A DNA stretch of 42,436 nucleotides. Origin: a virus. Of this stretch, positions 1-42,436 are shown piece after piece. Position 1 is the first letter of the stretch. Each line of letters starts with the position of its first letter. The notes below the pieces were generated by a model. It searched no databases and was not told the DNA's origin. It worked only from the letters and a program-made list of their open reading frames with translations. The position numbers and the translations under genes were made by a program. The DNA lies in IMG/VR virus record IMGVR_UViG_3300001371_000001, positions 1 to 42,436 of that record. One strand, given 5' to 3'.

Positions 1-165
1 CAGGTTCGCACCGTACAGGTCCGCACCGGACAGGCCCGCACCGGACAGGTCCGCATGGGTCAGGTCCGCACCGGACAGGTTCGCACTGGACAGGTTCGCA
101 CTGGACAGGTCCGCACCGGGCAGGTCCGCATTAGGCTTGCATAGGTCTTTATATTTCTTGTCCAT
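1..165 (-). CDS. Pentapeptide-repeat protein, N-terminal part (continues at 42436)
   Basis: This is the 5' end of a gene cut by the window edge. It starts with ATG at 163-165 behind GTGAGGTGACTA and opens [12 protein letters not shown], nearly identical to the start of the paralog at 40045-40704. About nine pentapeptide units of the A(D/N)LxG type follow, each encoded by a 15-bp DNA repeat. The frame runs open off position 1 and resumes in frame at 42436. Pentapeptide repeats fold as a right-handed quadrilateral beta-helix; some family members mimic DNA and inhibit gyrase, but nothing here shows that role. The gene continues the minus-strand operon that begins near 768. Confidence 0.85.
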
Positions 166-168
166 TAG

Positions 169-405
169 TCACCTCACTTTCTTTGTAATAAAGTAATATT
201 CTCTGACCTTTGCCTTTTGCCCTTCAAATTCTGATAGCCATACCTCATTTCCAACGCCTACACAGTATAGACGCCGTTTAGATTGCCATTGTTTATCGAA
301 TATCCATTTAGCTACTGCATTGCAGATATTATCGTCAATATCCGCAACGCAATCATTAAGGATAACCGGCGCCCATGACGCCGGTAAGGTATAAGATGCT
401 TTCAT
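169..405 (-). CDS. Hypothetical protein, 78 aa
   Basis: A small soluble protein with no signal peptide or membrane segment. I do not recognise the family. The start is ATG at 405 behind GGAGG with a 6-base gap, a strong ribosome site. The protein is rich in aromatic residues and ends in basic ITKKVR. It sits between the 115-aa gene upstream and the pentapeptide gene downstream, whose start codon is only three bases past this stop, so the three are almost certainly cotranscribed. Confidence 0.7.
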   Translation of the reverse strand: MKASYTLPASWAPVILNDCVADIDDNICNAVAKWIFDKQWQSKRRLYCVGVGNEVWLSEFEGQKAKVREYYFITKKVR

Positions 406-420
406 AATACGCCTCCGCTG

Positions 421-768
421 TTAATAGTAGAAAATTTTAGCCATGCGTTTTGCCAGAGTAAGCATGGTGAAATTGATTTTAAGGCCGAACCCCTCTATAT
501 CCTCTTGAATGAATGCCGTATCACTGTGGCCCCAGTCAGTGAACGTTTGCAGAGATATATATCCTAAATTAACATTACGCCCAACCAAATAGATAACATC
601 ACCTTCTATAAATACCGCCCGTTCGTCATTATCACCTAAAGAGATATCATACTGATAGAGATCACCGTTAAGGATATAGGACAAAACCAAACCGCGAGAA
701 AACGCCCGCCTTTTGTGCCATGCTCCCATTGATTCCTTGCCAATGGTGTAACAAGTAAATCTCTTCAT
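421..768 (-). CDS. Hypothetical protein, 115 aa
   Basis: An unrecognised soluble protein beginning MKRFTCYTIGK. The ATG at 768 was chosen over the upstream GTG at 819 because GGAGGG lies 6 bases before it and the segment between looks like leader. The protein has a basic N-terminal stretch (HKRRAFSRG), an acidic middle and a hydrophobic, beta-like C-terminal half. It is the first gene of the minus-strand accessory operon that runs through position 1 into 42436-41551. A putative promoter lies about 50 bases upstream. Confidence 0.7.
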   Translation of the reverse strand: MKRFTCYTIGKESMGAWHKRRAFSRGLVLSYILNGDLYQYDISLGDNDERAVFIEGDVIYLVGRNVNLGYISLQTFTDWGHSDTAFIQEDIEGFGLKINFTMLTLAKRMAKIFYY

Positions 769-817
769 AGTGTACCCTCCATTTATTAGTTGATGATAAA
801 AGACCCTGATAATTGAC

Positions 818-844
818 ACTATATCCTTATTATTTATTTGTCAA
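818..844 (-). promoter_or_regulatory. Candidate sigma-70 promoter for the 768 to 41551 operon, with facing TTGACA on the plus strand
   Basis: Reading leftward, TTGACA (839-844) is followed after 15 bases by TATAGT (818-823). The spacer is short, so the match is imperfect. The same site has a plus-strand TTGACA at 813-818, making an inverted TTGACA/TGTCAA pair around an AT-rich centre. This could be an operator half-site pair as well as a -35 element. Confidence 0.4.
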
Positions 845-906
845 GCGGTATTTATAAATAATTTGTCTATTATAAGGAATGCAATATCCATACCAGGGTA
901 TTTTAT

Positions 907-1134
907 ATGGTTTCCAGCGGCCGTCATTCAGGGAACAAACTCATTAAGATTACATGTAATATTCTGAACACCCGCTCGGTGTACGTTTGGTGTAAGGGCC
1001 ATGGTTACGAGAAACTGTATTCTTACAAGCTGAGTAAAAAGGGTTTTATGGGGGTAAATTATGACTTCTTTATGGTTACATTATGTGTATATTCGGTAAT
1101 TTTTTTCATATCTGGAACTATATCAGTGACTTAA
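907..1134 (+). CDS. Possible small membrane protein, 75 aa
   Basis: An open frame starting ATG at 907 and ending in a hydrophobic stretch (FFMVTLCVYSVIFFISG, about residues 54-70) that could be one membrane segment. The N-terminal part is basic and polar. No clear Shine-Dalgarno sequence precedes it, and it is the only plus-strand frame in an otherwise regulatory region, so it may be spurious. No family recognised. Confidence 0.3.
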   Translation: MVSSGRHSGNKLIKITCNILNTRSVYVWCKGHGYEKLYSYKLSKKGFMGVNYDFFMVTLCVYSVIFFISGTISVT

Positions 1135-1244
1135 AATAGTAAATTATTAACTTGCCTAAAAAAAAGGTAAACCCTTGAGGTGGTGACAGAGTGTCGTGTT
1201 GTGCCGTGTTATAGGTATACGATTGCATGTAATCTCAGAAATAC

Positions 1245-1320
1245 GATTTATTTATACAATATTATTATATTTAATAAATTAATAATTACTATAAACAACA
1301 TATAGTAATCATTACACTTT
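1245..1320 (+). other. AT-rich tract in the main control region
   Basis: About 75 bases made almost wholly of A and T, beginning near ATTTATTTATACAATATT and ending near AACATATAGTAATCATTAC. It contains no gene. It lies beside the operator pair at 1334-1389 and 500 bases from the parS-like palindrome. An easily melted tract among repeats and palindromes is compatible with a replication origin or a cluster of overlapping promoters; neither is shown by the sequence alone. Confidence 0.4.
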
Positions 1321-1333
1321 TGGTAAAGAAAAA

Positions 1334-1389
1334 CCATGTTTACTCAATATGTAAACATGGCATTTCCTCTGTTTACTCAATCTGTAAAA
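1334..1389. promoter_or_regulatory. Two GTTTAC(N7)GTAAA operator-like sites, 33 bp apart
   Basis: Site 1 is CCATGTTTAC (1334-1343), a 7-base TCAATAT centre, then GTAAACATGG (1351-1360), a perfect 10-bp inverted repeat. Site 2 repeats its core as GTTTAC (1371-1376), TCAATCT, GTAAAA (1384-1389). The cores are exactly 33 bp apart, about three helical turns, which suits cooperative binding of a dimeric repressor on one face of the DNA. The protein that might bind is unknown; the winged-helix protein at 40959-41429 is one candidate. Confidence 0.55.
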
Positions 1390-1413
1390 AGTGATAGGCT
1401 AAACCTACTAATA

Positions 1414-1554
1414 CTACAGACTATCATGTATAACGGTTAGCTGTAATGTTTCACCCTCTTCCAGGGCGTCAAGGATCTCGTCTAAGCCATCAATATAACC
1501 ACTATCATCTTGGTTATACCGCTCCACTAATTCGTCTATCTCTTTTTCAGTCAT
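1414..1554 (-). CDS. Hypothetical acidic microprotein, 46 aa
   Basis: A short gene starting MTEKEIDELVERY and ending VIHDSL, very acidic, predicted mostly helical. It is supported by an excellent ribosome site (GGGAGGTAATACT then ATG at 1554) and by a promoter-like TTGACA-16-TATGCT just upstream. It stands alone on the minus strand inside the control region, next to the GTTTAC operator pair. Such small acidic proteins made from a phage's own promoter can be host-takeover or anti-repressor factors; this is only an inference from size, charge and place. Confidence 0.6.
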   Translation of the reverse strand: MTEKEIDELVERYNQDDSGYIDGLDEILDALEEGETLQLTVIHDSL

Positions 1555-1578
1555 AGTATTACCTCCCTCTATAATCAA

Positions 1579-1606
1579 AGCATAAGCATGTATAAGGTAA
1601 TGTCAA
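1579..1606 (-). promoter_or_regulatory. Sigma-70-like promoter of the 46-aa gene
   Basis: Reading leftward, a perfect TTGACA (1601-1606), a 16-base spacer, then TATGCT (1579-1584), which matches the -10 consensus at four of six positions. Transcription would start near 1572, some 18 bases before the start codon of the 46-aa gene. The stretch 1607-1802 beyond it holds nothing I can identify. Confidence 0.5.
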
Positions 1607-1803
1607 TCATAAAAATTTGGCTATGATACACAGAAATACAATATGAGCTAACATATTGAATTATAAGTAGAATCGAGTTCGGGCAAAGGCAATACTCTGG
1701 TATTGGTGAAAAGCAATCGTTGATTGTGGGCCATTTGAGAGCGTTTGAAGGGTGTATGTATTTAGTTATAAGGGATTTATGGTATAAGTTATAGACTTTA
1801 TAG

Positions 1804-1819
1804 TGGCATGATTCTTGCA
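1804..1819 (+). promoter_or_regulatory. Sigma-54-like -24/-12 element, copy 1
   Basis: TGGCATGATTCTTGCA fits the sigma-54 consensus TGGCAC-N5-TTGCW except for T in place of C at the sixth position, with the diagnostic GG and GC exactly 12 bases apart. It lies inside a 27-bp sequence (1803-1829) repeated with three changes at 1927-1953. It points toward the late genes. Confidence 0.4.
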
Positions 1820-1831
1820 TACAGCATGGCA

Positions 1832-1847
1832 TGTTCCACGTGGAACA
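1832..1847. promoter_or_regulatory. parS: parS-like centromere palindrome (perfect)
   Basis: TGTTCCACGTGGAACA is a perfect 16-bp palindrome and equals the chromosomal parS type bound by ParB in many bacteria (B. subtilis form TGTTTCACGTGAAACA; a GTTCCACGTGGAAC core is used in pseudomonads). It is flanked by GGCA on the left and TTGCC on the right, extending the dyad. No ParA or ParB gene is visible in the window. Alternatively it is the operator of another regulator. Confidence 0.6.
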
Positions 1848-1889
1848 TTGCCGTGCTATATGCCCATGTGTAGCAGTAGCAGCACGGCA

Positions 1890-1905
1890 TGTTCCACATG
1901 GGACA
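1890..1905. promoter_or_regulatory. Degenerate second parS-like site
   Basis: TGTTCCACATGGGACA differs from the perfect site at 1832 by two changes. It carries the same flanks, extended to CACGGCA on the left and TTGCCGTG on the right, and the same 3' tail GTGCTATATG. The two sites are 58 bp apart. A third, partial copy (TGTCCCATGTGG) starts at 1919. The shared flanks show the sites arose by duplication of a unit of about 45 bp. Confidence 0.5.
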
Positions 1906-1927
1906 TTGCCGTGCTATATGTCCCATG

Positions 1928-1943
1928 TGGCATGATTCTTGCG
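1928..1943 (+). promoter_or_regulatory. Sigma-54-like -24/-12 element, copy 2
   Basis: TGGCATGATTCTTGCG repeats the element at 1804 with the same GG-GC spacing; the last base departs from the W of the consensus. The two copies are 124 bp apart and bracket the parS-like palindromes, which would then lie 20-100 bp upstream of this promoter, where enhancer-binding activators of sigma-54 often sit. Confidence 0.35.
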
Positions 1944-1981
1944 TATAGCGTGGTAATGTTTGATAAGTAAAGAAGTGTTTA

Positions 1982-2096
1982 CCAAACAAAGTTAAGTATG
2001 ATAAAGGATTCTTTGTTTGGCAAACATATCTTTGTTAGATGAACAAAGTTAAGTATGATAAAGGATTCTTTGTTTGGCAAACATATCTTTGTTAGA
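1982..2096 (+). repeat. Two perfect 55-bp tandem repeats (period 57 bp)
   Basis: The 55 bases at 1985-2039 recur without change at 2042-2096. Each unit carries ACAAAG and CTTTGT arms, so the array also forms inverted repeats: CCAAACAAAG (1982-1991) with CTTTGTTTGG (2011-2020), and CTTTGTT (2030-2036) with AACAAAG (2042-2048). No gene fits. The array lies between the sigma-54-like elements and the late operon and could bind an initiator, packaging or transcription protein. Confidence 0.85.
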
Positions 2097-2180
2097 GGGC
2101 CGGTACACCCTGCTTTTGGGTGACTGGGTGGCCTCCAAATTCGGTGACTCCCAACCTGTCAACGGGCTACTTTTTTGGTA
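2097..2180. other. G+C-rich block of unknown function in the AT-rich leader
   Basis: This block stands out as richer in G and C than its surroundings. CACCC (about 2106-2110) can pair with GGGTG, enclosed by GGCC with GGCC, and GGTGACT occurs twice. A run of six T follows at about 2171-2176. It may be a structured leader RNA or a terminator for transcripts from the left; I recognise no RNA family. Confidence 0.3.
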
Positions 2181-2182
2181 AC

Positions 2183-2251
2183 TACCTTTATAAATGCAGA
2201 CAGTAGTACTATACTTATCTACAATATACATACAGTAGTGCTATTCTTATT
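2183..2251 (+). promoter_or_regulatory. Motif TACCTTTATAAATG and a 20-bp imperfect direct repeat
   Basis: TACCTTTATAAATG (2183-2196) is identical to 14 bases at 40824-40837 in the early control region. Directly after it, ACAGTAGTACTATACTTAT (from 2200) is repeated with few changes from 2232, a 32-bp period. These look like binding sites of a phage-encoded or host regulator shared by late and early regions. Confidence 0.5.
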
Positions 2252-2326
2252 TATAAATACAGATAACAGAAAAGTCCAAATTTATAAACAGTTTAGTATT
2301 ACAAAACGCCCTTGAAAATTTTTTAG

Positions 2327-2362
2327 AGGGTCACACAATTCTTCTTACACGAAAAGTAACTC
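2327..2362 (+). promoter_or_regulatory. Bipartite motif shared with the early control region
   Basis: AGGGTCACAC (2327-2336), exactly 15 bases, then AAAAGTAACTC (2352-2362). The same two halves with the same 15-base gap occur at 40729-40764 (second half AAAAGTTACTC). Here the motif ends two bases before the -35 of the late promoter, a usual place for an activator. Confidence 0.55.
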
Positions 2363-2363
2363 C

Positions 2364-2393
2364 TTTACATTTTGGACTTTGATCTTATATTAT
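2364..2393 (+). promoter_or_regulatory. Candidate late promoter
   Basis: TTTACA (2364-2369), an 18-base spacer and TATTAT (2388-2393) form a reasonable sigma-70 promoter. Transcription would begin near 2400, about 28 bases before the small-terminase start, and read the whole structural operon. Confidence 0.5.
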
Positions 2394-2427
2394 GTTATAG
2401 GAATCCAACTATATTTATGAGGTTATT

Positions 2428-2964
2428 ATGGGAATAGTTCCACAATATGATAAACTACGCTACCAGTATGAATTTGGCAATAGGTCAATCCAGGATCTTT
2501 GTAAAGAGCATGGCTTCTTAATCACTGAGCTTCAGGAATACGCATCCAGTAACTCTTGGTCCAAACAAAAGGATGTGGATCTGCTTAGTGAGGATTCCGT
2601 TAGTGACTATTATACGGTTGCCAGACGCCAGCTAACAGTAGAGATGGCGTCCCGCGCCCTTGTACTCTGGTCAAGGCTAACTGAGATCGAAAATGGGATA
2701 CTTGATATAGCGGCCCAACTGGTAGAGGACATACAGGCTGACCCGAAGTCTATGCTGCGTAATCCACTGGAACTGTCCAGACTTACCAAAATCCTGTCTG
2801 ATATCCAGGCGTCTAATAAGATGTACATTGAGGCCGTACAAACCCCTGCTATGCATGACAAAGCTACTAAAGAGTTGTCGGATATACTGGAAGAGCAGCG
2901 CAAGTGGATAGTTGAGGTTGTGCATACTAACAATGCAAATACTAACAATGAGGAAATAGAGTAA
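2428..2964 (+). CDS. Terminase small subunit (DNA-recognition), probable
   Basis: A 178-aa protein whose N-terminal 45 residues match the helix-turn-helix typical of small terminases: YQYEFGNRSIQDLCKEHG followed by a second helix and NSWSKQK, the usual 'GW-x-x-x' end of the recognition helix. The rest is helical and ends in an acidic, Asn-rich tail. Small terminase binds the packaging site and hands DNA to the large subunit. The start ATG at 2428 follows GAGGTTATT. It is first in the late operon, where P22 places its small terminase gene 3, but here it is separated from the large subunit by over 5 kb. Confidence 0.7.
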   Translation: MGIVPQYDKLRYQYEFGNRSIQDLCKEHGFLITELQEYASSNSWSKQKDVDLLSEDSVSDYYTVARRQLTVEMASRALVLWSRLTEIENGILDIAAQLVEDIQADPKSMLRNPLELSRLTKILSDIQASNKMYIEAVQTPAMHDKATKELSDILEEQRKWIVEVVHTNNANTNNEEIE

Positions 2965-2965
2965 A

Positions 2966-3529
2966 ATGGCGCTTACTAAATTTACTTTTATACCGAGAGA
3001 GCAGTATCCAGCAATTACCACTGGCATAGCCCAAGTGCAAGTGCCAGCGGGTACATCTATTATACGTACTTTGCCCGTGGTTAATAGTAATCGGCCTATC
3101 ACTATTACGGCTATTCCTCTTACCAAGTTGGAACATGGTGTGGTAACAGATGGGCCGTTTGTAGTGGGTGATGTTGTGGCGGGTAGTGAGTCCGGCGCAT
3201 CTGGTCAGGTGGTGGAGGTCGGTGCTGACTACCTGCTCGTGGCTGATGTATCAGGTACATTTGATGCGTCTACACCTGATACTTTAACAGGTAGCATTTC
3301 AACGGCGACTGCGAATATTACGACTAAGACAGTAGGGTCAGCTTTGGCGAGGGACACAACTTCGGCGTACACAGGTACAGAATTAAGTATTGATGGTGGT
3401 ACTGCTATTTTCTCGGATTGGGCGGTAGGGACGGTACAAGAAATTACTAAGCAGGCACTATATTCGGGTATTAGCGCTATAAAATTGACGGCGATAGATA
3501 TTGACGCTATATTTGAAATAGTGGTATAA
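2966..3529 (+). CDS. Putative virion/decoration protein, 187 aa
   Basis: A Thr/Val/Gly/Ser-rich protein with alternating beta patterns and no catalytic motif I can see. Residues about 60-115 (VGDVVAGSESGASGQVVEVG and following) resemble short beta-sandwich or carbohydrate-module-like segments found in structural phage proteins. ATG at 2966 lies two bases after the small-terminase stop, with AGGAAATAG upstream as ribosome site. It opens a block of beta-rich genes inserted between the terminase subunits; function is inferred only from composition and position. Confidence 0.5.
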   Translation: MALTKFTFIPREQYPAITTGIAQVQVPAGTSIIRTLPVVNSNRPITITAIPLTKLEHGVVTDGPFVVGDVVAGSESGASGQVVEVGADYLLVADVSGTFDASTPDTLTGSISTATANITTKTVGSALARDTTSAYTGTELSIDGGTAIFSDWAVGTVQEITKQALYSGISAIKLTAIDIDAIFEIVV

Positions 3530-3530
3530 T

Positions 3531-3914
3531 ATGGAAATATGGTCTCCATTATGGACCCTTGGTTGGGTGTCGCCTTTTACACAAGATGTTCTATATTTAG
3601 ATCTTGACACTGCATCTGATGGGACAGGTTTCTATGTTGATATAGAAGCTGATGTAGAAGAACCAGTCGTTGGAACCGTTTCTGTTACCCCAGAGAACCT
3701 TGCCTTTAAAAAAATACCACTCTTATTTTCAGACCTGTCGGATGATGGCATACTGAAGGTTGAGTGGCCTGTTGGCGTGAATACATATATAGATTTGTTT
3801 TCCCCATCGTCAACTTTTTTAGACGGCGGCAGTTCGGATGTTCCAGATCTTAGTGTTGCGGTTGGCAGTTTGGTTTCTGGTAGTGTCCAGGTTAATATTT
3901 CAATAGCGGTTTAA
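3531..3914 (+). CDS. Putative virion-associated beta protein, 127 aa
   Basis: Begins MEIWSPLWTLGWV and is rich in Asp, Val and Ser, with repeated short beta-strand-like stretches and an Ig-like pattern (EEPVVGTVSVTPENLAF, about residues 43-60). No catalytic residues or membrane segment. The start is one base after the preceding stop and has no strong ribosome site, so translation is probably coupled. Part of the inserted block; no family recognised. Confidence 0.5.
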   Translation: MEIWSPLWTLGWVSPFTQDVLYLDLDTASDGTGFYVDIEADVEEPVVGTVSVTPENLAFKKIPLLFSDLSDDGILKVEWPVGVNTYIDLFSPSSTFLDGGSSDVPDLSVAVGSLVSGSVQVNISIAV

Positions 3915-3926
3915 GGTGGTGATAAA

Positions 3927-4241
3927 ATGAAAACATTTATCGTTACTTTGATTTTATTTATAGTAGCTTCGGCATCGGCAGCCGAGCTGAAGCTCACTTG
4001 GGAGAATACCGAGACGACTTTTGATTTGACTCGCATTTATTACGGGGAGAGCCGGGACAGCATGATCCAAACAAAGGACGTTTCGTTTCCGGAAACGACG
4101 GTGATAATTGACGGGTTGGATTACGAAAAGGAATATTATTTCCAGGCTGTGCATGTTATCGGAGTATATGAAAGTGATCGATCCAATGGTGCTTTTGAAA
4201 AGGCAAGGATATCCGCGCCTAAAATCATAGGGATAGAATAG
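3927..4241 (+). CDS. Exported fibronectin type III-like protein, 104 aa
   Basis: A Sec signal peptide (MKTFIVTLILFIVASASA, cut before AELKLTW) leads to a single fibronectin type III-like domain. The LTWENT strand, the 'TTVIIDGLDYEKEYYFQAVHV' type loop-strand (about residues 58-77) and the YY aromatic are typical of FN3. The ribosome site is AAGGTGGTGATAAA. A signal peptide is unexpected in a virion protein, so the product may act in the periplasm or at the host surface. It lies in the inserted block between the terminase genes. Confidence 0.6.
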   Translation: MKTFIVTLILFIVASASAAELKLTWENTETTFDLTRIYYGESRDSMIQTKDVSFPETTVIIDGLDYEKEYYFQAVHVIGVYESDRSNGAFEKARISAPKIIGIE

Positions 4242-4253
4242 GGAGATACTAAA

Positions 4254-4547
4254 ATGGCATATACAGCTGTAGTTTCCAAGGAAAGCGTAACGAATGTCGG
4301 TGAAAAATTATTTCGGATTGATATAAAACTGGTAGTTTTGGATGGGGCCACTACTATTTTTGAAGCAACCGCGAATGCAATTTTTAATAGCGTTACAATG
4401 AATATTAATGATGTAAAAAATACTCTTCTTACCGATTTGGCAAAAAGTTGGGATACCTGGGAATCAGAGAAATTAATATACAATTCAAGCAGCCTGGATA
4501 ACATGATATCATCAATAGAAACAAGCGCAACCGAGTATATTAATTAG
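4254..4547 (+). CDS. Hypothetical protein, 97 aa
   Basis: A small protein with a beta-like N-terminal half (KLFRIDIKLVVLDGATTIFE) and a helical C-terminal half with acidic residues. No motif recognised. GGGAG lies eight bases before ATG at 4254. Phage genes of this kind near FN3 and fibre genes are often minor structural proteins, but that is inferred from the neighbourhood alone. Confidence 0.5.
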   Translation: MAYTAVVSKESVTNVGEKLFRIDIKLVVLDGATTIFEATANAIFNSVTMNINDVKNTLLTDLAKSWDTWESEKLIYNSSSLDNMISSIETSATEYIN

Positions 4548-4556
4548 GAGTCGCAA

Positions 4557-4955
4557 ATGGCAAGGACGGCAAGCAGCATCACTCAGCACGATTGGAACGA
4601 TAACACATGGACAACCGGAACTCCAACGACACCAATTAAAACCTTGAGTGGCGTTACAGAATCCAAAACCGGCTCTTTTGATGCTCGTACTTACTGGCAA
4701 CTACAGGTCACTGTTGATATCAACTATGACGCAACGCCAACGAATAGCGTAACTATCTATCTTTATGGCTCTGTTGATGGCACAAATTTTGACGATACGC
4801 CTATGGATCTTATTGCGGGAGACAAAACAACCGATCCGGAGCAATTAACTATAATGCTTTTTAGCCCTCCTGCTTATTTGCAAATTGGTTTCGTCCAGAC
4901 TGGGAGTACGGATTCTCATGATATTTCATCTGTAAAAATTATTGGATATAACTAA
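4557..4955 (+). CDS. Putative capsid-decoration-like beta protein, 132 aa
   Basis: Starts MARTASSITQHDWNDNTW; a beta-sandwich-like pattern fills the rest, with YGSVDGTNFDDTP (about 76-88) and a final HDISSVKIIGYN strand. Proteins of this appearance recur in marine and soil phages as structural or decoration proteins. GGAG precedes ATG by eight bases. Its TAA overlaps the ATG of the large repeat protein by one base, so the two are coupled. Confidence 0.5.
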   Translation: MARTASSITQHDWNDNTWTTGTPTTPIKTLSGVTESKTGSFDARTYWQLQVTVDINYDATPTNSVTIYLYGSVDGTNFDDTPMDLIAGDKTTDPEQLTIMLFSPPAYLQIGFVQTGSTDSHDISSVKIIGYN

Positions 4956-7168
4956 TGGCTTTTGTCTTTAAAGTCCAAACGAGCGGAACAAATGACACGT
5001 TCTCGCTTCCATTGCATTCGTCTGGAACATATAATTTTAATGTTGATTGGGGCGATTCCAGCAACAACGATATAGTAGCATGGGATGATGCTGCAAAAAC
5101 CCATACATATTCTGTTCAAAATGAGTATACCATAACAATTACCGGAACCTGTTATGGGTGGTATTTTGATAGTTCCGCCTCTGCACCAAAAGTTAGAGAT
5201 TTATCAGATTGGGGAAACGGCGTTTTTCGACTTGGGAATACTGGCTACTATTTTTGTGGCTGTTCGAATATGACCGTTAGTGACACAACGGGCGCCCCAG
5301 ACATAACTGGTACGACAAGTTTACATGCGGCATGGTATGACTGCTCATCATTAACCACGCTCGGTGATCTTTCGCTTTGGGATGTTAGCAATTGTGAAGC
5401 TTTTAGTTATGCATGGTATGGCTGCTCGTCATTAACCACTCTCGGTGATCTCTCAAGTTGGAACGTTAGCAATTGTACGACTTTTTATGGGACATGGTAT
5501 GGCTGCTCATTATTAACCACTCTTGGTGATCTCTCAAGTTGGAACGTTAGTAATAACGCAAGTTTTTATTATACATGGTATAACTGCTCATTATTAACCA
5601 CTCTCGGTGATCTTTCACTTTGGGACGTTAGCAAGAACGCAAGTTTTAGTTCTACATGGTATGGCTGCTCGTCATTAACCACTCTCGGTGATCTTTCAGC
5701 TTGGAACGTTAGTAATTGTACAACTTTTTATTATACATGGTATAACGCCAACAATGCTTTATCCGACGAGCACTATAGCAAAATGCTTGTCGCATGGTCG
5801 ATGCTGGCTTTGCAGACAGGTGTTCTTGCTCATTTTGGGGATGCTAAATATTTCAAAGGTGCGTCGTCTGACGCGAGGGCTCGCCTTATATCGTTAAAAT
5901 CGTGGAGTATAACCGATGGTGGGCAGTCGGTTTATAGATACCCTTCACAAATAGAATATTTCAAAAAGCCTACCGATTTAATTTATTGGCATCCGGGTAT
6001 TTATGGAGATGACGAGAGTATTGGGCTGACATCTCTGTTCAACGGTCTATTAAAAATAAAATATAGTAAAACTTCTTTCTTTGACGGTAAAACAGTTTTA
6101 AATGACAACAAAACCTCTATTTTTGATGGGTTGTTAACCGCAGAAGAAAAGACTGCCACTTTATTTGATGGCAAAACCCATATAGTTATTGTTGGCTCTA
6201 AATCAGACGTATTTGATGGCAATGCTGTTGTACGGGGCAGCACATATTCTCTCTTTGATGGGTTTCTAAAGGCAGAAAAAAAGGCTACCAACCTGTTCGA
6301 CAGTAAAACTATTGTAAAGAGTGGTGCATACTCTGTTTTTGACGGTCTTCTGTATACCGAGAAAAGAACTACCAATTTGTTTGATGGGCTTTTATATACC
6401 GAAAAAAGAGTCGCCAACCTATTTGATGGTCTTCTGTACGCCGAAAAAAGAACCACCACCCTGTTCGACGGTGAGGCTGTTGTATATATTGTTGGTTCTG
6501 AAACAAACATGCTTGATGGTAAAGGCGTTTTAAAAGACAGCACATATTCTTTGTTAGACGGCCTTTTGCGTACAGAAAAAACAGTTACCAACTTGTTCGA
6601 TGGTGAAGCATATGTGTCTTTTTCTGATTCTAAGACAGGACTGTTTGATGGTAAAACAGTTTTAAAGGATAGTCCGGTAGCCCTGTTCGACGGCAAGTCT
6701 GTTTTAAAAAGCAGCATAACCACTATCTTTGATGGAACTTTGGGGGTTAAAAAAACCACATCCGCTTTATTTGATGGCGACATTAATATAAAGAGCCTGT
6801 CGGAGTTGTTTATAGATGGGTCAGCATTAATTAAAAGCGGCGGTTCTGGATATTTTGATGGCAGAACAGTTTTAAAAAGTGCAAAAGCAGGTATGTTGGA
6901 CGGCCTTTCCAGAATATTTTCTTCGTCTACTGGCTTGCTTGATGGAACCCTGTTTGTTACAGAGGGTTCCGGAGAAGATATCCTTGATGGCAAGTTCTAT
7001 ATAGTAAGAGTGCGTCCGAATAAATTAACATACCAACAATTAAAAGATTTGCTGGAGGGGTTAAGATTCATAGATCACACACCAAATTCTTCAAGCATAA
7101 AAGTAAGCGTTAAAGACAGCCGTGGGAAAAACAGCAATATAACTACTGTAACAATAGAACCACTATAA
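4955..7168 (+). CDS. Giant mosaic repeat protein: PKD-like, BspA-type 27-aa repeats, then 23 'FDG' repeats
   Basis: A 737-aa protein in three parts. Residues 1-75 resemble a PKD/BspA N-terminal domain (VDWGDSS, THTYSVQNEYTITITG). Residues about 120-290 are 27-aa repeats of the DUF285/BspA surface-protein type (LGDLSxWDVSN then F, W Y/N, CSSLT), encoded by 81-bp DNA repeats. Residues about 360-675 hold 23 copies of a unit of about 14 residues centred on (L/I/V)(F/L)DG followed by charged and beta residues. BspA-like proteins bind host surfaces or matrix; the FDG array is unknown to me. It probably forms a fibre or surface appendage. There is no signal peptide or membrane anchor. Confidence 0.75.
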   Translation: MAFVFKVQTSGTNDTFSLPLHSSGTYNFNVDWGDSSNNDIVAWDDAAKTHTYSVQNEYTITITGTCYGWYFDSSASAPKVRDLSDWGNGVFRLGNTGYYFCGCSNMTVSDTTGAPDITGTTSLHAAWYDCSSLTTLGDLSLWDVSNCEAFSYAWYGCSSLTTLGDLSSWNVSNCTTFYGTWYGCSLLTTLGDLSSWNVSNNASFYYTWYNCSLLTTLGDLSLWDVSKNASFSSTWYGCSSLTTLGDLSAWNVSNCTTFYYTWYNANNALSDEHYSKMLVAWSMLALQTGVLAHFGDAKYFKGASSDARARLISLKSWSITDGGQSVYRYPSQIEYFKKPTDLIYWHPGIYGDDESIGLTSLFNGLLKIKYSKTSFFDGKTVLNDNKTSIFDGLLTAEEKTATLFDGKTHIVIVGSKSDVFDGNAVVRGSTYSLFDGFLKAEKKATNLFDSKTIVKSGAYSVFDGLLYTEKRTTNLFDGLLYTEKRVANLFDGLLYAEKRTTTLFDGEAVVYIVGSETNMLDGKGVLKDSTYSLLDGLLRTEKTVTNLFDGEAYVSFSDSKTGLFDGKTVLKDSPVALFDGKSVLKSSITTIFDGTLGVKKTTSALFDGDINIKSLSELFIDGSALIKSGGSGYFDGRTVLKSAKAGMLDGLSRIFSSSTGLLDGTLFVTEGSGEDILDGKFYIVRVRPNKLTYQQLKDLLEGLRFIDHTPNSSSIKVSVKDSRGKNSNITTVTIEPL
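5361..5760 (+). repeat. 81-bp coding repeats (BspA-type units)
   Basis: Five units of 81 bp, highly similar at DNA level (for example TCGGTGATCT recurs every 81 bases), encode the 27-aa surface repeats. Their similarity points to recent expansion by slippage or recombination. Confidence 0.8.
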
Positions 7169-7186
7169 TTCATGGAGACTTAAAAA

Positions 7187-7762
7187 ATGGCAGAACCAAC
7201 GACGAGATTCAGGCTTATCCCTAACAACACCGCCACCACTGCTGTAGACACAGCGGGAGAAAGGCTTGCTTCGATTTCAGGTCAATCCATAGTGTCAACT
7301 GGTGGTGGCAATGAGGCTGATTTTGGGACCATTGATATTTCTGGTGGAGCAGCAAATTCAGCAGTTCTTACACTTCTGTGGGATGTGACGGCAGACGGTG
7401 GGAATACAACCGTTGATACATTCAAGTTCTGGTTAAGCTCCAACGGCTTTGATCAGGCGGGAAGCGTTATAAAAATGCAACCGCTTTCAGGTGCAGACCA
7501 AGGTTCACCAAGCAACACTGAAAATTATGTAGCAGATGCCGTGGTAGGCTCTTACACATGGGCTACAGCGCCAGAATCAGAGCCATCTGCGAACATGTAC
7601 CCCTCCGATGAAGGGTCTTCAATGGCTCTTTCTACCACATCAGATGACGTAATCATGTGGGCTATGTATGCTGCTATAGCGGCAAGTGAAACAACCGGAA
7701 CATACTCCGGAACCACATCTGGATACGAATTGCAATTCAGTTTTAAATACTCTTATAGTTGA
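7187..7762 (+). CDS. Putative structural protein, 191 aa
   Basis: A Thr/Ser/Gly/Ala-rich beta protein starting MAEPTTRFRLIPNN and ending in LQFSFKYSYS. The pattern (VLTLLWDVTADGG, FKFWLSS) resembles phage virion beta-sandwich proteins. GGAG lies eight bases before the ATG. No catalytic residues seen. It closes the beta-rich part of the inserted block. Confidence 0.5.
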   Translation: MAEPTTRFRLIPNNTATTAVDTAGERLASISGQSIVSTGGGNEADFGTIDISGGAANSAVLTLLWDVTADGGNTTVDTFKFWLSSNGFDQAGSVIKMQPLSGADQGSPSNTENYVADAVVGSYTWATAPESEPSANMYPSDEGSSMALSTTSDDVIMWAMYAAIAASETTGTYSGTTSGYELQFSFKYSYS

Positions 7763-7766
7763 TAAA

Positions 7767-8210
7767 ATGGTGTCGCAAATGGATAAATTGCATTTAGATT
7801 CGGAATACAGAGATAGGTACCAAGAATATATAATGGCTGATGGGAGGGAATTTGATAGCAGAATTGTGAATTGGAGAAGCTTGCAATGGGAAAAAGTTAT
7901 AGCGATAAAAACATTTGTAAAGGATAAAATCTATATTACCCATTGCAAACACAATAATTTCAAGTTTTTTGTTGTATATAGATGCGGCGGTCAAAAAATA
8001 GTTGGGAACCGTCCTAAGAAAATAAAAGAATGGTCTGTCGGATGGTCGGATGGTGAGAATGCGTTTATGACTGACATTGATTTTAAAACAGGAGAAATAT
8101 TAAGACAATCCATTGTTCCTGTGAAGTCAATAGTATCTCATATACATCCAAGAGTTATGTCAAAATCTTCAGTTTCTTCTATTTCTACATGGGGCGGTAT
8201 ATATCATTAA
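7767..8210 (+). CDS. Hypothetical protein, 147 aa
   Basis: Starts MVSQMDKLHL at 7767; a longer frame exists upstream but would overlap the previous gene by 77 bases, so the first ATG after its stop was chosen. A second ATG at 7779 is also possible. The protein is basic, with aromatic strand-like segments (FKFFVVYRCGG, EWSVGWSDGENAF). No motif recognised and no strong ribosome site. It ends 15 bases before the large terminase. Confidence 0.5.
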   Translation: MVSQMDKLHLDSEYRDRYQEYIMADGREFDSRIVNWRSLQWEKVIAIKTFVKDKIYITHCKHNNFKFFVVYRCGGQKIVGNRPKKIKEWSVGWSDGENAFMTDIDFKTGEILRQSIVPVKSIVSHIHPRVMSKSSVSSISTWGGIYH

Positions 8211-8224
8211 TAATAATAATAACT

Positions 8225-9646
8225 ATGCCTAAATTAACTATACCAGATAAACTACTACCTATATATCAAAAGAAGAAAAGATTTAAAATCTTATTCGGTG
8301 GTAGAGGCGCGGGTAAATCCCAGACTGTAGGAGATATATTTTTACAAAAAGCACAAATAGAACGTGCTAAAATTGGATGTTTTAGGGAGTACCAGAATTC
8401 TATTGATGATTCAGTATTATCATTGCTACAAACAGAGATTATTAGATTACAGTTGTCTGGATTTAATGTTCTAAAGACAGAGATAAAACATATAGATGGG
8501 GGTGAATTTAAGTTTAAAGGTCTTGCGCGTAATCCTACTTCTGTTAAATCTATGCATGGGCAGAAGTATTTCTGGGTTGAAGAAGCACAGGCAACAAGTG
8601 ATGAGTCATTAGAACTACTGTCACCCACTATTCGTACTTCAGAATCAGAAGTATGGATGACATTAAACCCACAATCTTCATCAGATCCAGTTAGCAAGCG
8701 TTTCTTAGAACCATATATGGATACGCTTTTAAAAGATGGGTACTATGAAGATGACTTACATCTTATTATATGGATAAACTATTATGATAACCCCTGGTTT
8801 CCTACAGAGTTGGAGCAAGAGCGCGCAGCAGACTACGAACGTTTGCCACGCAATCTCTATAATCATATCTGGCTCGGCCATTATAACGACTCAGTTGATG
8901 ATGCGATCATTCCTACGGAGTGGTTTGAAGATGCAGTCAATGCTCATGAAAGACTTGGGTTTAAGTCAAGAGGAATAAAGGTACTATCGCATGACCCGGC
9001 TGATATGGGCGGTGATGCAAAAGCAATAGCTCTAAGACACGGATCAGTAGTGCTTGATGTAGCCACTACTAAAGTAGGTGATGTTAATGAGGCTATGGAT
9101 TGGGCCATAGACAGAGCTTTAAATGAACAAGTGGATGTGTTCACTTGGGATTGTGATGGAATGGGGCTATCATTGAAAAGACAAGTATCCCAGGCTTTGC
9201 TTGGTAAACATGTACATTGGGAAATTTATAGAGGATCTGATGGTCCTGATAGACCACATGAGTTATATCTTGATCGTAGTGGATTTATCACTAAAACCCG
9301 TCAGCGTCCTAACAGAGAAGTATTTAAGAATAAACGTGCCCAATATTTCTGGTATCTGCGGGATAGATTTTATAATACACATAGGGCTATTAAAGGTGAT
9401 TATGTAGATCCTGATAAGATGATCTCTATATCCCCTAAGATAGATAATTTAGCTGCATTGCGTGCTGAAGTGTGTAGGATACCTCGTAAACATAATGGTA
9501 ATGGACTTATTCAGATACTATCTAAACCTGAAATGAAACGTATGAAGATAAAGTCCCCAAACCGAGCAGATGCTTTGGCTATGTGTCTAATATCGCCTAC
9601 TACGACTACACAAAGCATAAATTTGGAGTTTGACTCATTATGGTAA
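8225..9646 (+). CDS. Terminase large subunit
   Basis: The 473-aa packaging motor that pumps DNA into the prohead and cuts it. Walker A is FGGRGAGKS (residues 24-32) and Walker B is YFWVEEAQ. The C-terminal RuvC/RNase H-like nuclease shows its acidic residues in LSHDPADMGG, FTWDCDGMG and NRADALAM. The start is placed at MPKLTIPDKLL (8225), not at 8189, because the family begins close before Walker A; no clear ribosome site is seen. Its last seven bases overlap the portal gene. The P22 counterpart is gene 2. Confidence 0.93.
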   Translation: MPKLTIPDKLLPIYQKKKRFKILFGGRGAGKSQTVGDIFLQKAQIERAKIGCFREYQNSIDDSVLSLLQTEIIRLQLSGFNVLKTEIKHIDGGEFKFKGLARNPTSVKSMHGQKYFWVEEAQATSDESLELLSPTIRTSESEVWMTLNPQSSSDPVSKRFLEPYMDTLLKDGYYEDDLHLIIWINYYDNPWFPTELEQERAADYERLPRNLYNHIWLGHYNDSVDDAIIPTEWFEDAVNAHERLGFKSRGIKVLSHDPADMGGDAKAIALRHGSVVLDVATTKVGDVNEAMDWAIDRALNEQVDVFTWDCDGMGLSLKRQVSQALLGKHVHWEIYRGSDGPDRPHELYLDRSGFITKTRQRPNREVFKNKRAQYFWYLRDRFYNTHRAIKGDYVDPDKMISISPKIDNLAALRAEVCRIPRKHNGNGLIQILSKPEMKRMKIKSPNRADALAMCLISPTTTTQSINLEFDSLW

Positions 9647-11820
9647 TAGATTACTCAGATCATACTGACGTATTAAAAGTACTCAAACGTGATCAAGAAG
9701 CTGAAGTAGATAATAGAGAAGCTGCTCGTGAGGCTACCCATTTTCTAAATAAGAGGGATGGACAATGGGAACCTGGCATAGTATCCAAGTTTGCCAATAG
9801 GCCGAGATATACATTCGATAAGTGTAATCCTGTAGTAGATCAGATTGTAGGTGAGATTGAGCAATCGAACTTTGATATATCAGTGCTACAGTCTGGCGGT
9901 AATGCTTCTAAGAAAGTAGCTCTTACTTATGATGGTCTAATTCGTAATATTGAGAATATCAGTAATGCAGAATTTATATATTCTGCTGCTGCCAGAGGTG
10001 CTGTGTCCTCTGGTTTGGATGGTTGGCGTATTGCTCATGATTGGGTAGATGATAATACTTTTGATCAAGACCTTATAATTAAAAAGATCAGTAATTTTAT
10101 TGATCGAGTTTGGTTTGACTGTAATGCTGAACAACAGGATATGTCAGACGCTAATCATGTTTTTATTCTGCAATCATTAACTTTACCAGAGTATGAGAAA
10201 AAATTTCCAGAAGGTTCTAATATATCAGTTGATGAGGCGCTAACAAGAGAGGTTTATTTTAATAAAAAAGAGAGTATTGTTGTTGGCGAGATTCTCTATA
10301 AGAAAATGACATCTCGTGAACTCGTTTTAATGAGTAATGGGGCAGTCTATGAAGTAGACGATAAGTTCAAATCTCTGGTGAAGGACTTAAAGGCTAATGG
10401 TATTGTGGAAATGCGGCGCAGAGAGCGTAAAGTTTCTACAGTGCATTCAAGATTTTTTGATGGTGGTGGTTGGATATCAGATTCTAAGAAAACAGTATTT
10501 GATATGCTACCAGTAGTGCCAGAATATGCTAATTTTAAGATAGTAGAGAATAAAGTTATATACTGGGGTGCAGTAGAAAAACTTATGGATCCACAGAGGG
10601 TTTATAATTATGCCAAATCAAGACAGATAGAAGAAGGAGCATTAGCGCCAAGATCAAAATACTGGATGACTGTGCAGCAAGCGGAAAATCAGTTAGAGAA
10701 ACTCCGTACCATGAACACAAATGCTGATCCTGTACAATTCTATACCCATGTTGATGGAGTACCACCTCCTTATGTAGTAGCGGGGTCACAGATAAATCCT
10801 GGGCTACAGCAATTAGCTGATGACGTATCAAAGGATATAAATGTATCCGCTGGCCTATTCCAAGCTAATATGGGTGATAACCCTGGTTTGCAATCTGGTG
10901 TAGCTATTGAGCAGTTGCAACTTAAAGGTGATAATGGTACATATAAATACTTTACTTCTCATAGATTAGCTATTACACATACTGCTCGCATACTGGTTAA
11001 GGCTATACCTAAAGTTTATGATACTAAACGACAAGTACGACTACTTGGCCCAGATGGTGCTGTTAAACTTGAGACTATAAACGATAAAGTAGTAACCCAA
11101 AATGGTTTAGTAGAAGAAATAAATAATCTATCAGTAGGTACATATGATGTAGTATGCACCGTTGGCCCATCTTTCAAGAATCGCCAGCGCGAAACAGTAA
11201 AAACTATCACTGAGATGGCTACAGTTGATCCTACTATACTTGAGATTGGATCAGATGTACTACTTGATAATATTCAAGCACCTGGTATAGCTCAAATTGC
11301 AGAAAGAAAACGTGACCAGATGGTCAGGGCGGGACTTATACCAGAGTCTCAGCTTACTGATGAGGAAAGACAATTAGTAGAGAAGTTAAAGGCAGAACCA
11401 CCCAAACCTACACCAGTTGAACAGGCTATGATAGCTCAAGCACAGGCTGAAGCGGAGAAAGCACAAGCTAATACTGCTGACATTCAAAGTAAGATTGCTG
11501 AACGGGATAAGAAGTTTGAACTGGAAAAGGAAAAAGTAATAGCTGAAATGAATACCCAATCTACTAAGATGGCGTTGGAGATTCAGAAACTACAAGCTAA
11601 AATAACAGAAAGTGCTCAAAATACTGATCTACAGATCCAGGCACAAGCATTAGCTACTCAACGTGCAATGGATGAACAGGTAAAGATTCAAGCAGAAACT
11701 TTGAAAATATTGCGTGAAGCTATGGGCGTGGATGCTATTTTAGGCAAACAATCCCAAGAAGCATTTGTGCAACAAGCTGACAGGATAGTAACGACACAAG
11801 AAACACAAGAAACCCAATAA
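9640..11820 (+). CDS. Portal protein, P22 gp1-like
   Basis: The 726-aa protein is close to the 725 aa of the P22 portal, which forms a dodecameric ring at one vertex for DNA entry and exit. The N-terminal segment shows the family pattern FLNKRDGQWEPGIVSKF then RPRYTFDKCNPVVDQIVGEI, and SSGLDGWRI follows near residue 127. From about residue 570 the chain is a long Gln/Ala/Glu/Lys coiled coil, like the P22 barrel. The start overlaps the terminase stop (ATGGTAATAG). Confidence 0.9.
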   Translation: MVIDYSDHTDVLKVLKRDQEAEVDNREAAREATHFLNKRDGQWEPGIVSKFANRPRYTFDKCNPVVDQIVGEIEQSNFDISVLQSGGNASKKVALTYDGLIRNIENISNAEFIYSAAARGAVSSGLDGWRIAHDWVDDNTFDQDLIIKKISNFIDRVWFDCNAEQQDMSDANHVFILQSLTLPEYEKKFPEGSNISVDEALTREVYFNKKESIVVGEILYKKMTSRELVLMSNGAVYEVDDKFKSLVKDLKANGIVEMRRRERKVSTVHSRFFDGGGWISDSKKTVFDMLPVVPEYANFKIVENKVIYWGAVEKLMDPQRVYNYAKSRQIEEGALAPRSKYWMTVQQAENQLEKLRTMNTNADPVQFYTHVDGVPPPYVVAGSQINPGLQQLADDVSKDINVSAGLFQANMGDNPGLQSGVAIEQLQLKGDNGTYKYFTSHRLAITHTARILVKAIPKVYDTKRQVRLLGPDGAVKLETINDKVVTQNGLVEEINNLSVGTYDVVCTVGPSFKNRQRETVKTITEMATVDPTILEIGSDVLLDNIQAPGIAQIAERKRDQMVRAGLIPESQLTDEERQLVEKLKAEPPKPTPVEQAMIAQAQAEAEKAQANTADIQSKIAERDKKFELEKEKVIAEMNTQSTKMALEIQKLQAKITESAQNTDLQIQAQALATQRAMDEQVKIQAETLKILREAMGVDAILGKQSQEAFVQQADRIVTTQETQETQ

Positions 11821-11855
11821 CTGTACGCGACACATCGCGGCAATGAGGCCACAAA

Positions 11856-12659
11856 ATGGAACTCGAAAAAGACACAGAGCTGCAAAGTACTGAAACTCAA
11901 GATGTAGTAGAGGACGAAGTACAAACCATTAGTCAGGACGATGATGGATCGGAATCAGCAACCGAAGATGATGAGAAGCGGCCTATTAACCAGGAAGCGG
12001 TTAATAAAGCCATTAACAAAAAACATTTTCAGATGCAGGAAGAGCGTCGAAAACGTGAGGCAGTAGAAGCGGAGCTACAAAAACTCAAAGAAGAGTTTAA
12101 TAGAATCGCTAAACCACAAACTAAGCCAGAAATACCTCCTATGCCGGATCAATTTGATCCTAATTATGATCTATTGATAGCTACAAGAGATAGAGCTATC
12201 ATAGAATCGGCTAAATGGGATGTAGTAGCTGCTGAAAAAGCTAATAAAGAACGAGAGGCTTTAGAGACAAAGCAGAAGAAAGAAGCTGGGATTATAAACG
12301 CTAAAATATCAAAGTACTCAGCTAATGTTGTAAAGTATGGCTTAGACCCAGTGGAAATACAAGAGGATGAGAAAATAGTAACATCTTTTGGACTGTCTTA
12401 TGATCTACGAATGCACCTTCTCGATGATCCTAATGGTCCACTACTGGTAAAGTACTTGGCGAATAACCCTACTGAATTGGATAATATAGCTTCCATGAGT
12501 CCAATGCAAGCGGCTATTCGTATAAGTAATGTACTTACACCAGAAGCACAGAAATTACGTCCAAAAACATCTGGAACCCCTGATCCCTCTAAACCGTTGG
12601 ATGGTAGAGGTGTGGGCGACAGAATAGACCCCTTAATCAAAGGGGCTACATTTGAATAA
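11856..12659 (+). CDS. Scaffolding protein
   Basis: A 267-aa, highly charged, largely helical protein with an acidic N-terminus (residues 1-45) and a Lys/Glu coiled coil (about 55-150). It lies between portal and coat, where P22 has scaffold gene 8 (303 aa). Scaffold proteins guide coat assembly and leave the prohead. GAGG lies seven bases before ATG. Identification rests on position, charge and helical content; no sequence signature is decisive. Confidence 0.75.
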   Translation: MELEKDTELQSTETQDVVEDEVQTISQDDDGSESATEDDEKRPINQEAVNKAINKKHFQMQEERRKREAVEAELQKLKEEFNRIAKPQTKPEIPPMPDQFDPNYDLLIATRDRAIIESAKWDVVAAEKANKEREALETKQKKEAGIINAKISKYSANVVKYGLDPVEIQEDEKIVTSFGLSYDLRMHLLDDPNGPLLVKYLANNPTELDNIASMSPMQAAIRISNVLTPEAQKLRPKTSGTPDPSKPLDGRGVGDRIDPLIKGATFE

Positions 12660-12668
12660 GAGGAAATT

Positions 12669-13943
12669 ATGTCTAATAATCTTACGAGTAATAATACTAC
12701 TAAAGTGGCGAGAGTTTTTTTGTCGGCGTTTGAGAAGAACAGAGTCTTGTCGAAAACAGTAAATACTGCTGTACTTAGGGGTGAGTTTACGCCTCAATTT
12801 GGATCTACTGTATACGTTAAACGTCCTATGCAGTATAACTCTCTTAGTACTGCTGCGGGCGATATCAGTAGCTCTACTAAATCGGATATCCTTGTTGGTT
12901 CGGCCCCTGCGACTGTGCAGAACTATATCACGGTTGCTATGGAGTGGTCTAATAAGGAAGAAGCTCTGAATCTGGATCAGCTTACCGAACTGCTTGCGCC
13001 TGCGGCAGAAGAAGCAGTAATCGCGCTTGAAACAAGTCTTTGTGACTTTATGATCAAGTATGCAAGTCTGTCTTATGGCACCCCTGGTACGGCTACGGAT
13101 GCATGGTCTGATATTGCGGGCGCGGGTGCGCTTATGCAGGCTATTGGTGTGCCGTCTGCTGGCGAGAAGTACTATGTAATGAATCCCTTTGTAGCAACCG
13201 CATTGTCTACTGCTCAGACTGGTCTTGATGCAGCGGATAACTTGGTACGTACTGCATGGGAAAACGCACAGATTAGTGCTAATTTTGCTGGCCTTAGAGC
13301 ACTTACCAGCAACTCTATGAGCAACTGGACAAGTGGTACTTTGGCTGATAAAATTGGTGCGCTTAATGCAAGTCCTACTGTTACGTGGGTTGCCCATAAA
13401 GATACCTATGTGCAGACTATCGCACTCAAGGGTCTTACTGCAAGTCAGAACCCGGCTATTACTCCTGGCGACGTGCTTGAGTATACGAGTACTTATTATG
13501 TGCATCCTCGCACAAAGAAAGTACTCATCGGTGCTGATGGTAATCCTGTAAAGTTCCGCCAGTCGTGCGTAACGGGTGACGTAACTACTAGTGGTGGTAT
13601 TGCTACTATTACTGTATCTGGCCCAGCTATTTATGAGGCCAGTGGCCAGTATAATACGGTACAAGCTGCTCCTGTAGAGGATGGTGTTGTTACTATTCTT
13701 GGGGCATCTAATACCATTTACCAGCCTAACCTGTTCTACCATAAGGATGCTTTTGGCCTTGCTACTATTGCACTGCCTAAACTGTATTCTACGGATACTA
13801 TTGCTACTACGTCAGATGGCATTAGTATGCGGGTTAGCCGGTATGCTGATGGTGATAAGAACCAGCAGAAAATCCGTTTTGATATTCTCCCGGCGTTCGC
13901 TTGCTTCAATCCCTTTTTCGCGGGTAAGGGGTTTGGGGTTTAA
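12669..13943 (+). CDS. Major capsid (coat) protein, P22 gp5-like
   Basis: 424 aa against 430 in P22. The chain follows the P22 coat family: N-terminal VARVFLSAFEKNRVLSKTVN, then VYVKRP, and the characteristic NLVRTAWENAQISANFAGL (about 196-214) with the repeated PF motifs, ending in PAFACFNPFFAGKGFGV. P22 coat has an HK97 fold plus a telokin-like insertion, expected here in the Thr/Gly-rich region about 225-350. A strong ribosome site (GAGGAAATT) precedes ATG, and a hairpin lies 20 bases after the stop, fitting high expression. Confidence 0.93.
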   Translation: MSNNLTSNNTTKVARVFLSAFEKNRVLSKTVNTAVLRGEFTPQFGSTVYVKRPMQYNSLSTAAGDISSSTKSDILVGSAPATVQNYITVAMEWSNKEEALNLDQLTELLAPAAEEAVIALETSLCDFMIKYASLSYGTPGTATDAWSDIAGAGALMQAIGVPSAGEKYYVMNPFVATALSTAQTGLDAADNLVRTAWENAQISANFAGLRALTSNSMSNWTSGTLADKIGALNASPTVTWVAHKDTYVQTIALKGLTASQNPAITPGDVLEYTSTYYVHPRTKKVLIGADGNPVKFRQSCVTGDVTTSGGIATITVSGPAIYEASGQYNTVQAAPVEDGVVTILGASNTIYQPNLFYHKDAFGLATIALPKLYSTDTIATTSDGISMRVSRYADGDKNQQKIRFDILPAFACFNPFFAGKGFGV

Positions 13944-13963
13944 TTAACAGCAACGCCTAACAG

Positions 13964-13993
13964 GGGTGCCGGGTAATGGGTCTACCGGCACCC
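13964..13993 (+). terminator. Hairpin after the coat gene (partial terminator or mRNA stabiliser)
   Basis: GGGTGCCGG (13964-13972) and CCGGCACCC (13985-13993) form a perfect 9-bp G+C-rich stem with a 12-base loop. Only a weak T-rich stretch follows, so some read-through to the tail genes is likely. Placing it here would raise coat relative to downstream genes. Confidence 0.6.
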
Positions 13994-14012
13994 TTCAAAC
14001 ACTTTTACTATT

Positions 14013-14264
14013 ATGATGAATATTGTGGCACGATTTATGCTTGAATTAGCAGAATTGGTAAACGCATTACCCTCCACTAAAATTGCGCTTATTATATGGC
14101 ATTCTGTAGTAGTAGGTATATGGGCATTCTTGTCTTTTAAAACTGGCAGGCTGGTAGAAATACCTGATTCTGTTATTATTATTCTGAGCGCATTGATAAC
14201 AGGGCGGCTAGTAAAAGGTTTTGATATAAAGCGGTACACTAATAAACATAAACAAGGGCAATAA
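14013..14264 (+). CDS. Small membrane protein, holin-like candidate, 83 aa
   Basis: Two hydrophobic segments (about residues 24-41, IALIIWHSVVVGIWAFLSF, and 50-65, VPDSVIIILSALITG-like) with a basic tail KRYTNKHKQGQ. This size and topology fit class II holins, which make pores in the inner membrane at lysis, and the next gene encodes an exported lyase-like protein. No signature proves a holin. Two ATG codons (14013, 14016) lie in tandem and no clear ribosome site is seen. Confidence 0.55.
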   Translation: MMNIVARFMLELAELVNALPSTKIALIIWHSVVVGIWAFLSFKTGRLVEIPDSVIIILSALITGRLVKGFDIKRYTNKHKQGQ

Positions 14265-14265
14265 T

Positions 14266-15441
14266 ATGAAACGACTTATAGGTGCCTTATTTATATTTCT
14301 ATTATCTATAAACACTGTTAATGCAGCCATATTACTATATGACGACTGCGAAGATCAGTGGAATACTTCAAATGATTGGTTGGCTCAAGGTAATGGTGGT
14401 CTTAATAGTTTAACAGTATCTACTGAACAGCATAAAGCAGGTAATTCAAGCTATAAATTTGTATTGGCACCATACGGTTCTCCAAGTACACAAACTAATG
14501 TTGAACTTATCTTACGTGGCATAAACGCTTCACCTCAGATTAAAAATTTTCTATATGGTACTACTTATTGGGTAGGGTACTCTATCTATATACCATCTGA
14601 TTACGTATTTCCTTTAGCTGGATCAGGCGACTGGATGGTAAATGGGCAGTTTCATGGTGCGGCAGATGCTTGTGATAATCAGTATAACAATCCTATGTTT
14701 ACTTTAGAAAACTACTCTACTGATCAAGTTACGGGTAAATATAAAGGCGGTATAGTATATCATGCTGCTGCTTGTGATTTAACAGATCCTCAAGGTGGTT
14801 CAGAAGCGTATGAGACAGGCAATCTTACTTTAGGTGCCTGGAACAATGTAGTAATGCAATTTAGATTTGGGTATCTTACAAGCCAAAACCCTTTTCTAAA
14901 AGTTTGGATAAATGGCAATCTTGACATAGACTCTACAGCACGTAACTGCTATAATGACGTAAAAGGACCATACTTTAAATTAGGCTTGTATGGTAACATG
15001 CGCTACCATGATATAGTCTATACGACAGTATATTATGATGAAATTAGAGTAGGTGATGCTAACGCCACATATGATGATGTAGTTCCAGGCGGCACGCCTA
15101 CATCAGTAGTAGTGGCTACTACTACTCTTGGTCCCTTAGTAGACACTCAGACCATAAATGGTACACTACAAGCCTATGGCGGAACCCCTCCTTACACATG
15201 GACAACTTCTGGTACTGTACCAGGGTGGATTAGCGTACAATCGAATGGTGATTATACTATAACTACACCAACAGCAGGTCCATATTTGTTCAATATAATA
15301 GCAACTGATTCATTATCGGCTTATGATGAACAACAATTATATGGTACAGTATCATCTGAAGGAACTATAATAAAAACAATTTTTGGAACTACAGGCAATA
15401 CAGCTTTTTCTACCACTGGTACGGCCACATTTGGAGACTAA
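14266..15441 (+). CDS. Secreted polysaccharide-lyase-like protein with Ig-like tail
   Basis: A Sec signal peptide (MKRLIGALFIFLLSINTVNA, cut before AILLYDDCED) precedes a jelly-roll domain of about 240 residues. Its pattern matches the heparinase/alginate/glucuronan lyase-type folds: SSYKF, WVGYSIYIPSDY, GDWMVNGQFHG, GAWNNVVMQFRFG, and the closing YYDEIRVGDANATYDDV. After a GG linker come an Ig-like repeat (GGTPPYTWTTSGTVPGW) and a Thr/Gly-rich tail. It may degrade surface or periplasmic polysaccharide during entry or release. Lyase activity is inferred; the catalytic residues were not verified. Confidence 0.6.
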   Translation: MKRLIGALFIFLLSINTVNAAILLYDDCEDQWNTSNDWLAQGNGGLNSLTVSTEQHKAGNSSYKFVLAPYGSPSTQTNVELILRGINASPQIKNFLYGTTYWVGYSIYIPSDYVFPLAGSGDWMVNGQFHGAADACDNQYNNPMFTLENYSTDQVTGKYKGGIVYHAAACDLTDPQGGSEAYETGNLTLGAWNNVVMQFRFGYLTSQNPFLKVWINGNLDIDSTARNCYNDVKGPYFKLGLYGNMRYHDIVYTTVYYDEIRVGDANATYDDVVPGGTPTSVVVATTTLGPLVDTQTINGTLQAYGGTPPYTWTTSGTVPGWISVQSNGDYTITTPTAGPYLFNIIATDSLSAYDEQQLYGTVSSEGTIIKTIFGTTGNTAFSTTGTATFGD

Positions 15442-15442
15442 T

Positions 15443-16828
15443 ATGAAACGATGTTTAATTCAATTATTTATTATTGTGACATTTATTGGTGTAGCTTATG
15501 CCGGATGGGAGACACAATATCTTAACCTTAATACTCCGGCAGATGATGATCTATTGCTTGCCCAAGACGTATCTGATACTGCATTATATGCAGAGGGCAG
15601 AACTAAAAATGTGCGTTTAACGGATTTATGGTCTGCATACTATAAATACAAGGCGGACTCGCTATACCAACCACTTAAAGGTGTGGATGACTTCTTTGTA
15701 ACTGCGGCAGAGAAAACTAAACTCAGTAATCTATCTGGCACTAATACAGGTGATCAGAATGCAGCTAATGTCTCTATAACTGATTCTGGTGGACTTTATA
15801 TTGCTTCTAATGTAGAAACGGCTTTAGCAGAAGTAAAAACTGCGGCTGATCTTAACACTACTAAAGTTACTAATGCTACTCATACGGGTGATGTTACTGG
15901 TAATAGTGCGTTAACAATAGCTACTGGGGCAGTTGGGCCTACACAACTTGCTTCTACTGCGGTAACTCCTGGTAGTTACACAAATGCGGATATAACAGTA
16001 GATGCCGATGGTAGGCTTACGGCGGCAGCTAATGGATCAGCAGGTGGGGGATCGATAAATACATCAGGAACTCCAGAAGATAATGATATAGCTGTTTTCG
16101 TAGATGAAGATACCGTAGAAGGATTAAGTTATTCTGAGTTCGTTGCTGCTCTTGAATCGTCATTTTCAACTGTGGGGTTTACAAGAAAAGATGAAACAGA
16201 AACTATATCAGGCGCTTGGACATTTAATAACAATATTAATCTTGGTAAACTGGTTCTTGAAAACAGCGATGTAGCGCCAAGTGTTATTGGACATTTTAGA
16301 TATGACAATACTGTATCAGGGTATACCAATGGCGCATTAGCCTTTATGGACTCTGGTAGTAATGCCAGAAATCTAATAGATTCAACTTCTATAGATGATA
16401 CGCCAGTTGATGCGATTACAGTAAGACCAGTTAGCAGTAATTGGGCGTATGATCATAGCTATGTAAACTACGCTTTTACAGTTGTTGACTCCACTGATAC
16501 TATTACTACACTAAATGGTGTTAAATTTTTCGTTGTACCCGCTTGGATGAATGGTATGAATTTGGTTGATGTAGTAGCTGGTATTGTAGACCAAAATAGT
16601 GCTGCCTCGGGTAATACTACTATCATGGTATACAGAGCCAGATCTGGTAGTGGCAATAATATGTTATCTACTGGAACTACTATAGCTTATAATGAATATG
16701 GAGCCAATGATGAAGTAATAAATACGTCTTATGACGATGTACAAACTTTTGATAGAATATATCTAGATGTAACTACTATTACAACTCCAGCACAAGTAGG
16801 TCTATCAGTAACTTTAGTATTTAAATAG
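15443..16828 (+). CDS. Tail-fibre-like protein with signal peptide, 461 aa
   Basis: Starts MKRCLIQLFIIVTFIGVAYA, a good Sec signal cut before GWETQYL; GGAG lies before ATG at 15443, which directly follows the preceding stop, so longer upstream frames were rejected. The body has common fibre repeats: FFVTAAEKTKLSNLSGTNTG, VTNATHTGDVTGNSALTIA, GAVGPTQLASTAVTPGSYTN and DADGRLTAAANG, then a beta-rich C-terminal domain. Similar repeats form trimeric fibres. A cleavable signal on a fibre is odd: either the product is exported to the cell surface or the hydrophobic N-terminus serves in membrane contact. Confidence 0.65.
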   Translation: MKRCLIQLFIIVTFIGVAYAGWETQYLNLNTPADDDLLLAQDVSDTALYAEGRTKNVRLTDLWSAYYKYKADSLYQPLKGVDDFFVTAAEKTKLSNLSGTNTGDQNAANVSITDSGGLYIASNVETALAEVKTAADLNTTKVTNATHTGDVTGNSALTIATGAVGPTQLASTAVTPGSYTNADITVDADGRLTAAANGSAGGGSINTSGTPEDNDIAVFVDEDTVEGLSYSEFVAALESSFSTVGFTRKDETETISGAWTFNNNINLGKLVLENSDVAPSVIGHFRYDNTVSGYTNGALAFMDSGSNARNLIDSTSIDDTPVDAITVRPVSSNWAYDHSYVNYAFTVVDSTDTITTLNGVKFFVVPAWMNGMNLVDVVAGIVDQNSAASGNTTIMVYRARSGSGNNMLSTGTTIAYNEYGANDEVINTSYDDVQTFDRIYLDVTTITTPAQVGLSVTLVFK

Positions 16829-16836
16829 GATATGCT

Positions 16837-17367
16837 ATGTCTGAGTTAGCACACTACGTTATATATGATGCCTTACAAATGATCCAAGTACAGGCTGAAG
16901 AGGAGCCTATAGAGGCACCTATGGCTCAGTTGGCTATACGTGTGCTTAATAGGATGATGGCAAGATTCAAAGTTAGGGGTATAGATGTAGGGTATAAAAA
17001 TATCACCAATCTTAAATCTACTATAGCTGTACCAGATGGGGCTATTGAAGCCATAGTTCATAATTTAGCTCTTGAATTATGGCCTCATTATAGAAATGAA
17101 GAAGTATCTAATACTATTAATAGTTTAGCTCAAAATGGCAGAGATGTACTACGTATTCTTACTACTGAACTATCTGATATGTATTATCCTACTACATTAC
17201 CAATGGGTAGTGGTAATGTAGGAGCAGGTGACTATCAGTTCTTCTCTTACGAAGAAGATGAGGACACAGATAGTGATACTATCACATCTACAGATGGATA
17301 CTTAACTGATACAGCAGGTAATCTTATTTACGATACTGCTGGTGATCCTATTCCAGTTAACAAATAG
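16837..17367 (+). CDS. Tail accessory factor / head completion protein, P22 gp4-like
   Basis: 176 aa against 166 in P22 gp4. The N-terminal half matches the family: IYDALQMIQVQAEEEP, MAQLAIRVLNRMMARFKVRGIDVGY, then ALELWPHYRNEEV. The gp4 ring seats below the portal and closes the packaged head; P22 gp4 also has peptidoglycan hydrolase activity. The C-terminal acidic stretch (EEDEDTDSDT) and short repeats (GYLTDTAGNLIYDTAGDPI) are additions. Located right before the gp10-like gene, as in P22. Confidence 0.85.
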   Translation: MSELAHYVIYDALQMIQVQAEEEPIEAPMAQLAIRVLNRMMARFKVRGIDVGYKNITNLKSTIAVPDGAIEAIVHNLALELWPHYRNEEVSNTINSLAQNGRDVLRILTTELSDMYYPTTLPMGSGNVGAGDYQFFSYEEDEDTDSDTITSTDGYLTDTAGNLIYDTAGDPIPVNK

Positions 17368-17374
17368 GCGTACT

Positions 17375-18802
17375 ATGGGAATGCTATCAATAACCTCTGG
17401 GTTCTATACAAGTATAAGTAAACCCGTATCTCATCAGGAATGTGTTAACTGGTATGTGCATAAGATTGATACGGATACCTATGTAAAAGAAATTTTAATA
17501 GGCACTCCTGGGATACGAGAACTCTTAACAACAGGAGAGCTAAACCAAGGTAATCGTGGAGCGCATGTTAAGAATGATATACCCTATTTTGTGAATGGAA
17601 AAACACTATATCGTCTTAATAGAGTTTCTACAAGTACAAGATCAATATACTCTGTAACATCTTTAGGGACTGTGTTAGGCGTTGGTAGAGTTTCGATGGT
17701 CGATAATGGAAAGCAACTCCTTATATTAGCCCCTGACGGGTACGGGTATATCTATGATGAGAGCGCTACTCCTGCCTTTCAACAAATAGCTGATGCAGGG
17801 TTTACTGCGAATGGAGCACCACAATATGCTGTATTTATTGATGGTTACTTTGCTGTTACTACTGATAGCAAAAAATGGATAGTATCTGCACTTAATGATG
17901 GGTTGTCATGGTGGCCTTTAGACTTTGCAAGTGCTGAGTCTGACCCTGATACTATAGTAGCACCTATTGTGATAAAGAACCAAATATTTATTACTGGTTC
18001 CCAAACTACAGAAGGTTATGCTAATATAGGTGGGTATGACTTTCCATTTCAACGCAACAATTTGTTTCTCGACAAGGGGTGTATAGCCCCATTCTCTCTG
18101 GTAAAATCTAATAACTCATTCTTTATGATAGGTAGAGGAGTGAATGAGAATCCTGCTATATGGCAGTTTATTGATAATGAATTTATTAAAATCTCCTCTA
18201 ATTCCATAGATATACTGCTTAGTAAATACTCTGATATTGAATTACAGACAGCGCATGGTTGGACTTACGCGCAAGCAGGATCATATTTCATTGGCTTTAC
18301 TTTGACAGATAGAGCTATTGTATTTGATCTATCCACATTAAAATGGCATGAACGACGATCAAAGATTAATGGTTTTACTACAGCCTGGAGAGCTTCTTCT
18401 ATAATAACTGCTTATGGTACTGTATTGGTTGGAGATTATTTAAGTGGTAAGATAGGTGAACTATCTCTTAATGAATATCAGGAATACGGATCAGATATAA
18501 TTAGAACTGTGTCAATCCAACCCTTTACCAGCGAAAGAACGGAAATTATAGCATCACGTATTGAGCTTACTATGGAAGCTGGTGTAGGGTCAGCCTTATG
18601 CCCTAATCCTATGATAAGTATGGCTACATCTAAAGATGGTAAGACTTGGGGATATGAGCGTAGACGAGCTATAGGTAAAGTAGGTGCGTATGGCCAGAGA
18701 GCTATATGGAGAGCTAATGGCAGATTCCCTAAAAGTGTTACATTGAAGTTTACGCTCAGTGATCCAGTTAAACCAGTAATTATAAAATTGGAGGCGGCAT
18801 GA
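17375..18802 (+). CDS. Packaged-DNA stabilisation protein, P22 gp10-like
   Basis: 475 aa against 472 in P22 gp10, which forms the hexameric tail hub below gp4. Typical features are the N-terminal SITSGFYTSISKPVSHQECVNWYV, GTPGIRELLTTGELNQGNRG, then a beta-propeller-like body with IDGYFAVTTDSKKWIVSALNDG, and a closing domain ending RRAIGKVGAYGQRAIWRANGR. ATG at 17375 fits the family N-terminus better than the upstream frame, which overlaps the gp4-like gene. Its last bases overlap the next gene (GCATGATA). Confidence 0.85.
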   Translation: MGMLSITSGFYTSISKPVSHQECVNWYVHKIDTDTYVKEILIGTPGIRELLTTGELNQGNRGAHVKNDIPYFVNGKTLYRLNRVSTSTRSIYSVTSLGTVLGVGRVSMVDNGKQLLILAPDGYGYIYDESATPAFQQIADAGFTANGAPQYAVFIDGYFAVTTDSKKWIVSALNDGLSWWPLDFASAESDPDTIVAPIVIKNQIFITGSQTTEGYANIGGYDFPFQRNNLFLDKGCIAPFSLVKSNNSFFMIGRGVNENPAIWQFIDNEFIKISSNSIDILLSKYSDIELQTAHGWTYAQAGSYFIGFTLTDRAIVFDLSTLKWHERRSKINGFTTAWRASSIITAYGTVLVGDYLSGKIGELSLNEYQEYGSDIIRTVSIQPFTSERTEIIASRIELTMEAGVGSALCPNPMISMATSKDGKTWGYERRRAIGKVGAYGQRAIWRANGRFPKSVTLKFTLSDPVKPVIIKLEAA

Positions 18803-19053
18803 TATTAATACCACCAGACCCTTCACGCCCAATAGTGACTACAAAAGGCATTATGACACAGCCCCTACAGGCTTTCATAAATATGATACCTAAGTTAGCT
18901 GTAATAGTAGGCAGTGGTTCGCCTGAAGGCACTATAATAGCAGAAGTAGGCCAAGAGTATATGGATAGAAATGGAATAGCAGGAGCCATTAAGTATATAA
19001 AACGGGACTCTGATTTTCTTGGTGATAGATCTAAAGGGTGGGTATTAGTATGA
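18799..19053 (+). CDS. Mini-fibre protein in the gp26 (tail-needle) position, 84 aa
   Basis: A short protein carrying the motif GSPEGTIIAEVGQEYMDRNG...YIKRD...KGWVLV, the compact beta 'GSPEG-YxD-YIK-GW' segment found at fibre and head-fibre tips. The N-terminal part begins ILIPPDPSRPIVTTKG. P22 has the 233-aa needle gene 26 at this place; no coiled-coil needle is seen here. The gene starts within the end of the gp10-like gene (ATGATA, with GAGGCGG before it) and its TGA overlaps the next ATG. Confidence 0.6.
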   Translation: MILIPPDPSRPIVTTKGIMTQPLQAFINMIPKLAVIVGSGSPEGTIIAEVGQEYMDRNGIAGAIKYIKRDSDFLGDRSKGWVLV

Positions 19054-19862
19054 ATGAATTAGATACTCTCAAAATATTAGCTAACATAGATAAGTTAGAG
19101 TCATTGATGCTTAGACAAGAGCAAGTAGATTGCCCTGTCTATCATCATCATTTTAATGGGCTGTATATCAGAGAAGTATTTATGCCAGCAGGTACATTTG
19201 CTATAGGGCATTATCAGAAAACCACTCACCTTAATATATTCCTTAAAGGCCAAGTACATATCATATCTAAAGAAGGTGTAAAGATATTAGATGCTCCTAT
19301 GATATTTGAAGCCCCACCTGGTAGAAAAGTAGGATACATATCTAAAGATGTATCCTGGCTAAACATATATCCTACTACGGAAACTAATATTACTGTATTA
19401 GAAGATACTTTTCTTGATAAAAGTGCAGTATGGATGGCTACAGAAGAAGAACGATTACAAGCAGAATCCTTGCAAATATTAAGGGATATAGAAGATTATA
19501 AAGAGTTTATAAAAGATAAAACAGCAGAACAAAATAAAGCAGATCATATGCCATTTCCGTGCGGCACGTATAATATAGGCATATATGATCATGATATACT
19601 TGGTAAATGCCTATATGTAACAGGTAGTATTCTTCAGTGTGAGATTATTGCTCCTGCACGATTAAACGGTGAAATGACACCTTTTAGCTCTTATATAGCG
19701 CATTCTATTGAGCCTACGGCAGAAATTATTGATTTAAGTGGTGATCTTTATTACGTAGCAAAACGTAACTTAAATGGGTATAAGGGTGGAACTATAGGAG
19801 ATAGAATTACTATCAACTATAGAGAAGCCTACGATAAAGGAATACTAATATGTCAGCAGTAG
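19050..19862 (+). CDS. Cupin-domain protein with a SET-like C-terminal half, 270 aa
   Basis: Residues about 28-110 fit a single cupin barrel: CPVYHHHFNGLYIREVFMPAGT, then GHYQKTTHLNIFLKGQVHII and a second strand set (IFEAPPGRKVGYISKD). HHH and H68-type residues could bind metal. A helical linker follows (EEERLQAESLQILRDIEDYK). The last 100 residues show a SET-like order: SYIAHSIEPTAEII, GDLYYVAKRNLNGYKGG, DRITINYREAYD, matching the NHSxxPN, A-x-R and Y motifs loosely. It may be a virion or modifying protein at the gp14 position. ATG at 19050 overlaps the previous stop. Confidence 0.55.
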   Translation: MNELDTLKILANIDKLESLMLRQEQVDCPVYHHHFNGLYIREVFMPAGTFAIGHYQKTTHLNIFLKGQVHIISKEGVKILDAPMIFEAPPGRKVGYISKDVSWLNIYPTTETNITVLEDTFLDKSAVWMATEEERLQAESLQILRDIEDYKEFIKDKTAEQNKADHMPFPCGTYNIGIYDHDILGKCLYVTGSILQCEIIAPARLNGEMTPFSSYIAHSIEPTAEIIDLSGDLYYVAKRNLNGYKGGTIGDRITINYREAYDKGILICQQ

Positions 19863-21652
19863 CAACAGCTATAGTAGGCGGTGCAATAGTAGGTGGGGCT
19901 ATATCTGCGTATGGGTCACAAAAAGCGGCTAAAACATCAGCTAACGCTCAGACCTATGCAGCAGATTTACAGGCAGAAGCGGCACGTCAAGCCCGTGAAG
20001 ATGCTATAGCGCAATTCGATCCTGCGCTTCAGGCATTTTTAAAGGGTATTCAAGACGGTAAAGATGCTCTTACTGCTGGTAATATAGATACTAATACTAT
20101 CCTTAACCAGACTATGCAGAATGCGGACTATAGGTTAGGAGAAGGATCGTTAGCCGCACAGCGGGCAGTACTTGGCTATGGTGATGCGAGTAATCTAACT
20201 GGTACAGGTCTTACTGGTGTAGGCCAAGCCAGACAGGATTATGGAGATGCAGAAACACGGGCAAGACTTGAGTTAAACTCTAATGTGGACCAAGCGCGAG
20301 GAGATATCCAAAGAGGCCAGGAAAGTGCTATTGGGTACTCTAATGCAGGATTAGCTGATATTAGATCAGCAGAAGAACGAGCATTAGGTGTTATTGGTAT
20401 CGGCGCTCAATCCGGACTTGCGGGACAGCTTAGAGCATCTTCGCCAGGGGGTGCTGGCAGTAGTCTAAGTTCTGATTTGGCTAAGTCTGAAGCAAGTTCT
20501 ATGGCTGGCATTAATAGCTTGGTCGATAAAGGACTTGGTACTTTAAGAGGGTATGAGGATAGAGGATTAGCTGAAATTCAGCGTGGCACTAATGAAGCTG
20601 TAGGTACACTTGAACCTGTAGCATCCACTGGTAAAGCCGCCTATGATTTGCAGGCAGCTATGTCAGGGGCATTAGGCCCAGAGGCACAAGCGCAAGCATA
20701 CTCACAATTTAAGGAGTCAAGTGATCAATCATGGTTGAGACAACGAGAAGAGCAAGCACTGCTTCGCAACCAAGCGGCGATAGGGGGACTTGGTGGTGGT
20801 ACAGTTCGTACTACACTACAACAGCAAGCAGTGGATATAGCAGCCCAACAACGGCAACAGTATCTCGAGAATTTAGGTTTAGTTGCACAACCGGGATTAG
20901 CTGCTAACAGTCAACAGGCTAATATACAGGCTGCTGGAGGTATGGCTGGTGGGCAGTTAGTAGGCCAACTTGGTGGTAATGCCTCAGGGTTATATAATAC
21001 CCAGATAGGTGTGGCAGGACAGCTTGCAGCACAGAGACAGCAAGCCCTGGCCAATAGGTCTAATCTACTACTACAGTTAGAATTTGATAGACAACATTTA
21101 GCAGTTAATACTATTACTAGTTTAGCCGGTCAGACTGTAGCAATGAGGGGTCAACAGATTGGTATTGAAACCGGGGCTGGGACACAACTTGCTTCTTTAT
21201 CTGCTAATAGAGGTCTTACACTATCACAAAATGCTATGAATACCGGCAGTAATTTAGCTAATACTTCTATGGTAGGTGGTACTAATTTAGCTAATATTAT
21301 ACAGGCAGCAGATCAACAACGAGCACAAAACCAGATAGGGTGGGGTACTGGCGTAGCCGGGGTTAATGACCAGTATAACGCTAATCTATCTAATCTTCTC
21401 TTACAAGGCGGTACAGGTGAGGCTAATCTACGTATGCAGCAGGGTACTTTACTTGGTAATATCGCCACTCAATCTGCTACTAACCAAGGTAATTATCTGG
21501 CACAAGCCGGGCAATCGCAAGCTGCTGGTACTTTAGGTGCGTATAATTCTGCTGGTAGAGCCGTAGAAGGAGCCGCATCTGGTTTAGGGTATTATTTAGG
21601 ACAACCGAGTAGCACTTCTAACACTGACCAGTGGGGTATTATAAAGGATTAA
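19850..21652 (+). CDS. Ejection (internal virion) protein 1, gp7-position
   Basis: 600 aa, rich in Ala, Gln, Gly and Asn. The N-terminal hydrophobic Gly/Ala stretch (VATAIVGGAIVGGAISAYGS) is followed by long helical repeats full of Gln and Asn. P22 ejection proteins gp7, gp20 and gp16 leave the virion with the DNA and form a channel through the envelope; a Gly/Ala-rich N-terminus fits the membrane-insertion role. The assignment rests on order after the gp4/gp10-like genes, size and composition. The start overlaps the cupin gene by 13 bases. Confidence 0.6.
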   Translation: MSAVATAIVGGAIVGGAISAYGSQKAAKTSANAQTYAADLQAEAARQAREDAIAQFDPALQAFLKGIQDGKDALTAGNIDTNTILNQTMQNADYRLGEGSLAAQRAVLGYGDASNLTGTGLTGVGQARQDYGDAETRARLELNSNVDQARGDIQRGQESAIGYSNAGLADIRSAEERALGVIGIGAQSGLAGQLRASSPGGAGSSLSSDLAKSEASSMAGINSLVDKGLGTLRGYEDRGLAEIQRGTNEAVGTLEPVASTGKAAYDLQAAMSGALGPEAQAQAYSQFKESSDQSWLRQREEQALLRNQAAIGGLGGGTVRTTLQQQAVDIAAQQRQQYLENLGLVAQPGLAANSQQANIQAAGGMAGGQLVGQLGGNASGLYNTQIGVAGQLAAQRQQALANRSNLLLQLEFDRQHLAVNTITSLAGQTVAMRGQQIGIETGAGTQLASLSANRGLTLSQNAMNTGSNLANTSMVGGTNLANIIQAADQQRAQNQIGWGTGVAGVNDQYNANLSNLLLQGGTGEANLRMQQGTLLGNIATQSATNQGNYLAQAGQSQAAGTLGAYNSAGRAVEGAASGLGYYLGQPSSTSNTDQWGIIKD

Positions 21653-21655
21653 ATT

Positions 21656-23110
21656 ATGTCATTAATAGATCAATTAGCAAATCCTTATGTAGCTAATATA
21701 CCTGGGGCTATCTTTGGCGGTATGCAGATGGCAGCAGTACAGCAGAATCAGGAAGCAGCTAAACAGAAAGCAGCATTAGAGAATCGCCTACAAGCTATAA
21801 ATATCACTAAAGGTTTGCAGACTATTAATTCTAATGAAAATAAAGCCGCTATTGATACCATAAAGACTTCAATTTACGATGTAGCAGCAGCCTTTGCTCT
21901 GCAAGGCGAGGATAGAAAGAAGTACTTAGATACTCTATCTAAAAAGTACAAAGATATGAATCGTGCTGATTTAGCCGCTAATGTAGAGAAGATCAAGAAA
22001 TTACCTGAACCACAACAGGATGAAAAACTTCTTGAGGGTATCAAGTTTGGGCAGAAGTTAGGTTTTATACCCGTTGGTAAGAATGAAGAGAAGCCTACTG
22101 AACAAAAACTTGTTGAAAGTATGGGTATATTTCCTGGCGATCCAAGATATGCTGAAAAGATACTTGAGATTATGAAAAGCCGTAGCTCCAGTGTAAATAT
22201 TGATATGGGCAAAGTACCACCGGGATTACGGTATGATGAAAAGACTGATAGTTTTCATAAAATAAAGGGTGGGCCACAATCAGATAAACAAATAGAAAAA
22301 GAACAGAGTCTTGTAGCTAACCAAAGTGCTATGGCAGTTAAGACTTATGAAGTTACAAATCTTATAGATAAAGCTATGGGCGAAGTAAATAGTTTTACTG
22401 CTGGTCCTATAGGCGGTGTGCTTACATGGGCCGGTGGCACACCACCTGCTAATTTAGCTGAGACACTGAAGTCTATAAATTCTAATCTTGCTCTTGATAA
22501 GATTGCAGAGATGAAGGCAATGTCTCCATCCGGCGCAACTGGTCTGGGTCGTACTACTAACGTAGAGTTTATGGCTCTTCAAGACAGTATTAGATCCCTT
22601 AAACAGAACCAAAGTCCAACTCAGTTAAGGGAAAATTTAGCAGAGATAAAAAGGCATTATAACAGAATTAATCTTCTTATGAATGACTATACTGCTATGC
22701 AATTAGGACAGTATGAAGGACCAGATTACACAGGGCTTAAACCAGCACAAATTATAGAGAGTTTGGATAGACGTGCTATTGATAAAGAGGAACAGACTAA
22801 ACGTGAAAAGGCGGCTAAAGTTAATAGTGGTAATACTAGTAGCGGCTATAGTGTACCTGGTATTGATAATAATCCTGGGGCTATCACGACTGAAATGCCA
22901 AATAACTTGGGTATGCAACCGTTGCCATCAACGGGAGCAATGCCGCCTGATCCGAGACAGAATATACAAGCTCCAGCGGGATTAGACCAAGTAGTACTTG
23001 ATGCTCCAGGCTATGGTAAAGTTACTGAAAAGCAAATACAAGCTACAATGGCGGCTAATGGAATGACCAGAGATCAAGTGATACAATATTTAATGAAAGC
23101 TCAACGGTAA
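21656..23110 (+). CDS. Ejection (internal virion) protein 2, gp20-position
   Basis: 484 aa, helical and charged, with coiled-coil-like segments at residues about 25-120 (QQNQEAAKQKAALENRLQ) and 330-350. The segment near residue 300 (GLGRTTNVEFMALQDSI, then LRENLAEIKRHYNRINLLMN) resembles a helical motif I have seen in podovirus ejection proteins. Ends in a Pro/Asn-rich linker and a short helical tail (ATMAANGMTRDQVIQYLM). AAGGA precedes ATG. Confidence 0.55.
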   Translation: MSLIDQLANPYVANIPGAIFGGMQMAAVQQNQEAAKQKAALENRLQAINITKGLQTINSNENKAAIDTIKTSIYDVAAAFALQGEDRKKYLDTLSKKYKDMNRADLAANVEKIKKLPEPQQDEKLLEGIKFGQKLGFIPVGKNEEKPTEQKLVESMGIFPGDPRYAEKILEIMKSRSSSVNIDMGKVPPGLRYDEKTDSFHKIKGGPQSDKQIEKEQSLVANQSAMAVKTYEVTNLIDKAMGEVNSFTAGPIGGVLTWAGGTPPANLAETLKSINSNLALDKIAEMKAMSPSGATGLGRTTNVEFMALQDSIRSLKQNQSPTQLRENLAEIKRHYNRINLLMNDYTAMQLGQYEGPDYTGLKPAQIIESLDRRAIDKEEQTKREKAAKVNSGNTSSGYSVPGIDNNPGAITTEMPNNLGMQPLPSTGAMPPDPRQNIQAPAGLDQVVLDAPGYGKVTEKQIQATMAANGMTRDQVIQYLMKAQR

Positions 23111-23115
23111 TAATT

Positions 23116-25215
23116 ATGGCTAATTATGATCCGAAAGACGTATTATTTACTATACCTCAACCAACTGGTAAGGCAGCATATGATCCGAAAGACGTATTAT
23201 TTATGCTGCCTAATCAGCGAAAAACATTAGAAGATATAGGGTCAATTACTGCTGGTGCTATATCAGTTGGACAGGGTATAGAAAGCATGGGCCAAGCAGT
23301 AGGCTTACTTGGTCCTACTGATCCAAATACACAAGTAGCAATGGATGCTCTTAGACGAGAGCATCCTACAGCTACTCGTGTAGGAAGGACAGTAGGTCAA
23401 GCATTGCCTTTTGCTATGATACCTAATTCTTTTCCGTCTGCTATCGCTCGTATTGGCGTCGGTGGGGTATTAGGTGCTGCTGAGGGTGCATTAATATCAA
23501 AGGCAGAAAATCAGGATATAGGAACTGGTGCAGTAGTAGGCGGTGTTGGTAGGGCTACTCTAGAAGCTATTATGCCACCATTACTTAAACTCGGTGGCAG
23601 ACTTATATCTACTGTACTTGGTAGAGCGCCAAAGGGGGCAGTGTTAACTGCTGAAGGACTACCTACACCAGAGTTACAAGCTGCACTTGATAAAGCTGGC
23701 CTATCATTTGATGACTTATCAGAAGAAGCGTATAACTTTATAAAGACAGCTAAACCCGGTACAGACGTAGAACAGTTAGCAAGAGCAGCTAACTTTAAAG
23801 ATGCCGGTATTCCTGCGTTAAAAGGTGATGTTACCCAAAAGACTGCTGATAGGGCTTTTGAAGCTAAAATGGTTCAATCTACAGAAGAGGGCAGTGAGTT
23901 AATTAAAGCCGTAAGGTCTGCACAAAGTAGTGCTTATGAAGAAGCACTACAGAAGAATATTAGTAGAACAGGTGTATCAGAACAGACTGGTAATAGTATT
24001 AAAAATGTAATTGAAAGTCGTAAAACATTACTATCGGAGAAAAAAACAGATTTATATAAGAGAGCAGCAGCAGAAGCTAAAACAGACGGTATAGATCAAA
24101 TACCTATTATACCAGATAGAATAAGAGCAGCTATACCAGATACAGGAATGTTATATAGAGTAAAGACTATAAAAACAAATAATGTAGCATCAGTGCAAGC
24201 GGCATTAGCTGAGTTTGGCATAGATACATCTAAAAAAGCTAAACTATTGTTGGCAAAACGAGGGGTAAAAGTAAAGCCTCTTACTATAGAAAATTTTGAT
24301 GATTTTAGAACAGCCTTAAACCAAGCTGCTCGTGCCGATAAATCCGGAGCTACTGAAGCATTCGTACATCCTATACGAGAAGCGCTGGACTATGAAGCAA
24401 GTGATATAGTAGGTATAGCAAAACAAGCTGGCTTATCTGGTAGAGCGTTAGACACGCTTTTAGAAGCCCGTAAAACTGTTACAGTGCTTAAAACGGAACT
24501 TGACCCTCATGCTACATTGGGTAGACTTATTGCTAAGAAGCCAGGCACTATTGAGCCAGTAGTCGAAGCGAGTCAGGTATATAATGATATCGTTGGGCCG
24601 AATAAGCCTATTGAACGGCTACAGAGAGTAGTTAATCTTGCACAGAAAATGGGAGTAGAGGGCCGGGAGGCTATTGGTAATTTACAAGCTGCTACACTGA
24701 CTGATATCATGGAGGCAGGATTTAAGGCTGAGACTCGTAAAGGGGAAACAGGTAAGCTACTTGGTACAGTTCCTTTTGTTGATCGCATTAACCAGATAGG
24801 GGAAAATAAATTAAAGTTAATCTTTAGTACTCGACCAGATATATACAGAGAACTAAGACAACTTGAGTCATTAGCTAAAGACCTCACAATGCCAGCAGGT
24901 ATTGTGTCTACTAAAGTACCTAAAAAGCCTATGGAGCAAGCACTATATCTACTTCAACGCACAAGACTACTTTCAGTACTTGCTACTGTTAGTGGGGTTC
25001 CTGGTGTAAATAAAGCCGGGGCAAGTGCGCTATTGGCTGAGAGTATAGGAACACTATTACAGAAACAAGGTAACAAGAAAGCTATTGCTGCGGCTATAGC
25101 AGCTAAACCAGAGATAAAGTCTACGGTGGGTTTTTTACAACGTCAGATGCCTTCATTTGCTGCTGCTTTAGGTATAGCAGATTTTGCAGGAGATCAGAAA
25201 AAATGGCAAGAATAA
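23116..25215 (+). CDS. Ejection (internal virion) protein 3, gp16-position
   Basis: 699 aa. It opens with a duplicated short motif, YDPKDVLF, at residues 4-11 and again at 22-29. A long Gly/Ala/Ile-rich amphipathic stretch follows (about 95-150, GVGGVLGAAEGALISK), as expected of a protein that enters membranes. The middle is helical (VSEQTGNSIKNVIESRKTL) and the end is hydrophobic and basic. The gp16-like role in DNA injection is inferred from order and composition. The next gene starts within its last bases. Confidence 0.55.
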   Translation: MANYDPKDVLFTIPQPTGKAAYDPKDVLFMLPNQRKTLEDIGSITAGAISVGQGIESMGQAVGLLGPTDPNTQVAMDALRREHPTATRVGRTVGQALPFAMIPNSFPSAIARIGVGGVLGAAEGALISKAENQDIGTGAVVGGVGRATLEAIMPPLLKLGGRLISTVLGRAPKGAVLTAEGLPTPELQAALDKAGLSFDDLSEEAYNFIKTAKPGTDVEQLARAANFKDAGIPALKGDVTQKTADRAFEAKMVQSTEEGSELIKAVRSAQSSAYEEALQKNISRTGVSEQTGNSIKNVIESRKTLLSEKKTDLYKRAAAEAKTDGIDQIPIIPDRIRAAIPDTGMLYRVKTIKTNNVASVQAALAEFGIDTSKKAKLLLAKRGVKVKPLTIENFDDFRTALNQAARADKSGATEAFVHPIREALDYEASDIVGIAKQAGLSGRALDTLLEARKTVTVLKTELDPHATLGRLIAKKPGTIEPVVEASQVYNDIVGPNKPIERLQRVVNLAQKMGVEGREAIGNLQAATLTDIMEAGFKAETRKGETGKLLGTVPFVDRINQIGENKLKLIFSTRPDIYRELRQLESLAKDLTMPAGIVSTKVPKKPMEQALYLLQRTRLLSVLATVSGVPGVNKAGASALLAESIGTLLQKQGNKKAIAAAIAAKPEIKSTVGFLQRQMPSFAAALGIADFAGDQKKWQE

Positions 25216-26234
25216 TAGACGCATTTACACAGTTCTTTGATAATGCTGGTGATCCATTAGTTAATGGATGGCTATATTTCACTGAGAGTGGTACAAACAA
25301 TACTGAAAAAGATACATATTCTGATCCCGAAGAAACTACACCTAATGAAAACCCTCTTCAATTAGATGCTTCTGGCAGATGTCCTAATGTTTACGGGAGT
25401 GGAATTTATAGGGTCACATCGTTTTATAGCGATGCGATTTTCAGTGGACCCGGAACGCAAATTCAACAGTTTGATCCTGTAGGCCCAACAATACTTGATA
25501 CCCCTCTCATAGAATGGGATGTATTATCAGTATATTCTATAAATCATATTGTGTTAAACTCTACCAGGGATGAGTTCTATAGATCTCTAGTAGAGAATAA
25601 CCAGGGTAATGATCCCACATTAGCCCCTACCAAGTGGGAACGAATAGAGTTCATCAGCTATTGGAATGCCATAAAAATATATGCTTTAGGCGATATAGTA
25701 AAGGCTACTGATGGCAGTATATACTATAGTTTACAAGACTCCAATAGTAACAAAGATCCTTTTACCAATAGTGATTGGTGGGCTTCAAGTAGACAAAGAA
25801 TGTGGGATGTAGCCGTTGAGTATGGGCAATATGAAACTGTAGCATACACAGATGGCACTTTATATAGATCTCTTATTGCTAACAATGTGGGCTATAATCC
25901 TTATGAGGATGATGGGTCCAAATGGCTTCCAGTTATGCCGCCTGTAGCAGTGTTCTCTTTTTCTGGTGGTAGCCAAACACTTGAAGCTAATGCTATAAAT
26001 GAAATAACTGATAGCCTTACATATACTCTACCTGCTGCTGATTCAGTAAGAGCAAATGACTGGCTTGTCGTAGAGATAACAGATAAGTATAGAGCGCAAA
26101 CACCAATGGTGCAGTGTTCTGGTACAGATACAATATCTGATGTAGGCGGTACGGATACTCAAGTATTGTTTAATATGTTACGCAGCACTATAGTAAGGTT
26201 TATTTCTAATGGTGTGGATGATTGGAGAATGTAA
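25203..26234 (+). CDS. Tailspike-type protein with head-binding domain, 343 aa
   Basis: Residues 1-95 match the head-binding domain of P22-type tailspikes: AFTQFFDNAGDPLVNGWLYF, then ETTPNENPLQLDASGRCPNVYG and GIYRVTSFYSD. This domain clips the spike onto the tail hub. The remaining 250 residues contain two Trp-rich carbohydrate-binding-like segments (SLVENNQGNDPTLAPTKWE, SLQDSNSNKDPFTNSDWWA) similar to chitin-binding modules, and a beta end. There is no long beta-helix or endoglycanase domain as in P22 gp9. GGAG precedes ATG. Confidence 0.7.
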   Translation: MARIIDAFTQFFDNAGDPLVNGWLYFTESGTNNTEKDTYSDPEETTPNENPLQLDASGRCPNVYGSGIYRVTSFYSDAIFSGPGTQIQQFDPVGPTILDTPLIEWDVLSVYSINHIVLNSTRDEFYRSLVENNQGNDPTLAPTKWERIEFISYWNAIKIYALGDIVKATDGSIYYSLQDSNSNKDPFTNSDWWASSRQRMWDVAVEYGQYETVAYTDGTLYRSLIANNVGYNPYEDDGSKWLPVMPPVAVFSFSGGSQTLEANAINEITDSLTYTLPAADSVRANDWLVVEITDKYRAQTPMVQCSGTDTISDVGGTDTQVLFNMLRSTIVRFISNGVDDWRM

Positions 26235-27119
26235 ATGACTATAGAATTAATCAGTAAGATCCCACAAGTTAACACAGGATATCTATATCCAACAATATCA
26301 CCGGCTGTATTAGGGTCAAAAGCAAGTTCATCCTTTGGTTTAGCCGATATAGTACCTGGTTTTGCTGGTAATGGTGATTATATAAAATTACCCTATACAG
26401 GTGAAACTACGCTATATTACTATTCAAACGCTAATGTACTACTTTGGTCAAAAGCTGTAACATCTATACATGCAAACTGTGACTTATGGGTTGGGTTTAC
26501 CTATGATAATATAGATAATATTATATACGGCGTGGCAGTAGATACAGGAACTTCGCCTTATACGTATTATACATTTTCTATTAACAGTGCTGGAACTATA
26601 ACTAATATAGGTAATGCTGTACCATTAGCCTCTTATACTGCTGCTTGGGTAACACAAGTATCAGTCGGGGGTTCTTCTTTAATACAAAGAGTATCCCCCG
26701 GTTCTGGTAATTTAAAATTACGTTCCACAACTCAAACTGGCGGTTTAGAATGTGAGCTTTCTATAATAAATGGTGTTTTTACATCACAACCGACAACAAT
26801 ATATGATGGGTATTCTTTCTACTTTATGTGTGGTTATAAAAACTCTAATGGTGTAAGTATAGGAGGATTTATAGTACAACCAACTGGAGCATTAGTACAG
26901 ATATCCAAAAGATATCCTGTGCGCATAGTATTACCTTATACTTGTGGTGTACCATCGCATTCTTATGATGGGCATGGATTAAAGCCTATAGTTTGGGGAG
27001 ACTATATAGCCTTGGTAAGTGTGCATAATTACCCTTATATTTTTGGCCCGGTATTGTTTGATAGGACTGAGTTTGACGCATGGATGGACGACTTGGCAGA
27101 AGTAGCTGGAATTAACTAA
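26235..27119 (+). CDS. Putative distal tail protein, 294 aa
   Basis: Follows the head-binding protein by one base with GGAGAATGTAA before ATG. The chain is beta-rich with Tyr, Thr and Gly throughout and no motif I can name. Its place at the end of the late operon, after an adaptor protein with no enzymatic body, suggests a receptor-binding or host-range protein. It is followed by the convergent terminator. Confidence 0.5.
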   Translation: MTIELISKIPQVNTGYLYPTISPAVLGSKASSSFGLADIVPGFAGNGDYIKLPYTGETTLYYYSNANVLLWSKAVTSIHANCDLWVGFTYDNIDNIIYGVAVDTGTSPYTYYTFSINSAGTITNIGNAVPLASYTAAWVTQVSVGGSSLIQRVSPGSGNLKLRSTTQTGGLECELSIINGVFTSQPTTIYDGYSFYFMCGYKNSNGVSIGGFIVQPTGALVQISKRYPVRIVLPYTCGVPSHSYDGHGLKPIVWGDYIALVSVHNYPYIFGPVLFDRTEFDAWMDDLAEVAGIN

Positions 27120-27191
27120 TAAAATCAGATACTTTTATTTCGATTTTTAGGCACCTATTTTTTAAGCCCATACTCAAGTATTGGCCTAACC

Positions 27192-27230
27192 AAAAAAGCC
27201 CTGCCAGTGGCAAACTGGAAGGGCTTTTTT
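27192..27230. terminator. Bidirectional rho-independent terminator between late and early operons
   Basis: AAAAAAGCCCT, a mismatch, CCAGT, a GGCAA loop, ACTGG, then AGGGCTTTTTT form a long stem with A-run and T-run ends. It stops the plus-strand late operon (last stop 27119) and the minus-strand replication operon (last stop 27248). Confidence 0.93.
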
Positions 27231-27247
27231 GTCCAGTATCTTAAAGA

Positions 27248-27691
27248 CTAAAGCGTATATGTTTTATAGATTAAACCGTTGAAGTTTTTAAGTAGTAATG
27301 ATGCTAACTCTTCACTTTCACTGGCGTTATCCTTATGTAGTTCTTGGCAGTATATAAATTTTATCTGCTTACGTAATAGTATAGTAGCACAACTGGAGCA
27401 TGGATGGCCACCGTATACATACACCCTACATCCTGCTATATTAGGCACTTGTATAATAGCCACTAACTCCGCGCACAGTGATTTATCAAACATTGCAAAA
27501 GCTGCTTCTGTATTCTTGATCTTATTGAATATGCTACTACCATCAGGGCAGCCGTTATAACCTGTACCTACTACACCAAAATCGGGAGTAGTTATAACAC
27601 ATCCTACCTTATTAGTCTTATTGCTCCATTGGGCTATATGTTGGGCTAACCCAAGCATCCTTTCATCCCACTTACTTGTACGTGTTTCCAT
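27248..27691 (-). CDS. dCMP/cytidine deaminase-like zinc protein
   Basis: 147 aa of the cytidine/deoxycytidylate deaminase superfamily, which makes dUMP or uridine nucleotides by hydrolytic deamination. The fold opens with KVGCVITTPDFGVVGTGYNGCPDG. The catalytic motif is C73-A74-E75 instead of the HAE of dCMP deaminases, and PCSSC (97-101) provides the second metal pair. The Cys/Cys/Cys set is like that of cytidine deaminases. ATG at 27691 follows GGAGGGAGACTA. It overlaps the helicase gene by 20 bases and ends the early operon. Confidence 0.8.
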   Translation of the reverse strand: METRTSKWDERMLGLAQHIAQWSNKTNKVGCVITTPDFGVVGTGYNGCPDGSSIFNKIKNTEAAFAMFDKSLCAELVAIIQVPNIAGCRVYVYGGHPCSSCATILLRKQIKFIYCQELHKDNASESEELASLLLKNFNGLIYKTYTL

Positions 27692-29036
27692 TAGTCTCCC
27701 TCCTTAGATAGTCTAATAGTTTCTGCATTGAAAACTGTTTTGCTGCTAATACCTGAGCGACATAGTTATCAATAGTTTTATCAATTAGAATATGATTGAT
27801 AACTACTGTACCTACTTGCCCTGATCTATGTATCCTTTTGTTAAACTGTAGATACTGTTCTAAACTCCAAGGTAGGCAATACCATACTATACACCGTCCA
27901 CCAGATTGAAGGTTAACGCCATGGCCCATAGAAGCAGGATGGCATAATAGTAATGGTATCTCTCCTCTATTCCATTGCCTTATATAGTTAGTAGCATCCG
28001 TTGCACTCGTACCACCAGCTATAACAGGTGCATCTGGAAAAGCCTTGTGAATCATAACTACATCATGCTTATACTGAACAGCACACAATATAGGCTGTCC
28101 TGTTTCCTCTACCACTTCTTTAAGTCTATCGAGCTTGAGAGTGTGTAATTCAGTAGTAGCCTTTTCTCCTTCTGCATTAATACCATATAAGAACCCCTGT
28201 AGAAATTGGCGTAACTTCTGGCTGAGTGATGCTGCATTGAAGGCTACATGATCAATATCACCTATGGTTAGGATCAAGTCCTCGCGTAGCTCATTATACA
28301 ATTCCTTATATTTATCTGGTAAGGCTATTTTAAGCGTGTTGTAGATTATAGGCGGTAAGTCTACACTATCCCTTTCGTCTAATCTGAATGTATGCGGGGC
28401 TACTTTCTTATATATCTCCTCCTCTTCTTCTGGCTTAATCTTATAAGTATAAGCCTTGAACGGGTCTTGGTAAAAATAGGTTGATTTATAGTCTGTTAAT
28501 GACCCAAATATAGGTTCATCTATTAGCCAAGTATATTGTGACCATAACTCTAATAATGAATTAGGTGATGGAGTGCCACTAAGAATTGTCCTATATGTAG
28601 GAAATAATACTCTTAAAGCCTTTAAATATTTAAATCGTTTAGTAGAAGGGTCTTTAACCATAGACCCTTCATCTAAGACACATATATCAAACGGTGGTTT
28701 TTTCTTAGCCTTTACCAGTGCTGCCATCGTATTATAGATGAAAGGAATAGACTCGTAATTAGTTATATACACATCCACTTTGCTATTTATGGCTTTAACT
28801 TTGTCCTTACCATGTATGATAGCATATGACAAAGGCAAATTCCATTTAGCAATCTCATCTGGCCAAGTAGTGTATGCTGCTCTTAGAGGGGCTATTACTA
28901 AAGCCGGTCTATTGATTTTATGTAGAGCATGTAACACTATGGCAGTTTTGCCTGTTCCCATATCCGCTGCGAAGTATGCTCTTGGATTATCCAACCAAAA
29001 TTTAATACCACGATGTTGACATGCTCTAAGTTTCAA
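27672..29036 (-). CDS. SNF2-type DEAD/DEAH helicase (TTG start)
   Basis: A 454-aa superfamily 2 helicase/translocase, likely acting in replication or recombination. Walker A is ADMGTGKT (24-31), motif II is DEGS (122-125), motif III is LSGTPSP (152-158), and the C-terminal lobe has GHGVNLQSGGRCIVW and motif VI QFNKRIHRSGQ. The start is TTG at 29036, seven bases after GAGGT; no in-frame ATG lies before the ATPase motifs. Such short SNF2 proteins are standard in this phage replication cassette. Confidence 0.88.
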   Translation of the reverse strand: MKLRACQHRGIKFWLDNPRAYFAADMGTGKTAIVLHALHKINRPALVIAPLRAAYTTWPDEIAKWNLPLSYAIIHGKDKVKAINSKVDVYITNYESIPFIYNTMAALVKAKKKPPFDICVLDEGSMVKDPSTKRFKYLKALRVLFPTYRTILSGTPSPNSLLELWSQYTWLIDEPIFGSLTDYKSTYFYQDPFKAYTYKIKPEEEEEIYKKVAPHTFRLDERDSVDLPPIIYNTLKIALPDKYKELYNELREDLILTIGDIDHVAFNAASLSQKLRQFLQGFLYGINAEGEKATTELHTLKLDRLKEVVEETGQPILCAVQYKHDVVMIHKAFPDAPVIAGGTSATDATNYIRQWNRGEIPLLLCHPASMGHGVNLQSGGRCIVWYCLPWSLEQYLQFNKRIHRSGQVGTVVINHILIDKTIDNYVAQVLAAKQFSMQKLLDYLRRETNGNTYK

Positions 29037-29038
29037 GT

Positions 29039-29263
29039 TTATACCTCACGTAGTTTATTTAGTAGTCTTGAATAGTATTTAGTTATAGCATTTATACGAT
29101 CTTGAGCATATGCCGTAGCTACTCTATCATAGTCAAAGCCTGTATATGTTCCTTCTATTACACTTATAAGGATTCTATTACATATACAGCCTATATAGAT
29201 AGAGTATGGCATTATCTCATTCCTGTATGCCTTTTGTATAGCTTTATATACTGCTTTATCCAT
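29039..29263 (-). CDS. Hypothetical protein, 74 aa
   Basis: Starts ATG at 29263, overlapping the ligase stop as TAATG, with AGGTGG eight bases before; the earlier GTG at 29275 lies inside the ligase. A helical, basic, Tyr-rich protein (DKAVYKAIQKAYRNEIMPY) with no recognised family. Its stop lies two bases before the TTG of the helicase and carries that gene's ribosome site. Confidence 0.6.
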   Translation of the reverse strand: MDKAVYKAIQKAYRNEIMPYSIYIGCICNRILISVIEGTYTGFDYDRVATAYAQDRINAITKYYSRLLNKLREV

Positions 29264-30054
29264 TATATATCCCACCTAAATCCTATAAATTTTGGTTGAC
29301 GTAAAGAACCAGATGGTAGCTCATCTTTATAAGACACTGTTATATATTTGCCTATGTAGTCGTCAGGATATAGGTATATCTTCTCTCGTAGCTTGTTATC
29401 AAGACCAACGCCCATACCTACCTTCACTTCTACACCATTATGTTCTGCTATCATAGCGCCCATCATGCCTTGCAGTTTTCCTTTACCCTCAAGCACTGCC
29501 ACTATCTTACACTCTGTTTTCTTATCTGGTACTATCTTCTGGACTTGCCATTTCTTGCCACCATAATAAGTAGAGTGTGCGTACTTTATAACTACTCCTT
29601 CATGCCCTGCTGTAAGTACTTTCTCTACAAATGCTTCCAGTTCATCTTTATTAGTAAGCAAGTGTGCCTTTAAGGGATGAACATGTGATAATTTATGCCC
29701 ATTTAGCTCATTCATGTATGTTTTATATCTTACGCGAAATCCTCCTACATATTCTGATTCTGAAGGTGCATCGAATACATAGAACACACAATCAGGCGTA
29801 CTCTCTGGTCCTCTTAGCATGCCACTCATAGTATGAAATGGCACATCTGGTATCTTTAACTCGCCATCATAATCAGGAAATATACTCAACTGTTCTTGTA
29901 GATGTTCAAGGCCAGTTACGATATTGCCACTTCTGGTATAGAATTGTTTAGTCTTACCATCCCATCTACCAAAGATACCATCAATCTTTACTTGCCCATA
30001 GACAGGATACTCTACCTTAGTCGGACTATAGGACTTACACTGCATGATCTCCAT
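29263..30054 (-). CDS. ATP-dependent DNA ligase
   Basis: 263 aa. The nucleotidyltransferase domain shows motif I GQVKIDG with catalytic Lys23, motif III region FYVFDAPSE, motif IV HEGVVIKY and motif V VQKIVPDKKTECK. The end (SLRQPKFIGFRWDI) is the small OB domain with motif VI-like residues. Such minimal ligases seal nicks in phage DNA. ATG at 30054 overlaps the DUF2800 stop (TAATG) with GGAGG six bases before it. Confidence 0.88.
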   Translation of the reverse strand: MEIMQCKSYSPTKVEYPVYGQVKIDGIFGRWDGKTKQFYTRSGNIVTGLEHLQEQLSIFPDYDGELKIPDVPFHTMSGMLRGPESTPDCVFYVFDAPSESEYVGGFRVRYKTYMNELNGHKLSHVHPLKAHLLTNKDELEAFVEKVLTAGHEGVVIKYAHSTYYGGKKWQVQKIVPDKKTECKIVAVLEGKGKLQGMMGAMIAEHNGVEVKVGMGVGLDNKLREKIYLYPDDYIGKYITVSYKDELPSGSLRQPKFIGFRWDI

Positions 30055-31223
30055 TACTTTACCTCCACATATTTAGAGAACACTTCTTTAGCACTAAGTT
30101 TGTTCATAGCTGGCCGCCTGTCATTGTCTGGCACAAGTACAGGATTACCAGTAGACTTAGCCCATAGTTTGTTGAACTCATCATCTTTCTTAAGATTCTT
30201 GTCCAGTTTCTCTATCTGTGCAACGGACTGGAATGTAGTCTTAAATAGATCCTCAAAACTAAAAGGTGCTTCCCCTGATTCGGTCTTATCCATCAGCCAT
30301 GTTCGTGCTGCATCCTCGTCTACCCAATTACGCAATGACCGACCCTCTACTACCTTATACCCTATCAACCCCTCTGGTGACATAGCGGCCTTGAGTGCCT
30401 CTGCTCTGAGGTCTTTAGCAAAAGCATTAATTTCGTCTATCTTATCAAGCAGTGGCATAAGTTCTGCCACTGGTACAGTAGTACATTCTGGCTCGATATA
30501 TTTCTTGAATATATCTTTTGCCATGTTGTGTATATTGTCTGCACGAGCTTTACATATAGGCCCAACACACCATCTACACTGGTCTATACCAGGATTGAAA
30601 GAAGCATCAGTATTACGAGATTCAAGTATAGCTGGCCTAAGTACGTCACCGTACCAATACATAAGATAGTCTTTGTTGGTACTCCATGAGGTAGCATAAT
30701 CAAGCCTTGGTTGTACTATATGTAGTACCACTTTATGTTCTTCATTCAATGCGCCAAGGGCATAAGCCATGAGTTGAGTATTCTCTTCAACATACACAGG
30801 TATCCCTGCTCCGAATTTCCAATCAATAACATCAACCCTATTGGTAGAGCGTATTATCACATCAGATATACCAGAACATTCGGGTAGGCTCAAATGATTA
30901 AGAGTTGTAAATGTTTCAAACTCTATCGACTTGACTTCTGATACGAGTTTTAGTTCTCGCATAAGCGATTCCACATATTCCAGACAGTCGTTTATACAGC
31001 CCTTCTGTTCCGTGGTTAGGGCTATTCCTATACTACCTTCCACATGCAGATCAGGTCTATAGAGTTTTGTTAGCTCGTATGTAGTTACACCATGAAGCAT
31101 CGTTCCTTCATCAGCATACACAGAAGAGGATTTAGCCTTGTATTCTTTTACCATGCGTCTACTGGCAGGGCATAGGATTACACGTTTTAACTGTGACGGC
31201 GAGCATTCGGCATGTTCTGACAT
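30054..31223 (-). CDS. DUF2800 protein, PD-(D/E)XK nuclease-like
   Basis: 389 aa. The N-terminus SPSQLKRVILCPASRRM is typical of DUF2800, and the RecB/Cas4-like core is visible as VDVIDWKFGAG then TQLMAYALG. A later Cys set (CRWCVGPICKA) could hold metal. Members accompany DUF2815 ssDNA-binding protein in phage replication cassettes and are thought to process DNA ends. ATG at 31223, eight bases after GGAGG, is preferred over the ATG at 31238 that overlaps this ribosome site. Confidence 0.85.
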   Translation of the reverse strand: MSEHAECSPSQLKRVILCPASRRMVKEYKAKSSSVYADEGTMLHGVTTYELTKLYRPDLHVEGSIGIALTTEQKGCINDCLEYVESLMRELKLVSEVKSIEFETFTTLNHLSLPECSGISDVIIRSTNRVDVIDWKFGAGIPVYVEENTQLMAYALGALNEEHKVVLHIVQPRLDYATSWSTNKDYLMYWYGDVLRPAILESRNTDASFNPGIDQCRWCVGPICKARADNIHNMAKDIFKKYIEPECTTVPVAELMPLLDKIDEINAFAKDLRAEALKAAMSPEGLIGYKVVEGRSLRNWVDEDAARTWLMDKTESGEAPFSFEDLFKTTFQSVAQIEKLDKNLKKDDEFNKLWAKSTGNPVLVPDNDRRPAMNKLSAKEVFSKYVEVK

Positions 31224-31387
31224 TATTTTTTCCTCCATCTAAAAAGTATAATAGTAACCCCAGGCAGTTTAATATAGAATCTACGAGAACCCTCTGTAAG
31301 CACATTCATAAACCGGAACATACCACTAAAAGGATTATAGAAATTGATATAGCCCCAACCTTTTTTAGTACGTTTAGTGAATTTCAT
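31223..31387 (-). CDS. Hypothetical basic protein, 54 aa
   Basis: MKFTKRTKKGWGYINFYNP to ILFRWRKK. A strongly basic, aromatic peptide. The start is ATG at 31387, coupled by ATGA to the stop of the DUF5664 gene, and AGGAGG lies five bases before it. Its stop overlaps the DUF2800 ATG (TAATG). Basic and flanked by nucleic-acid enzymes, it may bind nucleic acid; no family recognised. Confidence 0.7.
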   Translation of the reverse strand: MKFTKRTKKGWGYINFYNPFSGMFRFMNVLTEGSRRFYIKLPGVTIILFRWRKK

Positions 31388-31719
31388 TCTACCCTCCTAT
31401 TGTCTACTCCAATACCCTTATCTATAGTATGTAATATAGCTAACAATGAAAATATAGCCCCTCCCAAGTGATGCTTCTTAACGCCTACTTTTTCGGCGTC
31501 TTTATCATAGTCCTCCTTATCATAGTAGAATGATATTATATGCCGAAACGCCGCATCAACCATTTTAGATACTTCAAATCCCCTTCTCCATGATTCCCTT
31601 TCATACTTTATGCAACCTTCTTCATACGCAGGGCATACATACTTAATAAGCACATCCATAGGTAACAAAGACGCCCTTGGTTTGGCCTCTTCTTTATCAT
31701 TCTTCGGCGCTAATGTCAT
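31384..31719 (-). CDS. DUF5664 (dATP/dGTP diphosphohydrolase N-terminal-like) protein
   Basis: 111 aa. The chain matches DUF5664: KPRASLLPMDVLIKYVCPAY then EEGCIKYERESWRRG, MVDAAFRHIISF, and HHLGGAIFSLLAIL. These small helical proteins are common in phage replication operons; related domains occur in nucleotide-diphosphatases that clear dNTPs or modified nucleotides, but activity is not shown. ATG at 31719 follows GGGGAGGTAATAGA and overlaps the primase stop. Confidence 0.75.
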   Translation of the reverse strand: MTLAPKNDKEEAKPRASLLPMDVLIKYVCPAYEEGCIKYERESWRRGFEVSKMVDAAFRHIISFYYDKEDYDKDAEKVGVKKHHLGGAIFSLLAILHTIDKGIGVDNRRVE

Positions 31720-34160
31720 TCTATTACCTCCCCGCTGTCATCATAAATATTAAGTGGTGTTGGCATTAAGTAGTAATAGTTAGATGGTCCCATCTCTATC
31801 CTACCCCTTATTACTGATTTACGTCCTCTTTCGGTTAACACAAAATCATCGAATGGCTTAATTGGATGATGGATTGAGCCAGTAAAGTTAGCAGCATACT
31901 CCTCTAACGCATACTTCACTCCTGATCGGTCTACTTTATCCTCTGGAAATTCATATTTAAGAAACTTTAACATGCAGGATACAGTCCATGCGTTAGGAGT
32001 ATTATCCAGACTTCCCGGTTTACCAGTGCGTAATGCTACGCCTCTTGTGCCTACAAAATCTTTAGGGTTGAACTCACGCTCAAGGAAATGACCAAAGCGC
32101 TCAATTAGTAGCCCTAATACCCCTAAGTCTTGCGACTTACGCCTTGCGTTAAGTCTGTTAGTCTTATCCCTATCAGCCGGAGTCTGTTCCCATGCTGACT
32201 GTATAAGTGCATCAGGATTACGCTCTTTAAATCTTTTTAGTATATCATATATCTCCGCATATAGTTGTTGTAGGTCCATATTCTTTATGAGCATTGAATC
32301 ACATTCTTTCACTGGTATTTGCCAAATTTTTCTTGTACCAGTACTACCAGTGAATAGATTAGTCTTGTTAGTTGTACCAATGATCAATGCCGTCCTTGGT
32401 CGAGATAGCACTTGCCTTGCATACGGGTCACGATACGTAACACTCTCTGAATCTACACTGCTCTTTATCTTCTGTTCATACCGTGGTGAAAACATTGGTT
32501 CGCATTCATTTATAACTACTACGGCTTTAGTAGACAAGAACATCATCCACTCTTTACCAGCGGCTATAGCTGTTTCAACGTCCGCAGTAGCTATATAATT
32601 GCCCATGTGCTTTGGTATAAGCCACTCTGCCCATGATGACTTATAAGTGTATTCCGGTCCTATAAGCACTATCATAGCAGATATCTTTGGTGAATCCTCC
32701 GGCCAGAAGTGTATGCCTATCATCGACAATAAGGACTTCCTTATGTATGATACATACACTTCATTATGTTCCAGCTCTAACTCTGGTACTGTTATAGAAT
32801 TACATACAGATTCAAATCTTTTAACGCCATCCCAAGGCGCAGATTCTATCCATGCTTTAAAGGCATTCTCGGTTTTCATATTCTGGCAAAAGAAGTCTAC
32901 TGCATCCCTTGCCTGTCCAGAAGATACTGAGTATTTATATCTATCTTGCATATACCCCCTCATTCGTACTGACATATCAACTATACTGGCGACTTGGGAA
33001 TAGCCAGTAGGCCGCATGGCTAAGTAGTCCGTTTTTGGGCAAAACCATTCAAGTATAGTTTTCTCTGGTCCTTTAATACATAAACCACCACCCATAGGGT
33101 CAAACACCATCTCTAACCCATCATACTCAAACAGGAATTGCAGATTACGGATAGACCCTGGATCCGGCCTAACGCCCCCTTTCTTATTGACAATCATATC
33201 AGGAAACTCTATTATTGTTTCCTTTGCTATTAGTGCTAATGTACCATAAGTTGTTACGTGTTCCCCTTTGGCTAACTTCTCTTCAGTACTACGTAATAGC
33301 GCTTCATACTTGCTACGTACATCTTCTTCTGATACAAAGCCAGTAGTATCACGTTTAGACCACTCCAAGAACAGATTGAACACTTTCTTGGAGTCCTCAG
33401 TTCGGCCACATCTATTTAATAGTATAGCATGATGGGAACAAGCACACCCAACCAATAGCCAATAATCATAGTCTGATTTTGGTTTGAACCATGATAGTTT
33501 ATTACATGCCTTTTCTGCGGCATTGTTAAATGCCGCTGGTATATTCTCTAAGCACTTCTCTATAAAAGACAAAGGTGGTACTTGTGTTATAGCTGCTAAT
33601 TCTTTGCCTGGTACTGCTGGTAGTTCTACAGGCTTCTCTGGTTTTATAGATGGTACTATGTCAAGAATATCCTCTATACTTAACTCTGCTATTGTATCCG
33701 CTGATAAAGGGTGCAAGTTCTCAGTGAACACTAAGAAACATTTCTTGTACCTCCAATCGCCATTATATAGATCGTCTTTCGATATGGATGCTGCACCCTG
33801 CTTACATCCGTATTTTTCTAACTTTTCCCGCGCTTCTGGCGTAAGTTTATAGACTAAGTGTAGCCCTAAACCAGAGGGTGAGTAATGCGCATGAGTAGGA
33901 TGGCATTTCAGAAAGAATAATACAGCCGGTGGTATAGATGTAGTAGAGTTGGTCTTAGAGCCGTCCGGATCTACGTCTATATCAAATCCTATGTACTCAC
34001 TATCCTCTTTAAAGATAAGCCCATAATGCTGATCTGTTTTCTCTGCAATCTCTTTGGCCTTATCATATGATATAGGCTCACTACTACATGATAGTCCTAT
34101 AGCCGGGCGTTTTCCAGAAACGCAATACGCCCACGTATTTAGTGATTTTAGGACTTTCAT
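31716..34160 (-). CDS. PrimPol-superfamily 3 helicase fusion (VirE/VapE-like replicase)
   Basis: 814 aa. The N-terminal archaeo-eukaryotic primase domain shows YIGFDIDVD (D60, D62) and SPSGLGLHLVY (S96, H101). The C-terminal VirE/VapE-type superfamily 3 helicase (about 440-700) shows GPEYTYKSSW near 500, VVINECE as Walker B, and the arginine-sensor segment GTTNKTNLFTG then GTRKIW. The Walker A has YK in place of GK. The protein should prime and unwind at the origin. ATG at 34160 follows AAAGG; a GTG six bases before is also possible. Confidence 0.88.
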   Translation of the reverse strand: MKVLKSLNTWAYCVSGKRPAIGLSCSSEPISYDKAKEIAEKTDQHYGLIFKEDSEYIGFDIDVDPDGSKTNSTTSIPPAVLFFLKCHPTHAHYSPSGLGLHLVYKLTPEAREKLEKYGCKQGAASISKDDLYNGDWRYKKCFLVFTENLHPLSADTIAELSIEDILDIVPSIKPEKPVELPAVPGKELAAITQVPPLSFIEKCLENIPAAFNNAAEKACNKLSWFKPKSDYDYWLLVGCACSHHAILLNRCGRTEDSKKVFNLFLEWSKRDTTGFVSEEDVRSKYEALLRSTEEKLAKGEHVTTYGTLALIAKETIIEFPDMIVNKKGGVRPDPGSIRNLQFLFEYDGLEMVFDPMGGGLCIKGPEKTILEWFCPKTDYLAMRPTGYSQVASIVDMSVRMRGYMQDRYKYSVSSGQARDAVDFFCQNMKTENAFKAWIESAPWDGVKRFESVCNSITVPELELEHNEVYVSYIRKSLLSMIGIHFWPEDSPKISAMIVLIGPEYTYKSSWAEWLIPKHMGNYIATADVETAIAAGKEWMMFLSTKAVVVINECEPMFSPRYEQKIKSSVDSESVTYRDPYARQVLSRPRTALIIGTTNKTNLFTGSTGTRKIWQIPVKECDSMLIKNMDLQQLYAEIYDILKRFKERNPDALIQSAWEQTPADRDKTNRLNARRKSQDLGVLGLLIERFGHFLEREFNPKDFVGTRGVALRTGKPGSLDNTPNAWTVSCMLKFLKYEFPEDKVDRSGVKYALEEYAANFTGSIHHPIKPFDDFVLTERGRKSVIRGRIEMGPSNYYYLMPTPLNIYDDSGEVIE

Positions 34161-34168
34161 AGGCACCT

Positions 34169-34510
34169 TTATTGTAGTAATTGTTTCATATGATCGCGAG
34201 ATTTTATCATATTGAATACAGTTTTAATAAGACTATCTATACTTTCTTTACTACTAACCCAAGTTACTAAATGCCCTAAATCACTTAAGAAGTTCATTTC
34301 TTTCTGCTGTAGTGGTGTTGGCTTAGCCCCAGGACGTTTGCACTCTACAAATATAAGTACGCCATTATCGAATACGCATACTCTATCTGGTACGCCAGAG
34401 CGCATAGGAGATGAAAACTTATATGCTTTACCGTTTATCTCCTTCACCCTTTTCACCAGATACGCCTCTATATCTTTCTCCTTCAACCCATTCACTTTCG
34501 GTAGCTCCAT
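34169..34510 (-). CDS. VRR-NUC nuclease
   Basis: 113 aa, a stand-alone VRR-NUC domain of the PD-(D/E)XK type. Signature residues: EAYLVKRVKE, KFSSPMRSGVPDRVCVF and VLIFVECKRPGAKPTPLQQKE. These act as structure-specific endonucleases, for example on Holliday or flap DNA. ATG at 34510; the ribosome site is weak (GGTGAGAG). It overlaps the upstream gene by 83 bases in another frame. Confidence 0.85.
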   Translation of the reverse strand: MELPKVNGLKEKDIEAYLVKRVKEINGKAYKFSSPMRSGVPDRVCVFDNGVLIFVECKRPGAKPTPLQQKEMNFLSDLGHLVTWVSSKESIDSLIKTVFNMIKSRDHMKQLLQ

Positions 34511-34733
34511 CTCTCACCCACTTTCTTATTTGTACTGACCCAAGGTTAACAATACGTGATGTTATTCTCTCTAATATAAAAGCCCTATTCTTGTTTCTTC
34601 TTTCATACTCCACAAGTTTCATACAATTACTAACACTCTTAGTCTCATATAAGAATTTGCTTAGAGTATGCCACCCTGCCATTATGCCTTCCACATCAAT
34701 GATATCAGTTTTATCCTCAAGTTTGAAGTCCAT
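34428..34733 (-). CDS. Hypothetical protein, 101 aa
   Basis: Starts MDFKLEDKTDIIDVEGIMAG at 34733, next to the polymerase stop (TGAT ATG), with AAAGGA upstream. Central helices (LSKFLYETKSVSNCMKLVEY then RNKNRAFILERITSRIVNLG) look like a small regulatory or structure-specific helical protein. Its C-terminal 27 residues overlap the VRR-NUC gene in a different frame, which makes the last part less certain. No family recognised. Confidence 0.6.
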   Translation of the reverse strand: MDFKLEDKTDIIDVEGIMAGWHTLSKFLYETKSVSNCMKLVEYERRNKNRAFILERITSRIVNLGSVQIRKWVRDGATESEWVEGERYRGVSGEKGEGDKR

Positions 34734-34734
34734 A

Positions 34735-36645
34735 TCAATCCTTTCTATACCTCTTATCCATGTAACCATCAGCTTCAATAGGCATACCTTCAGCCCATTT
34801 TGGTGTGATACACATTAGTCCTTTAAATTGTGAAAATATAAGGTCCGTGCAATACTCTTCTCTTGCTAAAGCACCTATCTCATCGTGTACTGAGAGTACT
34901 ATTTTTACTTCTAGTAAATGTTCATCAATAGTTAGCATACCCTCGGACAGTATATCCCTGCACATACCTTGGCATATATTCTCTGTTATCAGTCCAGGCG
35001 TTAATGCTATCTCAGTATATTGATAGGTGGTAGGGTTTATGCCTTTGTACTTAACTACCGCCCCGTAATCAGAATCCTTTATGACAGGATTAGCATACAT
35101 CATACCTCTACCAGATGGCAAAGTTATTCTTAACCACTTACGATGAGTTCTATCTGATACACTTCTAAATTCACACTTACCCACTATGAACATTTTACCG
35201 GGATAACGCACCGCCGCCATTGCTGCGGTAACATACTCATTCCAAAGGCGCACCACTTTCGGGTACTTAGCACGGTAGGCCTTGACAGCTAATTCACTCT
35301 CTTGTAAAGTTATATTAATACCATACCCTTTAGCCGTACCTTGGAAACGCTCCTTCCCCATTTGGTAGCCACAACCAAGGATAATAGTTTTACCCATGAA
35401 TCTTTCAGGACTTTTATGCTCTATACTCTCAACTGGCACACCGTACAGGAACGCCGCCATATCGGAGTACTGGCACCGGCCATCCTTGAACAACTGTAGA
35501 GCATCCTGATCATCACTAAGCCAAGCTAAGCCCCTATTCTCTATAGACTTATAGTCAGCTACCATCAACTTATAGCCTTCTGGCGCACATATCATAGGTC
35601 TGATAAGGGCTTTAGCTATCTTTATAGGCTTCTCTATCGGTTCTTTGTTGTTGAACTTTGCTATCCACTCTTCGGGATTATCTACCTTTGCCCTTGGTAA
35701 GTTATGGTACTGCAATCCTTGTCCTGCCCATCTACCTGTACCTGCCCTATGGTACACAAGGCAGTCCTGCACTACGCCCTTATTATACATCTCCTTCATG
35801 ACTATGAACTTCTTAACAGAAGTCAAGCCCATGATCTTACGTATCTCTAACACCGTCTTAACATCTTCTGGTAAACCCTTATCTAAGTACTCATCAACGG
35901 TATCGGCCCGAAGATCAGGCAAATCTACACCACGGGATAAGCAGAACTCTTTTATCTTTTGAATTTGTCCTGCGGTCTTTACCATGCCATTAGTTACTTC
36001 TGGTAAGACTGTTTTCATTTCCTCCATATACACTGCAAGATATTTAAGTATGTTATACACCGATTCTATATCAATCGGTATCCCTCTTTTGTTTATACGT
36101 ACCGTCAATTCCCATAACTTCTGCTCTTTTTCTGTCAAGTGATCAGCAGGTAGTTTCTGTATAATCTGATAAGCTACCTCCGTGTCCACACGACAGTACT
36201 CGTATAACTGTGCAAAATGCTCTGGTGTAGGATTACCAAGGGGTGTACAGCATACCTTTATTAATTGCTCACCTATAGCCATTTTCTCTGTATCACACTT
36301 TAAGGCAATACCAGCTTGCTTTAGGTTCTGAGGTAAACGATACCGGGCGCATATGGCCTTTATGTCAACAAAACGTGATACAGGGATTAAGGGAAACATA
36401 TCAGGATAATCCCTATGCCCTACAATATTCCATATAGCATGCTCAAACGCAGCAGAGAAGGCATATATAGCACCCTCTAATGGTGGTAGTTGTGGCATAT
36501 CAGGTGTCCACAACCGTACTTCTCCATCATCTTTCTTATAGCTCATACACAGAATACGGCATGATGGGTGTTCGGCGTACTTGTACAGCCCAACCTTCTT
36601 TATATCAAGGTCACTGTAAGTTTCAAAGTCTATTATATTCCTCAT
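34735..36645 (-). CDS. DNA polymerase, family A
   Basis: 636 aa. The 3'-5' exonuclease is intact: motif I IIDFETYSD (D6, E8), motif II FEHAIWN, motif III YCRVDTEVAY. Polymerase motif A is VADYKSIENRG, motif B is KTIILGCGYQMGKERF, and motif C is LSVHDEIGA (H587-D588-E589 approximately). It should copy phage DNA with proofreading. ATG at 36645 follows GGAGGGATA; longer upstream frames lie in the next gene. It is the largest enzyme of the early operon. Confidence 0.92.
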   Translation of the reverse strand: MRNIIDFETYSDLDIKKVGLYKYAEHPSCRILCMSYKKDDGEVRLWTPDMPQLPPLEGAIYAFSAAFEHAIWNIVGHRDYPDMFPLIPVSRFVDIKAICARYRLPQNLKQAGIALKCDTEKMAIGEQLIKVCCTPLGNPTPEHFAQLYEYCRVDTEVAYQIIQKLPADHLTEKEQKLWELTVRINKRGIPIDIESVYNILKYLAVYMEEMKTVLPEVTNGMVKTAGQIQKIKEFCLSRGVDLPDLRADTVDEYLDKGLPEDVKTVLEIRKIMGLTSVKKFIVMKEMYNKGVVQDCLVYHRAGTGRWAGQGLQYHNLPRAKVDNPEEWIAKFNNKEPIEKPIKIAKALIRPMICAPEGYKLMVADYKSIENRGLAWLSDDQDALQLFKDGRCQYSDMAAFLYGVPVESIEHKSPERFMGKTIILGCGYQMGKERFQGTAKGYGINITLQESELAVKAYRAKYPKVVRLWNEYVTAAMAAVRYPGKMFIVGKCEFRSVSDRTHRKWLRITLPSGRGMMYANPVIKDSDYGAVVKYKGINPTTYQYTEIALTPGLITENICQGMCRDILSEGMLTIDEHLLEVKIVLSVHDEIGALAREEYCTDLIFSQFKGLMCITPKWAEGMPIEADGYMDKRYRKD

Positions 36646-36952
36646 TATCCCTCCTATACTTTGGATGGTACATAGCATTCAATACCAAGTTGCCCCATTT
36701 AGTATTACCAGGGTTGCCGTCTAACGAAAAGATCTTAACCATTGGCATAGCGCCTTTCATATACAGAAAGGCTAACCGTTTAGCAGTGTGTAGTTGTTTA
36801 TCTATCTGTATTCTACGTATACCATCACCACCCACAACCCCTGCTATAGTCAATCTTTTAACCCTTCTGTTTGATGGCACAACCCTCCATTTAAATTCCC
36901 CTGTTTCAGGATTGTAGTACAATAACTCTTTTAATCTTTCTTGTGTCAACAT
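36623..36952 (-). CDS. Degenerate HNH-endonuclease-like protein (catalytic His lost)
   Basis: 109 aa. The N-terminus MLTQERLKELLYYNPETGEF is the signature of phage HNH homing-type endonucleases, and the AP2-like segment GDGIRRIQIDKQLHTAKRLA follows. Where active relatives read AHRLAWLYM, then DHxNG, this one reads AKRLAFLYMKGAMP, then KIFSLDG, so the metal and general-base histidines are missing. It is probably inactive as nuclease, perhaps a DNA-binding remnant. ATG at 36952 was chosen by the family N-terminus; the end overlaps the polymerase start. Confidence 0.7.
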   Translation of the reverse strand: MLTQERLKELLYYNPETGEFKWRVVPSNRRVKRLTIAGVVGGDGIRRIQIDKQLHTAKRLAFLYMKGAMPMVKIFSLDGNPGNTKWGNLVLNAMYHPKYRRDNEEYNRL

Positions 36953-36990
36953 AGTATTAACCCGTAGTGTAATTAAGAGTACTTGTGTCC

Positions 36991-37206
36991 CTATAATCCA
37001 CACCCACAATCGTCTATATCATAGACAGGTTTATTAGTTGTTGAGTCTAAATAACAACGACAAGTCGCAGTCTGATTACATATATCGCAGCGCATTTCAT
37101 ATACCGTTTCAAGTGGATCAAGCCGTTGATATCTTATTACCCATGTATCTACTTCTCTCCACATGCCATCCTTTATACGGTATATTTTAAATGCTTCAAT
37201 TTTCAT
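36991..37206 (-). CDS. Cys-rich mini-protein, 71 aa
   Basis: MKIEAFKIYRIKDGMWREV then MRCDICNQTATCRCYLDSTTN and a final DDCGCGL. The CxxC pair with further CxC and CGC suggests a small zinc ribbon. It starts inside the end of the 109-aa Cys-rich gene (11-base overlap). No family recognised; likely a small nucleic-acid or protein binding factor. Confidence 0.65.
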   Translation of the reverse strand: MKIEAFKIYRIKDGMWREVDTWVIRYQRLDPLETVYEMRCDICNQTATCRCYLDSTTNKPVYDIDDCGCGL

Positions 37207-37525
37207 CTATATCCACTCGCCTTGCGTATTTTTCATAGCATAACCATGAACAATAGTCATCCTCCATAGACGCCATAGGCTTACACCGTATAAAACTTGT
37301 GCCACATGCACAAGTTTTTGTCATAATCTTGTCAATGAGTGCTGACACGTGGTTACTAAAATGTTCAGCCCGTTTCCTCCAATAACATACATCGCACAAT
37401 TCAGAATCTTTACCATCCCTGCCATGCTTGGTTGAGTTCTTGATGGTGTCCCCACAACGGGTACAGATACGTGGGGTGTTAAGTCTTGCCATTAGCTCTG
37501 GTATAGTTGATATTTTGTAGTTCAT
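37196..37525 (-). CDS. Zinc-ribbon protein, 109 aa
   Basis: Contains CTRCGDTIKNSTKHG then ELCDVCYWRKR (residues about 21-51), a CxxC-CxxC zinc knuckle, and a second set CACG and CSWLCYEKY nearer the C-terminus. ATG at 37525 follows GGGGTAAAGT. Zinc ribbons in phage early operons often modulate host RNA polymerase or bind DNA; nothing here selects between those. Confidence 0.7.
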   Translation of the reverse strand: MNYKISTIPELMARLNTPRICTRCGDTIKNSTKHGRDGKDSELCDVCYWRKRAEHFSNHVSALIDKIMTKTCACGTSFIRCKPMASMEDDYCSWLCYEKYARRVDIDEN

Positions 37526-37528
37526 ACT

Positions 37529-37690
37529 TTACCCCATATAAAACCTGTTAATTATTCTATCTACTAAAACAAGTAGCACGGAAGCAGCTATTACTAAGTT
37601 TGCTATCCCAAATTTAGTATTATTAATACATAAGTTAAGACAACCAATTACAACATTAAGAATAACTAATATTATAAGCGCCAATGTCAT
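37529..37690 (-). CDS. Small membrane protein, 53 aa
   Basis: MTLALIILVILNVVIGCLNL, a turn (CINNTKFG), then IANLVIAASVLLVLVDRIIN: two hydrophobic segments with little else. ATG at 37690 follows AGGAGTAAAGT and overlaps the stop of the upstream two-segment membrane protein (ATGA). The pair could be an early membrane factor or a holin/antiholin-like set; no evidence decides. Confidence 0.65.
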   Translation of the reverse strand: MTLALIILVILNVVIGCLNLCINNTKFGIANLVIAASVLLVLVDRIINRFYMG

Positions 37691-37986
37691 ACTTTACTCC
37701 TTTGATTAATTATACGTAACATAATATCATGTGCTTCTTCTTTAAGTTCTTCATCTTCGATATGCAGCAGTACATCTCTTCTATAATGAAGGAATATAGA
37801 TAGCAATACCAGATGTATACCACCAGCAACAAATAGAAGCAGCAGAGCTATGTTAACACTAATCATATGGTTAAGAGTAAACAGAAATACGAATAGAGTA
37901 CCGTAGATTATGATAACCTTATGGAAAAAGAACCACGGACCTTGATACTCTAAAGTCTTTACCATAAATCTCTCTATCTTTTTCAT
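37687..37986 (-). CDS. Membrane protein, 99 aa
   Basis: Two membrane segments (about residues 23-42, VIIIYGTLFVFLFTLNHMI, and 46-67, IALLLLFVAGGIHLVLLSIF) followed by a basic then acidic cytoplasmic tail (HYRRDVLLHIEDEELKEE). ATG at 37986 lies behind AGGTAAAGT. It follows the palindromic hairpin after the ssDNA-binding gene. No family recognised. Confidence 0.65.
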   Translation of the reverse strand: MKKIERFMVKTLEYQGPWFFFHKVIIIYGTLFVFLFTLNHMISVNIALLLLFVAGGIHLVLLSIFLHYRRDVLLHIEDEELKEEAHDIMLRIINQRSKV

Positions 37987-38000
37987 ACTTTACCTCATTA

Positions 38001-38028
38001 GGAGTACCGGGCTTAAGCCCGGTACTCC
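38001..38028. other. Perfect 28-bp palindrome downstream of DUF2815
   Basis: GGAGTACCGGGCTT (38001-38014) and its exact complement AAGCCCGGTACTCC (38015-38028). On the transcript it forms a G+C-rich hairpin directly after the DUF2815 stop, without a T-run, so it should protect the 3' end of that message or act as an RNase-processing site rather than terminate. Confidence 0.8.
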
Positions 38029-38035
38029 GTATCTG

Positions 38036-38596
38036 TTATGTCAAGTCGTCGGACTCCATCACTTCTTTAGCCTCCTCAATAAACTCTTTGAAAGCATCCA
38101 TTGCATTCATCTTGCCATCCAAGCGTGGGCCATCACTGATAAGCATGATATTGTTCAAGTACCAGCCCACACCGTTATTCCCACTTTGCTTAAACGGAAA
38201 TGCAGCTATATCGGCACGTACTACACAACCAGAATACAGCATAGACTTATCCATAAGAGGATCACCATGTACGTCCACAACTCCCGGAGGCTGATCTTCA
38301 TTAGAAGTAACATTCAAGAAGAACTTACTTTTATAGATAGGGTCAGTCACAAGCCCATCCTTCAATTCTTGATCCCCATCACGCAATGGTTGGTTCTTAA
38401 ACGGAGGAACCTTACCGCCCCATTTCTTATCTTTACCACGGGTAACAGCACGGGCAATCTCAGTCTTTACCTTTTCAACGCCCTTAGTGTCGGTCTTATC
38501 AATAAGCAACTGACAGGAATGTTTCATAACGCCAGAGGGGTTTGGTTCAGGTTTGAACACTTTTACATAGCTAATGGTACAGGGGTTAGTAATCAT
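38036..38596 (-). CDS. DUF2815 ssDNA-binding protein
   Basis: 186 aa. The N-terminus TNPCTISYVKVFKPEPNPSG and the middle (WGGKVPPFKNQPLRDGDQEL, GCVVRADIAAFPF, GVGWYLNNIMLI) match DUF2815, an OB-fold single-stranded DNA-binding family in phage replication cassettes, here with an acidic tail (EEAKEVMESDDLT) as in SSB proteins. ATG at 38596 overlaps the previous stop (ATGA). Confidence 0.88.
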   Translation of the reverse strand: MITNPCTISYVKVFKPEPNPSGVMKHSCQLLIDKTDTKGVEKVKTEIARAVTRGKDKKWGGKVPPFKNQPLRDGDQELKDGLVTDPIYKSKFFLNVTSNEDQPPGVVDVHGDPLMDKSMLYSGCVVRADIAAFPFKQSGNNGVGWYLNNIMLISDGPRLDGKMNAMDAFKEFIEEAKEVMESDDLT

Positions 38597-38907
38597 AATT
38601 TTGATGCCCTTTCAATTAAAGTCGTATTATCGGATATACGTTTTAACAGCAGTTGTTCGAGACTATACCAAGTCTCATTTGGTTGAGCTAACCATATATC
38701 AATCAACTGTAGCATTGATGATATAACAGCACTCCTAACGTCACTGTAGTACTCATCTCCTTTCTTAATTTCCCTCATACAATTAGTAAATAGCGTAAGT
38801 GCATCCATAGAGTTTTCGATAGAGTTTTCTCTGTCTTCTTCACTCATTGGGGGGTACTCACACACCCTTGCCAGAAATACCTTTTGTTTATAGACTACAT
38901 CATTCAT
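38593..38907 (-). CDS. Hypothetical protein, 104 aa
   Basis: Starts MNDVVYKQKVFLARV at 38907, inside the end of the 50-aa Cys-rich gene; a longer frame upstream lies in that gene and was rejected. A helical protein with acidic segments (MSEEDRENSIENSMDAL) and no motif I recognise. The stop overlaps the DUF2815 start, so expression is coupled to the ssDNA-binding protein. Confidence 0.6.
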   Translation of the reverse strand: MNDVVYKQKVFLARVCEYPPMSEEDRENSIENSMDALTLFTNCMREIKKGDEYYSDVRSAVISSMLQLIDIWLAQPNETWYSLEQLLLKRISDNTTLIERASKL

Positions 38908-39052
38908 CGTAGCTATCCCACCACTCTTCACTAATATTATCACCTTCTTCTAACCAATCGCGCTCATCCTCTTCTTCTACGTGGTTAGCGCAGCAATTAC
39001 AATCTTCACCACATCCTTCGCAGTACGCATCATCATCATCACCACAACACAT
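38900..39052 (-). CDS. Cys-rich acidic microprotein, 50 aa
   Basis: MCCGDDDDAYCEGCGEDCNC then CANHVEEEDERDWLEEGDN and a final DSYDE. Seven to eight Cys in the first 21 residues and a strongly acidic tail. AGGAGGTAGGGTAAC, formed by the last codons of the preceding gene, is an excellent ribosome site. It may bind metal; the acidic tail could mimic DNA. No family recognised. Confidence 0.7.
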   Translation of the reverse strand: MCCGDDDDAYCEGCGEDCNCCANHVEEEDERDWLEEGDNISEEWWDSYDE

Positions 39053-39053
39053 G

Positions 39054-39362
39054 TTACCCTACCTCCTTCATTCTTGTGTTTATGTTATACCGTTGACCCC
39101 TGCCAGGGCCATAACCTGTACCCATGATAGCGTGACAATCAAGGCACAGGTTCATCCATTTGCCGTCTTTAGTATAAGTATCTACAAATACCCTTTCCAG
39201 TGTTGTCTTACAGTTATCACATGTTACTGGAAGTTCCCATATCCATTTACGTCTACCAGATGACTCTGTTAAGTGGTCAAGACACACAGGGCATGTATTA
39301 GGCGCCCATGCATAAGGATTGCCTTCCCATCCGCATGACTCACATAAGGATTTATCATCCAT
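39054..39362 (-). CDS. Multi-CxxC zinc-binding protein, 102 aa
   Basis: Four CxxC knuckles: CESCGWEG (near residue 7), NTCPVCLDHL (about 23), VTCDNCKTTL (about 46) and LCLDCHAIMG (about 72), arranged as two zinc ribbons. The C-terminal GYGPGRGQRYNIN is basic. ATG at 39362 follows GGAGGGGATGTAG. Likely a small nucleic-acid or protein-interaction factor. Confidence 0.7.
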   Translation of the reverse strand: MDDKSLCESCGWEGNPYAWAPNTCPVCLDHLTESSGRRKWIWELPVTCDNCKTTLERVFVDTYTKDGKWMNLCLDCHAIMGTGYGPGRGQRYNINTRMKEVG

Positions 39363-39621
39363 CTACATCCCCTCCGCTATTACCATTAGTATTATTGCTA
39401 CTATCAGGATTGTATACATTGATCCTCCTTTCTATATACCTTATCATATCTTCTTCGGTATCAAAGTTGTAATGCCTGTCCTCTGACGCTGCCCATAGTC
39501 TATAGTAGACTCTGTCACCAGCTCCGCTATTATACGCCCATATCTTAACTTCTATTGCCACGCCATTACCAGTGATACTTCTAAGCTGTTTCGCATATTC
39601 CATCATTTTATTAACGTCCAT
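39355..39621 (-). CDS. Hypothetical protein, 88 aa
   Basis: [20 protein letters not shown] with beta strands (VAIEVKIWAYNS, YYRLWAAS) and a low-complexity Asn/Gly tail. AAGGA lies eight bases before the ATG. The compact alpha-beta pattern is not recognised. It starts within the end of the Ala-rich gene. Confidence 0.6.
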   Translation of the reverse strand: MDVNKMMEYAKQLRSITGNGVAIEVKIWAYNSGAGDRVYYRLWAASEDRHYNFDTEEDMIRYIERRINVYNPDSSNNTNGNSGGDVDG

Positions 39622-40048
39622 GGCTGTTATCCTTCATATTAGGCTTAGTATTAGACCTAAGCCATTCCGCTTGTGCATCAGCCGCAGCAGCCCCCGCAGT
39701 AGCCCACGCAGCATCCCACGCAGCAGCCCCCGCAGCAGCAGCCCTCGCAGCAGCCAACTCATCTACTGAAGTTTGGCCGTCCAACCACTTGCGCTTGGCG
39801 TCAAGAGCTTCGATGGATCTCTTATCGGTCATCAAGTACTTGCACGAATTTGCACACCAAAGGGCGAATTCGTGTAATTCCCGGTCCGAAAGGATGCCAT
39901 CACGAGTAGCCGCCCAAATAATCCATTCAGACCTTGCCTTGTTCCAAGCATCCTGTAGGTTATTACAGTTCTTGATTGCCCATCCAATACCATCTTCACA
40001 AGCATTGTGATGTTCTAAAAACTGTACAAGCTTTTGTTTGTCATTCAT
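39611..40048 (-). CDS. Ala-rich helical protein, 145 aa
   Basis: Residues 1-95 are a helical domain ([33 protein letters not shown]). Residues 98-130 are an Ala/Trp-rich run with [11 protein letters not shown] and similar repeats, seen in many phage and bacterial proteins of unclear function. A few such proteins are annotated as immunity-like, which I cannot support here. GGGAGGTCAGAAA precedes ATG, and the start overlaps the pentapeptide stop (ATGA). Confidence 0.65.
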
Positions 40049-40704
40049 TTTCTGACCTCCCTGAAAGAATATCCCCCATTATTTATCTTACGTATTAGTT
40101 GTACACACCCACAACGAAACTTGCCATTAGTATTATAAGGCACAACTACAGAAGGCAGATGTTTATATGGTATAAGGCATTCCCAGATATCAGAGTTAGA
40201 TGTATAGACTTCTACCCATTCCAGAGTAGCAACATTTATACCACATGCGCAATTCGACGTAGGCAGAGGGTTGACCACTTCTGTGATAACGCCACCCGGC
40301 TTAATTTGGTCTTTCCATGATTCAGGCATTCTGTAACGAGCCTCAAAGGTTTTGTAGCAGATTAATCCTTTATCGTCATAAGTAAAGTTATTGTTTAGCC
40401 ATTTAACAGGATCGAGTAGCCCCTTAACACTGGACAGGTTCACATTGGACAGGTCCACATCGGACAGGTCCGCACCGTACAGGTTCGCACCGTACAGGTT
40501 CGCACCGTACAGGTTCACATTGGACAGGTCCACACCGGACAGGTCCGCATAGGACAGGTTCACATTGGACAGGTCCGCACCGTACAGGTTCGCACCGTAC
40601 AGGTCCGCACCGGACAGGTCCGCACTGGACAGGTCCGCACCGGACAGGTTCGCACCGGACAGGTCCGCATTAGGCTTGCATAGGTCTTTATATTTGTCAT
40701 CCAT
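40045..40704 (-). CDS. Pentapeptide-repeat protein, complete paralog, 219 aa
   Basis: [12 protein letters not shown], then 16 pentapeptides of A(D/N/V)(L)xx type (residues 13-92), then a conserved C-terminal domain: [38 protein letters not shown] and [14 protein letters not shown], with six Cys/Asn-Gly motifs. The pentapeptides fold as a quadrilateral beta-helix; the C-terminal domain is shared with the split paralog at 41939 to 165 and is a known phage module of unknown role. ATG at 40704 follows GGGAGGAATATT, and the upstream extension was rejected. First gene of the early operon. Confidence 0.85.
40434..40672. repeat. 15-bp coding repeats of the pentapeptide gene
   Basis: About sixteen tandem CAGGTxCxCAyxGxA-type units of 15 bp encode the pentapeptides. 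Near-identical units in the second gene (42285-42436 and 1-135) make the two arrays prone to recombination and assembly collapse. Confidence 0.85.
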
Positions 40705-40728
40705 AATATTCCTCCCAGAAAAATGTAA

Positions 40729-40764
40729 AGGGTCACACCGCTTTTTGAAAACCAAAAGTTACTC
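40729..40764. promoter_or_regulatory. Second copy of the bipartite motif
   Basis: AGGGTCACAC (40729-40738), 15 bases, AAAAGTTACTC (40754-40764), the same halves and gap as at 2327-2362. Here it lies in the 5' leader of the early operon (transcribed leftward), 25-60 bases before the first start codon. Confidence 0.55.
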
Positions 40765-40798
40765 ATGCTCCCCACATAAGGCTGTACTAAGGTACGAT

Positions 40799-40808
40799 TG
40801 AGCGCTCA
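40799..40808. promoter_or_regulatory. TGAGCGCTCA palindrome in a promoter-like region
   Basis: A perfect 10-bp palindrome next to TTGACT (minus strand, 40808-40813). A weak TAGTAC lies 18 bases further. This may be an alternative promoter or an operator of the early operon. Confidence 0.35.
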
Positions 40809-40823
40809 GTCAATAGTAGTGTT

Positions 40824-40870
40824 TACCTTTATAAATGTTCACCGTATATGGTGAGCCTGTTATAAAGGTA
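40824..40870. promoter_or_regulatory. Nested dyad and candidate promoter of the early operon
   Basis: TACCTTTATAA (40824-40834) and TTATAAAGGTA (40860-40870) form a perfect 11-bp outer inverted repeat around TCACC-GTATAT-GGTGA (40839-40854), both nearly concentric. A TATAAT (40879-40884, minus strand) just before it could start transcription at the dyad, so the RNA would begin with a hairpin. It could equally be an operator that covers the start site. Confidence 0.5.
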
Positions 40871-40903
40871 TTACTTACATTATAAGTATTTTTAGGACTA
40901 AGA

Positions 40904-40938
40904 AAAAGCCTACACTACGTTTTGTAGTGTAGGCTTTT
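40904..40938. terminator. Bidirectional rho-independent terminator
   Basis: AAAAGCCTACACTAC, a GTTTT loop, GTAGTGTAGGCTTTT: a perfect 15-bp stem with T-runs at both ends. It ends the regulator gene 40959-41429 on the minus strand and separates it from the early operon. Confidence 0.93.
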
Positions 40939-40958
40939 CAGGGTAGGGCAAGGGTAGG

Positions 40959-41429
40959 TTAGATCAAATCGTCCGAATCGGAAGCGGTATTGTCTTCGTC
41001 CGGCATGTCAATGTTCACCAAGAGGTATTCGGCGAGCGCTTTCTCTGCTTCGGCACTTGTGCAATACAAACGGTTAAGTTCGCTCGGGTCTTTAGTCATA
41101 CGTTCTTTTGCATTGTCGAGTGCCTTAACTGCCCTTGCAACTCGCTTCTGAGCAATATTGAGTCTTTCCTCCGGGGTTTTGGTAGAGCGCGGCTTAGCGT
41201 TAGCCGAGCGCTCGTCCTTAATGGCTTCCCAAGTTTCCTTCGAGACTACTCTCAGAATCTTTTCCGGGTTGTCGTCTACGGGGTAAAAGCCCATCAATCT
41301 CAGGTAGGTAAAATTGGTCGCCAGCGCTGCCGGAGTCAAGCCCAGCTCGGCTTTGAGGGATTCTCTGGTAGCTCCACCAGCCTGAATTTTTTCGAGGATA
41401 ATTTCACGATTAGGGGTTGTTTTAGCCAT
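40959..41429 (-). CDS. Probable winged-helix regulator with acidic tail, 156 aa
   Basis: The N-terminal 60 residues (MAKTTPNREIILEKIQAG, then ATRESLKAELGLTPAALATN, FTYLRLMGFYPV) look like a winged helix-turn-helix. A helical coiled middle (PEERLNIAQKRVARAVKALD) and a strongly acidic end (DMPDEDNTASDSDDLI) follow. It has its own promoter-like region and terminator, and its DNA is richer in G and C than the replication genes, as in the next gene upstream. It is the best candidate for the regulator of the GTTTAC or dyad operators, which is inferred only from fold and isolation. AGGAG precedes ATG. Confidence 0.65.
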   Translation of the reverse strand: MAKTTPNREIILEKIQAGGATRESLKAELGLTPAALATNFTYLRLMGFYPVDDNPEKILRVVSKETWEAIKDERSANAKPRSTKTPEERLNIAQKRVARAVKALDNAKERMTKDPSELNRLYCTSAEAEKALAEYLLVNIDMPDEDNTASDSDDLI

Positions 41430-41489
41430 TGTTTGAGTCTCCTATTGTGCGGGTTTTGTTGTGCGCTTATGCGCTTGTCAAAGAACAGG

Positions 41490-41531
41490 AAAAACCGTTT
41501 ATGCGTATAAGATAACGCATAAACGGTTTTT
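41490..41531. terminator. Strong hairpin terminator overlapping a promoter-like sequence
   Basis: AAAAACCGTTTATGCGT, an 8-base loop, ACGCATAAACGGTTTTT, a perfect 17-bp stem with A- and T-runs. It ends the minus-strand accessory operon (last gene 41551). On the minus strand TTGACA lies at its upstream edge and TCTTAT 18 bases further in, so the same DNA may also contain the promoter of the regulator gene, with the hairpin as its operator. Confidence 0.85.
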
Positions 41532-41550
41532 GTCAAGTACGTGGTTGGTT

Positions 41551-41934
41551 TTATTTGGTCGTATAATACTGACCACGTGCACAAGTCCAAGCGGGATAGT
41601 TATGGATTTCTTCTTCAGGAATCTCAGTCCAAGCGCCCAAATGAAGTGCGGGGCGGGCGTCGGGGAAATATAACCATGCCTGCCCGTATTCGTTTATATA
41701 AAGGATGGAGTCCTGCCCATAGGCTTTGCCAAGGCTCACCAAATCGGCAACATCGGGATAATGTGGCCGAATGGATACCATGTAGCTGTCTTCTATTTGG
41801 CCCTCGTAAGAACCAGCTACAGCGCTCACTGAATACCCACGCTTGCTAAGATCAACCTTTAAACGGGCATGCCGTTCTCGATTCTCTTCTATGGCGTTAC
41901 CAGAAACATAAGCACTTATTATAACTTTTTGCAT
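41551..41934 (-). CDS. DUF3293-like protein, 127 aa
   Basis: MQKVIISAYVSGNAIEENRE, then HARLKVDLSKRGYSVSAVAGS, EDSYMVSIRPHYP and LGKAYGQDSILYINEY. The pattern fits DUF3293-type phage and bacterial proteins (conserved N, G, E-S and GQ-ILY positions). Function unknown. Its DNA is richer in G and C than most neighbours, like the regulator gene. ATG follows AGGTAACATC, and it is the last gene of the accessory operon. Confidence 0.7.
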   Translation of the reverse strand: MQKVIISAYVSGNAIEENRERHARLKVDLSKRGYSVSAVAGSYEGQIEDSYMVSIRPHYPDVADLVSLGKAYGQDSILYINEYGQAWLYFPDARPALHLGAWTEIPEEEIHNYPAWTCARGQYYTTK

Positions 41935-41938
41935 GATG

Positions 41939-42436
41939 TTACCTCACTTTCTCAATTAGTTGTACATATCCACAACGAAACTTACCATCAGTATTATAGG
42001 GCACAACTACAGAAGGCAGATGTTTATATGGTATGAGGCATTTCCAGATACTACGAGTGGTATTAGATCGTACCCATGCTATTGTGGCTACATTAACACC
42101 ACACCCACAATCTGAAGTAGGCAGAGGATTAACCACTTCTGTGATAATGCCGCCCGGCTTAATTTGGCCTTCCCATGATTCGGGCGTTCTGTAATGAACA
42201 TTAAAGGCCTTATAACAGACTAATCCTTTATCGTTATAAGTAAAGTTATGGTTTAGCCATTTAACAGGGTCAAGTAACCCCTCAGCACCAGACAGGTTCG
42301 CATCGGTCAGGTTCGCATGGGTCAGGTCCGCACCGTACAGGTCCGCACGGGTCAGGTCCGCACCGGACAGGTCCGCACCGGACAGGTCCGCACGGGTCAG
42401 GTTCGCATGGGTCAGGTCCGCACCGGACAGGTTCGC
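41939..42436 (-). CDS. Pentapeptide-repeat protein, C-terminal part (continues at 165)
   Basis: The 3' part of the gene whose start is at 1-165. It holds about ten pentapeptides (A(D/N)L with TH, TR, SG and YG endings), then the conserved C-terminal domain: [38 protein letters not shown] and [14 protein letters not shown], and ends QLIEKVR. Joined end to end it gives 220 residues. If the shared nine bases CAGGTTCGC at both edges are collapsed it gives 217 and a perfect 15-bp period; the paralog has 219. Confidence 0.85.

What the first reader, a model, noticed from the sequence alone, without database searches (positions are those of the whole stretch)
4955..7168. Mosaic fibre: BspA-type repeats fused to 23 copies of a new 'FDG' repeat
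The C-terminal half is a tandem array of units of about 14 residues with (L/I/V)(F/L)DG, which I cannot assign to a known repeat family. Asp-Gly turns at a fixed period suggest a beta-solenoid or Ca-binding roll-like rod. The fusion with surface-protein repeats typical of bacteria, and 81-bp DNA repeats, suggest fast evolution of a host-contact protein.
Basis: partly seen in the sequence, partly recalled or inferred. Interest (0 to 1): 0.7.

Follow-up and report, generated by a model that had tools for sequence, protein, structure and literature searches.

The report
Swappable-head phage fibre gene cassette
A bacterial virus carries a surface-protein-like binding head on a rod of 23 short repeats, and the rod with its two neighbour genes is shared by about 17 otherwise unrelated uncultured viruses that each put a different head on it, which points to an undescribed, mobile host-attachment module.

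Summary
ORF 4955-7168 (737 aa) has a PKD-like start, a BspA/PARCEL (DUF285) head encoded by 81-bp repeats, and 23 units of about 14 aa (consensus L-(L/F)-D-G-K-x-x-(I/V)-K-x-x-x-T-(D/N)) at residues 361-690. The repeat is not in Pfam, NCBIfam or the PDB, and PHROGs gives only weak hits without function. It is not unique: a profile built only from other viruses' arrays finds the window's array (215 bits; 0 of 500 shuffles). B is 69-81% identical in the 13 aligned to the window. Capsid and terminase are not shared, apart from one weak terminase match in ten records tested. Heads differ (LamG, SPRY, beta-helix, kelch-like, DUF285) while array, B and C stay. Closely related anchors carry different heads, and one relative replaces the array with a Ser/Glu/Pro linker. 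Best reading: a mobile adhesin cassette with an N-terminal binding head, an FDG stalk and a C-terminal anchor. Virion location, fold and ligand are inferred; AlphaFold gave only low-confidence beta models.

The parts
4955..7168 (+). Gene A: head + FDG array + C-terminal cap, 737 aa
4955..5209 (+). PKD-like N-terminal domain typical of BspA-type proteins (residues about 1-85)
   Evidence: weak: NF058578 E 2e-4 on residues 10-65; otherwise inference from sequence
5318..5824 (+). DUF285/BspA/PARCEL repeat head, 27-aa units coded by 81-bp DNA repeats (5331-5743)
   Evidence: Pfam PF03382, TIGR02167, tandem repeats
6035..7024 (+). FDG array: 23 units of 14 (16, 15) aa, residues 361-690
   Evidence: (profile from other viruses, 7 stretches, residues 361-684)
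7025..7168 (+). C-terminal cap, 47 aa, candidate virion anchor (helix and two strands in a low-confidence model)
7187..7762 (+). Gene B, 191 aa, 'MAEPTTRFR...FKYSYS': no Pfam, PHROG or PDB relative; 69-81% identical in the cassettes aligned to the window
7779..8210 (+). Gene C, about 143 aa, '(M)xxLHLDSEYRxRWxE...': start ATG inside the listed ORF 7686-8210; no known family
2966..8210 (+). Block between the terS-like gene (2428-2964) and terL (start about 8225) that holds A-B-C and five small genes; terS and terL lie adjacent or 0.6 kb apart in the nearest relatives
   Evidence: L164, L165

Best explanation
Gene A is a modular adhesin of the phage particle: an N-terminal ligand-binding head (here a DUF285/BspA repeat domain), a rod of FDG units acting as a length-variable beta-rich stalk, and a short C-terminal part that anchors it. 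Genes B and C are its fixed partners, probably an adaptor or base (B, highly conserved) and a small assembly or accessory protein (C). The three-gene cassette moves between unrelated tailed phages, and heads are exchanged on the stalk. Shown by sequence: the repeat family, the cassette, its spread across phages with unrelated core genes, head exchange, and the array's replaceability by a linker. Inferred: virion location (tail more likely than capsid), fold, and the roles of B and C.
For: Profile from other viruses' arrays hits residues 361-684. All ORFs of the window were compared with 15 cassette loci: only A from residue 336-358 on (28-34% identity, never the DUF285 head), B (69-81%) and C (36-55%) match; one portal hit at 21%. 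Coat is absent from 10 of 10 cassette phage records and terL is found in 1 of 10 at 34%. Every B locus from the B search has an FDG-type gene nearby and, unless cut off, C; a search by C alone returns largely the same set plus more B-C-array clusters. Heads: LamG, SPRY, DUF5123 beta-helix, DUF2341+LamG, kelch-like, DUF285. L247 and L252 share 71% identical C-terminal parts but no detectable head match; two cassettes in one 137-kb contig have similar arrays but beta-helix versus LamG heads. L273 keeps a homologous C-terminal part (26%), B and C, but has a SESPSESPS linker in place of the array. The cassette lies among structural genes.
Against: No virion proteomics. No phage record in INPHARED has B or C, so nothing is experimentally anchored. 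The cassette sits at varying places (after tape measure, after connectors, between terS and terL), so tail versus head is open. The window's C-terminal cap has no relatives here. Its upstream neighbour genes have no assigned function.
Confidence: 0.62

Rival explanations
1. A-B-C is a capsid (head) fibre or decoration module that binds host glycans or other surfaces to concentrate phages, not the tail's receptor-binding device.
For: In L043/L257 the cassette precedes the tail genes, upstream of the tape measure; in the window it sits next to terL; LamG, SPRY and kelch-like heads suit broad weak binding.
Against: In L059/L251 and L254/L255 it lies in the tail region after a tape-measure protein; L254/L255 carry the 14-residue units in a large tail-region protein.
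Confidence: 0.2
2. A is not a virion protein but a lysogeny or infection-stage surface protein (moron type) changing the infected cell.
For: DUF285/PARCEL proteins are usually bacterial surface proteins (PMC2996958).
Against: No obvious signal peptide at the start of A (sequence); it lies inside structural gene runs; no integrase was identified among the genes searched.
Confidence: 0.08
3. The array is a calcium-binding RTX-like roll.
For: Regular Asp-Gly turns.
Against: No GGxGxD; period 14 instead of 9; no RTX model among Pfam matches at E up to 10.
Confidence: 0.04
4. Similar arrays arose repeatedly from simple repeats and are not homologous.
For: Other DG-containing periodic repeats exist in phage fibres: LFDGDYNSLTNKPT, VSGSVLRTLDGTG and heptad LDGKVxA.
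Against: True members share B and C and the 14-position consensus; a 15-residue penultimate unit recurs in the window, L129, L109/L059 and L043; the other classes mostly score less per profile stretch.
Confidence: 0.06

Closest known systems
BspA / DUF285 / PARCEL surface repeats (PF03382, TIGR02167)
   Same: The N-terminal head of A is a member by profile score; also reported in phage vB_VhaM_pir03 (PMC7765460) and matched in named phages.
   Different: Only the head; no dyad-symmetric DNA repeat found here; fused to an array not described with it.
Modular phage receptor-binding proteins, e.g. Klebsiella phage RBPs (PMC8262889)
   Same: Exchangeable specificity module on a conserved structural module.
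   Different: Polarity reversed: those have an N-terminal anchor and C-terminal specificity module; here the variable head is N-terminal. The partner genes B and C are new.
Phage fibre linker repeats LFDGDYNSLTNKPT and VSGSVLRTLDGTG
   Same: About 14-residue period with an LDG or FDG motif in large phage proteins.
   Different: Different consensus, no K-x-x-I strand, found without genes B and C in the stretches viewed.
Beta-structured viral fibre shafts (triple beta-spiral, triple-stranded beta-helix such as T4 gp5, PMC4576200)
   Same: Short beta repeats forming a stiff shaft (analogy only).
   Different: No significant sequence match in the PDB; fold of the FDG array unknown.

Membership tests
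BspA/DUF285/PARCEL repeat protein | Profile match above curated cutoff | tested here: met
   PF03382 55.9 bits (cutoff 25); TIGR02167 40.2 bits (cutoff 30)
BspA/DUF285/PARCEL repeat protein | DNA repeat with dyad symmetry (PARCEL, PMC2996958) | tested here: not met
   No inverted repeat of 12 nt or more in 5300-5780; filed as DUF285/BspA-type, not as a palindromic PARCEL
RTX Ca-binding roll | Nonapeptide GGxGxDxxx repeats | tested here: not met
   No GGxGxD in the protein; period 14
FDG repeat family (defined here) | Match to a profile built without the window's sequence | tested here: met
   E 4.6e-65, 7 stretches
FDG cassette (defined here) | Genes B and C beside the array gene | tested here: met
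   Window 7187-7762 and 7779-8210
Phage receptor-binding protein / tail fibre | Present in virions and needed for adsorption | not testable with these tools
   No proteomics or cultured host
Phage receptor-binding protein / tail fibre | Variable binding module on a conserved structural module | tested here: met
Beta-solenoid | Confident solenoid model or structural match | tested here: inconclusive
   pLDDT 51/60, pTM 0.35/0.57; best Foldseek E 0.088

The most novel reading that the evidence does not exclude
An undescribed, self-contained host-attachment device: genes A-B-C form a portable adaptor system in which a conserved base (B), an accessory protein (C) and a repeat stalk with interchangeable N-terminal heads can be plugged into phages of different capsid and tail types, podoviruses and tape-measure phages alike.
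Probability: 0.4. Interest if true: 0.8.

Novelty: new variant of a known kind. Interest (0 to 1): 0.6.

Why it matters
Exchange of host-binding modules between phages is known mainly as domain swaps between related fibres. Here a whole gene cassette, with two conserved proteins of no known family, is found in phages that share almost nothing else, with heads of at least five unrelated families. If B is the universal base, it would be a natural adaptor for placing binding heads on unrelated phage particles and a marker for finding adhesins in uncultured phages. The FDG repeat would also be a new stalk type open to direct structural study.

Tried and rejected
RTX roll: no motif. Coiled coil: heptad LDGKVxA repeats in bacterial genomes match the DNA pattern but are a different thing; none of the 32 pattern hits in 84,980 species, as far as they could be read, is a true FDG array (four had a stop within the matched stretch; exact pattern only, variants could be missed). 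Known repeat family: Pfam at E up to 10, NCBIfam, PHROGs and PDB gave nothing convincing; phrog_19744 (38 aa, unknown function) scores E 2.6e-4 on one unit only. LFDGDYNSLTNKPT and VSGSVLRTLDGTG arrays were set apart as other classes. Hits H37, H64 and H65 in phage records are coiled-coil-like, not FDG. Two AlphaFold jobs gave low confidence; Foldseek of the better one gave nothing significant. Staggered alignments A3 and A4 were gappy and dropped. Host not found: no tRNA, no hit in phage or plasmid collections; the genome search does not draw relatives for a virus record. Paper search for LDGK with tail fibre and tandem repeat gave nothing relevant in the ten listed.

Full report
The reported ORF is real. 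It spans 4955-7168, 737 aa. Its head matches DUF285 and the PARCEL repeat model and is coded by 81-bp repeats. From residue 361 to about 690 there are 23 units, mostly 14 aa with three of 16 and one of 15. The [LIVFMY]DG motif occurs 21 times against a shuffle mean of 1.3, and the clear autocorrelation peaks are at 14, 28 and 42-44.

The genome is a P22/Sf6-like podovirus: terminase, portal, scaffold, coat (46% to a Pseudoalteromonas phage, 44% to Sf6), Ad3 and Hc3 connectors, plus a replication module.

The array is not in Pfam, NCBIfam or the PDB. A scan of viral contigs for three LDG/FDG motifs 42 nt apart and for LDGK versions fetched arrays of several kinds. One kind has the same 14-residue consensus. 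A profile built only from those viruses matches the window's array in seven stretches over residues 361-684, 215 bits in all, with none of 500 shuffles among the matches listed. Position-wise, D3 is 96% and G4 98% conserved in 144 units of other viruses; positions 6 and 8 are mostly hydrophobic and K5 is common. Length variants are mostly +2 at the turn after the K-x-x-I strand (thirteen 16-mers, seven 15-mers, 162 14-mers), and the penultimate unit is a 15-mer in the window, L129, L109/L059 and L043. A scan of one genome per bacterial and archaeal species with the LDGK pattern gave 32 hits; those that could be read were heptad or other repeats, not FDG.

Reading the neighbours of the arrays gave the main result. 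The array gene is accompanied by gene B, 191-194 aa, and gene C, about 130-150 aa. In the window these are 7187-7762 and 7779-8210. Order is A-B-C in most (window, L248, L251, L256, L257, L259) and B-C-A in others (L247, L250, L252, L253). A search seeded by B alone returned 16 loci, every one with an FDG-type gene and, where the contig is long enough, C. A search seeded by C alone returned largely the same set plus B-C-array clusters L272, L275 and L278, a B-C pair with a different stalk (L273/L274), C with a W/F-H-(G/S)-K 14-residue array but no B (L277), and C without B or array (L276). After removing near-duplicates, B occurs in 17 contigs besides the window; 16 of them have a recognisable 14-residue array, some with LDFK, LDLK or LDYK in place of LDGK. 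B and C have no significant Pfam, PHROG or PDB relative, and neither is found in 50,697 phage records; B is also absent from 72,556 plasmids.

The cassette moves independently of the rest of the phage. Of all window ORFs, only A from about residue 336-358 on, B and C have relatives in the 15 B-seeded loci, apart from one portal hit at 21%. In ten whole records with the cassette, the window's coat protein is found in none and its terminase in one at 34%. The carriers include phages with tape-measure proteins of several PHROGs and podovirus-like portals. In the window the cassette lies in a 5.2-kb block between a terS-like gene and terL; in L165 the two genes adjoin and in L164 they lie 0.6 kb apart, which suggests insertion.

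Heads vary while the array stays: DUF285 (window), LamG (L130/L256, L059/L251, L278), DUF2341 with LamG (L124/L252), SPRY (L024/L250), DUF5123 beta-helix (L025/L248), kelch-like (L253). L247 and L252 have 71% identical C-terminal parts after the array but no detectable head match. L273 has a homologous C-terminal part (26%), B and C, but a SESPSESPS linker with a single LLDG unit instead of the array. The two cassettes of one 137-kb contig have similar arrays and tails but different heads. The simplest reading is head - stalk - anchor, with the anchor at the C-terminus. This is inference; it is opposite to the usual N-terminal anchor of phage receptor-binding proteins (PMC8262889).

The fold is open. 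AF2 on the window's array gave pLDDT 51, pTM 0.35; on a 12-unit relative, pLDDT 60, pTM 0.57, with one strand of about 11 residues per unit and turns where the +2 insertions sit. Foldseek against the PDB gave no hit better than E 0.088; the top hits were mostly beta-solenoids. A trimeric shaft could not be tested.

Noticed in passing
window 1-130, 42285-42436, 40045-40755 (-): Both contig ends lie in 15-bp repeats; joining them keeps a minus-strand frame open that codes for a second pentapeptide-repeat protein (A(D/N)LSG), a paralogue of 40045-40755. This suggests the genome is circular or permuted and the contig complete or nearly so.
   Followed up: partly
window 3927-4241: Small fn3-like protein with a signal-peptide-like start; similar-looking small secreted proteins lie near the cassette in L064 (4023-4427), L249 (11049-11402), L254 (10470-10799) and L059.
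   Followed up: no
L248, L251 (IMGVR_UViG_3300025000_000063, 137 kb): One viral contig holds two copies of the cassette about 65 kb apart, each next to duplicated tail genes; it may hold two prophages or a duplicated tail locus.
   Followed up: partly
L254 3369-5543, L255 3322-5499: Four 14-residue units of a LLD(F/L)(K/R) form open a large tail-region protein, so the repeat is also fused to other structural proteins.
   Followed up: partly
L277 7411-8862: About 30 units of a related 14-residue repeat with W/F-H-(G/S)-K in place of F-D-G-K, next to gene C but without gene B.
   Followed up: no
L127 1721-3028: A phage protein mixes FDG units with repeats of the type RVTHFYSEVL / RVTQQYAEVA; no gene B or C seen in its 6.8 kb.
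   Followed up: no
L108 (ORF with ADLDGSHxIxxAVx): Another 14-residue LDG array of different consensus, not analysed further.
   Followed up: no
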